From Acidimicrobiales bacterium (GTDB lineage: Bacteria; Actinomycetota; Acidimicrobiia; Acidimicrobiales; VFJN01): a stretch of DNA of 48,792 nucleotides. Positions 1-48,792 of this stretch are shown here, one piece after another. Location of the stretch: positions 1-48,792 of the forward strand of contig JAUXRW010000064.1 of assembly GCA_030681555.1 (NCBI GenBank), written 5' to 3'. The notes under the pieces were generated by a model. It was given only the letters and a program-made list of their open reading frames with translations, was not told the DNA's origin and ran no database searches. The position numbers were made by a program, and so were the translations under genes. Every line of letters begins with the position of its first letter. Positions within the stretch are counted from its first letter, which is position 1.

Positions 1-1595
<1,595 letters not shown>

Positions 1596-1698
1596 CGGTA
1601 GTTCCTTCTTCCGAACGGGGGCGGGCCAGCCTACGGGGACGCGGTGCACGGCCCCCCATCCCTGCCCCAGCGATGTACGTCTTGTCTTCGCAGTGTGA

Positions 1699-2136
1699 GT
1701 GCAGATACCAATCGCCCAGGTCACGTTCACCGGGGCCGAGCTGCTGCTCGACCCTGGGTCGCCGAGCCGCTCATCGAGGCCGGCATGCGCTCGGGCCCGG
1801 CATCTGATCCGGTCCGGCGTGCCCGAGTCGGTCGCAACGCCACCCGGACGTCTGCGACGCAATCGAGGCTCTTCGGCCGCGAGGGGCCTGCCGGAGTTCA
1901 AGGAGCGCGACGACGCCGTCACGGCCGAGGCCGACCGCATCGAGCCGGTCGTGGAGGAGGCCATGGCCCGCCAGGTGCGCAACGCCCCCGAGCTTCCCGC
2001 CGACCACTCCTCCCCCGCCATCCCGCGCCGGATGGTGGATGCGAGCGGGAACGAGCAGGGGCAGAAGTGGCTGGAGCGCCTCGCCGAGGAGACCGCTTCC
2101 GGCGAGGTCGCCAGCTCGTTCGACGTTGTCGGCTGA
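1699..2136 (+). pseudogene. Possible gene remnant of unknown function
   Basis: The 576 bases between typA and the next clear gene hold one open frame of 145 codons. Only its second half (from about 1890) looks coding, with strong third-position GC and an acidic, helix-prone product ([20 protein letters not shown]). The first half is Arg/Ser-rich and resembles translated noncoding DNA, and no ribosome site precedes the ATG. I do not recognise the family. It could be the surviving 3' part of a decayed gene, a short gene starting further in, or chance in GC-rich DNA. Confidence 0.3.
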
Positions 2137-2156
2137 GAGATCGCCCCGGCGCCGCC

Positions 2157-2162
2157 TAGGAT
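2157..2162 (+). promoter_or_regulatory. Predicted -10 element (TAGGAT), near-leaderless
   Basis: A TANNNT hexamer ends 9 bases before the ATG at 2172. Transcription starting 6-7 bases downstream would leave a leader of only 2-3 bases. No convincing Shine-Dalgarno lies between. It is the loosest member of the leaderless set in this window. Confidence 0.4.
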
Positions 2163-2171
2163 CGCCAGCCG

Positions 2172-3374
2172 ATGCTGAAGCGCGGATCCGACCCCGAAGC
2201 CAAGATCCGTCGTCGCTTCGGCGCCGAGGATCCCTTCTCTGCCCACCCGACGGCGACTGTCGGCCCGCCCCCTGTGCTGGGTGGCTGGTCGGCGATGGCC
2301 TCCTACTTCGACCTCGAACCCGCGCTCGTGGCCGAGATGGCCCGGGCTGCGATGTCCTCCGGTCGGGTGGTGGCCCTCCGCAGCGGCGAGGTGGGCGTCG
2401 GCGCCATGCTGGCCAGCCTGGCCGTGCGCGGCGAAGACGTCCTGCTCGACAACCTGCTGCCGCTCGGCGATGCCGAGATCCGGGTCCACCGCTACACCGT
2501 GGGGAAGCTGGAGCCGATCGCGGTCCATCCGGTGGACGGCGTCGCCCCACTCCTGCGGGCCCTCGCGCTGTGCGCCGCGTCTGCCACCCACGAGAGCTGG
2601 GAGGCGGTGGCCCATGACGGGCGCAACCCGCCGGTCGCCATCGGCTCCGCGCAGAAGCGCGAGCTGCGGTGGCTCCAACCGCCCGCGCCCGATTCTCCTG
2701 ACAGACCGCCGTGGATGACGCCGACCACCCAGGATCCACCCCCCGGCACGAGCGTGGCCGCGTGGCAGGACGAGCTGCGGCGCGGCGCTGCGGCCCCCAT
2801 CGTCGCCGCGCCGGCGGCGGCGCCGTCGACGGTCGCCCCGCCCCGTCCTGCGGCCCCCGCGGACGCCCGCCTCCCCGACCCCGATGCGCCCATCGGCCCC
2901 GCCGTGCGCCCCGGGCCTACGCCGGAGCCTGCGGCGGACCCGGCGCCGATGGCTACCCGCACCGTCGCTGCGAACGCGCCGGAGGCCGCCGACGAAGTCT
3001 CGCAGCGCATCATCGACGCCGTCACCAGTGCGCTGGACCATGCCCTGTCGAACGCGCTCGTCGAGCTGCAGCTCGATCCCACGACGCTCGCCCAGCTGCG
3101 GGACGATCGCATCCCAGAGCAGATCGCGCAGAGCGTGTCCCGCCTCGAGGCGCAGATGGTGCAGGTCGAGGTCGTGAGCCGCCAGGTGCAGGACCTGACC
3201 GCAGCGGTGGACAGCCTGGCCGAGTCGGCCCGCTCCCTGATGCGGCACCAGTGGGACAACGCCCCGCCGCCCAACTTCTGGGTGAAGGTGCAACGAGCCG
3301 ACGACGAGGTGCGTCGGGCCGTCGACGAGCTCACCAGCGAGATCCGGACCCGCCTGGCCCGTCCCGTCCGCTAG
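2172..3374 (+). CDS. Hypothetical protein with Pro/Ala linker and C-terminal coiled coil
   Basis: This is a 400-residue protein I cannot assign to a named family. Residues about 1-190 form a compact domain with the segment [20 protein letters not shown]. About 190-270 is a Pro/Ala-rich linker. About 275-390 is a heptad-rich helical region ([20 protein letters not shown], then [20 protein letters not shown]), likely a coiled coil for oligomerisation. There is no signal peptide or membrane span, so it is probably cytoplasmic. Its stop codon abuts the stop of the opposite-strand membrane gene at 3375. The next plus-strand gene also encodes a coiled coil, so the three may form a functional group; that is inference. 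Confidence 0.75.
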
Positions 3375-4373
3375 CTACTCCACCGTTGTGGTGGTGTCGG
3401 GCGGCTGCGTGGTCGGTGTCGGCTGTGTGGTCGACGGCGCCTGCGTGGTGGGCACCGGGCGCGTGGGACGCGGCTGCGTCATCGGCGGGAGAAGCGGCGG
3501 ATTGACCGCCTGGGTGGTCGTCGTCGGCGGCCGCGGCGCCGGCGTGGCGATCCGTCGCGTCGTCGTGGTCGTGGTCGGGGTCGCCCGCCGCGTGGTCGGC
3601 GGTGTCGTCTGGGCCACCGCCGGGGCGGTGGTGTCCGTCGAGGGCGGTGCGGTGATCTCCGGCTCGGGAAGCACGTCCGGGACGCTGAACTCCGGCGCCG
3701 TGGTGGTGGACTCACGCGACTCGAGGGCGGGCAGCTCGCCGCTGTCGGGGTCGTCGGAACGGGGGATGAGCCAGAGGGCAGCGCCGGCTGCCAGGATCAC
3801 CACGCCCGCCCAGCTGAGCAGCCGGCCGTTGCGGCGTCGGGCTCGGGCGTCGTCCTCGACCGCATCGGTGTCGGCGGCGCCGGCCATGGGCGGAGGGCTC
3901 GCGTCATCCATCATGCGGGCCTGCCAGAGCAGCGAGCCGGCCGCCACCACGGCGGCGTCGTCCTCGTCCCCGGTCGTGCCGTACGACGGCCCCTCGGGCC
4001 GGGGCGGCAGCTCGACGCGCAGCTCCGAGACCTCGCCCTCCTCGGAGGGGGCGACGATCGGCACGGCGGGGATGGGCACGGCGGTCAGGGGAGGCTTGCG
4101 GGCGGCCTCCGGGTCGGTCGCGCCCTCGGGTTCGGACCCGTCGGGCGGCTCGCCGAGGACGGGGGCCTCGACCGGGGGCTCGGGGGCAGCTTCCGCGGGC
4201 CGACCGGCGAGCAGCTGCTCCCAGCGAGCTACGTCACCGAGAGTGGCCTCGAGGTGCCCGATGGCATCCCGGACCTCGGGCGGTACCCCCTCCTGCGTCG
4301 ACCGCGTCCGGGCGCGCAGGCGCGTGGACGGGCTGTTCTCGTCAGGACGCGCCTGGGTCGGAGGTGGTTCCAC
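3375..4373 (-). CDS. Single-span membrane protein with Thr/Pro-rich extracytoplasmic stalk
   Basis: The 332-residue protein has an acidic, Pro-rich N-terminal cytoplasmic region with a short helix (VRDAIGHLEATLGDVARWEQ). A basic stop-transfer sequence, ARARRRNGR, precedes one hydrophobic span (LLSWAGVVILAAGAALWLI). The roughly 130-residue C-terminal tail is rich in TTTT, TTPP and TTQ units, typical of a glycosylated or cell-wall-spanning stalk. The topology is N-in/C-out with no sortase signal. The start is GTG 4373, preceded by AAGGAAG with a 7-base spacer; an ATG at 4478 is in frame but has no such site. Its stop touches the convergent gene at 3374. The family is not recognised. Confidence 0.7.
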   Translation of the reverse strand: MEPPPTQARPDENSPSTRLRARTRSTQEGVPPEVRDAIGHLEATLGDVARWEQLLAGRPAEAAPEPPVEAPVLGEPPDGSEPEGATDPEAARKPPLTAVPIPAVPIVAPSEEGEVSELRVELPPRPEGPSYGTTGDEDDAAVVAAGSLLWQARMMDDASPPPMAGAADTDAVEDDARARRRNGRLLSWAGVVILAAGAALWLIPRSDDPDSGELPALESRESTTTAPEFSVPDVLPEPEITAPPSTDTTAPAVAQTTPPTTRRATPTTTTTTRRIATPAPRPPTTTTQAVNPPLLPPMTQPRPTRPVPTTQAPSTTQPTPTTQPPDTTTTVE

Positions 4374-4584
4374 GGGCGAGCTTCCTTGGGATGGCCGGGT
4401 CGGAGGACCCGACCGGGGCCGAACCGGGCTGGTTCGTCCGCTTCGACAGTATTGCGCGGCGGTCGCGCGGAGCGGCATCGTCTCTCGTGACCGTGTGCGC
4501 AGGGCCCGGGCCCGGGTGCCCCACCGGCCCGCCCCGGCGACGTAGCGTGAAGAACCCGGATGCCTCGAGAGCAAGGACGTGCGG
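4374..4584. other. Divergent intergenic region
   Basis: These 211 bases separate the divergent membrane-protein and coiled-coil genes. A plausible plus-strand -10 (TAGCGT, 4543-4548) lies about 37 bases before the chosen ATG. A ribosome site, AAGGA, sits 7 bases before ATG 4585. No palindrome or RNA gene was seen. Confidence 0.4.
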
Positions 4585-5889
4585 ATGCGGTTCGACAGCC
4601 AAGCACCCTCCGGAGACGAGCCCTCCGCCCCGACCGACGGGCCCGACGACCCCGCTGAGCGGCGGCGCCGGCGCACCACCCGCGCCTGGTCCGCACCGTT
4701 GCCGCCTTCGGACCGCCTCGCAGCGGATCCCCGTGCCGCGGACCCGGCATGGGGTCGGTCGCGCCAGGCCGGAGCCCCGGGTGGTCCACCGCCCGCGCCG
4801 CCCCGACCGGGGCCCACGGATCCCGGCACCCGCCTCCGCGAGGCCGCCGGGCGGTCGCGGCGCACGCCCGTGATCCCGCCGCTCGATCCGCCCGCCATCC
4901 CGCCGCCTCCTGCCGGTCCCGTCCCCGCGCTCCTCACCGAGGTGCGGGCCGAGCTGGCCCAGCTCCGGAAGCTCGTAGGCGGGCAGGGCGACGCTCCGGG
5001 GTCGCCTGCCATCACCGGCCCGGAGCTCGCGGCCACCATCGAGGCGCTGGGCACCACGTTGGGCACGGGCATGGCGAGCCTCCTCAGTGACCACCGGGCG
5101 TTGCTCGCCCGCGATGTCGAGGCGGCCGCCGATCGCATCCTCGAGGAGGTCGGTCAGCGGCTACGCACGACGGGCACCCAGACGGTCGACGCCGTCGAGG
5201 AGCGGATCCGCCACGTCTCCACGAAGGCCATGACCGACCTCAGCGAGCAGCTGGAGCTGCGCCTCGACCAGATCCAAGCCGAGGTCACGGGACTCCGGGC
5301 CGTCATGCTCGAGATCCCCGACCAGACCGTGGTGAGCGCCCGCCTCGATCAGCTGGCCGAGGCGATCACCAGTGCCCGCGCGCGCGAGGCACGCGTGTCG
5401 CCGGCCGTCACGGCCGCCATCGGCAAGGCCCTGGCGGGACCCATCGCCCAGCTCGAGACCGCGATCTCGGCGGTCGGCGATGCCGTGCACGAGCTCCTCG
5501 ACGAGCGGCTGCCGGAGGACCTGCCCGATGCGGCGGCCCTCGACGCGCTCACGACCGAGATGACGGCCCTTCGCCGTCGGATCACGCTGCGCACCGACGA
5601 GGGCACGGCGGTGATCGACGACGAGCACGGCGACGTGGGCGAGGACGAGCCGGACTGGGCGGACGACGACGGCTGGATCGAGGCCACGCCCCTCACCGCC
5701 CCGCGCAAGCCGGCCGCCCGCAAGGCGCCGGCCGTGCGTAAGGCTCCGACCAAGGCGGGAGCGGTGCGGGGCACCCGGGCGGCGGCGGCCGGTTCGTCGA
5801 CCAAGGCCACCAAGGCGGCGAAGGCCGGCAAGGCGACGACGACGGTCATGAGGGCCGTCCCCGTCAAGCGGACCCCGCGCGCCCGGTAG
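4585..5889 (+). CDS. Coiled-coil protein with basic Lys/Ala/Arg tail (nucleoid- or polymer-binding candidate)
   Basis: The product is about 434 residues. The first 120 are charged and Pro-rich. Residues about 115-330 are helical with heptads (VRAELAQLRKLV, LSEQLELRLDQIQAEVTGLR), a probable long coiled coil. A short acidic stretch (DEHGDVGEDEPDWADDD) follows. The last 65 residues are a disordered basic tail with repeated KAP/KPAARK and TKATKAAKAGKA units, resembling histone H1-like tails of actinobacterial nucleoid proteins. ATG 4585 was preferred over GTG 4579 because AAGGA is 7 bases upstream of the ATG but only one base from the GTG. No membrane span or signal is seen. DNA or polyphosphate binding by the tail is inference. 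Confidence 0.72.
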   Translation: MRFDSQAPSGDEPSAPTDGPDDPAERRRRRTTRAWSAPLPPSDRLAADPRAADPAWGRSRQAGAPGGPPPAPPRPGPTDPGTRLREAAGRSRRTPVIPPLDPPAIPPPPAGPVPALLTEVRAELAQLRKLVGGQGDAPGSPAITGPELAATIEALGTTLGTGMASLLSDHRALLARDVEAAADRILEEVGQRLRTTGTQTVDAVEERIRHVSTKAMTDLSEQLELRLDQIQAEVTGLRAVMLEIPDQTVVSARLDQLAEAITSARAREARVSPAVTAAIGKALAGPIAQLETAISAVGDAVHELLDERLPEDLPDAAALDALTTEMTALRRRITLRTDEGTAVIDDEHGDVGEDEPDWADDDGWIEATPLTAPRKPAARKAPAVRKAPTKAGAVRGTRAAAAGSSTKATKAAKAGKATTTVMRAVPVKRTPRAR

Positions 5890-5892
5890 GGC

Positions 5893-6435
5893 TCAGCGCG
5901 GGGTCGCCTCCCAGCGGGCCAGCACCCACAAGAGCCCAGTGAGGGACAGGCCGTCGCCCACCTCGCCCCGAGCGATGAACGCGCGCACGTCCTGCAGCGA
6001 GCGCCACTCGATCCGCTCGCTCTCGGCGGCGTCGACCGGGTCACCTACGTGCGAGGCCGACCGGGCCCGATAGAGGTGGAACCGCTGGTCACAGCTCCCG
6101 TTCATCGGCGCGTAGGTGACGAGGTGCTCCAGGGGCCCGGGGCGCCATCCCGTCTCCTCCAGCGTCTCGCGCTCGGCAGCCGCGGCAGCCGTCTCGCCCC
6201 GGTCCAGTGCCCCCGCCGGGATCTCCCACCCCCACGTGTCCGTGATGAACCGGTGCCGCCACAGCAGCAGCACGCCCCGATCCGGGTCGGTCACGACCGT
6301 GCCCGCGGCATCGTTCGGGAAGCGGGCGACGTGGTGCTCGAACCGAGGCCCGCCCGGCACCTCGACGTCGACGAGGACGAGCCCCACCCACGGCGATTCG
6401 TAGATCGTCCGCTCTCCGTGGACGGTCCAGCGCAC
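5893..6435 (-). CDS. Nudix hydrolase, probably ADP-ribose pyrophosphatase-like
   Basis: Nudix enzymes hydrolyse nucleoside diphosphates linked to another moiety, using Mg2+ or Mn2+. The complete Nudix box is present: GALDRGETAAAAAERETLEE followed by TGW, with the catalytic REx2EE core. The preceding strand WGWEIPAG is typical of the ADP-ribose pyrophosphatase/NudF-like subgroup. The length of 180 residues fits. GTG 6435 was chosen because the sequence before it does not look coding and would overlap the divergent gene, and because TACGCT lies 6 bases upstream, indicating a leaderless message. The exact substrate cannot be read from sequence. The gene is convergent with the coiled-coil gene, three bases away. 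Confidence 0.88.
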   Translation of the reverse strand: MRWTVHGERTIYESPWVGLVLVDVEVPGGPRFEHHVARFPNDAAGTVVTDPDRGVLLLWRHRFITDTWGWEIPAGALDRGETAAAAAERETLEETGWRPGPLEHLVTYAPMNGSCDQRFHLYRARSASHVGDPVDAAESERIEWRSLQDVRAFIARGEVGDGLSLTGLLWVLARWEATPR

Positions 6436-6441
6436 CGGGGC

Positions 6442-6447
6442 AGCGTA
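6442..6447 (-). promoter_or_regulatory. Predicted leaderless -10 (TACGCT) of Nudix gene
   Basis: TACGCT on the minus strand is separated by 6 bases from the GTG at 6435, so the transcript should begin at or next to the start codon. No Shine-Dalgarno is present. Confidence 0.5.
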
Positions 6448-6524
6448 GGCGTCGGACGGCTTCCGGTTCGTCCCTTGTGTCCACAGCGGGAGGAACCCCA
6501 CCTGACGCGTGGAACCTCTCCCCC

Positions 6525-6905
6525 ATGACCACCGCACACGTCGCCGTCCGTCCCGGACCCCTCGCCCGCTTCCACGATGCCGTGGCCATCAAGGACGAGG
6601 ACCTCGCCCGCCTCCGGTGGGTCGCCGTCGTCGCCCTCGTCGCCCTGAACATCGCCGATCTCGCCCTCACCCGCAAGCTCCTCGGGATGGGCGGCATGGA
6701 GGCCAACCCGATCATGGCGCCCTTCATCCACGGGTGGTCGGGCGTCGTCATCAAGCTCGTGCTGCCGGTGGCCATCGGGTACCGCCACCTCCGCGTCCCG
6801 GTCAACCGCGGCCTGGTCCTCGGTCTCTGCTGGATGTGCGTGCTGTACCTCGGCGTGGTGACCTGGAACAGCCACCTCCTGGCCAACCCGCAGCTGCTCG
6901 GCTGA
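6525..6905 (+). CDS. DUF5658-like small membrane protein
   Basis: This 126-residue protein has about three hydrophobic helices: WVAVVALVALNIADLALT, the segment around VVIKLVLPVAIGY, and LVLGLCWMCVLYLGVVTW. The pattern N-x2-DL-x2-T followed by GGMEANPIMAPFI is the signature I associate with DUF5658 proteins, whose function is unknown. ATG 6525 is used; the frame stays open upstream to 6477 but the extra sequence overlaps nothing conserved. The protein should reside in the cytoplasmic membrane. It is divergent from the Nudix gene, with 89 bases between the two starts. Confidence 0.75.
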   Translation: MTTAHVAVRPGPLARFHDAVAIKDEDLARLRWVAVVALVALNIADLALTRKLLGMGGMEANPIMAPFIHGWSGVVIKLVLPVAIGYRHLRVPVNRGLVLGLCWMCVLYLGVVTWNSHLLANPQLLG

Positions 6906-7069
6906 TCGCGGCTCGTCGGGTCGGGCACCATGACCGCATGCCCGATCGCACCGAGACCGACGATGGCAGGAGCTGCCGGACCTCTTCCTGTCCGGAGGGG
7001 CCGTCCACCTCGACACGGTCACGGGGCGCGCTGCCGGCAGGATCCGGCGCACGCTCCGCGCTGCGTCGC

Positions 7070-7075
7070 TAGCCT
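7070..7075 (+). promoter_or_regulatory. Predicted leaderless -10 (TAGCCT) of zinc-ribbon gene
   Basis: TAGCCT ends 7 bases before the ATG at 7083, with no Shine-Dalgarno between. It lies in the 177-base gap after the DUF5658-like gene, in which nothing else was seen. Confidence 0.5.
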
Positions 7076-7082
7076 CCGGCCC

Positions 7083-7250
7083 ATGTCGGTGGCGGCCTGC
7101 CCCTTCACCAACTGCCCCGGTCACATCGTGCTCGAGGGCCGCGACCCTGCGACCGACGAGCGCCTCGGGGTCTGCGATTCGTGCGGTGAGACCATGCGCC
7201 TGCGCAAGGGCCGCTGGATGAGTCGCGACGAGCCCTACCTCGACGCGTAG
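7083..7250 (+). CDS. Zinc-ribbon miniprotein (55 aa)
   Basis: The short product contains CPFTNCPGH and, about 25 residues later, CDSCGE. Two CxnC pairs of this kind typically form a zinc ribbon. The rest is charged (MRLRKGRWMSRDEPYLDA). No membrane segment is present. ATG 7083 is supported by the TAGCCT -10 seven bases upstream, and the sequence before it has no coding character. The role is unknown; small zinc ribbons often bind RNA, DNA or proteins, but nothing here decides which. Confidence 0.65.
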   Translation: MSVAACPFTNCPGHIVLEGRDPATDERLGVCDSCGETMRLRKGRWMSRDEPYLDA

Positions 7251-7288
7251 CCGGGCCGCCCGGGCGCGGCGCGCCAAGAACGGCGGAT

Positions 7289-7316
7289 CGCCACCGCCGC
7301 CCGGGCGGCGGTGGCG
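7289..7316. terminator. 28-bp perfect palindrome between convergent genes
   Basis: A perfect self-complementary sequence of 14 bases per arm (CGCCACCGCCGCCC and its complement) lies between the zinc-ribbon gene and the convergent surface-protein gene. It has no U-tract, as is common in high-GC actinobacteria, and probably stops transcription from both sides. Confidence 0.6.
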
Positions 7317-7326
7317 TCAGCAGTGG

Positions 7327-9330
7327 CTACCGCCGGCGGCGACGGCCGGGGCCGGTGGCCAGCTGCATGCCTCGGCCGGTCACCACCATGCCCAGCCCCA
7401 CCAGGCCCATGGCCACGCTCATCATCACGCGGGTGTTGGCCGCGCCGGTGTCGGCCAGCGGGGCGCTTCTCCGAGCGTTGGTCGGCGTGACCGCAGCGCG
7501 CGTGGTCGACGAGGGCGAGGGGTTGGAGCTGGACGTCGTGGCGTCTGCGGCGGTGCTCGAGGTGGTGGCCGCCGCCGTGGTCGATGTCGTCGGGTCGGGC
7601 GTGCTGCTCGACGTGGTCGCGGAGCTCGACGTGGTCACGGCCGCCGTGGTCGACGTTGTCGAAGCCGCGGTGGTCGACGTGGTCGTGGCCGCGGTCGTGC
7701 TGGTGGTGGTCGGGGGCGGCGGCACCTGGTTCACGAAGAACGCCAGGTTGGAGTAATAGCTGTTGCCGGGGATCTCGGCGGGGGCCTCGCCCTGGCCGCC
7801 GCGGATGATGACCACCCGACCCAGGTCACCGTCACCGGTGGTGTCGGGGGCGTCGGCGGCGTAGGTGAAGGCCAGGGCCGCTTCGCTGGGCGGTGCGATG
7901 GCCGAGCCGCAGGTCCACTCGTTGTTCCCGGGGATGGCCGGGTACACGCTGGGCGCCGGGTCGAAGGCCGGGGCCAGGGTGCACGGCGTGCCGCCGTAGG
8001 CCGCCTCCTCCACGTAGTCGGGGAGGGACAGGTACAGCGTGCCGAGGATGTCGTTCGGCAGACCCGTGCGGTTCGGGTTCGGGACGGCCAGGCCACCGGA
8101 GTTGCCGGTGACCTGGGTGCTCTCGACGACGAGGTCAGCGGTCTCCAGGACGCGGCCCGAGAGGACCTCGGCCAGGGAGCCGCCGAAGACGACCATCTCG
8201 GCCGTGACCGGGTTGGGAGCGTCCGGCTCGATCTCGACCGGGATCACCCGGACCACGGTCTCGTCTGCGCCCACCGCTCCGACGGGGCAGAGGACGACGG
8301 GGGTGTCCGGGTCGGTGGTGCCGTCGACCGAGATGGTGCAGCCGGCCGGCAGTCCCCGCTCCGAGTCGGGGGTGACGCCCGGTCCGAGGCGGGCGGCCAG
8401 CGTGATCGCCGGTCGGTCGACATCGGGCGTGTACTCGAGCGACAGGGCGTTCTCGGTGTTCGGCTGCAGGTCGTCTCCGCTGAGCGAGCCCGACGTGTCG
8501 AAGTCGATCGTGGCGACGCTGGCGGTGTTCGGGCCGCAGTGGACCTTGCCGACCTGCAGGTCGATCAGCGGATCGGCGCCGACCGCGCCGAGGACCCGCA
8601 CATGGAGGGCCGTGACGTCGATCTCGCCGGGCTCGGTGGGGACCTGCTCGTTGGCGATGATCGACACGATCGGCGACAGGAAGGCCAGGCCCTCCGGCAG
8701 CACGTTCGAGTTGGGCGCAGGGACGGGGATCGCGATCGGGAACACCGTGGGCCCGAGCAGGCCGGCCATCTCAAGAGCGGCGTTGACGAGGTGGACCTCG
8801 CTGGTCAGGTTGCCGTTGGCATCAGCCGTGCACTCTGCGTACACCGCGTCCGCCCGGAGGCGCAGCAGGCCCTGGGGGAGGAGGTCGATGACCAGGCCGT
8901 TCCCGCCGGGCGGGTCGTCCACCAGGCAGACCTCCGGGTCGACCGTGACGGTGATCTGACCGCCCGGACCGACGAGCCCGGCGCAGGCGGCGGATCGGCC
9001 GTCGTCGCTCACGGCTGCGTCCTGGGCGATGACGCCGACGGACAAGATGTCGACGAGCTCGAGGTCGACGATGTCCCCGATGGTGGGTCCGGTGACCTGC
9101 GGGTCCATCGTCGTGTCAGCGACGCGGGGTTCCGGCGCGAGCAGGTCGCCGCCCGCCAGCTGCAGCTGCAGCCCCTGAGCCGTGGCCCGAGCGCTGTACA
9201 CCGTCTCGGTGGCGCTCGAGGCCGGGCTGGGGGTCAGGCCCAGGACCAAGGATAAGGCCACGAGGGTGGCACCGGCGATCGTCATCAGTCGCGACCAGCT
9301 GGACTTCGTCAATGCCACTCCTTGGGTCAC
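7327..9330 (-). CDS. Secreted cell-wall protein with Thr-rich stalk and LADTG sortase-type signal
   Basis: The 667-residue product has a signal peptide (SSWSRLMTIAGATLVALSLV, then a cleavage region near SPASSA). A beta-rich ectodomain of about 500 residues with several Cys follows, then a Thr/Ser/Ala stalk of TTSTTAA-type units (about residues 540-605). The C terminus is tripartite: LADTG, a hydrophobic helix (MMSVAMGLVGLGMVV) and a terminal RRRRR. That is the layout of a sortase substrate, with Ala replacing Pro of LPxTG. Ectodomain style resembles actinobacterial choice-of-anchor surface proteins; this is a weak match. GTG 9330 has GAGGA 8 bases upstream; TTG 9312, with AAGGAG 5 bases upstream, is an equally good start. 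No sortase gene is in the window. Confidence 0.82.
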   Translation of the reverse strand: MTQGVALTKSSWSRLMTIAGATLVALSLVLGLTPSPASSATETVYSARATAQGLQLQLAGGDLLAPEPRVADTTMDPQVTGPTIGDIVDLELVDILSVGVIAQDAAVSDDGRSAACAGLVGPGGQITVTVDPEVCLVDDPPGGNGLVIDLLPQGLLRLRADAVYAECTADANGNLTSEVHLVNAALEMAGLLGPTVFPIAIPVPAPNSNVLPEGLAFLSPIVSIIANEQVPTEPGEIDVTALHVRVLGAVGADPLIDLQVGKVHCGPNTASVATIDFDTSGSLSGDDLQPNTENALSLEYTPDVDRPAITLAARLGPGVTPDSERGLPAGCTISVDGTTDPDTPVVLCPVGAVGADETVVRVIPVEIEPDAPNPVTAEMVVFGGSLAEVLSGRVLETADLVVESTQVTGNSGGLAVPNPNRTGLPNDILGTLYLSLPDYVEEAAYGGTPCTLAPAFDPAPSVYPAIPGNNEWTCGSAIAPPSEAALAFTYAADAPDTTGDGDLGRVVIIRGGQGEAPAEIPGNSYYSNLAFFVNQVPPPPTTTSTTAATTTSTTAASTTSTTAAVTTSSSATTSSSTPDPTTSTTAAATTSSTAADATTSSSNPSPSSTTRAAVTPTNARRSAPLADTGAANTRVMMSVAMGLVGLGMVVTGRGMQLATGPGRRRRR
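7500..7716. repeat. Degenerate tandem repeat encoding the Thr/Ser/Ala stalk
   Basis: Units built on GTGGTCGACGT and close variants recur across this stretch on the plus strand. On the coding strand they give TTS, TTAA and SS units. Such tracts are prone to length change by slippage. Confidence 0.6.
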
Positions 9331-9387
9331 CCATCGGGTCCTCGCAGGCCCGCCGGGAGGCGGACCGCTTGCTGCCTAGCAGAGGTG

Positions 9388-9409
9388 GCGCAAACCGTAC
9401 CATTTGCGC
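9388..9409. promoter_or_regulatory. Inverted repeat GCGCAAA-N8-TTTGCGC upstream of surface-protein gene
   Basis: Two perfect 7-base arms are separated by 8 bases, centred about 68 bases upstream of the surface-protein start. The dimension suits a dimeric repressor or activator. No regulator is encoded next to it, so the factor is unknown. Confidence 0.4.
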
Positions 9410-9454
9410 GTTTCCCAATACACCACCCTCGTGAGGGGCACCTATCGCGGTGTC

Positions 9455-9865
9455 CTACCCCCGACCGCGGACGATGAAGGGCAGCGTCCAGTCGGCGTCG
9501 GTCTCGCCGTTCACCGTGAGGCGCCACTCGTACGATCCCGGCGCCAGCGGGAGGGCGGCGATCCCGGCGGCGATGGGCGCGGAGAGCGAGGCGCCCTGGG
9601 GGTGCCCCGGGGGCCGGCCCACCTCGAGCTGGCCCTCGACCCGCAGCTCGGCGCCGTCCGGCAGGACGGTGGCCTGCCCGTCGCTGTCGAGCAGCTGCAG
9701 CATGAACTCCAGCGGTCGGTTGGCGAGGTCCCACGGGACCTCGAAGATCATCCCGATGGCGCTGGCCGCCGGATCGGGGCCGGTGAAGCGCCACCCCGCG
9801 CCGAGGACGTGGAGCTTCCCCTCGGAGACCTGGGCGGCGTCGGCCAGCAGCATCGTCACCTTCAT
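9455..9865 (-). CDS. DUF6941-like hypothetical protein
   Basis: The 136-residue protein begins MKVTMLLADAAQVSEGKLHV and then LGAGW, an N-terminal pattern I associate with DUF6941 proteins, which have no known function. The remainder is beta-rich and ends in SYEWRLTVNGE and WTLPFIVR, suggesting a small beta-sandwich. No signal or membrane segment is present. ATG 9865 is chosen because conserved sequence starts there and TAGCGT lies 7 bases upstream, giving a leaderless mRNA. It follows the tRNA-Leu gene on the same strand but is separated from it by a strong hairpin. Confidence 0.7.
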   Translation of the reverse strand: MKVTMLLADAAQVSEGKLHVLGAGWRFTGPDPAASAIGMIFEVPWDLANRPLEFMLQLLDSDGQATVLPDGAELRVEGQLEVGRPPGHPQGASLSAPIAAGIAALPLAPGSYEWRLTVNGETDADWTLPFIVRGRG

Positions 9866-9872
9866 CTGGGCG

Positions 9873-9878
9873 ACGCTA
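9873..9878 (-). promoter_or_regulatory. Predicted leaderless -10 (TAGCGT) of DUF6941-like gene
   Basis: The hexamer ends 7 bases before ATG 9865 on the minus strand. There is no ribosome-binding site between. Confidence 0.5.
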
Positions 9879-9890
9879 CCCGCACCGCGC

Positions 9891-9919
9891 GCAACGGCCC
9901 CCGCCCGGGGGGCCGTTGC
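9891..9919 (-). terminator. GC-rich hairpin after tRNA-Leu
   Basis: An inverted repeat with arms beginning GCAACGGCCCC and its complement forms a stem of at least 11 base pairs with a very short loop. It starts 10 bases beyond the tRNA 3' end. It lacks a U-tract but its position fits tRNA transcript termination or processing. Confidence 0.6.
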
Positions 9920-9928
9920 GTGCAAGGG

Positions 9929-10012
9929 TGCGGTCGAGAGGACTTGAACCTCCACGGGGTTACCCCCACAGCGACCTCAACGCTGCGCGTCTGCCAGTTC
10001 CGCCACGACCGC
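9929..10012 (-). tRNA. tRNA-Leu (anticodon GAG)
   Basis: The minus strand gives a complete class II tRNA. The acceptor stem GCGGTCG pairs with CGACCGC and the discriminator is A. The D arm contains CTGGCAGA. The anticodon stem CAGCG/CGCTG encloses the loop TTGAGGT, whose anticodon GAG reads CUC leucine codons. A long variable arm and a T arm with TTCAAGT follow. CCA is not encoded. Identity as leucine is supported by the long variable arm and the A discriminator. Confidence 0.95.
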
Positions 10013-10047
10013 TCGTGGAACGGTCGATCGTAGTCAGGGTCGGTCGC

Positions 10048-11661
10048 TCACGGCGATCTGGCCACCCGCACCCTGCTCCAGTCCACGGAGCCGTCCACCG
10101 CGTGCACGAGGCCCTCCACCCGGGGGGCCACGACGACCTGCGTCCGGAACTGCGCGATCGGCACCACGACGGCCGCTTCCAGGATCCGCTGCTCCACCGC
10201 CGTCCAGGCGGCCATCGCGTCAGGCCCGGATGCGGCCGCCTCCGCAGCCGCGACGAGCCGGTCGACCTCGGCGTCCTGGAGCCCCGTGAGGTTCTCGGGC
10301 GACCCCGACCGGAAGAGGGGCGCCAGATAGGCACCGGGCGCCGCGTAGCCGCCCACCCACCCGAACGTGAACAGCTCCTGGGCGCCGGAAACGACGAACC
10401 GCTCGTGCTCCTCGAGCGGCCGTGCCCGCACCTCGCTGGGGATGCCGACCTCGGCCAGCGCCTCGGCGACGATCGCCGCCAGGGCCTCCTGGGCCGGCGC
10501 CGCCTCGACGTCGATGGCCACCATCGGCACCGTGCCGTCGGGGAAGGCGGTGGCGAGCAGCGTGCGAGCGCGGGCGACGTCGGGCCGACAGGCCACGCAG
10601 GACGCGCTGACGTGACCCCCCACCCCCGTCGGCACGACCCCCGGCAGGGGGTTGGCCAGGTCCGGGTACACGGCCCGCACGATGGCCTCGCGATCGATGG
10701 CGGCGGCGACGGCCTGCCGCAGCTCGACCCGCCCGAGCGACCCGGACAGGCGCAGGCCGAGGAGCAGCTCCGCCTGGAACGGCGCGAACGCCTCCCGGCC
10801 GTGCGCCTCGACGGCCGCGCCGAACTCCTCGACGGGCACCGGGGCCCAGTCCACGTCACCGGCCTCGAAGGCCGCATAGGCGGCCCGGCTGTCGGCGAAC
10901 GTGCGCAGCTCGATGGTGTCGATGGGCGCCGGCGCCTCCGGGCGTCGGGCCAGCGTCAGGCCCCCCTGGCGCGCGGCGGTCACGCGCCAGGCGCCGGTGA
11001 GGTCGAGTTCGACGACGGGCTGCCGCAGCGCTGCGGGGTCGACGACGCCGTAGGCCGGGGCGGCCAGCACCTCGGGCAGGGCCGAGAGCGGGCGGTCGAG
11101 GGTGATCTCCACGGTGCGCGCATCGACGGCGCGCAGCCCCTCGACGTGGGGGGCGGCGCCGTCGACGAACGGCCGGAACCCCGTGACGGCCTCCAGCTGG
11201 ATGGCAGCGATCGAGGCGTCGCCGGCGGCTGCGACCCGTTCCAGCGAGATCACCACGTCTGCCGCGCTGACGGCCCGCCCGCTGGTGAACGCAGCGGCGG
11301 GGTCGAGGACGAAGGTCCAGGTGCGGAACGTGCCGTCGTTCGTCCAGCTGGCCGCCAGGGCCGGCGCCGCGCTGCCGTCGGGCTCGTGGCGGGTGAGCCC
11401 GTCGTGGAGGAGGTCGAGCACCATGAGGTCGCTCGGTGAGGCGGGCGAGGCGGCGGTCGGGTCGGCCACCAGCGCGCCGGGCAGGCCGAGGCGGACCGAG
11501 CCGGCCCCGGGGCGCGCACCAACGCGCCCGTCGTCGTCGCTGTCGTCGTCCGACGACGTGCAGGCGCCGAGGAGGGCGGTGAGGAGGAGGGCGGCGACCG
11601 CGACGGCGCCCGTCGCGACCGTCCGCGACGACCGATGGGGCGCTTGCGGGAGGGCCGTCAA
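10048..11661 (-). CDS. Family 5 (peptide/oligopeptide) ABC substrate-binding lipoprotein
   Basis: The 537-residue protein begins with a lipoprotein signal peptide (VATGAVAVAALLLTALLGAC, lipobox LGAC, Cys at about 34), then an acidic linker. The mature part has the SBP_bac_5 layout, with LMVLDLLHDGLTRHEPDGSA near the N terminus, ELRQAVAAAIDREAIVRAVY in the middle and a C-terminal lobe. Such proteins capture peptides or nickel and hand them to an Opp/Dpp permease, but no permease is next to it. The TTG start overlaps the secG stop by two bases (TTGA), so it is translationally coupled to secG. An isolated Opp-type ATPase C-terminal domain lies just upstream of secG. Substrate unknown. Confidence 0.85.
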   Translation of the reverse strand: MTALPQAPHRSSRTVATGAVAVAALLLTALLGACTSSDDDSDDDGRVGARPGAGSVRLGLPGALVADPTAASPASPSDLMVLDLLHDGLTRHEPDGSAAPALAASWTNDGTFRTWTFVLDPAAAFTSGRAVSAADVVISLERVAAAGDASIAAIQLEAVTGFRPFVDGAAPHVEGLRAVDARTVEITLDRPLSALPEVLAAPAYGVVDPAALRQPVVELDLTGAWRVTAARQGGLTLARRPEAPAPIDTIELRTFADSRAAYAAFEAGDVDWAPVPVEEFGAAVEAHGREAFAPFQAELLLGLRLSGSLGRVELRQAVAAAIDREAIVRAVYPDLANPLPGVVPTGVGGHVSASCVACRPDVARARTLLATAFPDGTVPMVAIDVEAAPAQEALAAIVAEALAEVGIPSEVRARPLEEHERFVVSGAQELFTFGWVGGYAAPGAYLAPLFRSGSPENLTGLQDAEVDRLVAAAEAAASGPDAMAAWTAVEQRILEAAVVVPIAQFRTQVVVAPRVEGLVHAVDGSVDWSRVRVARSP

Positions 11662-11888
11662 TCCAGGAGGAAGGCCAGGCCCGTGGTGGTGAAGACGAAG
11701 GTGAGGGCCACGACGACGGTGATGCGGTCGAGGTTGCGCTCCGCCGCCGCCGAGCCGAGGGCCGTGGCGCCCACGCTGCCGCCGAACATGTCGGACAGGC
11801 CGCCGCCCTTGCCGCTGTGGAGCAGGACGAGACCGATCAAGATCGCCGAGACAGCGAGGTGGATCCCGAGCACGACGTTGGTGAGCAC
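11658..11888 (-). CDS. secG: Preprotein translocase subunit SecG
   Basis: SecG is the small third subunit of the SecYEG channel. The 76-residue product has two hydrophobic helices (VVLGIHLAVSAILIGLVLL and ITVVVALTFVFTTTGLAFLL). Between them is the hallmark loop LHSGKGGGLSDMFGG with SVGATALGSAAAERNLDR, typical of actinobacterial SecG. The position downstream of tpiA matches the conserved gap-pgk-tpiA-secG order. GTG 11888 is supported by TAACCT 8 bases upstream, suggesting a leaderless transcript. Confidence 0.93.
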   Translation of the reverse strand: MLTNVVLGIHLAVSAILIGLVLLHSGKGGGLSDMFGGSVGATALGSAAAERNLDRITVVVALTFVFTTTGLAFLLD

Positions 11889-11896
11889 GGCGCGGG

Positions 11897-11902
11897 AGGT
11901 TA
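11897..11902 (-). promoter_or_regulatory. Predicted leaderless -10 (TAACCT) of secG
   Basis: The hexamer ends 8 bases before GTG 11888 and overlaps the stop codon of the preceding small gene. secG could therefore be transcribed independently of tpiA. Confidence 0.45.
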
Positions 11903-12148
11903 GACGACGTCGCGGACGGCGGCGAAGTGGCAGGCGGCGGGGTGCCCGACGGCGGTGGCCTCGAGAGGCGGCTCCATCTCGACGACGCAGGGCGTGGTGT
12001 CGGCCCCCTGCGCCTCGAGCTCGGCCTTGCGCCAGCACCGCGTCCGGAACCTGCAGCCCGTCGGGGAGTTGGCCGGCGTAGGCGGGTCGCCCTGCAGGAG
12101 GATCCGCTGTCGGGACTGCTCCCGGCGCGTGCAGCGGGGGTCATCCAT
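11900..12148 (-). CDS. Stand-alone oligopeptide-ABC ATPase C-terminal (oligo_HPY) domain, 82 aa, four Cys
   Basis: The product matches only the extreme C terminus of Opp/Dpp ATPases: RILLQGDPPTPANSPTGCRF, TRC, then two more cysteines in TPCVV and AACHF. Cys32, Cys38, Cys54 and Cys73 correspond in pattern to the cysteines that bind a 4Fe-4S cluster in some OppD proteins. The whole ATPase core (Walker A, signature, Walker B) is missing. A TGA in the same frame shortly upstream prevents extension. ATG 12148 has GGAGG 10 bases before it, so it could be translated as it stands. It may be a decayed transporter remnant or a repurposed domain. It sits between tpiA and secG. Confidence 0.6.
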   Translation of the reverse strand: MDDPRCTRREQSRQRILLQGDPPTPANSPTGCRFRTRCWRKAELEAQGADTTPCVVEMEPPLEATAVGHPAACHFAAVRDVV

Positions 12149-12203
12149 ACACCCAGGCCCTCCGGTCCCCGGCCCTGTTCACGCGTTCGCCACACGCCTC
12201 GGG

Positions 12204-12989
12204 CTAGAGGCGGTACTGCACGATCCGGGCGAAGTCGTCCGCATCCAGGCTGGCGCCGCCCACCAGGGCGCCGTCGATGTCGGGTTGCGCCATGAGCTCG
12301 GCGGCGTTCGTGGGCTTCACGGATCCGCCGTACTGGATGCGCACGGCGGCGGCGGCGTCGGCGCCCGACCGGTCGGCCACCACGGACCGCACGAGGGCGC
12401 ACACGGCCTGGGCGTCGTCGCTACTGGCGGTGCGGCCCGTGCCGATGGCCCAGATGGGCTCGTAGGCGATGACCATGCCTCCCACCTGCTCCGGCGAGAG
12501 GCCCGCCAGCCCGGCCTCGACCTGGCTGCGCACCTTCGCCTCCGTAGCGCCCGCCTCCCGCTCGTCGAGGGTCTCCCCACAGCAGAGGATCGGCGTCATG
12601 CCGGCCGTGTAGATGGCCGCCGCCTTCCGGTTCACCTGCTCGTCGGTCTCCCCGAACAGCTCGCGCCGCTCGGAGTGACCGGCGATGACGTAGGCCACGT
12701 CGAGCTTGGCCAGCATGGCGGGCGCCACCTCGCCGGTGAAGGCGCCCTTCTCCTCCCAGTGGCAGTGCTGCGCGCCCAGGGCGATCGGGATCTGCTCCTT
12801 CTCGCTCATGAAATACGTCTGCACCGTGCGGAGGTCGGTGAAGGGCGGGTGCACCGAGACGTCGACGGCCGCGTGGTCCTCGGCGGTCAGCAGGTAGGCC
12901 AGCTTCTGCACCATCTGCAGGGCCTCGAAATGGTTGTGGTGCATCTTCCAGTTGCCGCTGATCAGCGGCTTGCGTGTGGGGGTGCTCAT
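12204..12989 (-). CDS. tpiA: Triosephosphate isomerase
   Basis: TpiA interconverts dihydroxyacetone phosphate and glyceraldehyde 3-phosphate in glycolysis. The product has 261 residues. Key motifs are ISGNWKMH near the N terminus (catalytic Lys), AGHSERRELFGE (catalytic His), YEPIWAIGTGRTAS (catalytic Glu, flexible loop 6) and IQYGGSVKP with GALVGGASLD at the phosphate site. The ATG overlaps the stop of pgk by four bases (ATGA), so gap, pgk and tpiA form one translationally coupled operon. Confidence 0.97.
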   Translation of the reverse strand: MSTPTRKPLISGNWKMHHNHFEALQMVQKLAYLLTAEDHAAVDVSVHPPFTDLRTVQTYFMSEKEQIPIALGAQHCHWEEKGAFTGEVAPAMLAKLDVAYVIAGHSERRELFGETDEQVNRKAAAIYTAGMTPILCCGETLDEREAGATEAKVRSQVEAGLAGLSPEQVGGMVIAYEPIWAIGTGRTASSDDAQAVCALVRSVVADRSGADAAAAVRIQYGGSVKPTNAAELMAQPDIDGALVGGASLDADDFARIVQYRL

Positions 12990-14110
12990 CCGGGTCCCTC
13001 TCGTAGCGCCTGCAGGCCCGGGAGGTCGCCCTGCTCCAGGAGCTCGAGCGACGCACCTCCGCCCGTGCTGATGTGGTCGATGCGGTCGGCCACGCCGAAC
13101 TGTGCCACTGCCGCAGCGGAGTCCCCACCGCCGACGACGGTGAAGGCCGTCGAGTCGGCCACGGCCTCGGCCACGGTGCGCGTGCCGGCCTCGAACCGGG
13201 GATCCTCGAAGACGCCCATCGGGCCGTTCCAGAACACGGTGCGGGCATCGAGGATGGTGTCGCCGAAGTCCGCGGCGGAGCCAGGGCCGATGTCGAGCCC
13301 CATCCAGCCATCGGGGAGCGAGGTGCCCATCTGGCGCACGTCTCCCCCGGCGCTGGGATCGCCGATCTTGCCGCCCGGGCCGAGGGCCGTGACGTCCGAC
13401 GGCAGGCGGATCGCCGCCCCGCTGACCAAGAGGGCCCGACAGGTGTCGACCTGATCGTCCTCGCAGAGGGAGCCACCCACCGGGTGTCCCTGGGCCTTGA
13501 GGAAGGTGAAGCACATGCCGCCGCCGATCAGGACCTCGTCGGCGACCTCGAGGAGGGCCTCGATCACCGTGAGCTTGTCGCTGACCTTCGAGCCGCCGAG
13601 GACGGCCACGAACGGACGGTTTGGGCTCGTGCGCATGCTGCCGAGGACCTCGACCTCCCGCGCCAGGAGGCGGCCGGCCGCGCTCGGCAGGTGCCGTGGC
13701 GGCCCGACGACGGAGGCGTGGGCCCGGTGCGACGCGCCGAAGGCGTCGTTCACGTAGGCGTCGAAGCCCTCGATCAGCTTCGCGACGAAGGCGGGGTCGT
13801 TGCCCGTCTCCCCCGGGTCGAACCGGAGGTTCTCGAGGAGCTCGACCCCGGGGGCCAGGTCGGCGAGCCGGGCCCGGATGGGGTCGACCGACAAGGCGGG
13901 GTCGGGCGCGCCCTTGGGACGGCCGAAGTGGGTGCACGCGACGACCGTCGCCCCGTGCTGCTGCAGCCAGGTGATCGTCGGGAGGGCCGCCCGGATGCGG
14001 AGGTCGTCGGTGATCTGCCCGTCCTGGACGGGCACGTTGAAGTCCGCCCGGAGGAGCACCCGCTTGCCCTCGAGCGGCAGCAGGTCCTCCAGGACCGGGA
14101 CCGAGGTCAC
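12986..14110 (-). CDS. pgk: Phosphoglycerate kinase
   Basis: PGK transfers phosphate from 1,3-bisphosphoglycerate to ADP. The 374-residue product carries LLRADFNVPVQDG, THFGRPKG, LLENLRFDPGE and DAFGASHRAHAS in the N-terminal lobe. The C-terminal lobe has VLGGSKVSDKL, LIGGGMCFTFL, WNGPMGVFE and VVGGGDSAAAV at the nucleotide site. It is slightly shorter than the usual 390-400 residues but no core motif is lost. The GTG start overlaps the gap stop (GTGA). Confidence 0.97.
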   Translation of the reverse strand: MTSVPVLEDLLPLEGKRVLLRADFNVPVQDGQITDDLRIRAALPTITWLQQHGATVVACTHFGRPKGAPDPALSVDPIRARLADLAPGVELLENLRFDPGETGNDPAFVAKLIEGFDAYVNDAFGASHRAHASVVGPPRHLPSAAGRLLAREVEVLGSMRTSPNRPFVAVLGGSKVSDKLTVIEALLEVADEVLIGGGMCFTFLKAQGHPVGGSLCEDDQVDTCRALLVSGAAIRLPSDVTALGPGGKIGDPSAGGDVRQMGTSLPDGWMGLDIGPGSAADFGDTILDARTVFWNGPMGVFEDPRFEAGTRTVAEAVADSTAFTVVGGGDSAAAVAQFGVADRIDHISTGGGASLELLEQGDLPGLQALREGPG

Positions 14111-15117
14111 TGGTTGGCGGCGCCGACGATGAGGGCGAGGTCGACCAGGCGGTTCGAGTAGCCCCACTCGTTGTCGTACCAGCCGAGGACCTTCACCATC
14201 GAGCCCATGGCCATGGTGAGCGGGGCGTCGAACGTGCAGCTCGCCGGCGAGCCGACGATGTCGCTGCTCACGATGGGGTCCTCGTTGTAGACGAGCACCT
14301 TCGCCATCGGGCCCGACGTGGCGGCCGCCCGGAAGGCCTCGTTGATCTCCTCCACCGTCACCTCGCGGCCGAGGAGGCCGGTGAAGTCCGTGATCGAGCC
14401 GTCCTGCACCGGCACCCGCAGGGCGGTTCCGTCGAGGCGACCCTTCATCGACTCCATGACGAGGCTGGTGGCCCGGGCTGCGCCCGTGGACGCAGGGACG
14501 ATGTTGACCGCAGCGGCCCGGGCCCGGCGCAGGTCGCCGTGCACGAGGTCGAGCAGGTTCTGGTCGTTCGTGTAGCCGTGGACGGTGGTCATCAGGCCCT
14601 TCTCGACGCCGAACGCATCGTCGAGCACCTTGATCATCGGCACGAAGCAGTTGGTGGTGCAGCTGGCGTTCGAGACGATCGTGTGCCGCGCCGGGTCGAA
14701 GATGTCGTCGTTCACGCCGACGACGAACGTGCCGTCGACGCCGTTGGCCGGGGCCGAGATGATCACGCGGGGGGCGCCGCCCTCGATGTGGGCGGCCGCC
14801 TGGTCGCGGTCGGTGAAGATGCCCGTGGACTCGATCACGACGTCGACGCCGAGGTCGCCCCACGGCAGGGCCTTCGGGTCGCGCTCGGCGAACACCTTGA
14901 AGCTGTCGCCGCCGGCGGTGATGCCCTCGTCGGTCGCCCGCACCTCGTCGGAGAGCCGCCCGTGGGTGCTGTCATACTTGAGGAGGTGGGCGTTGGTCGC
15001 CGGCGCGGCGAGGTCGTTCACCGCCACGAGGTCGATGTCGGCACCGGCCGCCTGGGCCGCTCGGTAGAAGTTCCGGCCGATGCGGCCGAAGCCGTTGATG
15101 CCGACGCGGATGCTCAT
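14107..15117 (-). CDS. gap: Type I glyceraldehyde-3-phosphate dehydrogenase
   Basis: GAPDH oxidises glyceraldehyde 3-phosphate to 1,3-bisphosphoglycerate with NAD+. The 336-residue protein starts with the Rossmann motif RVGINGFGRIGRNFYRA. It has the active-site sequence SNASCTTNC (nucleophile Cys153) and ends with WYDNEWGYSNRLVDL. AGGAG lies 9 bases before the ATG. It begins the gap-pgk-tpiA operon and is separated from yvcK by 45 bases. The regulator gene whiA, usual at this spot in actinobacteria, is missing. Confidence 0.97.
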   Translation of the reverse strand: MSIRVGINGFGRIGRNFYRAAQAAGADIDLVAVNDLAAPATNAHLLKYDSTHGRLSDEVRATDEGITAGGDSFKVFAERDPKALPWGDLGVDVVIESTGIFTDRDQAAAHIEGGAPRVIISAPANGVDGTFVVGVNDDIFDPARHTIVSNASCTTNCFVPMIKVLDDAFGVEKGLMTTVHGYTNDQNLLDLVHGDLRRARAAAVNIVPASTGAARATSLVMESMKGRLDGTALRVPVQDGSITDFTGLLGREVTVEEINEAFRAAATSGPMAKVLVYNEDPIVSSDIVGSPASCTFDAPLTMAMGSMVKVLGWYDNEWGYSNRLVDLALIVGAANQ

Positions 15118-15162
15118 CGCGGGGTGCTCCTGAGGGTCGAGGGCGAGGTCGGGCCAATCCGA

Positions 15163-16089
15163 TCAGATCGGGCTGCGCCGTTCCAGTCCGGCGAGGACGG
15201 CGCCGAGCAGTACCGGTTCGTGGAACAGGCCGTCGGGGCCGGCCACGTCGGCCTCCACGACGTCGATGCCCGGATCGGCCAGGGGCAGCCCGCCGCGCGG
15301 GGCGACGGCGAGGTCGGGCCGGATGCCGTGGCGCTCGAGGGCGCGGACGTGGTCGGCAAGGTCGTACCCGCGCGTCTCGGCGCTGTCGGCCCGGAGGTTC
15401 CCGACGTACACGGTCCGCCCCGGCGCGGCGCTCAGGGCCTGGCGCAGGTCGCCCACGACCGCAGCGGCCAGGACGCTCGTGTAGAGCGACCCGGGACCGA
15501 GCACCACGAGGTCGGCGCGGCTGATCGCCTCGAGGGCGATCGGCGATGCGGCCGTGCACCCGGGGTCCACCCACACCTGGTCGATGCCGTCGGTGGCAGC
15601 GACGGCGACCTGCCCCACGACCTCCGTGCCGTCGACGGTCCGGCCGCCGAGCACGACGGCGTCGTCGGTCACCGGGACGACCCGAGCCCGGTGCAGATCC
15701 ACGCCCGAGGTGCGGGCCACCTCGTCGCAGGCCAACTGCAGGTCGCCCAGCTCCTCGACGAGGGCCAGGAGCACGAGGTTTCCCAAGGGGTGGCCCTTCA
15801 GCTCGCCGGCGTCGAAGCGGCGCTCCAGCAGCCGGGCCCACACACCACGGGCGTCGGCCAGCGCAGCGATGCAGCGGCGGACGTCGCCGAGGGCCGGCAC
15901 GTCCCACGACTCACGCAGCCGACCGGTCGATCCGCCGTCGTCTGCGGTGGAGACGATGGCCGTGACGTGCCCCGCCCAAGGCACCACGGACCGCAGGGTC
16001 ACCGCCTGCCCGTGGCCCCCTCCGACGACCACGATCCGGGGACCGCCCTCCCCCGCACGCTCCCCCACTGGCCCGCCTGCCGGGCTCAC
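15163..16089 (-). CDS. yvcK: YvcK/CofD-like gluconeogenesis factor
   Basis: YvcK proteins are cytoplasmic, bind UDP-sugars and are needed for normal morphology and growth on gluconeogenic carbon sources. The 308-residue product opens with RIVVVGGGHGQAVTLRSVV, the YvcK/CofD phosphate-binding signature. It continues with IVSTADDGGSTGRLR, KGHPLGNLVL and VVLGPGSLYTSVLAA, all family hallmarks. The GTG start overlaps the rapZ stop by four bases (GTGA), so the two are coupled. It lies between rapZ and gap, the usual neighbourhood. Confidence 0.93.
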   Translation of the reverse strand: MSPAGGPVGERAGEGGPRIVVVGGGHGQAVTLRSVVPWAGHVTAIVSTADDGGSTGRLRESWDVPALGDVRRCIAALADARGVWARLLERRFDAGELKGHPLGNLVLLALVEELGDLQLACDEVARTSGVDLHRARVVPVTDDAVVLGGRTVDGTEVVGQVAVAATDGIDQVWVDPGCTAASPIALEAISRADLVVLGPGSLYTSVLAAAVVGDLRQALSAAPGRTVYVGNLRADSAETRGYDLADHVRALERHGIRPDLAVAPRGGLPLADPGIDVVEADVAGPDGLFHEPVLLGAVLAGLERRSPI

Positions 16090-16940
16090 TTGGTGATGTC
16101 CCGGTGGATGACGGTCGGACCGAAGCCGCGCGCCCGCAGCTGGTCGGCCACGACCTCCGCGATGGCGACCGATCGGTGGCGACCGCCGGTGCAGCCGAGG
16201 GCCAGCGAGAGGTACGACTTGCCCTCGGCGACGTAGGCGGGGAGCAGGAGGCCGAGGAGGCCGTCCAGCCGCTCGAGGAATTCGGCCGCCGCGGGCTGCT
16301 CGAGCACGTAGCGCCGCACGTCGTCGTGCAGACCTGTCTGGGGTCGCAGCTTCTCCACCCAATGAGGGTTCGGGAGGAAACGGCAATCGATGACGAGGTC
16401 GACGTCGAGGGGGAGCCCGTGCTTGTAGCCGAACGACATGACGCGGGTCTGCATGCCGATCGACGGGTCGTCCTCCCCGAAGAGGTCGGCGACCCGGGCG
16501 CGGAGCTCGTGCACGTTCAGCGACGTCGTGTCGACGACGACGTCGGCCTCGGCCTTCACGGGCTCGAGCAGGGCCCGCTCGCGCTCGATGGCGTCGGCCA
16601 GGCCCTCGCCGGCCGAGAGGAGCGGGTGGCGCCGGCGCGAGCTCTCGTAGCGGCGGACGAGCACCGCCGTTTCGGCGTCGAGGAACAGCTGCCGCACGCG
16701 ACCGCCGGACGTCCGCAGTTCGGCCAGGCCCACGAGCAGCGACGACTCGTAGGCACCGGCGCCGACGACGAGGGCGACCCGCGGGGTCGTGGTGCCCGGC
16801 TGGAGCACCAGCTCCACCACCTTCGGCATCAGCTCGGACGGGAGGTTGTCGATGACGAACCAGCCGAGGTCCTCGAGGTCCTTCGCCGCCGTCGAGCGCC
16901 CGGCACCGGACATGCCCGTGATCACGACGAACTCAGTCAT
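16086..16940 (-). CDS. rapZ: RapZ/YvcJ family nucleotide-binding protein
   Basis: The 284-residue protein has the P-loop GMSGAGRST at residues 9-17, followed by the family motif LEDLGWFVIDNLP. The C-terminal domain contains MSFGYKHGLPLDVDLVIDCR, FLPNPHW and GCTGGRHRSVAIAE. In enterobacteria RapZ steers RNase E to the small RNA GlmZ; in Gram-positives the homologue is a GTP/ATP-binding protein of less clear role. The ATG is preceded by TAAGTT at 8 bases, consistent with a leaderless transcript starting the rapZ-yvcK unit. Confidence 0.94.
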   Translation of the reverse strand: MTEFVVITGMSGAGRSTAAKDLEDLGWFVIDNLPSELMPKVVELVLQPGTTTPRVALVVGAGAYESSLLVGLAELRTSGGRVRQLFLDAETAVLVRRYESSRRRHPLLSAGEGLADAIERERALLEPVKAEADVVVDTTSLNVHELRARVADLFGEDDPSIGMQTRVMSFGYKHGLPLDVDLVIDCRFLPNPHWVEKLRPQTGLHDDVRRYVLEQPAAAEFLERLDGLLGLLLPAYVAEGKSYLSLALGCTGGRHRSVAIAEVVADQLRARGFGPTVIHRDITK

Positions 16941-16948
16941 CTCCGGCG

Positions 16949-16954
16949 AACTTA
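16949..16954 (-). promoter_or_regulatory. Predicted leaderless -10 (TAAGTT) of rapZ
   Basis: The hexamer ends 8 bases upstream of ATG 16940. It lies in the 25-base gap after the methyltransferase stop, so rapZ probably has its own promoter. Confidence 0.45.
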
Positions 16955-16965
16955 GCGCCGTGGCG

Positions 16966-17712
16966 TCACTGCTTCTCCAGGCGCAGGAAGAGGAGCCTTG
17001 GGATGGTGGCGGCGGCGGCGTACTCGGCGGCCCGGGCCAGGAAGCCAGGTGGGGGCGCCGGCTCCTCCATCCGCCGGAGAACCAGGCCCTGGTCAGCCAG
17101 CGCGTTGACGTAGCGGGACAGCGGCCGGTGGATGAACGGGATGAACACGTCCTTCTCCACCTCCTCCACGGTCTCGTCCTCGATCAGGTACGGGCCGATC
17201 CGCCAGTACTGCTCCGGCGGGTCGAGCACCTGGTCGTCGATCCAGCCGCTGTTGGGGGTCTGCAGGAGCGGGTGGTTCAGGAGGAACAGGAAGCGACCGC
17301 CGGGACGAAGCACCCGAGCCACCTCGGCGATGGCGTCGTCCACGTCCCGGATGTGCTCGAAGACGAGGCACGCGACGGCGGCGTCGAACGAGCGGTCCGG
17401 GAACGGGATCGCCCCGGCGCCTGCCCGCCCGTAGTGCGCGCCGCCCCCTCGCTCGGTGGCCACGGCGACCTGCGCCCACGTCGGGTCGATCCCCACCGCC
17501 AGCTCCGCACCCCCAACGACCGCCAGCCGGGCGACCTGCCCCTCCCCGCACCCGACGTCGAGCACCCGGGAGGCGCCTCGCAGGTGCTCCGCCACGAGCG
17601 GCAGGATCTGCTCCTCGTACTCCGGGTCGGCGCCCCCCGTGAACCCGTCCTGCCACCACCCCGAGTGGCTCTCCCACGGGTCCGCGGGGTCGACGACGGG
17701 CGGATCGGCCAT
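16966..17712 (-). CDS. SAM-dependent class I methyltransferase
   Basis: The 248-residue product contains the SAM-binding motif VLDVGCGEGQVARLA (motif I), the acidic residue after GIDP (motif II), and FDAAVACLVFEHIRDVDDAI, AEVARVLRPGGRFLFL (motifs IV-VI) of the Methyltransf_11/25 group. The C-terminal extension has HRPLSRYVNALADQGLVL, typical of small-molecule methyltransferases. The substrate is not predictable. ATG 17712 follows TACGGT by 6 bases, suggesting a leaderless mRNA. It lies between uvrC/antitoxin and rapZ, outside the canonical cluster order. Confidence 0.88.
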   Translation of the reverse strand: MADPPVVDPADPWESHSGWWQDGFTGGADPEYEEQILPLVAEHLRGASRVLDVGCGEGQVARLAVVGGAELAVGIDPTWAQVAVATERGGGAHYGRAGAGAIPFPDRSFDAAVACLVFEHIRDVDDAIAEVARVLRPGGRFLFLLNHPLLQTPNSGWIDDQVLDPPEQYWRIGPYLIEDETVEEVEKDVFIPFIHRPLSRYVNALADQGLVLRRMEEPAPPPGFLARAAEYAAAATIPRLLFLRLEKQ

Positions 17713-17718
17713 GCCGCC

Positions 17719-17724
17719 ACCGTA
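17719..17724 (-). promoter_or_regulatory. Predicted leaderless -10 (TACGGT) of methyltransferase
   Basis: The hexamer lies 6 bases before ATG 17712 on the minus strand, in the 23-base gap after the antitoxin gene. Confidence 0.45.
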
Positions 17725-17735
17725 GAACGACGCCG

Positions 17736-17936
17736 TCAGGGGGCCGGCGGGTCGTCGTTCGGGCGCTTGTCGAGCTTGCGGGCGGCCTCGTTGATCTTCT
17801 GCAGGTTCGCCGAGTGCTTGCCCTTGGTCCGCTTGTCCACGGCGTCCGTGGCCTTGTCCACCGCACCGGCGATCTTGTCGCCGTGCTGCTCGGCTACACC
17901 CTTCGCCCGCTTCGCGAGCTTCCCGAAGTCCACCAC
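17736..17936 (-). CDS. MT0933-like antitoxin family protein (orphan)
   Basis: The 66-residue, highly charged helical protein (VDFGKLAKRAKGVAEQHGDK followed by IAGAVDKATDAVDKRTKGKH) matches the actinobacterial MT0933/Rv0909 antitoxin pattern. In mycobacteria the partner toxin is an adjacent SRPBCC-like protein; none is found on either side here. GAGGAG precedes the GTG start. It may act with a distant toxin or have another role, since many such small proteins occur without toxins. Confidence 0.75.
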   Translation of the reverse strand: MVDFGKLAKRAKGVAEQHGDKIAGAVDKATDAVDKRTKGKHSANLQKINEAARKLDKRPNDDPPAP

Positions 17937-17983
17937 CGCAGCTCCTCTCGTCGGCCCGCGCCGTCAGCTCCACGTCTAGCGCG

Positions 17984-18031
17984 AACTGGTGGACATTTCT
18001 GTGCACGTCTGCAGTGCTTTGTCCACCGGTT
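17984..18031. promoter_or_regulatory. Long inverted repeat upstream of antitoxin gene
   Basis: Arms AACTGGTGGACA and TGTCCACCGGTT match in 11 of 12 positions and flank 24 bases. The element lies 48 bases upstream of the antitoxin start and 44 bases downstream of the uvrC stop. It could be an operator for autoregulation or a transcript hairpin. Confidence 0.45.
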
Positions 18032-18052
18032 CGTAGGTATCGATGCGGGAAC

Positions 18053-18067
18053 GCCTGTGAGACAGGC
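18053..18067 (-). terminator. Short hairpin just after uvrC
   Basis: GCCTGT and ACAGGC pair around a 3-base loop, starting 8 bases past the uvrC stop codon. There is no U-tract, so it is a weak terminator candidate. Confidence 0.4.
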
Positions 18068-18074
18068 TCTTGCG

Positions 18075-19937
18075 CTAGCGGGTGACCTTGTGGATCTTGT
18101 CGTGGACGGCCCGCGCGACGGCGTCGGGGAGCCAGGGCAGGGCCTGGAGGTCCTCGAGCGGCGCCTGCTTTACGGCATTCACCCCGCCGAGCTCGGTGAC
18201 GAGCCGCTTGCGGCGCACGTCGCCCAGGCCGGGGATGCCGTCGAGGACGCTGGTCGTCATGCGCTTCCCGCGGAGCTGTCGGTGGTACGTGATCGCGAAG
18301 CGGTGGGCCTCGTCGCGTACCCGCTGGAGGAGGTACAGCGCCTCGGACTGCCGGGGCAGCCGCACGGGCTCGGACTGGCCGGGCACGTAGACCTCCTCGA
18401 AGCGCTTGGCCAGCGAGGCGACCGGGATCTCGTCGGTGAGGCCCAGCTCGTCGAGCACCCGCACGGCCACGCTGAGCTGCCCGAGCCCACCGTCCACGAG
18501 GAGCAGCTGGGGCGGGTACGCGAATTTCCCGGGTCTCTCCCCCGCCGGGCGTCGTCGGTCGGCCAGGTACGCGGTGAGGCGGCGGGTGAGCACCTCCTCC
18601 ATCGCGGCGAAGTCGTCGTTGCCCGGCACGCCCTTGATCTTGAAGCGGCGGTACTCCGACTTCTTCGCGAGCCCATCCTCCATCACCACCATGGAGCCGA
18701 CGTAGTCGCTGCCCTGGATGTGGCTCATGTCGTAGCACTCGATACGCAGGGGGGCCTCGGGCAGCCCGAGCTGCTCCTGCAGCTCGTTGAGCGCCCGGGC
18801 CCGGCTGTTGTGGTCGGCCGCGCGCCGGAGCCGATGACGGACGAACTCCTCGTTGGCGTTGCGGGTGACCGTCTCCTGCAGCTCCCGCTTGCCCCCCCGG
18901 GCCGGCACGCGGATCGTCACCCTCGACTCCCGGAGTGAGCCCAGCCACTCCTCGTAGAGCGGGGTGTCCTCCACCTCGACCGGCACGAGAACGGTCTTCG
19001 GGATCCCGAGGGGCGGGTCGTCGTAGAGGCCCTCGAGCACGGTGCCGATGAGCTCGCCGGGGGTGACCTCCTCCACCTTGTCGACGATGAAGCCCTTGCG
19101 GCCCACCACCCGGCCCTTGCGGACGAAGAACACCTGGATGGCGGCCTCGAGCTCGTCCTCGGCGATGCCGATCACGTCGAGGTCCTCGGAGCGCTCGGCC
19201 ACCATCTGCTGCTTCTCGATGGCCTTCTGCACACTCGTCAGCCGGTCGCGCAGCCGCGCCGCCTGCTCGAACTCCAGGCGCTCGGCGCAGTCGTGCATGT
19301 CGGCCCGCAGCCGCTTCACGACGTCGTCGGTGTTGCCGTCGAGGAAGTCGAGGAGCTCGTCGGTGAGTCGGGCGTACTCCTCCTTCGTCACCTCGCCCAC
19401 GCACGGGCCGCTGCACTTCTCGATGTGGAACAGCAGGCACGGCCGGCCGAGGCGCTGGTGGTGGCCGAACTTGTTCTCGGAGCACGTGCGCAGCGGGAAC
19501 GTGCGCAGCAGGAGGTCGAGCGTCTCCCGGATGGCGTAGGCGTGGGCGTAGGGGCCGAAGTAGCGGACGCCCTTGCGCTTGCGCCCCCGCATCACCATGG
19601 GCCGGGGCCACTCGTCGTCGAGCGTCACGGCGAGGAACGGGTAGCTCTTGTCGTCCCGCAGCCGGATGTTGAACCGGGGCTGGTGCTGCTTGATGAGGCT
19701 GTACTCGAGCATGAGCGCCTCGACGTCGTTCCGCACCTGGATCCACTCGACCGTCTCCGCCGCCGCGACCATCCGGGCTGTGCGGGGGGCGAGGTTGGCG
19801 GGGTTCTGGAAGTAGTTCGACAGGCGGGAGCGCAGCGACCGGGCCTTGCCGACGTAGATGACGCGGCCGTCCCGGTCCTTGAACTGGTAGGACCCGGGTG
19901 CGTCGGGGATCGTGCCGGCCGGCGGTCGCTGCACCAT
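18075..19937 (-). CDS. uvrC: Excinuclease ABC subunit C
   Basis: UvrC makes both incisions in nucleotide excision repair. The 620-residue protein has the N-terminal GIY-YIG nuclease (GSYQFKDRDGRVIYVGKARS), the Cys-rich stretch CLLFHIEKCSGPCVG, and the UVR motif (LEFEQAARLRDRLTSVQKAI) that contacts UvrB. The C-terminal RNase H-like nuclease follows (ECYDMSHIQGSDYVGSMVVM, LLVDGGLGQL), then helix-hairpin-helix repeats (LDGIPGLGDVRRKRLVTELG). ATG 19937 was chosen because family similarity begins there and TATCCT lies 7 bases upstream, indicating a leaderless mRNA. Confidence 0.97.
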   Translation of the reverse strand: MVQRPPAGTIPDAPGSYQFKDRDGRVIYVGKARSLRSRLSNYFQNPANLAPRTARMVAAAETVEWIQVRNDVEALMLEYSLIKQHQPRFNIRLRDDKSYPFLAVTLDDEWPRPMVMRGRKRKGVRYFGPYAHAYAIRETLDLLLRTFPLRTCSENKFGHHQRLGRPCLLFHIEKCSGPCVGEVTKEEYARLTDELLDFLDGNTDDVVKRLRADMHDCAERLEFEQAARLRDRLTSVQKAIEKQQMVAERSEDLDVIGIAEDELEAAIQVFFVRKGRVVGRKGFIVDKVEEVTPGELIGTVLEGLYDDPPLGIPKTVLVPVEVEDTPLYEEWLGSLRESRVTIRVPARGGKRELQETVTRNANEEFVRHRLRRAADHNSRARALNELQEQLGLPEAPLRIECYDMSHIQGSDYVGSMVVMEDGLAKKSEYRRFKIKGVPGNDDFAAMEEVLTRRLTAYLADRRRPAGERPGKFAYPPQLLLVDGGLGQLSVAVRVLDELGLTDEIPVASLAKRFEEVYVPGQSEPVRLPRQSEALYLLQRVRDEAHRFAITYHRQLRGKRMTTSVLDGIPGLGDVRRKRLVTELGGVNAVKQAPLEDLQALPWLPDAVARAVHDKIHKVTR

Positions 19938-20164
19938 CCTGCCGAGGATACGGGGGCCCTGCGACGGTCCACGGCTCGGCCTTCGGCCGGGAACATGTCG
20001 CAACGGTCGACGGTTGGACCGGGGGCAGCGGCTACGCTGCAACCACGCCGGCCCGGTCTCCGGCGACATATCGGTTCCGAGGACGACATCCCCGCGGGAG
20101 AGGCGACCGGGCTGTCCCCGCCGTCCGCACATCGGAACCTCGCACTGCGGAGGAACCCCACAAC
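19938..20164. promoter_or_regulatory. Divergent uvrC / nadA promoter region
   Basis: The minus-strand -10 of uvrC is TATCCT at 19945-19950. A plus-strand TACGCT at 20032-20037 could start nadA mRNA near 20044, giving a leader of about 120 bases. An inverted repeat (GCAGCG-GCTA-CGCTGC, 20025-20040) overlaps that -10. A ribosome site GGAGGA lies 11 bases before the nadA ATG. Confidence 0.45.
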
Positions 20165-21301
20165 ATGCTGCGACTGCAGGAGCCGCTCCCCCAGGAGCTC
20201 ACGTCTGCCTCACCGGAGGACCTCGATCGGCGGATCGGGGTGGCCAAGGCCGCGCTCGGCGACCGCGTCTTCATCCTCGGGCACCACTACCAGCGCGACG
20301 AGGTCATCCGCTGGGCCGACGCCCGCGGCGACAGCTACCGCCTGTCGGTGCTCGCCCAGCAGCAGGACCAGGCCGAGTACATCGTCTTCTGCGGCGTGCA
20401 CTTCATGGCCGAGTCGGCCGACATCCTCACCGCCGACCACCAGCAGGTGATCCTCCCGGACCTCAACGCCGGCTGCTCGATGGCCGACATGGCCGACCTC
20501 GACGAGGTCGAGGAGGCCTGGGAGGCGCTGGCGGCGGTCACCGACATCGAGCGCGTGGTTCCGATCACCTACATGAACTCGTCGGCCGCGCTGAAGGCGT
20601 TCGTCGGGCGCAAGGGTGGTGCCGTCTGCACCTCCACCAACGCGAGGGCGATCCTCGACTGGGCCCTGGGCCAGGGCGAGCGGGCCGGGCGTGAGGTCGT
20701 CGGGGCCAGGGGCGCCGGCGACAAGGTGCTCTTCTTCCCCGACCAGCACCTCGGGCGTAACACCGGCATCGCCATGGGCTACCAGCTGAGCGATATGTCG
20801 GTGTGGAACCCACGCTTCGAGCGAGGCGGGCTCACCGAGGCGGAGTGCAAGGAGTCCACCCTCCTGCTGTGGAAGGGGCATTGCTCGGTGCACCAGCGCT
20901 TCCGCCCCGAGCACGTCGCCGCTTTCCGGGCCGAGCACCCCGACGGGATCGTCGTCGTCCATCCCGAGTGCAGCCACGACCTCTGCGCCGTCGCTGATCA
21001 AGTCGGCTCCACCGACTTCATCATCCGGGCCGTGGCGAAGGCCCCCGCCGGCTCGGTGATCGGCGTGGGCACCGAGATCCACCTCGTGAACCGCCTCGAC
21101 GCCGAGAACCCCGACAAGACCGTCGTGTCGCTCGACCCGCTGATCTGCCCCTGCTCCACGATGTTCCGCATCGACGGCCCGCACCTCTGCTGGGTGCTCG
21201 AGGAGTTGGTGGCGGGCCGAGTGCCCAACCGGATCACCGTCGACCCCGACACCACCGAGTGGGCCAGGGTCGCCCTACAGCGCATGCTCGAGATCATCTA
21301 G
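20165..21301 (+). CDS. nadA: Quinolinate synthase
   Basis: NadA condenses iminoaspartate with dihydroxyacetone phosphate to quinolinate, using a 4Fe-4S cluster, in de novo NAD synthesis. The 378-residue product shows ILGHHYQRDEV, FCGVHFMAESADIL, LPDLNAGCSMAD, TYMNSSAALKA, FFPDQHLGRN, VHPECSHDLC and DPLICPCSTM, covering substrate and cluster sites. Usual partners nadB and nadC do not follow. Instead a flippase gene begins 15 bases downstream on the same strand, so the operon has been rearranged or the other steps are elsewhere. Confidence 0.96.
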   Translation: MLRLQEPLPQELTSASPEDLDRRIGVAKAALGDRVFILGHHYQRDEVIRWADARGDSYRLSVLAQQQDQAEYIVFCGVHFMAESADILTADHQQVILPDLNAGCSMADMADLDEVEEAWEALAAVTDIERVVPITYMNSSAALKAFVGRKGGAVCTSTNARAILDWALGQGERAGREVVGARGAGDKVLFFPDQHLGRNTGIAMGYQLSDMSVWNPRFERGGLTEAECKESTLLLWKGHCSVHQRFRPEHVAAFRAEHPDGIVVVHPECSHDLCAVADQVGSTDFIIRAVAKAPAGSVIGVGTEIHLVNRLDAENPDKTVVSLDPLICPCSTMFRIDGPHLCWVLEELVAGRVPNRITVDPDTTEWARVALQRMLEII

Positions 21302-21316
21302 GCACGCACGGAGCGC

Positions 21317-22750
21317 ATGGCCGGCTCACCTGATGCGCGCGCGGCGACGCAGGGGGCGGTCGCATCCACGGTACTGATGGCGGCGTCGCGCTCGCTCGCC
21401 TTCCTGCTCATCGTTGTCGCCACCCGCAACATCGAGACCGAGGGCGTGGCCCGGTACTCGGTCGTACTGGCGGCCGCCACGATGTGCGGGATCCTGGCCG
21501 ACGCCGGCACGTCCACCGCGATCACCCGGCTCGTGAGCCGAGCTCCCGATCGGGCGCCCGCCGTCCTCGGGGGCACCCTCCTCGCCAGCGGCTTGGCCGG
21601 GCTCGTCATGTACGGCCTGGGGTTCGCCTACTTCGCCGGCACGAACACGATCACGACGCCCGGGGATTGGGCAGTAGGTGGCTTGCAGGTAGTCGGGGCC
21701 GCGGTGCTGTCCTCTTTGACAGCGGCACTGGCCGGGCATGGCGAGCTCGTCCGCCGCGCGTGGGTGCAGTTCACCGCGCAGGCAGTCTCGTTCGGGGGTG
21801 GCGCCGTGGTGCTCGCGGCGGGGGGGACGGTGCGCTGGGCGCTCGCCGCCCTCGCCGCCGGGCCTGTCTTCGGCATCGTTGCGTCCATTCCTGGGATCTT
21901 CGCCGTGGGCGCCTGGCCGGCTCGCCTGACGATCGATCGTGGCGAGGTCCGGGACCTAGTGCACCACTCCCTCCCCTTCGCCGCATTGGCCGGCATGGCG
22001 GTGATCGTCTCTCGGGCCGACCTGCTGCTCCTCGCCGTGCTGAGCGACGCGGCCGAGACGACGCGCTACGAGCTGGCCGTCCGGGCCATCGACAGCACCT
22101 CGTTCGTGACGCTGGCCCTGGCGACGCCGGCGGTGTTCCTGCTCAGCCGGCGTCTGGCGGTCGGCGACGTCGAGGCGGCGCAACGGGCGTTCGACGTGCT
22201 GACGCACACGATGTTCGTGCTCGGCGTCGGCCTCTCCGCGCTGGTGGCGCCCCTGGCCACCCAGCTCTCCCGCGTCGCCTACGGGTCGGCCTACGGATCC
22301 TCGGGTCGACCACTGGCCGTGCTCGGGTCCGTCGCCTGGGCGACCCTCCTCGTGGCGGCGCTGGGCGGCCTGCTGACCAGCTCGGAGTCGCCCCGCAAGG
22401 TCGTGCCCCTCGGCGTGCTGATGCTGGTAATCAACGGCGTCCTGGTGGCGGCGCTGCTCCCACCCTTCGAGGCCGTCGGGGCGGCCGTCGCGACCGCGAT
22501 CACGCAGGTCCTGGCGGTCGGGATCTACGCCCGGGTGGCGCTGCAGCTCACCGGGGTGCGCATGCGACCGCCGGCTCTGCGCGTCGTCGCCAGCGGGCTG
22601 GTCGCCGCCGCGGCGGCCTGGGTCACCCGGGATCTCCCGCTCTTCCTACCGATGGCACTGGCTCTGGGGCTGTACGCATCGGGGCTGCTGGCCACCGGTG
22701 CCGTCGACCGGCACGACGTTGGCCGGGTCCGGCAGCTGCTGGCCCGCTGA
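21317..22750 (+). CDS. Polysaccharide/lipid-linked oligosaccharide flippase (MOP superfamily)
   Basis: The 477-residue integral membrane protein has about 12-14 hydrophobic segments spread along its length, for example STVLMAASRSLAFLLIVVAT, LLVAALGGLLTSSESPRK and AALLPPFEAVGAAVATAITQ. The N-terminal pattern with RNIETEGVARYSVVLAAATM is that of Wzx/RfbX polysaccharide exporters. The role inferred is moving undecaprenyl-linked glycans across the membrane. Neighbouring methyltransferase, glycosyltransferases and priming enzyme support this. It follows nadA by 15 bases and may be co-transcribed. Confidence 0.82.
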   Translation: MAGSPDARAATQGAVASTVLMAASRSLAFLLIVVATRNIETEGVARYSVVLAAATMCGILADAGTSTAITRLVSRAPDRAPAVLGGTLLASGLAGLVMYGLGFAYFAGTNTITTPGDWAVGGLQVVGAAVLSSLTAALAGHGELVRRAWVQFTAQAVSFGGGAVVLAAGGTVRWALAALAAGPVFGIVASIPGIFAVGAWPARLTIDRGEVRDLVHHSLPFAALAGMAVIVSRADLLLLAVLSDAAETTRYELAVRAIDSTSFVTLALATPAVFLLSRRLAVGDVEAAQRAFDVLTHTMFVLGVGLSALVAPLATQLSRVAYGSAYGSSGRPLAVLGSVAWATLLVAALGGLLTSSESPRKVVPLGVLMLVINGVLVAALLPPFEAVGAAVATAITQVLAVGIYARVALQLTGVRMRPPALRVVASGLVAAAAAWVTRDLPLFLPMALALGLYASGLLATGAVDRHDVGRVRQLLAR

Positions 22751-22796
22751 CGTAGCGGCCGTCTGGGCCCTCGCGGGCGCGTGCCAGACTTCGGAA

Positions 22797-23486
22797 ATGG
22801 CCGTCCCTGCCGACCTGCACTATCTGCGATCGGTCATGGACCACGTTGGACCCACGGTCCTCGAGGTCGGTAGCCACAACTGGCAAGGGATCGGCGGCAA
22901 CATGCACGGCACCGTCACCGGCTCAGGGCGAGCCTGGGAGGGTTGCGACGTCGAGGCCGGCCCGGGGGTCGACTTCACGGTCGACATCCTCGACGATGAG
23001 CAGATCCGGGCCATCGGGCGGACGTGGTCCACGGTCCTGCTCTTTAACCTCCTCGAGCACGTGTACGACCCGACGGCTGCGCTGCGAAACGCGCTCCGGC
23101 TGGTGGAGCCGGGGGGCACCTGCGTCGTGTGCGGCCCTGCGATCTGGGAGCTGCACGACTTCCCCGCGGACTACTGGCGACCGCTCCCCGACTTCTACCT
23201 GGAGTTCGCACGTCGCGAGGGCTGCACCATCGAGCCGGGGACCCTGGTGTGGGTGCTCAACGAGTTCCGGTACCGGCCGCGGCAGCCACCGCGCAGCAGG
23301 CTCGTCCCGGTGGAGGCGCTTACCACCGACGGACAGAAGCAGGTGCCCTCGCGGCTGACGGCGATGCAGGTCTACGGTCGACCGCGGACGATCGCTTCAG
23401 TCGCCATCCAGCGCGTGCTCAACCTCAACGGGCGGGTGACCCGGTTCCCCAACGTTGGCCTCGGCGCGGTGCTCAGACGGGCCTGA
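22797..23486 (+). CDS. SAM-dependent methyltransferase of the polysaccharide locus
   Basis: The 229-residue product carries VLEVGSHNWQGIGGN (SAM motif I) and LLFNLLEHVYDPTAALRNAL with LRLVEPGGTCVVCGP (motifs IV and V), typical of class I methyltransferases of glycan clusters. The C-terminal part has PADYWRPLPDFYLEF, seen in enzymes acting on sugars or lipid-linked intermediates. The ATG at 22797 lacks a clear ribosome site. It follows the flippase by 46 bases and is convergent with the glycosyltransferase operon. The acceptor is unknown. Confidence 0.82.
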   Translation: MAVPADLHYLRSVMDHVGPTVLEVGSHNWQGIGGNMHGTVTGSGRAWEGCDVEAGPGVDFTVDILDDEQIRAIGRTWSTVLLFNLLEHVYDPTAALRNALRLVEPGGTCVVCGPAIWELHDFPADYWRPLPDFYLEFARREGCTIEPGTLVWVLNEFRYRPRQPPRSRLVPVEALTTDGQKQVPSRLTAMQVYGRPRTIASVAIQRVLNLNGRVTRFPNVGLGAVLRRA

Positions 23487-23520
23487 GGCAGCGGCGCAGC
23501 GCATCGACCTGATCGTGATC

Positions 23521-24492
23521 CTAGCTGCGCACCAGAGCCGGCAGCGCGCCCCCGGCGAAGGCCATCGCCGGCACCGGCGTGAGCAGAGCGGCCGTCAGCC
23601 GCACGCCGAGCCCGGCCGTCCCTGGCCGGCGGGCGTCGGCTGCGAGCAGGACGGCGCAGGCGAGCAGCGCTCCCGCCCCGGCCAGACCGGGGTGCCAGAC
23701 CCCAAGGCCGACGGCGGCGAGCAAGCCGAGCCACGGGCCGGCCAGACCCACGAGCTGGCGGGGAGCCGGACGGAAGCCGTCGCGCTGCCAGTAGCGCACC
23801 TTGGCGCTGCCGAAGGCGGCGTACTGCGCCCAGAGGTCTCGCACCCTGACGCGGGACTCGTAGTCGACGTCGAGCCTGGCCTCGAGCCACACCCGCTGCC
23901 CAGCGGCCAGGTAGCGCTGGCAGAGCTCGAAGTCCTCGTTGGAGGCCAGGTCGTCGGCCCAACCGCCGACGGCCACCAGCTCCGCGGTGCGGAAAGCCCC
24001 GAGGTACACGGTGTCCACATCGCCCGATGACGAGCGCCTCCGGTAGGCGGCCCCGCCAGCCACGACCGGATCGGCCAGCACGCGGGCGATTGACCGGGCC
24101 ACCACACGCCCCTCACCGGGCACCGGCACCTGGTGCCCGCCGACCACGCCGATCGTCGGATCCGCGGTCAGCCGCGACACGCAGCGGGCGACGTGATCGG
24201 CACCAGGCCTAGACCGGGCGTCGACGCGGCACACCAGCTCGGTGGAGAGGCCCCGGAGGGCGAGGTTCAGACCCACGCTCCGGTGCCCGGTCGGGTTGGC
24301 CATCACGACGACCGATCGGATCGCGCCCTCGGGACGGATGGCGCTCCGGATGCGGGCATGGTCTTCGACGGGGGCGGCCACGCGCACCACGAGCTCGGCC
24401 CGGACCTGCAGGGCCAGCGCCTCGCCCAAGCGCTCGAGCCGCTCCTGCGGCTCACCGGCCACGACGGCCACGACGCCCACGGCCCCGGCCAT
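23521..24492 (-). CDS. Glycosyltransferase family 2 protein with C-terminal membrane segments
   Basis: The 323-residue protein has a GT-A-like domain: VVVMANPTGHRSVGLNLALR, ELVCRVDARSRPGAD (probable metal-binding DxD region), and GGWADDLASNEDFELCQRYL (acceptor-side ED motif). The C terminus has two or three hydrophobic helices (LVGLAGPWLGLLAAVGLGVW, ALLACAVLLAAD), as in ExoA-like enzymes. It is therefore membrane-attached and likely builds a lipid-linked saccharide. Its ATG overlaps the stop of the preceding GT4 gene by one base (TGATG). It is last in the four-gene operon. Confidence 0.85.
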   Translation of the reverse strand: MAGAVGVVAVVAGEPQERLERLGEALALQVRAELVVRVAAPVEDHARIRSAIRPEGAIRSVVVMANPTGHRSVGLNLALRGLSTELVCRVDARSRPGADHVARCVSRLTADPTIGVVGGHQVPVPGEGRVVARSIARVLADPVVAGGAAYRRRSSSGDVDTVYLGAFRTAELVAVGGWADDLASNEDFELCQRYLAAGQRVWLEARLDVDYESRVRVRDLWAQYAAFGSAKVRYWQRDGFRPAPRQLVGLAGPWLGLLAAVGLGVWHPGLAGAGALLACAVLLAADARRPGTAGLGVRLTAALLTPVPAMAFAGGALPALVRS

Positions 24493-25510
24493 CAGAGCAG
24501 GCCTCGGACCGCGCGGGCGAAGTCCGCGTGCCGGTCCCAGGCGGTCGCCTGGCCCTTGGCTGCCATTGCCGTGGCCTCTGGCCCGTCGAGCCGGCGCAGG
24601 GCTTCAGCCAGCTCGTCGGCCCCTGCGCCCTGCGGGAGGAGAAGACCGGTCACACCGTCCTCGATCTGCTCGGGCAGGCCCCCGACCCGAGTGGCGATGG
24701 GCACCGACCCAAGGGCCTGGGCCAGCACGATGACACCGCTCTGCGACGCGAACCGATACGGCAGCAGCGTCGAGGTCGAGGCCTCCACCACCGCGACCAG
24801 CTCGCCCGCCGCGAGGAACCGGTTGTGCGAGATGGCCCCTGCCGGTGACGGCGCGCCAACGCCCGCGAACGCCAGCTGCCATCCCGCCACACCCCGCTCG
24901 GCCAGCTCGACCACGACATCCGTGCCCTTGTTGTCCGCCCGGGTGAGCACCCCGAGGTGCACGGCGACCCGCGGACCATCCTTCGGCGGCGCGGCGGGCG
25001 GGGCTCGGGGACGAGTCCGAGCGGCACGGGGAGCGGGAAGACCTGCACCGGCCGGTCGAGGTCCTGCCCGATGGAGCGGCGCACGAAATCCGTGTGGGCC
25101 ACCACGACGTCAGCGCGCCGCAGCTGGTGCGCTAAGCCGGCGCGCATCCCGCTCGTCCGGGTGTGGTGCTGGTGGTCGTGGACGACCTGGATCAGTCGGG
25201 CCCCGACCGACCGGGCTGCCCGATGCACGGGCTCCTCCAACGGCGCTATCAGGAAGTTTTGCAGGACGATGCTCGAGGGCCGGAGCTCGTGGATGGCCTC
25301 CACCACGGTGCGGACGAGCCGGCGGTGCCCGCCCACCCGCGTACGGGCGGGGGGCGACACGCGCACGGGCACCGTGGCCTCCGCCAACTCTCGCTCTCCG
25401 CGCGTCACGACCACGACCTCGGCGCCGGCCCGCGCCACCTCGATGGCCCACGACTCCGTGTCTTGGGCGATGCCGCCCCGTCCGAGCCAGTCGACGAGGA
25501 GGACGGTCAT
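24492..25510 (-). pseudogene. Glycosyltransferase family 4, split by a single frameshift
   Basis: Two frames together encode one GT4 enzyme of about 340 residues. From ATG 25510 the first frame gives MTVLLVDWLGRGGIAQDTES, then IQVVHDHQHHTRTSGMRAGL. It stops making sense after LGLVPEPRPP. The second frame continues with PKDGPRVAVHLGVLTRADNK, then the donor-binding part SQSGVIVLAQALGSVPIATR and VGGLPEQIEDGVTGLLL, and ends at 24492. The shift lies in the GC-only stretch 24984-25005 and needs one base added or two removed. Overlaps with both neighbours (ATGA, TGATG) are intact, which argues for an otherwise normal gene and perhaps a sequencing error. Confidence 0.85.
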
Positions 25511-26415
25511 CGTGCCACCACGTCGCCCAGCCCCCGAAGGGCGGCTCGGAAGCCCGCCCGCCGAGCCCGGACCCGCCCGTGCGCCATCGCCGATGGCCGC
25601 CACCGCGCTCGCAGCCCGTCGACGACCATTAGCCGGGCGGACCAGAGCAGCACGACCGGCCAGGCCAGCAGGGCGGCGCGGCGACCCTGGGTGCGCCGGA
25701 TGTAGCGGATGGCGTTGCCGGCCAGCAGCGCCGACTTCTCGCCCCGGACGTCGTTGCGGCCGCCGTCGTGCACGACCGATGACGCCGGCTCGTACCAGAC
25801 GGACACCCCGGCGTCGCGCAGGAGCCAGAACCACTCCTGCTCCTCCCAGTAGAGGAAGTAGCACTCGGGGAGGGGGAACGAGTGCAAGAGATCGGCGCGT
25901 GCCGCCACCACCGCAGCCATGGCCGCAGGCACCTTCTCGAGCTCGGCGGGACGGCGCCACTTGGCCGCCAATGACCGTGGGAGCCAGCGGACGGGGGCGT
26001 CCGGGAGCAGGGCCCACTCGAGGAGGAGGCGACCGGGCGTCGCCAGCGCAGCGATCGTCGGTTCGACGGCACCGGCCCGATCGATCATCTGCGGGACGAC
26101 GACGTCGCCGGTGCGGTGGACCACGTCGACGAGGGCGTCCAGGGCTCCGGCCTCGAACCGCAGGTCGTCGTTCGAGAACACGAGCACGGACCCGGTTGCC
26201 GCCCGGACCCCGGCGTTGACCGCGGCGGCGTACCCGGGGTTGCCCGGGAGCGAAACCGCCCGCGCCCCGTGCCGGACCGCAACCGCCCGCACGACGGGGT
26301 CGCCGTCGACCACGACGACCACGACCTCGGCCGAGAACCCGGCGACCGACTCCAGGAGTCGGTCGAGGGCTTCCGGGCGGTGAAAGGCCACCACCACGAG
26401 CGAGACCGCCGTCAC
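25507..26415 (-). CDS. Glycosyltransferase family 2 (rhamnosyltransferase-like)
   Basis: The 302-residue GT-A enzyme opens with VSLVVVAFHRPEALDRLLES and has GNPGYAAAVNAGVRAATGSV then LVFSNDDLRFEAGAL (DxD-type nucleotide-sugar and metal site). The acceptor-side motif ECYFLYWEEQEWFWLLRDAG is typical of the WcaA/rhamnosyltransferase group. A GTG start overlaps the stop of the priming transferase (GTGA) and the stop overlaps the GT4 start (ATGA), so translation is coupled through the operon. The sugar donor is not predictable. Confidence 0.88.
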   Translation of the reverse strand: MTAVSLVVVAFHRPEALDRLLESVAGFSAEVVVVVVDGDPVVRAVAVRHGARAVSLPGNPGYAAAVNAGVRAATGSVLVFSNDDLRFEAGALDALVDVVHRTGDVVVPQMIDRAGAVEPTIAALATPGRLLLEWALLPDAPVRWLPRSLAAKWRRPAELEKVPAAMAAVVAARADLLHSFPLPECYFLYWEEQEWFWLLRDAGVSVWYEPASSVVHDGGRNDVRGEKSALLAGNAIRYIRRTQGRRAALLAWPVVLLWSARLMVVDGLRARWRPSAMAHGRVRARRAGFRAALRGLGDVVAR

Positions 26416-27746
26416 CGTCCCGTGCCCTCGCTGCCGAGGACGCTGCGGACGGTGCGGCCCACGATCTTGGCGTCGGTGCGCAGGCTCTGGTGGCGGAGGT
26501 ACCAGAACTCGTACTGGAGCTTCTCGAGGGCGTCGCTCTCGTTGCCGGCGTAGCCGTACTTCACCTGGGCCCAGCCGGTGAGGCCCGGACGGACCACGTG
26601 GCGCAACCCGTAGAACGGGAGCTTGTCGGTCAGCTCGTCGACGTAGTGGGGCTGCTCCGGGCGAGGACCGACGACGCCGAGGTCGCCCCGAAGGATGTTG
26701 ACCATCTGCGGGAGCTCGTCGAGATGGGTCTTGCGCAGCACCCTGCCCACCGGGGTGATGCGCGGATCGTCCTCGGTGGTCCAGTTGCCGACACCGCCGA
26801 CGGGTCCCGACGGCGTCATGGTGCGGAACTTGAGCAGGGTGAACGTGCCGCCGCCCTTGCCCACCCTGATCTGGCGGTAGAGCAGTGGGCCACGGTTGCC
26901 GCCGAGGTTGGCCACCCACACCAGTGGCGCCACCATGGCGAGGGCCACCATGCCGCCGAGGGCGACAGGGACGTCGAGGACTCGCTTGGCCCGGCCGTAC
27001 CCCGCCCGGTGCAGCTCACCGATGTCGAAGAAGAGCGAGGCTCGCTCGAGCTCGGACAGCGGGAGCTTGCCGAGCCAGTCCTCGTAGAACGCGCTCAGGG
27101 TGCGGATCCGCACCCCCCGTTCGTGGAGCACACCCGCCTGCGCAACCACGCCGTCGTGCTGCTGGGCCGCCAGGTCGAGCACGAGGACGGTGGGGTGGAG
27201 CTGGTCCAGGAGCAGCTGGAGTGGACGGGTGCCGTCGGGCTGCACCGCGGCGGCCTCGGGCGTGAGATGGCCGATAACTGCGGCCGGGCGCTCGGGCTGG
27301 CCCTGCAGCTCCAGCTCGAGGGCGGCCACCTCGTCCGGCCGGCCCACGACGACGACGCGGGCCCGGGCCTCGGCCCGGAGCCGGCCGCCGGCGGACAGCC
27401 GGATGCAGAGGCGGTACCAGTCGGGCAGCAGCAGGGCGGAGCCGAAGACGACCGAGCGGGGGAGCAGGGCATCGCCGACGAACAGCTGCACGATCGACAT
27501 GGCCACCGCGCCGGTGAACGCCGCGCCCACCGAGCCGCCCACGGCGGCGGCCCTCGTGCGCGGCACATCCGGGAGTCCGAAGCCGTAGGCCGTCACACAC
27601 ATGATCCCGGCGAAGAGCGCCGTCCACGCGAAGCGCGCGGACCCGGTGAGGTCGTAGTGGCCCACCCAGGTGGCGTGGGCCTTCGCAATGCCGGCGACGA
27701 TGGCCAGCACGCCCACGTACAGCAGGGGCCGCGCCACGCGCCTCAT
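26412..27746 (-). CDS. Polyprenyl glycosylphosphotransferase (exopolysaccharide priming enzyme)
   Basis: Enzymes of this family transfer a sugar phosphate to undecaprenyl phosphate and start glycan assembly. The 444-residue product has four N-terminal hydrophobic segments, a middle Rossmann-like domain (ARVVVVGRPDEVAALELELQ) and a C-terminal catalytic domain. The latter shows the membrane helix VALGGMVALAMVAPLVWVAN, then YRQIRVGKGGGTFTLLKFRTM-type sequence, THLDELPQMVNILRGDLGVV and GPRPEQP. ATG 27746 is preferred because GGGAG lies 8 bases upstream; ATG 27764 is also in frame. It heads the coupled glycosyltransferase operon. Confidence 0.93.
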   Translation of the reverse strand: MRRVARPLLYVGVLAIVAGIAKAHATWVGHYDLTGSARFAWTALFAGIMCVTAYGFGLPDVPRTRAAAVGGSVGAAFTGAVAMSIVQLFVGDALLPRSVVFGSALLLPDWYRLCIRLSAGGRLRAEARARVVVVGRPDEVAALELELQGQPERPAAVIGHLTPEAAAVQPDGTRPLQLLLDQLHPTVLVLDLAAQQHDGVVAQAGVLHERGVRIRTLSAFYEDWLGKLPLSELERASLFFDIGELHRAGYGRAKRVLDVPVALGGMVALAMVAPLVWVANLGGNRGPLLYRQIRVGKGGGTFTLLKFRTMTPSGPVGGVGNWTTEDDPRITPVGRVLRKTHLDELPQMVNILRGDLGVVGPRPEQPHYVDELTDKLPFYGLRHVVRPGLTGWAQVKYGYAGNESDALEKLQYEFWYLRHQSLRTDAKIVGRTVRSVLGSEGTGR

Positions 27747-27814
27747 CTGACGGTCTCCCAGCACATGCCCCCAGCATCGGGGCAGGGGCCCGGGGCCTCA
27801 ATGGCCCATATGGA

Positions 27815-30691
<2,877 letters not shown>

Positions 30692-30697
30692 CGCCAC

Positions 30698-30703
30698 AGG
30701 CTA
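30698..30703 (-). promoter_or_regulatory. Predicted leaderless -10 (TAGCCT) of uvrA
   Basis: The hexamer ends 6 bases before GTG 30691. A 17-base spacer would put the -35 at 30721-30726, inside the SOS box. Confidence 0.55.
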
Positions 30704-30721
30704 CCGGTCCGCGACAACCTG

Positions 30722-30735
30722 CGAACGCACGTTCG
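30722..30735. promoter_or_regulatory. LexA (SOS) box of uvrA
   Basis: CGAACGCACGTTCG agrees at every position with the Gram-positive LexA consensus CGAACRNRYGTTYG and is palindromic in both half-sites. It lies 31 bases upstream of the chosen uvrA start and overlaps the expected -35, the normal location for LexA repression. No other match was noticed in the window. Confidence 0.85.
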
Positions 30736-30736
30736 G

Positions 30737-32440
30737 TCAGGGGATCGCCTCCACCACCGCGATGCCACCGAGCTTCGGCGCCCCGGGCACCCGGCGCAGC
30801 CCACCGAGCTGCGCCAGCGCCCCCTCGACATCCCTGCTCACGACCACGAACCGGTCGACGCCGGCGGCGAGGAGGTCGGGCACGACTGCGGGGTCGGCGG
30901 GATCGACCAGGAGCCAGCGCTGCTCCGGGAACGTCCGCCAGGCGGTGCGCGGCACGGCCCCCTCGGTCGCCAGGATGACCGGGACGGGCAGCCCTGCCAC
31001 GGCCTGCTCGATCGCGTCCACGGCCCGCTCGGACCGCTCGCGGCCGCCGCGGACCTCCCGCATCGCCAGCAGGCTGAGGGCGGCGGTGGCTGCGAGCAGG
31101 CTGCCGCCCAGGACGCGGCGGCTGCGGGCGTCGATCCGGGCGGCCCGCTCCGCCAGCCCGGCCACAGCCAGGGGCGTGACCAGGGGCAGCAAGACGGCGA
31201 AGTAGCGGCCGCCCCATTCGGCGGTGCCGCCGGCGCGGTACTGCGTAGCCAGGATCCCGAGCGCCGCCACCCCGCTCACCCCGGCCAGCCCCACAGCGAC
31301 GTTCCGGCCGCTCCGGTCGGTCACCAGGCCCCGAGGGGCCAGGGCGATCCCGACCCACAGGAGCGGGAAGGCGACCAGCAGGCCCGGCACCGCGTCGGCA
31401 GGCAGCAGGAGGGCTCGCACGACCACCAGCGCAGCCGCGACGACAGCGAAGCGCCGGACCAGCACGCGCTCGTGCTCGCCGCGCGCGACCTTCCAGGTGA
31501 CGAACCCGAAGAGGGCCAGCGCCGCCAGCAGCAGCGCCGCCCCGGTCCCACCGCCCGGGCGGAGCCACGTCTGCACGAAGCCGGCCCAGCGATCCCCCAC
31601 CAGCGACCCGTCCCCGGCGGCGCTCGGTGACCGGGGCGCGGGTCGGCTCTCGCCGAGGATGGCCGAGTGCGCTCGCCCCTCCGCCCAGCGGGTGACGAGG
31701 ACCGCGGCCACCGCTGCGCCGGCGGTCCACGCCCACGCTCCACCACGGCCCCGCAGGGCCTGGACCAGCGCGACCAAGACGAGCGCGCCGGCCACGACGA
31801 CCGCTTCCGTGCGCAGGGCGAGGGCGACGCCGAGCAGGCCGGCCGCCACCAGGCTCCACCGGGGATCGGCGCGCTCCCCCGCCCGGAGCGCAGCCACCAA
31901 CGCGGCGCCGACGGCCGCGGCACCCAGGTTGTGGGCGATCACCCAGGTCGAGCCGAACAGCAGCGGGCTGGCCAGCCCCACCACCCACAGCGTCGGCTGC
32001 TCGATGCCCGCCCGGAGGCGGCGGCCGAGCGCGGCTGCGACCATTGCAGCCGCGGCGGTGCCGAGGGCCGACAGCGCCACCATCGCGCGCACCCCACCGA
32101 CCCGGTCGGCGACGGCGAGCAGCACGGGGTAGAGCGGGTGCTTCGCGTAGGGGGCCGTGCCGCGCTCGCCCCACTCTGAGAGCTCGAGCGGGTAACGGGC
32201 ACCGGTCGGGTCGGCGTCGGGCAGCGGGTGCTCGACGATCCAACCCTCGCCCTCGGCCAGCGAGCGGGCCTCGATGATGGCTGCGCCTTCGTCGGCCGAG
32301 TAGGTGCCCGGGCCCAGCAGCTGGCCCACGACGAGCAGCACGCCGGCGAGCGCCAAGGCGTGGGCCCACAGGGGCGCGCCGCCGAGACGTCGCGCCCAGC
32401 GGGCGCGACCGGCCAGGGCCGGATCGTGCGTGTCCAACAT
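30737..32440 (-). CDS. GT-C (ArnT/PMT-like) membrane glycosyltransferase, paralogue 1
   Basis: The 567-residue protein has about 10-12 hydrophobic helices and a C-terminal extracytoplasmic domain. The first loop carries [20 protein letters not shown] (acidic catalytic-type motif after helix 1) and [20 protein letters not shown], features of polyprenyl-phosphate-sugar-dependent GT-C enzymes. The C-terminal 120 residues are soluble ([20 protein letters not shown]). It closely resembles the next gene upstream in layout and motifs, pointing to tandem duplication. It ends just before the uvrA SOS box. Donor and acceptor are unknown. Confidence 0.8.
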
Positions 32441-32495
32441 CCCCGCCACCTTCGCAAGGTCCGGGCGTGACCGGTATGGGCCGTTCGAACCAGTC

Positions 32496-34202
32496 TCAGG
32501 ACGGCGGCTCGACGACCGCCACCTCCCACCCGCGCTGCTCGCGGCGGCTGACCAGCCGAGCCTCGCCGAGCAGTGGCCGGTCGCGGTCGAGGTCCCGGGT
32601 GACGAACGTGAAGCGGTCGACGCCGGCGTCGAAGAGCGCCTCGACCCGAGGGTCGGGGCCGTCCACGACGATCGGGCCGTCGCCCCGGATGCGCAGCCAC
32701 CGGGCACGGTCGTACTGCGGCCACACCAGCTGAGGGATCAGGAAGTCGGCGCCCACGATGATCGGGCGACCGTCCCGGTCTCCGCCGCCGAGCCGACTGT
32801 CCGGCGCCACCGCGATCAGCTCGGAGCCGAAGGAGCGGTTGAACCCGCCCAGCCGTTGCTGGCTGGCGATCGCGACGCCGCCGAGGGCGAGGGTGGTCAC
32901 GGCCAGCCCGACCGCCACCGCTCGCCCGACCCGCCGGTCGTCGATCGCATCCCAGGCCCGGGCCAACCCGAGCACGGCGACGGGAACGACCAGCGGTAGG
33001 GCCAGCGCCACGTATCGAGCGCCCCACTCGAAGCCGCCCCCTTGGCGGTACTGGGTGGCCGCCACGGCTCCCGCGAAGACCGCACCGACGGCCACCAGGG
33101 CGCGGGCCGCTGGCTCCCGGCCCCAGCGCCCGAGCGCGAGCCCGACCCAGAGCACCGGGAAGGCCAGGAGGAGGCCGGGCACTGGCCCGGGCCGACCGGA
33201 CACCGCCCAGAGGACGACGAGTGCCGCGGAGACGGCGGCGGCCCCGCCGGCCATCCGCTCGTCCGAGCCGCCCCGGCGCAGGGCCAGCACCACGATGGCG
33301 AGCAGCGCCACCCCGCCGATCAGCAGCAGGTGCCGATCGTCGGCGGCGTAGCTCGGCCGGACGGTGGTCGTGACGAGCCCGGCGATGCGGCCTTCGAGCA
33401 GCGAGTCATCGGCCGCCGTGCCCCCGGGAAGCCCGATGGACGCGCCAAGGATGCTCGAGCTCCAGCGGCGGTCGGCCAGCAGCGAGACCCCGCCGAGGAC
33501 GGCGACGCTCAGCGCCGCGCTCCCCCAGGCGGCGTGGCGCCGTGCAACGGCAACTCCGCCGGTGACGGCCGCCACCGCACCGGCGAGGAGGATCCCCTCA
33601 CCGCGCAGGAGGACGACGGCCGCCACGCAGGGCGCCACGACGGCCAGCCAACGGCTGACGGCGCGGCCCTCATCGAGGTGGCGGACCACGGCGACGGCAC
33701 CGAGCCCTGCGGCGGCAGCGCCGAGCGTGTGGGCCAGCACGATGCCGGAGTCGAACAGCAAGGGGCTCGCCACCCCGGTGACCCAGAGGGAGGGCGCCGC
33801 GAGCCGTCGATCGAGGCGCCCGGCCAGCCACCCGGCGGCCATCGCCGCAACGACGGCTCCCGCTATCGACAGGCCCACCATGGCGGCCACGCCGCCCACG
33901 TCGTCCGTCCACGCCAGCAGGCGCGGGTAGAGCGGGTGCTTGGCGAACGGGACGTAGCCGTCCTCCGTGCGGCTCGTGCTTCGCAGGGGAAAGGCGGAGC
34001 CGGCCGGGTCCACGGCCTCCAGCGGGTGGTCGAGCGTCCAGGCGCCGTCGTCGGCGAGGGCCTGCGCCTGCAGCACGGCCACGCCCTCGTCGATGCCCAC
34101 CTCGCCCGGCGCACCCACCCAGCGGGCGGCCCACACGAGCACCACCGCCAGCAGCGCGCCGTGCAGGAGCAGGGTGCGGAGGGCCGGCGGAGACGCGGTC
34201 AG
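32496..34202 (-). CDS. GT-C (ArnT/PMT-like) membrane glycosyltransferase, paralogue 2
   Basis: The product of about 568 residues shares the architecture of its neighbour: acidic loop motif [40 protein letters not shown], a run of hydrophobic helices, then a soluble tail with [20 protein letters not shown]. The first usual start codon is GTG 34145, which falls inside the first membrane helix. In-frame sequence [20 protein letters not shown] upstream completes that helix and begins with CTG at 34202, which overlaps the uvrB stop as CTGA. I therefore extend the gene to 34202, but the start is uncertain. Confidence 0.75.
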
Positions 34203-36214
34203 CCCACGTCCCGGAGCTCGCGCTTCAGGTCCTTGATCTCGTCGCGCAAGCGCGCCGCGTACTCGAACCGCAGCCCGGCCGAAGCGTCGTGCATCTCCTC
34301 CTCGAGGGTGAGGATCAGGCGACGCAGTTCGTCCCCGGGCAGGACGGCGAGGTCGACCCGCGCCCGATCGTGGACCCGGGAGCGCCGATCCTTGTTGGGC
34401 GTCGGCGCCTCCTCCGTCGGTCGGAGCATGGCCAGGATGTCGGTCACCGCCTTGCGGATCGTCTGCGGGTCGATCCCGTGCTCCTCGTTGTACGCCAGCT
34501 GGACCTGGCGGCGGCGCTGGGTCTCGGAGATGGCCCGTCGCATGGAGTCGGTGACGGTGTCGGCGTACATGATCACCTGGCCGTCGACGTTCCGGGCCGC
34601 TCGACCCATCGTCTGGATGAGCGACGTCTCGGAGCGCAGGAAGCCCTCCTTGTCCGCGTCGAGGATGGCCACCAGCGACACCTCCGGCAGGTCGAGGCCC
34701 TCCCGGAGGAGGTTGATGCCGACGAGCACGTCGTACTCCCCGAGCCGCAGGTCCCGGAGGATCTCGATCCGCTGGATGGTGTCGATGTTGGAGTGGAGGT
34801 AGCGGACGCGCAGGCCCTGCTCGAGCAGGTAGTCGCTGAGGTCCTCCGCCATCTTCTTGGTGAGAGTGGTGACGAGCACCCGCGCGTCCTCGGCCACCCG
34901 CTTGTTGATCTGCTCGATCAGGTCATCGATCTGACCCTTCGTGGGCTTCACCACCACCTCGGGGTCGACGAGGCCCGTCGGCCGGACGATCTGCTCGGCC
35001 ACCTGCGTGGACACCCCGAGCTCGAACGCGCCCGGCGTGGCTGACAGGAAGACCACCTGGTTCACCCGCTCCAAAACCTCTTCGAACTGCAGCGGTCGGT
35101 TGTCGGCGGCCGACGGGAGCCGGAAGCCGTGCTCGATGAGCTCCTCCTTGCGGGATCGGTCGCCCGCGTACTGGCCGTGCAGCTGCGGCACCGCCACGTG
35201 GCTCTCGTCGATGACCACGAGGAAGTCGTCGGGGAAGAAGTCGAGCAGGGTGCTCGGGGCCTCGCCTGGGCCGCGCCCGTCGATCGGCGCCGAGTAGTTC
35301 TCGATGCCGTTGCAATATCCCACCTCCTGCATCATCTCGAGGTCGTACTGGGTGCGCATGCGGAGCCGCTGGGCCTCGAGCAGCTTGCCCTCCCGCTCGA
35401 ACCAGGCGAGCCGCTCCTGCAGCTCCTTCTCGATCCGCTCGATGGCCCTCCGCATGCGGTCCTCACCGGCCACGTAGTGGGTGGCCGGGTAGAGCACGAG
35501 CTCGTCGAGCACGGTGACCTGCTCCCCGGTGAGCGGGTCGAGCACCTGGATGCGCTCGATCTCGTCGCCGAAGAGCTCGATGCGCACGGCCGTCTCGTCG
35601 TAGGCCGGGTGCACCTCGATCGTGTCGCCCCGCACGCGGAACTAGCCCCGCACGACGTAGAGGTCGTTGCGCTCGTAGCGCATGTCGACCAGCTTGCGGA
35701 GCACGCCCCGTTGGTCGATCTCCTGGCCGACCCGCAGGTGGAGCATGTTCTCCCGGTACTCGGCGGGCGAGCCGAGGCCGTAGATGCAGGAGACCGACGC
35801 CACCACGATGACGTCCCGCCGCGTGAGCAGGGCCGAGGTGGCGGCGTGGCGCAGGCGGTCGATCTCGTCGTTCACCGACGAGTCCTTCTCGATGTAGGTG
35901 TCGCTCGCGGCCATGTAGGCCTCGGGCTGGTAGTAGTCGTAGTACGAGACGAAGTACTCGACGCGGTTGTCGGGGAAGAACTCGCGGAACTCGTTGGCCA
36001 GCTGGGCGGCGAGCGACTTGTTCGGGGCCAGCACCAAGGTGGGCCGCTGTACCTGCTCGATCGTCCACGCGATGGTGGCGCTCTTGCCCGACCCCGTGAT
36101 CCCGAGGAGCGTCTGGAAGCGGTCGCCCCGCTCGACCCCGGCCGCCAGCGTGGCGACGGCTGCCGGTTGGTCGCCGGCGGGCTCGAAGTCGGACACCACG
36201 CGGAAGGGAGGCAC
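34199..36214 (-). CDS. uvrB: Excinuclease ABC subunit B, interrupted by an in-frame amber codon
   Basis: UvrB is the helicase-like damage verifier of nucleotide excision repair. The frame of 671 sense-equivalent positions encodes [20 protein letters not shown] (Walker A), the beta-hairpin [80 protein letters not shown] and a C-terminal UVR motif ([20 protein letters not shown]). Codon 191 (35642-35644) is TAG, in a place where homologues read RG-x-FRVRG. No frame change occurs, and both halves are otherwise intact. It is a nonsense mutation, a sequence error or readthrough. TAGCAT sits 7 bases before the GTG start. Confidence 0.92.
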
Positions 36215-36221
36215 CCGGTCG

Positions 36222-36227
36222 ATGCTA
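36222..36227 (-). promoter_or_regulatory. Predicted leaderless -10 (TAGCAT) of uvrB
   Basis: The hexamer ends 7 bases before GTG 36214. The expected -35 (about 36245-36250) falls inside the hairpin at 36232-36260. No SOS box is found here, unlike at uvrA. Confidence 0.5.
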
Positions 36228-36231
36228 CCGA

Positions 36232-36260
36232 CCGACCCTGACAGCGCCTGTCAGGGTCGG
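36232..36260 (-). terminator. 12-bp stem hairpin between HTTM-like gene and uvrB
   Basis: Perfect arms CCGACCCTGACA and TGTCAGGGTCGG enclose a 5-base loop, starting 7 bases after the stop of the upstream membrane-protein gene. It probably ends the coaE transcript. Because it also covers the uvrB -35 region it could double as an operator. Confidence 0.6.
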
Positions 36261-36266
36261 GCCCCG

Positions 36267-37700
36267 TCAGGGCCGGCAGGGCTCCGGTTCGGCGAGGTCC
36301 ACCGGGGTGAACGGCAGGAGCTTCTCCTGGGCCAGCGGGAGGGGCGCGACGAGCTCGGGCTCGTCGGAGGCGCGCGCGAGGGCGACGAGCTTCGACCCTC
36401 GCCGGTACGTGATGGCGACGCCCGGGCGGTCGTGGAGGTGGGCCCGCAGGCGGTCCCAGGTGAGGGCGAGGTCGCTGGCGCGGTACAGCGCCAGCATCGG
36501 GTCGTTGGTGTCGAGGATCTCGACGAGGTCTGCCTGCTCCTCCGACACCGGGAGCGTGCGGGGCAGGACGAGGTGGTTCGTGTCGCCGTCCACCGTCCGC
36601 AGGTTCGAGTACGTCGTCCAGGTGTCCCCGGTCTTCAGCTCGACGTACGGCGCCACGCCGTTCGCGACCACGAGCAGCGGCACGAGCGCGTAGAGGGCGT
36701 GGTAGGGCAGGAGGCGCACGGCGCTGGGACCGGGCGACTGGCGTAGGTGGCGCGCCGCCGACGTCAGCGCCACGAGGGCGAACACCTGCCACGACCACCA
36801 GCCCAGGTCGAAGGCCAGCTCGTCGTCCACCGCGTCCACGGCCACGAGGAGCCCGACGAGCGTCGGGACCATGACGGCGGCCAACCGCACCCGACCCGGC
36901 AGCGCCTCGTCCCGCAGCGCCAGGCGCGCACCCACCGACCCCACCCGCTCGGCGGTCCACTGCCCGGACGAGGGCGGAAGGAGCAGCACGAGCAGGGCGA
37001 ACAGGACGGCGGAGCTCTCGACGTGCGACGCCGTCCGGTCGAGGGCGACGACGAGGTGGAAGCCCATGGCCAGGACGACGCCGAGCGAGCGGGTGCGGCG
37101 GACGAGCAGGAGGAGCGGCACGGCGAGCTGGATGCCGGCCACGGCCAGGATCACGGCCCGTTCGAGCCAAGCCGTCCCGCCGAGCTGCAGGCCCTCCAGC
37201 CCGATCGAGCCGGTCGTCTGCCGGTACAGGAAGACGGCACAGCTGGCGCCACGATCGAAGAAGGCCGAGTTCAGCTTGGCGAAGGCGGCGAAGCCGTAGG
37301 CCCCCAGCAGGCAGAGCCGTGCCGCCGGGAACAGGCGCTCGGCCAGGTCGGTGCGGTCGCCGAGCCGTCGGCGGAGCACGGCCACCCCGATGCACAGCAG
37401 GATCGCCACGTTGACCAAGCTGGCCAGGAGCCAGTGATCGCCGAGCGCCGGGGCCTCCTCCCAGGCCACGGCCACCCCGGCGGCCGCGAGCAGGCCCAGC
37501 GGCACGACGGCCCCCGGGCGCCAGAGCACCAGGCCGAGGGCGAGGGCCAGGGCGGCCTGGGCCCATGCAGGCGCACCGCCGGGATCTCCGAGCAGGTGCC
37601 AGAGGCTCGCCAGCGCCCACATGACGGCGAACAGGCGGAGCCGATCGGGGCCCGTGGCCCGACCGACGGCGCGTTCCTGTTGGCGGCGGGTGGTGTCCAC
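36267..37700 (-). CDS. HTTM / vitamin K-dependent gamma-carboxylase-like membrane protein
   Basis: The 477-residue polytopic protein has about eight or nine hydrophobic segments and a soluble C-terminal domain of about 120 residues. The stretch YGFAAFAKLNSAFFDRGASC is the pattern I associate with the HTTM domain, related to the membrane part of vitamin K-dependent gamma-carboxylase. The Lys in FAKLN corresponds to the conserved position. Bacterial members mostly have unknown substrates. The GTG start directly abuts the coaE stop, so it is co-transcribed with coaE, and a hairpin follows the stop. Confidence 0.75.
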   Translation of the reverse strand: MDTTRRQQERAVGRATGPDRLRLFAVMWALASLWHLLGDPGGAPAWAQAALALALGLVLWRPGAVVPLGLLAAAGVAVAWEEAPALGDHWLLASLVNVAILLCIGVAVLRRRLGDRTDLAERLFPAARLCLLGAYGFAAFAKLNSAFFDRGASCAVFLYRQTTGSIGLEGLQLGGTAWLERAVILAVAGIQLAVPLLLLVRRTRSLGVVLAMGFHLVVALDRTASHVESSAVLFALLVLLLPPSSGQWTAERVGSVGARLALRDEALPGRVRLAAVMVPTLVGLLVAVDAVDDELAFDLGWWSWQVFALVALTSAARHLRQSPGPSAVRLLPYHALYALVPLLVVANGVAPYVELKTGDTWTTYSNLRTVDGDTNHLVLPRTLPVSEEQADLVEILDTNDPMLALYRASDLALTWDRLRAHLHDRPGVAITYRRGSKLVALARASDEPELVAPLPLAQEKLLPFTPVDLAEPEPCRP

Positions 37701-38318
37701 CTAGCCCGCGTCGGTCTCGGCAGACGCGTCCAGCGACTGGATCTCCGCCCACCGCGCGTCGATCTGCGCGGCCAGGTCGGCCACCGTGCCCGAGTTGTCG
37801 AGGACGACGTCGGCCCGGGCCAGGCGGTCCTGCCGTGAGGCCTGACGGGCCATGCGGGCCCGGGCGTCCGCCTCCTGCATGCCGCGCTGCTCGACGAGGC
37901 GGCGCACGGCCACCTCCGGATCGACGTCGACCACCACGAGCCCGGCCATGTCGTCCCGCCCCGACTCGACGAGCAGGGGGACGTCCAGCACGACGAGGTG
38001 ATCCGTGCCCGCCTCCTCCGCGAGGCGTCGGGCGATCTCGGCGCCGACGGACGGGTGCACGATCTTCCCCAGGTCGGCCAGCGCCTCGGGGTCGGTGAAG
38101 ACGATGTCGGCCACGGCCTGCCGGTCGAGCGTGCCGTCGGCCGCGACGATGCCGGCCCCGAAGCGCTCGACCATCGCCTCGAACACGGGCGCGCCCGGCT
38201 GCTGCAGCTCCCGCGTGATGGCGTCGGCGTCGATCACGACGGCGCCCCGCTCCGCCAGGAGGGCGGAGACGGTCGACTTGCCGGATCCGATGCCCCCGGT
38301 GAGGCCGATGCAGCGCAC
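37701..38318 (-). CDS. coaE: Dephospho-CoA kinase
   Basis: CoaE phosphorylates dephospho-CoA in the last step of coenzyme A synthesis. The 205-residue protein starts CIGLTGGIGSGKSTVSALLA (P-loop) and has VVIDADAITRELQQPG, LGKIVHPSV and VVLDVPLLVES, all characteristic. GTG 38318 lies 6 bases after TACCGT, consistent with a leaderless mRNA. It usually follows rpsA directly; here a pilus module on the other strand lies between them. Confidence 0.95.
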   Translation of the reverse strand: MRCIGLTGGIGSGKSTVSALLAERGAVVIDADAITRELQQPGAPVFEAMVERFGAGIVAADGTLDRQAVADIVFTDPEALADLGKIVHPSVGAEIARRLAEEAGTDHLVVLDVPLLVESGRDDMAGLVVVDVDPEVAVRRLVEQRGMQEADARARMARQASRQDRLARADVVLDNSGTVADLAAQIDARWAEIQSLDASAETDAG

Positions 38319-38542
38319 GCGGCGACGGTAGCCGCCCCTGTCCGATGTGCCGGCACCGCCGTGATCGCTCGGAACTAGTCACCCGGGACCATGACCAATG
38401 GCCCGTCCGGGGGATGTTCTCGAAGTCGGCAGATGCCGACAATCACCCCAAGCCCGCACAGCACGTGCTCGCCCTCCGGTGAGTGGGTGTGTGGGTCACC
38501 ACACCGGATGCGCCACGCGGCGCGACAACCCATGGAGGCCTC
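38319..38542. promoter_or_regulatory. Divergent coaE / pilus-module promoter region
   Basis: The coaE -10 (TACCGT, 38325-38330, minus) is at one end. Two short inverted repeats lie toward the pilus genes: GTCGGC-N4-GCCGAC (38425-38440) and GTGTGG-N4-CCACAC (38489-38504). The second is about 40 bases upstream of cpaB and could be an operator. GGAGG precedes the cpaB GTG. No convincing plus-strand -35/-10 pair could be fixed. Confidence 0.4.
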
Positions 38543-39301
38543 GTGCGCCGTCGTTCCAACCTGCTGGTGCTGCTGGGGATCGCGTTCTTCCTCGTCGGCG
38601 GCATCATCGTCTACGCCCTCACCAACGACGACGACGACGGGGGCAGCGACATCGGCGGTCCCGTCACGGCCGTCATCAGCAACTCGGACATCCCCGCCGG
38701 CAGCCTCGCCGACGACCTCATCGAGGAAGGCCGGCTCGAAGAGACCAAGGTCCCGCCGGGCGAGCTCCCCGCCGGCGCCGTCCAGAGCCTGAACCAGCTC
38801 GAGGGCGCCACCTTCGTCCAGGGGTTCGCGGAGGGCCAGCCCATCACCTCCTCCGGGCTCCAGCTCGTGAACCGGGGCTACGAGGTGCCCGAGGGCTTCG
38901 AGGCGATGGCCGTCCAGGTCGACTTCGTCGCCGGTGTCGCCGGCTACGTGAACGCCGGCGACCGGCTCAACCTCTACGCCGTCTTCCCCGGTGGCTCGCC
39001 CATCAGCGCCCCGAGCCCCCGTGCCGAGCTGCTGCTCACCAACGTCGAGGTGCTCGACGTGAGCCTCACGGTCCCGGCCCGCCGGGGTCAGGTGGAGACC
39101 GAGGCACCCCGGGCCAGCGGCGACAGCGTCACCTACCTCCTCGCCGTCCGAACGGCCGACGCGGAGAAGCTCGTCTACACGACCGAGTTCCAGTCCCTGT
39201 ACGCCACGCTCACCGCCGATGACGCCCCGCCCGCCGGCCCCACGCCGGGCCGTGACGGAGGCAACATCCTGTCGGTCGAGCCCAACGCCGCTGCGGCCTG
39301 A
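38543..39301 (+). CDS. cpaB: Flp pilus assembly protein CpaB/RcpC
   Basis: The 252-residue protein has a short basic N terminus and one hydrophobic anchor (LLVLLGIAFFLVGGIIVYAL). A SAF-type domain follows (TAVISNSDIPAGSLADDLIE to QPITSSGLQL), then a RcpC/CpaB beta domain (MAVQVDFVAGVAGYVNAGDR). CpaB homologues are extracytoplasmic components of Flp/Tad pili. GTG 38543 has GGAGG a few bases upstream. It heads the cpaB-tadZ-tadA-tadB-tadC run. Confidence 0.85.
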   Translation: MRRRSNLLVLLGIAFFLVGGIIVYALTNDDDDGGSDIGGPVTAVISNSDIPAGSLADDLIEEGRLEETKVPPGELPAGAVQSLNQLEGATFVQGFAEGQPITSSGLQLVNRGYEVPEGFEAMAVQVDFVAGVAGYVNAGDRLNLYAVFPGGSPISAPSPRAELLLTNVEVLDVSLTVPARRGQVETEAPRASGDSVTYLLAVRTADAEKLVYTTEFQSLYATLTADDAPPAGPTPGRDGGNILSVEPNAAAA

Positions 39302-39308
39302 GGCCACC

Positions 39309-40559
39309 ATGACCACCCCCAAGATCCTCGTCCTCGACCGCAGCGACCTCCTCGCCGACCAGATCCGGGGGGCGGTGGCGGACACGCTGCCGACCCCCGA
39401 CGTCGTCGCCTGCACCCGCCTCGGGTCCGCCGGTGACGTCCTCGAGGCCGACGGCCCGTTCGACGTCCTCGTCGCCGGCCCGAGCCTCGGCACCCGGTCC
39501 GGCCTGGCCCGCCTCCGCCTCATCCGGGAGGACCTCCCGGCCATGAGCCTCGTGCTCGCCTTCAGCCGTCGCCCCGACGCCAGCCTGCGGGACATCGTGT
39601 CCACCGGCGCCATCGACCTGCTCCAGCTGCCGCTCGAGGACAAGGAGCTGGCGGAGGCGGTCGAGCGGGGCATCGAGCTGGCCGCCGCCGCCCCTGTCGT
39701 CCAGACCGCGATCACGCCCCACCCGGCGAGCGCGACATCGGACGGCGGCCCCGGCACGGTCTTCACGATCTCATCCGCCACGGGCGGCTGCGGAAAGACC
39801 TTCTACGCCACCAACCTCGGCTTCTTCCTCACCCACTTCACCGACAAGCGGGTGTGCATCGTCGATCTCGACCTGCAATTCGGCGAGGTCTCGACCGCCC
39901 TGCGCCTGCGCCCGAAGTACACGATCTTCGACGCCCTGCAGCGCGCTGACGCCGACGACGTGAGCCTCGTGGACCACATCGAGGACTACACGGTGGTGCA
40001 CGAGACCGGTGTCCACGTGCTCGCCGCCCCGCGGGACCCGTCGGAGGCTGATCGGATCAGCCCGCCGGACATCACCAGGGTGCTCGAAGCCGTCCGTCAG
40101 CGCTTCGACTACGTGATCATCGACACCCCGCCGGCCCTCGCCGAGACGGTCCTGGTCGCCTTCGACATGTCCGACATGCTCTACGTGATGGCGACGCTCG
40201 ACCTGCCGAGCGTGCGGAACATGAGCGTCTTCCTGAGCACGCTCGAGCGGCTCAAGGTCCCGACGGACCGCGTCCGACTCATCCTGAACAAGGCGGAGAC
40301 GGACGTGGGGATCGAGGTCGAGCAGGTCACGAAGCTCTTCCCGCAGGGCTTCGAGTCGATCCTCCCGTACGCCAAGGAGGTGAGCCGGTCCATCAACCTC
40401 GGCATGCCCGTGATGGCTGCCTCGCCCACCGCCGAGATCAGCAGCCTGATGGCCGGGGGCATGAAGCTCGTCCTCCCGGAGGAGGCCCAGGCGCAGATCG
40501 TCGCCGAGACGACCCACAAGAAGCCGAGCCTGCTGCGACGCCTGACGTCGAGACGCTGA
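39309..40559 (+). CDS. tadZ: Flp pilus assembly ATPase TadZ/CpaE
   Basis: The 416-residue protein has an N-terminal receiver-like domain of about 120 residues and a C-terminal MinD/ParA-like ATPase. The ATPase shows SSATGGCGKTFYATNL, CIVDLDLQFGEVSTALRLRP, FDYVIIDTPPALAETVLVAF and LILNKAETDVGIE. The first Lys of the deviant Walker A (KGGxGKT) is replaced by Thr-Gly-Gly context, a variation seen in TadZ proteins. TadZ localises the pilus machine, often at a pole. It starts 7 bases after cpaB. Confidence 0.9.
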   Translation: MTTPKILVLDRSDLLADQIRGAVADTLPTPDVVACTRLGSAGDVLEADGPFDVLVAGPSLGTRSGLARLRLIREDLPAMSLVLAFSRRPDASLRDIVSTGAIDLLQLPLEDKELAEAVERGIELAAAAPVVQTAITPHPASATSDGGPGTVFTISSATGGCGKTFYATNLGFFLTHFTDKRVCIVDLDLQFGEVSTALRLRPKYTIFDALQRADADDVSLVDHIEDYTVVHETGVHVLAAPRDPSEADRISPPDITRVLEAVRQRFDYVIIDTPPALAETVLVAFDMSDMLYVMATLDLPSVRNMSVFLSTLERLKVPTDRVRLILNKAETDVGIEVEQVTKLFPQGFESILPYAKEVSRSINLGMPVMAASPTAEISSLMAGGMKLVLPEEAQAQIVAETTHKKPSLLRRLTSRR

Positions 40560-40602
40560 ACCACCCGAGCCCACCCGAGCCACCTGCCCCTGGAGGCAAC
40601 CC

Positions 40603-42072
40603 ATGAAGCTGTCCGAGAAGCTGGCTGCCCTCGAGGACGAGGAAGCCCGCACCACCCCCCTGAAGGCCGCAACGGCCTCCTCCACCGCGATCGCGAAGCG
40701 GACCCGACCCGTCAAGACCCGCGGTGCGACGACGTGGGACGCGACCAAGAAGAAGGTGCGGGAGCTCGTCATGGACGAGGTAGCCCCGAAGATGGGCGGG
40801 CTGGTCGGCGACGAGCTGGCCCACGAGGTGAAGAGCGCCCTCGACCGGATCCTCCTCCGCGAGGACGTGGTCGTCACCCCGCTCGAGCGGCGCCGCTTCG
40901 TGCAGGAGGTGATGTCGGACACGCTCGGCTACGGCCCGCTCGATCCGATGCTCGCCGATGAGACGGTCACCGAGGTCATGTGCAACTCCTACGACGACAT
41001 CTGGGTGGAGCGGGAGGGCCGCCTGGAGCGCACCGACCTGTCGTTCACCGATGACGTCCAGTACCGCTCGGTGATCGACAAGATCGTCGCGGCGGTCGGC
41101 CGGCGAGTCGACGAGGCCTCGCCCATGGTCGATGCCCGTCTCCCCGACGGCTCCCGCGTGAACGCCATCATCCCCCCGCTCGCACTCAACGGCTCGGTGC
41201 TCACCATCCGGAAGTTCGCCAAGGACCCGTTCACGGCGAAGGACCTCATCAACTTCGGCACCTGGACCCTCGATCTGATGACGGTGATGGAGGCCTGCGT
41301 CCGCGGCAAGCTCAACATCCTGGTCTCGGGCGGCACGGGTACCGGCAAGACGACGAACCTCAACGTGCTCTCCGCCTTCATCCCCGAAGGCGAGCGCATC
41401 ATCACGATCGAGGACTCCGCCGAGCTCCAGCTGCAGCAGCCCCACGTCGTGAACCTGGAGACCCGGCCCCTCTCCGCAGAGGGCACCGGCCAGGTGTCGA
41501 TCCGCGACCTCGTCAAGAACGCCCTCCGGATGCGTCCGGACCGCATCATCGTCGGCGAGTGCCGTGCCGCGGAGGCACTCGACATGCTGCAGGCGATGAA
41601 CACGGGCCACGAGGGCTCGATGACCACGGTGCACGCCAACACCCCGCGCGACGCCATCAGCCGCATCGAGACGATGGTACTCATGGCCGGGTTCGAGCTG
41701 CCGGTCCGGGCCATCCGCGAGCAGATCGCAGCGGCCCTCGACCTCGTCGTGCAGGTTTCCCGCATGCCCGACGGGCGCCGCGTCATCACCGACGTGTCGG
41801 AGATCCAGGGCATGGAGGGCGACGTGATCCTCCTGCAGGACATCTTCAAGTTCCGAACGGTCCCTGGTGCCCCGGGCGCCGGGGCGCTCGCCCCGACGGG
41901 CCTGCGCCCGAAGTTCATGGACCGGCTGGGCGAGCTCGGGGTCGAGATCCCGGCGGCCGCCTTCAAGTCCGCCGCTTCGCCCTCCGATCGCCTCGCCGCC
42001 GCCGGCGTGCGGGGACGCAAGGTGCGGGTACCCAGCCAGCGCGAGCTGGCCGATCGTGAGGTGCTGCGATGA
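40603..42072 (+). CDS. tadA: Flp pilus assembly/secretion ATPase TadA/CpaF
   Basis: TadA is the hexameric motor ATPase of the Flp pilus. The 489-residue protein has a basic N-terminal extension, the all-alpha region and PLDPMLADETVTEVMCNSYD of the N-terminal domain. The catalytic domain has VSGGTGTGKTTNLNVLSAFI (Walker A Lys249), ITIEDSAELQLQQPHVVNLE, NALRMRPDRIIVGECRAAEA (Walker B) and TGHEGSMTTVHANTPRDAIS. A 60-residue C-terminal extension is Pro/Ala-rich. Its stop overlaps tadB (ATGA). Confidence 0.96.
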   Translation: MKLSEKLAALEDEEARTTPLKAATASSTAIAKRTRPVKTRGATTWDATKKKVRELVMDEVAPKMGGLVGDELAHEVKSALDRILLREDVVVTPLERRRFVQEVMSDTLGYGPLDPMLADETVTEVMCNSYDDIWVEREGRLERTDLSFTDDVQYRSVIDKIVAAVGRRVDEASPMVDARLPDGSRVNAIIPPLALNGSVLTIRKFAKDPFTAKDLINFGTWTLDLMTVMEACVRGKLNILVSGGTGTGKTTNLNVLSAFIPEGERIITIEDSAELQLQQPHVVNLETRPLSAEGTGQVSIRDLVKNALRMRPDRIIVGECRAAEALDMLQAMNTGHEGSMTTVHANTPRDAISRIETMVLMAGFELPVRAIREQIAAALDLVVQVSRMPDGRRVITDVSEIQGMEGDVILLQDIFKFRTVPGAPGAGALAPTGLRPKFMDRLGELGVEIPAAAFKSAASPSDRLAAAGVRGRKVRVPSQRELADREVLR

Positions 42073-43034
42073 GCACGTCCCAGCTTGCGGCGATGCTGTT
42101 CGTGGGCGGCGGCCTGGCCCTGCTCATCGTCGGCATCATCAGCCGGGTCTACGCCCGTGAAGAGGAGCTGGCCGACATCCTCGACCTCCCGTGGGGTGAG
42201 AAGGACGTCGACCTCGACGCCGCCGTCGACCAGCACTCCTCCCTGGTGGAGAACACGATCGGCGTGGCCGGTCGGATCATCGACCAGATGGACGAGAAGG
42301 GGAAGTTCCTCACGCTCCTCGAGCGGTCCCGCCTGCCTGTCCGGCCCGGCGAGTTCGCCCTCTTCGCGCTGGCCGGCGCGGCGATCCTCGGATCCCTCGT
42401 CACGCTCATCACGACGAGCGTGTGGTTCGGGCTGGCCGCAGCGGTGGCGACGCCGTTCCTTGCGGTGGCCTACCTGAAGCGACGCGCGGACACCCGCACG
42501 AAGAAGTTCGAGGAGCAGTTCCCCGACGCGCTGACGCTGATCGCCTCGTCGCTCTCGGCCGGCCACACGTTCCTGCGGTCGATCCAGATGATGTGCGAGG
42601 AGGCCCCGGCGCCCCTCGCCGAGGAGTTCGCCCGGGTCGTGCACGAGACCCGTCTCGGTGACCCGCTGGTCGATTCGCTGGCCCGCATGGCGGAGCGCCT
42701 CGAGATCCGGGACGTCGACTGGGTCGTCCAGGCCATCCGGATCCAGCAGACCGTCGGCGGGAAGCTCGCCGACCTCCTCCACACGCTGGCCGACTTCATC
42801 CGGGCCCGGGAGGAGATCCGTCGGGAGGTCGACGTGCTGACCGCTGAAGGGCGGGTCTCGGCCTACGTCCTCGCCGCCCTCCCCGTCGGCCTCGGGTTCT
42901 TCATCCAGACGACGAACCCGAGCTACCTCGAGCCGATGTTCGAGGGCTGGGGGATCTTCATGATGTGCGCTGCGGCCGCGTCCGTGGTCACCGGCCTGCT
43001 CGTGATCCTCCGAATGGTGAAGGTGGACGTCTGA
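42069..43034 (+). CDS. tadB: Flp pilus inner-membrane protein TadB
   Basis: The 321-residue protein has hydrophobic segments at the N terminus (AAMLFVGGGLALLIVGIISR), two central helices (FALFALAGAAILGSLVTLIT, FGLAAAVATPFLAVAY) and two C-terminal helices. Between them lies the type II secretion F domain with QFPDALTLIASSLSAGHTFL and VVHETRLGDPLVDSLARMAE. It forms the membrane platform with TadC, on which TadA acts. Start and stop overlap both neighbours (ATGA, TGATG). Confidence 0.94.
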   Translation: MSTSQLAAMLFVGGGLALLIVGIISRVYAREEELADILDLPWGEKDVDLDAAVDQHSSLVENTIGVAGRIIDQMDEKGKFLTLLERSRLPVRPGEFALFALAGAAILGSLVTLITTSVWFGLAAAVATPFLAVAYLKRRADTRTKKFEEQFPDALTLIASSLSAGHTFLRSIQMMCEEAPAPLAEEFARVVHETRLGDPLVDSLARMAERLEIRDVDWVVQAIRIQQTVGGKLADLLHTLADFIRAREEIRREVDVLTAEGRVSAYVLAALPVGLGFFIQTTNPSYLEPMFEGWGIFMMCAAAASVVTGLLVILRMVKVDV

Positions 43035-43975
43035 TGGAAACCCTGCTCGGTGCCCTGTTCCTCGCCGCCGGCGTGGCCGTGGTCCTGTTCGGCCTCAGCC
43101 AGCGGAGCCTGAGCCCCGCGACCGAGGGGGCCGACGAGTACCTCCGCAGCCTGGACGAGGTGGACGAGGAGACCGACGAGTTCTCCCTCCTCCTGGCCCA
43201 GCCGTTCCTCGCCCGCGTGGTGCGGCCGATGGCCGGCAACATCCTGTCGACCATCGGCAGCCTGCTGCCGCACAACATGCGGGACCAGGTGCACCACCAG
43301 CTGATCCGGGCCGGCCTGACCGGCCAGTTCCGGGCGGAGGAGATCATCAGCCTCCAGGTGCTCGGCGGCATCGTCGGCGTCCTGCTCGGCATCTACATCG
43401 TGGTCGGCGGCGTCATCGGCGGCGGCCTCGGCCTCCTCGCCGGGATCCTGGCCCCCGTGGCCCTCATCCAGGTGCCGCGTTCGTGGCTGGACCGCAAGGT
43501 CAAGGAGCGGATGGAGGCGATCCGGCGCGACCTGCCCGACATGCTCGACCTCCTGGCCATCTCCGTGGAGGCCGGCGTGGGCTTCGAAGGTGCCCTGGCG
43601 GTGGTGTGCGACAGCTTCTCGTCCCCCCTCGCCGACGAGTTCGCCCGTACCCTGCGGGAGATGGAGCTCGGGCTCTCTCGCCGAGAGGCCCTCCAGAACC
43701 TCAAGAAGCGCACGGAGGTGCCGGAGCTATCCAACTTCGTCCTCACGCTCACCCAGGCCGACGCGCTCGGGATGCCGGTGGGCCGCGTGCTGAAGACCGC
43801 GGCCGACGAGATGCGCAGCAAGCGCCGTCAGTGGGCTCGGGAGAAGGCAGCCAAGCTGCCCGTCAAGATCCTGTTCCCGCTGGTGCTCTTCATCTTCCCG
43901 CCGATCTTCATCATCCTGCTCGGCCCGGCGACGTCGCAGATCGTCGAGTCGTTCGACTCCGGGGCCTTCGGCTGA
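43034..43975 (+). CDS. tadC: Flp pilus inner-membrane protein TadC
   Basis: The 313-residue protein has an N-terminal helix (LLGALFLAAGVAVVLFGLSQ), a central hydrophobic pair (LQVLGGIVGVLLGIYIVVGG and GLGLLAGILAPVALIQV) and a C-terminal helix (ILFPLVLFIFPPIFIILLGP). The F domain carries RRDLPDMLDLLAISVEAGVG and LREMELGLSRREALQNLKKR, typical of TadC. It starts one base into the tadB stop. A hairpin follows, so the structural operon likely ends here. Confidence 0.94.
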   Translation: METLLGALFLAAGVAVVLFGLSQRSLSPATEGADEYLRSLDEVDEETDEFSLLLAQPFLARVVRPMAGNILSTIGSLLPHNMRDQVHHQLIRAGLTGQFRAEEIISLQVLGGIVGVLLGIYIVVGGVIGGGLGLLAGILAPVALIQVPRSWLDRKVKERMEAIRRDLPDMLDLLAISVEAGVGFEGALAVVCDSFSSPLADEFARTLREMELGLSRREALQNLKKRTEVPELSNFVLTLTQADALGMPVGRVLKTAADEMRSKRRQWAREKAAKLPVKILFPLVLFIFPPIFIILLGPATSQIVESFDSGAFG

Positions 43976-43982
43976 TCGTGGG

Positions 43983-44004
43983 GGGCGGCGTCCAGGCGCC
44001 GCCC
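43983..44004 (+). terminator. Hairpin after tadC
   Basis: GGGCGGCG pairs with CGCCGCCC around a 6-base loop, starting 7 bases beyond the tadC stop. It lies in the 43-base gap before the kinase gene and may attenuate read-through into it. No U-tract is present. Confidence 0.5.
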
Positions 44005-44018
44005 GCCACCTCATCGAC

Positions 44019-45662
44019 GTGAAGGATCCGCCGCCCCAAGGCGACAGCCTCGCCTCCTTCGGTCAGGCGATCCTCGCCCTGCGGTGGAGCACCACTGCCA
44101 TCTGCCTGGCGTTGGCCAGCTCGGACATCCAGGACGGCGACGTCGCGACCGCGGGGGCGACCCTCGTCGTCGTCGTCTACACCGTCCTCCGCACGATCCG
44201 GCCCATCCGGTTCCGCGCCGAGCTCGCCGGCTCCCTGGCGGTGGTCGCCGAAGCCGCCATCGCCGTCGGCGCAGTGACCACGACAGGATATTGGGAGTCC
44301 CCGCTCGTCTTCTCCCTCTTGACCGCGGTCGCGGTGGCCGGCTTCGCCCGGGGCTACCGCTTCGGTGCACTGGTGGCTGCGGCGTCGCTCGTGGCGGTCA
44401 GCGCGCCCTGGACGTTCGAGGGCGCGTACGAGACCGACGATCTCCGGACCTCCGCCGAGTGGTCCGGTGAGGTGCTCCTCGTCGCGTTGGTGGCGGGCTA
44501 CGCCCGGCGCATCTCGGGCGAGGCGGACGAGCGGCGCGTCCAGGCGATGGACCGGCTCGGGCGCCTCTCCGACGCCAACGTATTGCTCTTCCAGCTCCAC
44601 CAGGTCACGCAGTCCCTCCCGGCCTCGGCCGACCTCACGGAGGTGCTCGACGCCTCGATGACCCAGCTGCGCGAGCTGTTCGACGCCGATGTCGTGGCCA
44701 TCGCGCTCGTCGAGGAGGCCGACGGGGCCTGGCACCTCGCCCGGCGCCACGGCACCGCGGTCGGGCCCGACCTCTCCGCCACCGCCCTGCCACCGCCGCT
44801 CGGCCGGGCGGTAGCACTGCGCAGCACCACGGGCGAGCCCGACCTCACCGGGGCCAACGGGCCCGGCCTCGACGCCAGGTCCGGGGCAGGCCTCTACGGC
44901 GTGCTCACGGCGCGCGAGGCCACGATCGGCCTCATCGTGCTCGAGCACTCGGACCGCGACCACTTCACCGACCGCTCCCTCGAGCTGCTCACCGGGTTCG
45001 TCGAGCCCGCCGCACTGGCGATCGACAACGCCCGCTTGTTCGGCCGGCTCCGGTCGCTGGGCGCCGACGAGGAGCGCAGTCGGATCGCACGCGACCTGCA
45101 CGACCGCACCGGCCAGTCGCTGGCCTACCTGGCATTCGAGCTCGACCGCATCACGAAGCGCTCGCGCGAAGGTGCCCCGATCACGGACGCGCTCGACGCG
45201 CTCCGCGGGGACGTGCGCACGGTGATCGGCGAGGTCCGGGACACGCTGTACGACCTGCGCACCGACGTCACCGAGGGCGACGGCCTGGCCAGCACGCTCC
45301 GCTCCTTCCTGGACCGCGTGCGCGAGCGGAGCAACCTGGAGATCGACGTGCACACCGAGGAGCCGGAGCGCCTGCCCCTGCGCCGCGAGCGCGAGCTCTG
45401 GCACATCGCCCGGGAGGCGGTCACCTCCGTCGAGCGAAAGGCCGAGGCGAAGCGGCTGGAGGTCCGCTGGCGCTGCGACGGCCAGTCCGCGGAGCTCGAG
45501 GTGGTGGACGACGGACGGGTCGACGCCGACGGGGCCGGCGGGCTCAGCTCGCAGAGCGTCGCGTCGCTGCGCGAGCGGGCCGCGAGCATCGGCGCCACGT
45601 TGGCGGTGGTCGCCCAACCTGGTGAGGGCACCCGGGTACGCTGCTCGCTGGTCGAGCGCTGA
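44019..45662 (+). CDS. Membrane sensor histidine kinase (HisKA_3) with degenerate ATP-binding motifs
   Basis: The 547-residue protein has about five N-terminal membrane helices (residues 12-165), a GAF-like domain (about 195-345), and a NarL-family dimerisation domain, RSRIARDLHDRTGQSLAYLA, with phospho-acceptor His361. The C-terminal ATPase-like domain is recognisable (ELWHIAREAVTSVERKAEAK to ERAASIGATLAVVAQPGEGT). It has Ser470 where the N-box Asn is expected and DDGRV (Val501) instead of DxGxG; the GxGL loop reads GGLSSQS. ATP binding may be weak, so phosphatase or partner-dependent function is possible. The cognate regulator lies 26 bases downstream. Confidence 0.88.
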   Translation: MKDPPPQGDSLASFGQAILALRWSTTAICLALASSDIQDGDVATAGATLVVVVYTVLRTIRPIRFRAELAGSLAVVAEAAIAVGAVTTTGYWESPLVFSLLTAVAVAGFARGYRFGALVAAASLVAVSAPWTFEGAYETDDLRTSAEWSGEVLLVALVAGYARRISGEADERRVQAMDRLGRLSDANVLLFQLHQVTQSLPASADLTEVLDASMTQLRELFDADVVAIALVEEADGAWHLARRHGTAVGPDLSATALPPPLGRAVALRSTTGEPDLTGANGPGLDARSGAGLYGVLTAREATIGLIVLEHSDRDHFTDRSLELLTGFVEPAALAIDNARLFGRLRSLGADEERSRIARDLHDRTGQSLAYLAFELDRITKRSREGAPITDALDALRGDVRTVIGEVRDTLYDLRTDVTEGDGLASTLRSFLDRVRERSNLEIDVHTEEPERLPLRRERELWHIAREAVTSVERKAEAKRLEVRWRCDGQSAELEVVDDGRVDADGAGGLSSQSVASLRERAASIGATLAVVAQPGEGTRVRCSLVER

Positions 45663-45688
45663 CCGGTCATCTGGGAAGGGGGGCTGAC

Positions 45689-46336
45689 GTGGCGATCCGC
45701 GTGCTGCTGGCAGACGATCACCGGATGCTGCGCGAAGGGCTCCGCCGCTCGCTGTCCGAGGAGGGCTTCGATGTGGTGGGGGAGGCCGACAACGGCGAGC
45801 AGGCCGTCCGGCTGGCCGCAGAGCTCACCCCCGACGTCGTGCTGATGGACGTCACCATGCCCGAGATGGACGGCGTCGAGGCCACCCGGATCATCCGTGG
45901 CTCGAGCACCCGCACGCGGATCCTCATGCTCACCATGCACGCCGACAAGGACGTGCTCGCCGAGGCCATCCGGGCCGGCGCGTCCGGCTACCTGGTGAAG
46001 GACTGCTCCACCGAGGAGGTCGCCGAGGCCGTGCGCATGGCGGCCAGCGGCGACACCGACCTCTCCCCCCACCTCGCCGCCTCGATGCTCGACGAGGTGC
46101 GCCGCCTCGAGCGGCCCGACCCGACCGAGGAAGACCGCGTCATCACCAAGCGGGAGGAGGAGGTGCTGCAGCGCATCGCCGACGGCTGCTCCACCTCCGA
46201 GGTCGCCAGCCAGCTGTACATAAGCCAGAAGACGGTGAAGAACCACCTGGCCTCGATCTACCAGAAGCTCGACGCACGAGATCGCACCCAAGCGGTGCTG
46301 CAGGCCGTGCGCATGGGCATCGTGCACCTCAGCTGA
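45689..46336 (+). CDS. NarL/LuxR-family response regulator
   Basis: The 215-residue protein has a receiver domain with acidic pocket LLADDH, phospho-acceptor Asp54 in VVLMDVTMPEMDG, the Thr switch in MLTMHAD and Lys in GYLVKDC. The LuxR-type HTH follows (ITKREEEVLQRIADGCSTSE, SQKTVKNHLASIYQKLDARD). It pairs with the kinase just upstream. The Flp pilin gene follows 152 bases downstream, with a palindrome in its promoter, so control of pilin expression is a reasonable inference. Confidence 0.94.
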   Translation: MAIRVLLADDHRMLREGLRRSLSEEGFDVVGEADNGEQAVRLAAELTPDVVLMDVTMPEMDGVEATRIIRGSSTRTRILMLTMHADKDVLAEAIRAGASGYLVKDCSTEEVAEAVRMAASGDTDLSPHLAASMLDEVRRLERPDPTEEDRVITKREEEVLQRIADGCSTSEVASQLYISQKTVKNHLASIYQKLDARDRTQAVLQAVRMGIVHLS

Positions 46337-46353
46337 GTCCAAATGGCGGGCGC

Positions 46354-46372
46354 CCTATTTGCCGCAAATAGG
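46354..46372. promoter_or_regulatory. AT-rich palindrome CCTATTTG-CCG-CAAATAGG upstream of the Flp pilin promoter
   Basis: Two perfect 8-base arms flank CCG. The low GC stands out in this chromosome. The centre lies about 38 bases upstream of the predicted pilin -35, a usual place for an activator. A half-site, CCTATT, recurs at 46397-46402, overlapping that -35. The adjacent LuxR-type regulator is the natural candidate to bind. Confidence 0.6.
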
Positions 46373-46400
46373 ACAGGCATCGAATGAGCCTCATGGCCTA

Positions 46401-46429
46401 TTCACGACAGCCGCTGCTCCATCGATACT
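46401..46429 (+). promoter_or_regulatory. Predicted promoter of the Flp pilin gene
   Basis: TTCACG (46401-46406) and GATACT (46424-46429) are 17 bases apart, the standard housekeeping-sigma spacing. Transcription would begin near 46436, giving a leader of about 53 bases that contains AGGAG before the ATG at 46489. Confidence 0.55.
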
Positions 46430-46488
46430 CCTAGAAGTCAACCAACCGCACCCGGGTCCCCGGGTCACCCCACCTAGGAGATCCCATC

Positions 46489-46686
46489 ATGATCAGCACC
46501 TACGAGTTCCTCGCCACCTGGCTCCGGGCCCGCTTCTCCGACAGCGACCGCGGCGCCTCCCTCGTGGAGTACGCCCTCCTCGTCGCCCTCATCGCGGTCG
46601 CCTGCATCGTCGGCATCCGCTTCCTCGGCGAGGAGGCCAACGAAGGCTTCAGCAACGTCGGCAACTCCATCGGCGACGCCACCTGA
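46489..46686 (+). CDS. flp: Flp/Fap-type IVb pilin
   Basis: The 65-residue prepilin has a 22-residue leader ending in DSDRG, then the mature N terminus ASLVEYALLVALIAVACIVG. Cleavage by a TadV/CpaA-type prepilin peptidase is expected between Gly22 and Ala23, with Glu at mature position 5, as in Flp pilins. The mature pilin would be 43 residues. AGGAG lies in front of the ATG. No prepilin peptidase or TadE/TadF pseudopilin gene is in the window. A strong terminator follows, so pilin is made from its own short transcript. Confidence 0.95.
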   Translation: MISTYEFLATWLRARFSDSDRGASLVEYALLVALIAVACIVGIRFLGEEANEGFSNVGNSIGDAT

Positions 46687-46708
46687 GCCAGCCTCCAGCA
46701 GCACACGG

Positions 46709-46736
46709 GAGAGGGACGGGTTCGCCCGTCCCTCTC
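46709..46736. terminator. Strong hairpin with TTCG tetraloop after flp
   Basis: A perfect 12-base stem (GAGAGGGACGGG and its complement) is closed by the very stable TTCG tetraloop, 23 bases after the flp stop. It lies between flp and a convergent gene and can serve both strands. It would also protect an abundant pilin mRNA from 3' decay. Confidence 0.8.
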
Positions 46737-46756
46737 TCGCGCGTCCGGACCGGCGA

Positions 46757-48169
46757 TCAGCAGACGGGCAGCTCAGGGCCGAGGGCGGCGCCCTCGCGGC
46801 AGAACAGCAGCCAGTCGGGCTCCCGACGGAGCACACGCCACGCGGGGGACGCGTCCAGGATCGTGGCCACGGAGGCGTTGCGGGGCCACAGCACCAGATC
46901 GAGGTCGAAGCGGTCGAGCACCTCCAGGCTGCCCGGTCGACCGGCCAGCAGGCGCACGACGTCGTCGGAGACGTCCTCCGGGTACATGTCGAAGCGGTCG
47001 TCGTAGAACACCTCCGCCCGCGGCCCGTCCCGCAGCTCGAGGAGGTTGCCCACCCGCTCGGGTGCGCCGAGGCGCACGTCGGTGAGGTCGACCCTGCGGT
47101 CCTCCAGGTAGTCGAGGGAGGCCACGGGGTAGCCCGAGAGCTCGAAGTGTCGACCTCCGAGCTGTCCGGCCAGGAGACCGACGAAGAGCGCCGCCGCCGC
47201 CACCCCGACGATCCGGCTGGCCGGGCTCCGGTCGTCGGACCGCAGGCTGCCGACCTCGGGCCAGGCCCGGGCCAGCACCGGCACAAACACCAGCGAGGCG
47301 ACGGCGACGTTCCGGCTCCCGAGCAGTGCCGCCGCCAGGAACACCGCTACGACCAGCCCGTCGCGGTAGCGGGGCCGGCGCACCAGCGCGAGGAGGGCCA
47401 CCATCACCTGGAGCAGGAAGAGACGGTCGCCGACGGAGCGGAAGGGCGGGGCCTGCCACTCCACGACGTGGCTGAGCAGGTCCTGGCGCTGGAGGAGCTC
47501 GAGCGGGAAGAGGAGGATGCGCGGGCCAAGCGGCCCGATGGCGCCCGCCGCCACACCTCCAGCCAGCCACGCCAGCGCCCGCACCTCGATCGCGGGGGCC
47601 TCCCCGTCGAGACGTCGCCCGACGATGACCACGACGAGGTACACGATCCCCAGCGGGAACGACCCGTGCGTGTTGACCCACAGCGATCCCACCGGGAGCA
47701 GCCACCTCGGACCCAGCCCGTCCTCGGCCGCCAGGACGGTGAGGCCCAGCGCGAGCAGGCCGAACAACAGCGGCCGCTCCGCCCAGTAGCCCCCCGCGGC
47801 CACGCCGAGGACCAGGGCGCCGATGGCGAGCCGCACGAGCAGGCCCTGGGCGGGACGGGAGAGCCGCCACACCACGGCGAAGACCGCCACGGTGAGGGCG
47901 GCCATCAAGGCACGCAGCCCGGCACCGCCGGCCAGGTCCTCGACCGCGCCATACGCGACGGACGCCAGCCAGCTCTGCACCACCCAGTCCGCCCCTGGCG
48001 CGGTGAAGGAGTAGGGGTCCGCCGTGGGGACGTCCCCCGCATCGAGGATCAGCCGACCCGTGGCCAGGTGGGTGAAGAACGAGTTGTCGTTGAGCCGCCC
48101 GAGGCCGATGCGCAGTGCCAGCACCGCGAGCGCGACGCCCGCAGCCGAGCCGAGGCTCGGGCGGGTCAA
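46757..48169 (-). CDS. Polytopic membrane protein, GT-C glycosyltransferase-like
   Basis: The 470-residue protein has about 10 hydrophobic segments followed by a soluble C-terminal region of about 130 residues. The first loop, NDNSFFTHLATGRLILDAGD then ADPYSFTAPGADWVVQSWLA, resembles a widespread family of uncharacterised GT-C-like membrane proteins. The architecture echoes the two GT-C proteins at 30.7-34.2 kb. The TTG start overlaps the rpsA stop (TTGA), so translation is coupled to ribosomal protein S1. The enzymatic role is unproven. Confidence 0.75.
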   Translation of the reverse strand: MTRPSLGSAAGVALAVLALRIGLGRLNDNSFFTHLATGRLILDAGDVPTADPYSFTAPGADWVVQSWLASVAYGAVEDLAGGAGLRALMAALTVAVFAVVWRLSRPAQGLLVRLAIGALVLGVAAGGYWAERPLLFGLLALGLTVLAAEDGLGPRWLLPVGSLWVNTHGSFPLGIVYLVVVIVGRRLDGEAPAIEVRALAWLAGGVAAGAIGPLGPRILLFPLELLQRQDLLSHVVEWQAPPFRSVGDRLFLLQVMVALLALVRRPRYRDGLVVAVFLAAALLGSRNVAVASLVFVPVLARAWPEVGSLRSDDRSPASRIVGVAAAALFVGLLAGQLGGRHFELSGYPVASLDYLEDRRVDLTDVRLGAPERVGNLLELRDGPRAEVFYDDRFDMYPEDVSDDVVRLLAGRPGSLEVLDRFDLDLVLWPRNASVATILDASPAWRVLRREPDWLLFCREGAALGPELPVC

Positions 48170-48792
48170 CCCACGGAGCGAGAGGACTGCTCCTGCTCCT
48201 GCTCGGGCGCGGCCTCAGGAGCCGCTTCCGGAGCTGCTTCGGCAGCTGCTTCCGGAGCGGCCTCCAGGGCTGCGTGGGGAGTCGCCTCGGGGGCTGCCTC
48301 GGCCTCGACGTCGGCGTCGGCCGCCACGGGGGCAGCCTCGCCTGCCTCGGCCGGTGCCGACACCTCGGTGCCCGGCTCGACGAAGTACTCCGCCCACGCC
48401 TTCTCGGCCTCCTCGTCGTGTTCCAGCGCCGGGCCGATGTAGTTGCCCTCCGTGTCGTACTGGTGCTCGCCGAAGTGCTCCTGGTACTCGGCGGCCACGA
48501 CGCCACCCTCCGCGGCCTGCTTGATCGAGAGCGAGATGCGGCGGCGCTGGAGATCGAGGTCGATGATCTTGACCCACAGCTCCTCGCCCGGCGTCACGAC
48601 CTGCTCGGGCAGGTCGACGTGGTGCTGGCTCATCTCGGAGATGTGCACCAGACCCTCGATGCCCTCGCCCACCTGGACGAACGCGCCGAACGGCACCAGC
48701 TTGGTGACCCGGCCGTAGACCAGCTCGCCCACGCGGTGGGAGGTGGCGAACTCCTGCCAGGGATCCTGCTGGGTGGCCTTGAGCGACAGGCT
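48166..48792 (-). CDS. rpsA: 30S ribosomal protein S1 (C-terminal part, 5' end outside window)
   Basis: The frame enters from the right edge and shows the end of one S1 domain (SLSLKATQQDPWQEFA) and a complete last S1 domain (VGELVYGRVTKLVPFGAFVQ, EGLVHISEMSQHHVDLPEQV, RRRISLSIKQA). The tail, about 130 residues, is acidic and then a low-complexity series of EAAPEAA units ending in EQEQEQ. Such tails are common in actinobacterial S1. At least 208 residues are present. The stop overlaps the TTG of the next membrane-protein gene. Confidence 0.94.
   Translation of the reverse strand, partial: SLSLKATQQDPWQEFATSHRVGELVYGRVTKLVPFGAFVQVGEGIEGLVHISEMSQHHVDLPEQVVTPGEELWVKIIDLDLQRRRISLSIKQAAEGGVVAAEYQEHFGEHQYDTEGNYIGPALEHDEEAEKAWAEYFVEPGTEVSAPAEAGEAAPVAADADVEAEAAPEATPHAALEAAPEAAAEAAPEAAPEAAPEQEQEQSSRSVG
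48180..48275. repeat. Short tandem repeats encoding the Ala/Glu/Pro tail of S1
   Basis: Degenerate units around GCTTCCGGAGC recur on the plus strand and encode EAAPEAA on the coding strand. They are imperfect, so the expansion is not very recent. Confidence 0.5.

Follow-up and report, generated by a model that had tools for sequence, protein, structure and literature searches.

An 82-codon frame between tpiA and secG of an Acidimicrobiales bacterium is most likely a remnant of oppF rather than a novel iron-sulfur protein

Introduction

Does a short open reading frame with four cysteines, located between tpiA and secG, encode a free-standing iron-sulfur protein, or is it what was left behind by a transporter operon? 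This question is raised by a stretch of 48,792 nucleotides (the window, hereafter) from an Acidimicrobiales bacterium. A preliminary description of the window proposed that the frame is either a relic of a lost Opp-type transporter or a repurposed small Fe-S module. Here the frame is compared with the corresponding loci of related genomes. Most likely it is an ordinary gene remnant.

Results and discussion

The 82-aa frame and its flanking genes

The genes and intervals concerned are as follows.

12204..12989, minus strand: tpiA, the left flank, 82-83% identical to same-genus genomes
12149..12203, minus strand: spacer of 55 bp from the tpiA stop to the ATG of the frame, including GGAGG; the rest of the opp operon is found here in relatives
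11900..12148, minus strand: open frame of 82 aa, the truncated 3' end of oppF, with OppF homology from about residue 8 to the stop
11658..11888, minus strand: secG, the right flank, with a GTG start at 11888
10048..11658 (upper limit approximate), minus strand: gene for a binding lipoprotein of the SBP_bac_5 (Opp/Dpp) type, downstream of secG

The frame runs from an ATG to a TAA (12148-11900) and has cysteines at positions 32, 38, 54, and 73, besides an additional Cys6. In these respects the preliminary description was accurate: the frame is real, has its own ATG and GGAGG, lies between the tpiA stop (12204) and the secG GTG (11888), and is accompanied by an Opp-type binding lipoprotein gene, which follows secG without an adjoining permease. 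The lipoprotein is 50-51% identical to the protein at the same place in the same-genus genomes G001 and G003, and similar lipoproteins follow secG in G001, G003, G024, and G063 (40-51% identity).

The distance from GGAGG to ATG is 10 nt, above the usual spacing, and the reading frame is already open from 10 codons upstream of the ATG. Codons 1 to about 7 are junction sequence, with OppF homology beginning only at about residue 8. The join left by the presumed deletion would lie either in the 12149..12203 spacer or just inside the frame, in its first codons; that an ATG is in frame is probably an accident. Note that the length of the frame says little on its own, as 63 frames of at least 60 aa occur in 11 kb at a G+C content of about 75%. 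It is the homology to OppF, not its length, that makes this frame more than a chance one.

Homology to OppF and domain content

The top matches of the 82-aa frame are full-length OppF proteins of G384, G210, and G004 (62-64% identity), each encoded at the same tpiA-secG site. The alignment covers the last ~75 codons of oppF and stops at the equivalent codon. Between the second and third cysteines the frame has a nine-residue insertion in common with OppF of G004, G005, G006, G011, G210, and G384 (the family-specific sequence is RKAELEAQGADTTPC; G210 has RKAELEAAGTDTSAC), while no such insertion is found in 88 of the 99 full-length OppF tails compared. A tree of the tails places the frame beside G004, G005, and G006, which belong to the same family as the window genome, with weak support from columns too few for a firm placement.

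The frame had been described as the oligo_HPY tail domain. The C-terminal part of this domain is indeed present, but the domain is incomplete, its first half being missing. Pfam oligo_HPY (PF08352) matches over positions 32-62 of 65 only, with 23.4 bits against a curated cut-off of 27.1, and NCBIfam TIGR01727 over positions 31-86 of 87, with 33.6 bits against 37.6; neither model is matched over the whole domain at its curated score. Walker A, Walker B, and the ABC signature are absent from the 82 residues, and the frame does not encode an OppF/DppF ATPase. It is thus like the C-terminal region of OppF/DppF (PF08352, TIGR01727) in its sequence after the first ~7 residues, in its four cysteines, and in its C-terminal end, but unlike it in having no ATPase domain and no first oligo_HPY half, and in scoring below both cut-offs. 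AlphaFold2 gave a poor, low-confidence model for the fragment alone (pLDDT 55.9, pTM 0.27).

The tpiA-secG site in related genomes

A full-length oppF exists between tpiA and secG in 39 of the 65 other loci that have both genes; this set of loci is non-random, with one family (f7) enriched, and the fraction is not a frequency. In two respects the frame is as a gene remnant should be: a full-length counterpart occupies the same position in relatives, and the frame itself is short, truncated, and without catalytic motifs. At this site oppF is almost always part of a full opp operon, usually as the last gene before secG. Such sites are found in the same genus (G001 and G003, with another gene order) and in the same family (G004 and G005). 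In other relatives the opp operon comes after secG or does not exist. The operon takes up ~6 kb at the site in relatives, whereas only 55 bp precede the frame in the window. These operons at the exact site in many relatives strongly support the first reading of the preliminary description, a relic of a lost transporter. It had also set a full-length ATPase here in relatives against the Fe-S module, and that is what was found.

The site varies in other ways as well. L037 (G004:C106) carries a tandem pair of complete opp operons between tpiA and secG, and in L034 and L035, from the window's genus, the opp genes are ordered B-D-F-C. In the flipped locus L159 (G287:C15, 2117-3625), all that remains between tpiA and secG is a gene for an Opp-type binding protein, which represents a further stage of operon loss.

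An independent oppF tail is found in the distant genome G187 (L149, G187:C76, 5426-5791). It consists of the last ~130 codons and begins ~85 bp or less after tpiA. Its second cluster cysteine is tyrosine, and the contig ends at the tail, before any secG. Within the genus of G187, the full operon exists in G399 and G416 and none in G428. Since the genus includes full operons, no operon, and a tail with a Cys to Tyr change, loss of the operon at this site is recurrent, and a tail can survive in the absence of the cluster ligands.

Probable origin of the frame by operon deletion

The 82-aa frame is very probably a remnant, the surviving end of oppF after deletion of an opp operon. It lies at the site of an intact operon in relatives, is homologous to the oppF of that operon, and is truncated. 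That a deletion caused this arrangement, and did so too recently for the frame to have closed, is what we infer. The ancestral order would have been tpiA-oppA-oppB-oppC-oppD-oppF-secG-SBP, which is still kept in many relatives. A deletion of ~6 kb would have removed oppABCD and roughly the first 250 codons of oppF. The DNA downstream of tpiA would thereby have been joined to the remaining ~75 codons of oppF, and an ATG upstream of these would fall in frame by chance. Transcription of the fragment, if any, would be by read-through from gap-pgk-tpiA, and the fragment would presumably have no protein function. Peptide uptake would still be possible through the complete oppABCDF on contig C13. Deletion remnants (pseudogene fragments) of this kind are known in bacteria as truncated homologues where relatives have the intact gene at the same position, and G187 provides a parallel; the fragment in the window differs in that its frame, which has an ATG of its own, is still intact.

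Two points count against a remnant. One is that G001 and G003, of the same genus, have a differently ordered opp set whose OppF is without the insertion. Because this set differs, the immediate ancestral state is drawn from G004, G005, G006, G210, and G384. The other is that the frame is little decayed for a relic. Its GC3 (0.95) is like that of neighbouring genes, and its pN/pS against relatives is inside the range between functional copies, a view of selection taken from the one genome that carries the frame. Of the 19 near-invariant residues 18 are kept, the one lost being P28S (Pro in 97/99 tails), and one residue has been inserted after Cys54. Neutral decay was simulated with F81-type substitution and an assumed indel rate, the outcome scored being an open frame with no more than 1 of the 19 invariants changed. 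For 0.05 substitutions per site the probability of this outcome is 0.25, falling to 0.03 for 0.1 and to 0.006 for 0.15, which sets a ceiling of ~0.1-0.15 substitutions per site since the end of constraint. The little decay implies either that the deletion is recent (young compared with the split of genera) or that the frame is still constrained.

Possible retention of the stretch as the secG promoter

Part of the stretch may have been retained as DNA: the secG promoter would lie at the end of the oppF tail, with the reading frame a passenger. A TANNNT hexamer is located 6-9 nt before the in-frame secG start in 49 of 67 loci (at exactly 8 nt in 36), compared with 1 of 67 for a control interval. 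In the window the following hexamer overlaps the stop codon of the frame.

11897..11902, minus strand: TAACCT, probable -10 element of secG at a distance of 8 nt from the GTG; the TAA with which it begins is the stop of the oppF tail

Leaderless transcription is established for actinobacteria, and as a sequence pattern the conserved TANNNT of secG in this order fits it. The extreme 3' end of the oppF tail may thus have been kept as the carrier of the secG -10 box. This would account for only the last ~40 bp, not for 249 bp, and a scan of 11500-13100 for sigma-70 consensus promoters and terminators found nothing. We regard such retention as a real possibility, although somewhat short of an even chance. 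It is compatible with a remnant but is no substitute for it.

The four cysteines and a possible Fe-S protein

In E. coli, the equivalent cysteines of DppD and DppF ligate a 4Fe-4S cluster that is required for assembly of the complex, holding DppBCDF together (PMC12136057). If the tail were translated, it could in principle bind a 4Fe-4S cluster through Cys32, Cys38, Cys54, and Cys73 and act in trans, for example on the OppDF pair encoded in full on C13. In addition to the E. coli precedent and the available partner, the open frame with ATG and GGAGG, the four retained cysteines, the coding-like GC3, and the little decay could be taken to favour such a protein.

The four cysteines of the frame are at the ligand positions of the OppD/DppF type of 4Fe-4S protein, but all four columns of the alignment are Cys in 99/99 full-length OppF tails, and the cysteines of the frame were therefore inherited from OppF. 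Their arrangement had been given as that of 4Fe-4S-binding OppD proteins, which is right for the positions but not for all of the spacings. The frame has C-x5-C-x15-C-x18-C, while the solved E. coli DppD/DppF domains (8z1v, 8z1w) have C-x5-C-x6-C-x16/17-C (PMC12136057). The order of the cysteines and the first C-x5-C are alike, with DppF matched at residues 10-41, and the OppF proteins of the frame's own family have this longer middle loop as well. The E. coli domains also differ in being fused to the ATPase and working inside an assembled transporter.

No stand-alone relative came to light. There is no other stand-alone copy among 80 GTDB loci or among the best matches in 397 genomes of the order, in which the sole comparable tail, that of G187, had lost a cysteine; the related genomes searched in this way thus gave no short orthologous frames of the kind that a conserved small-protein family would have in sister genomes. 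Stand-alone oligo_HPY proteins were also sought in the literature, and none turned up. Several short frames were considered and rejected. Among the GTDB loci, 24 short-frame matches were cut by the end of the locus or contig (20) or were frameshifted or had a Walker motif (4). The short frame of G284 runs off the contig end, and that of G187 is the true oppF tail remnant with its second Cys changed to Tyr. The one in G046 is a frameshifted oppF; there, in the flipped locus L147 (G046:C4, ~8142-8459), the frameshift splits oppF, which may be a pseudogene or the product of a sequencing error.

With the inherited cysteines, the lack of a stand-alone relative, the missing first half of oligo_HPY, and the poor predicted fold, a repurposed Fe-S protein is very unlikely, and the module once suggested has no positive support. 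Its more specific form, in which after loss of the operon the OppF tail came to be translated as a small Fe-S protein, with a role in stabilising or tuning the C13 OppDF and with selection on the four cysteines, is highly improbable. Nothing cited for an Fe-S module goes beyond what inheritance explains. The locus is a clear case of how deletion of an operon can leave a short intact frame with a cofactor motif that resembles a new small protein, and ligand residues conserved in a lone fragment are uninformative before a comparison with the parent gene. Should the fragment prove functional, it would provide a rare example of the Fe-S tail of a transporter serving as a separate subunit.

Assembly error and insertion as less likely alternatives

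The join of tpiA to the oppF tail might have been made by the assembler, with the operon in fact intact. The genome is a draft of 162 contigs and the exact join exists in this genome only. A similar join arose independently in G187, however, and apart from the complete pair on C13 the genome has no further oligo_HPY ATPases; no contig was seen with the lost end of another opp set. An assembly artefact is therefore very improbable. The alternative to a deletion, that a fragment of oppF was inserted, is the less simple explanation, given the whole operon at the exact site in relatives.

Opp genes elsewhere in the genome

Opp permease and ATPase genes, for which the preliminary description advised a search, are present as a complete oppABCDF on C13, in which the ATPases lie beside their own permeases. 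The whole genome has three oligo_HPY matches, the 82-aa frame and the complete C13 pair. The orphan lipoprotein encoded after secG may serve the C13 transporter. Another SBP_bac_5 match, on C157, was considered as the missing oppA and rejected, as it belongs to an unrelated and possibly foreign gene set. This locus, L144 (G000:C157), is 3.3 kb long and consists of an alanine-racemase-like end, an XRE regulator, and a binding protein; it is a possible contaminant.
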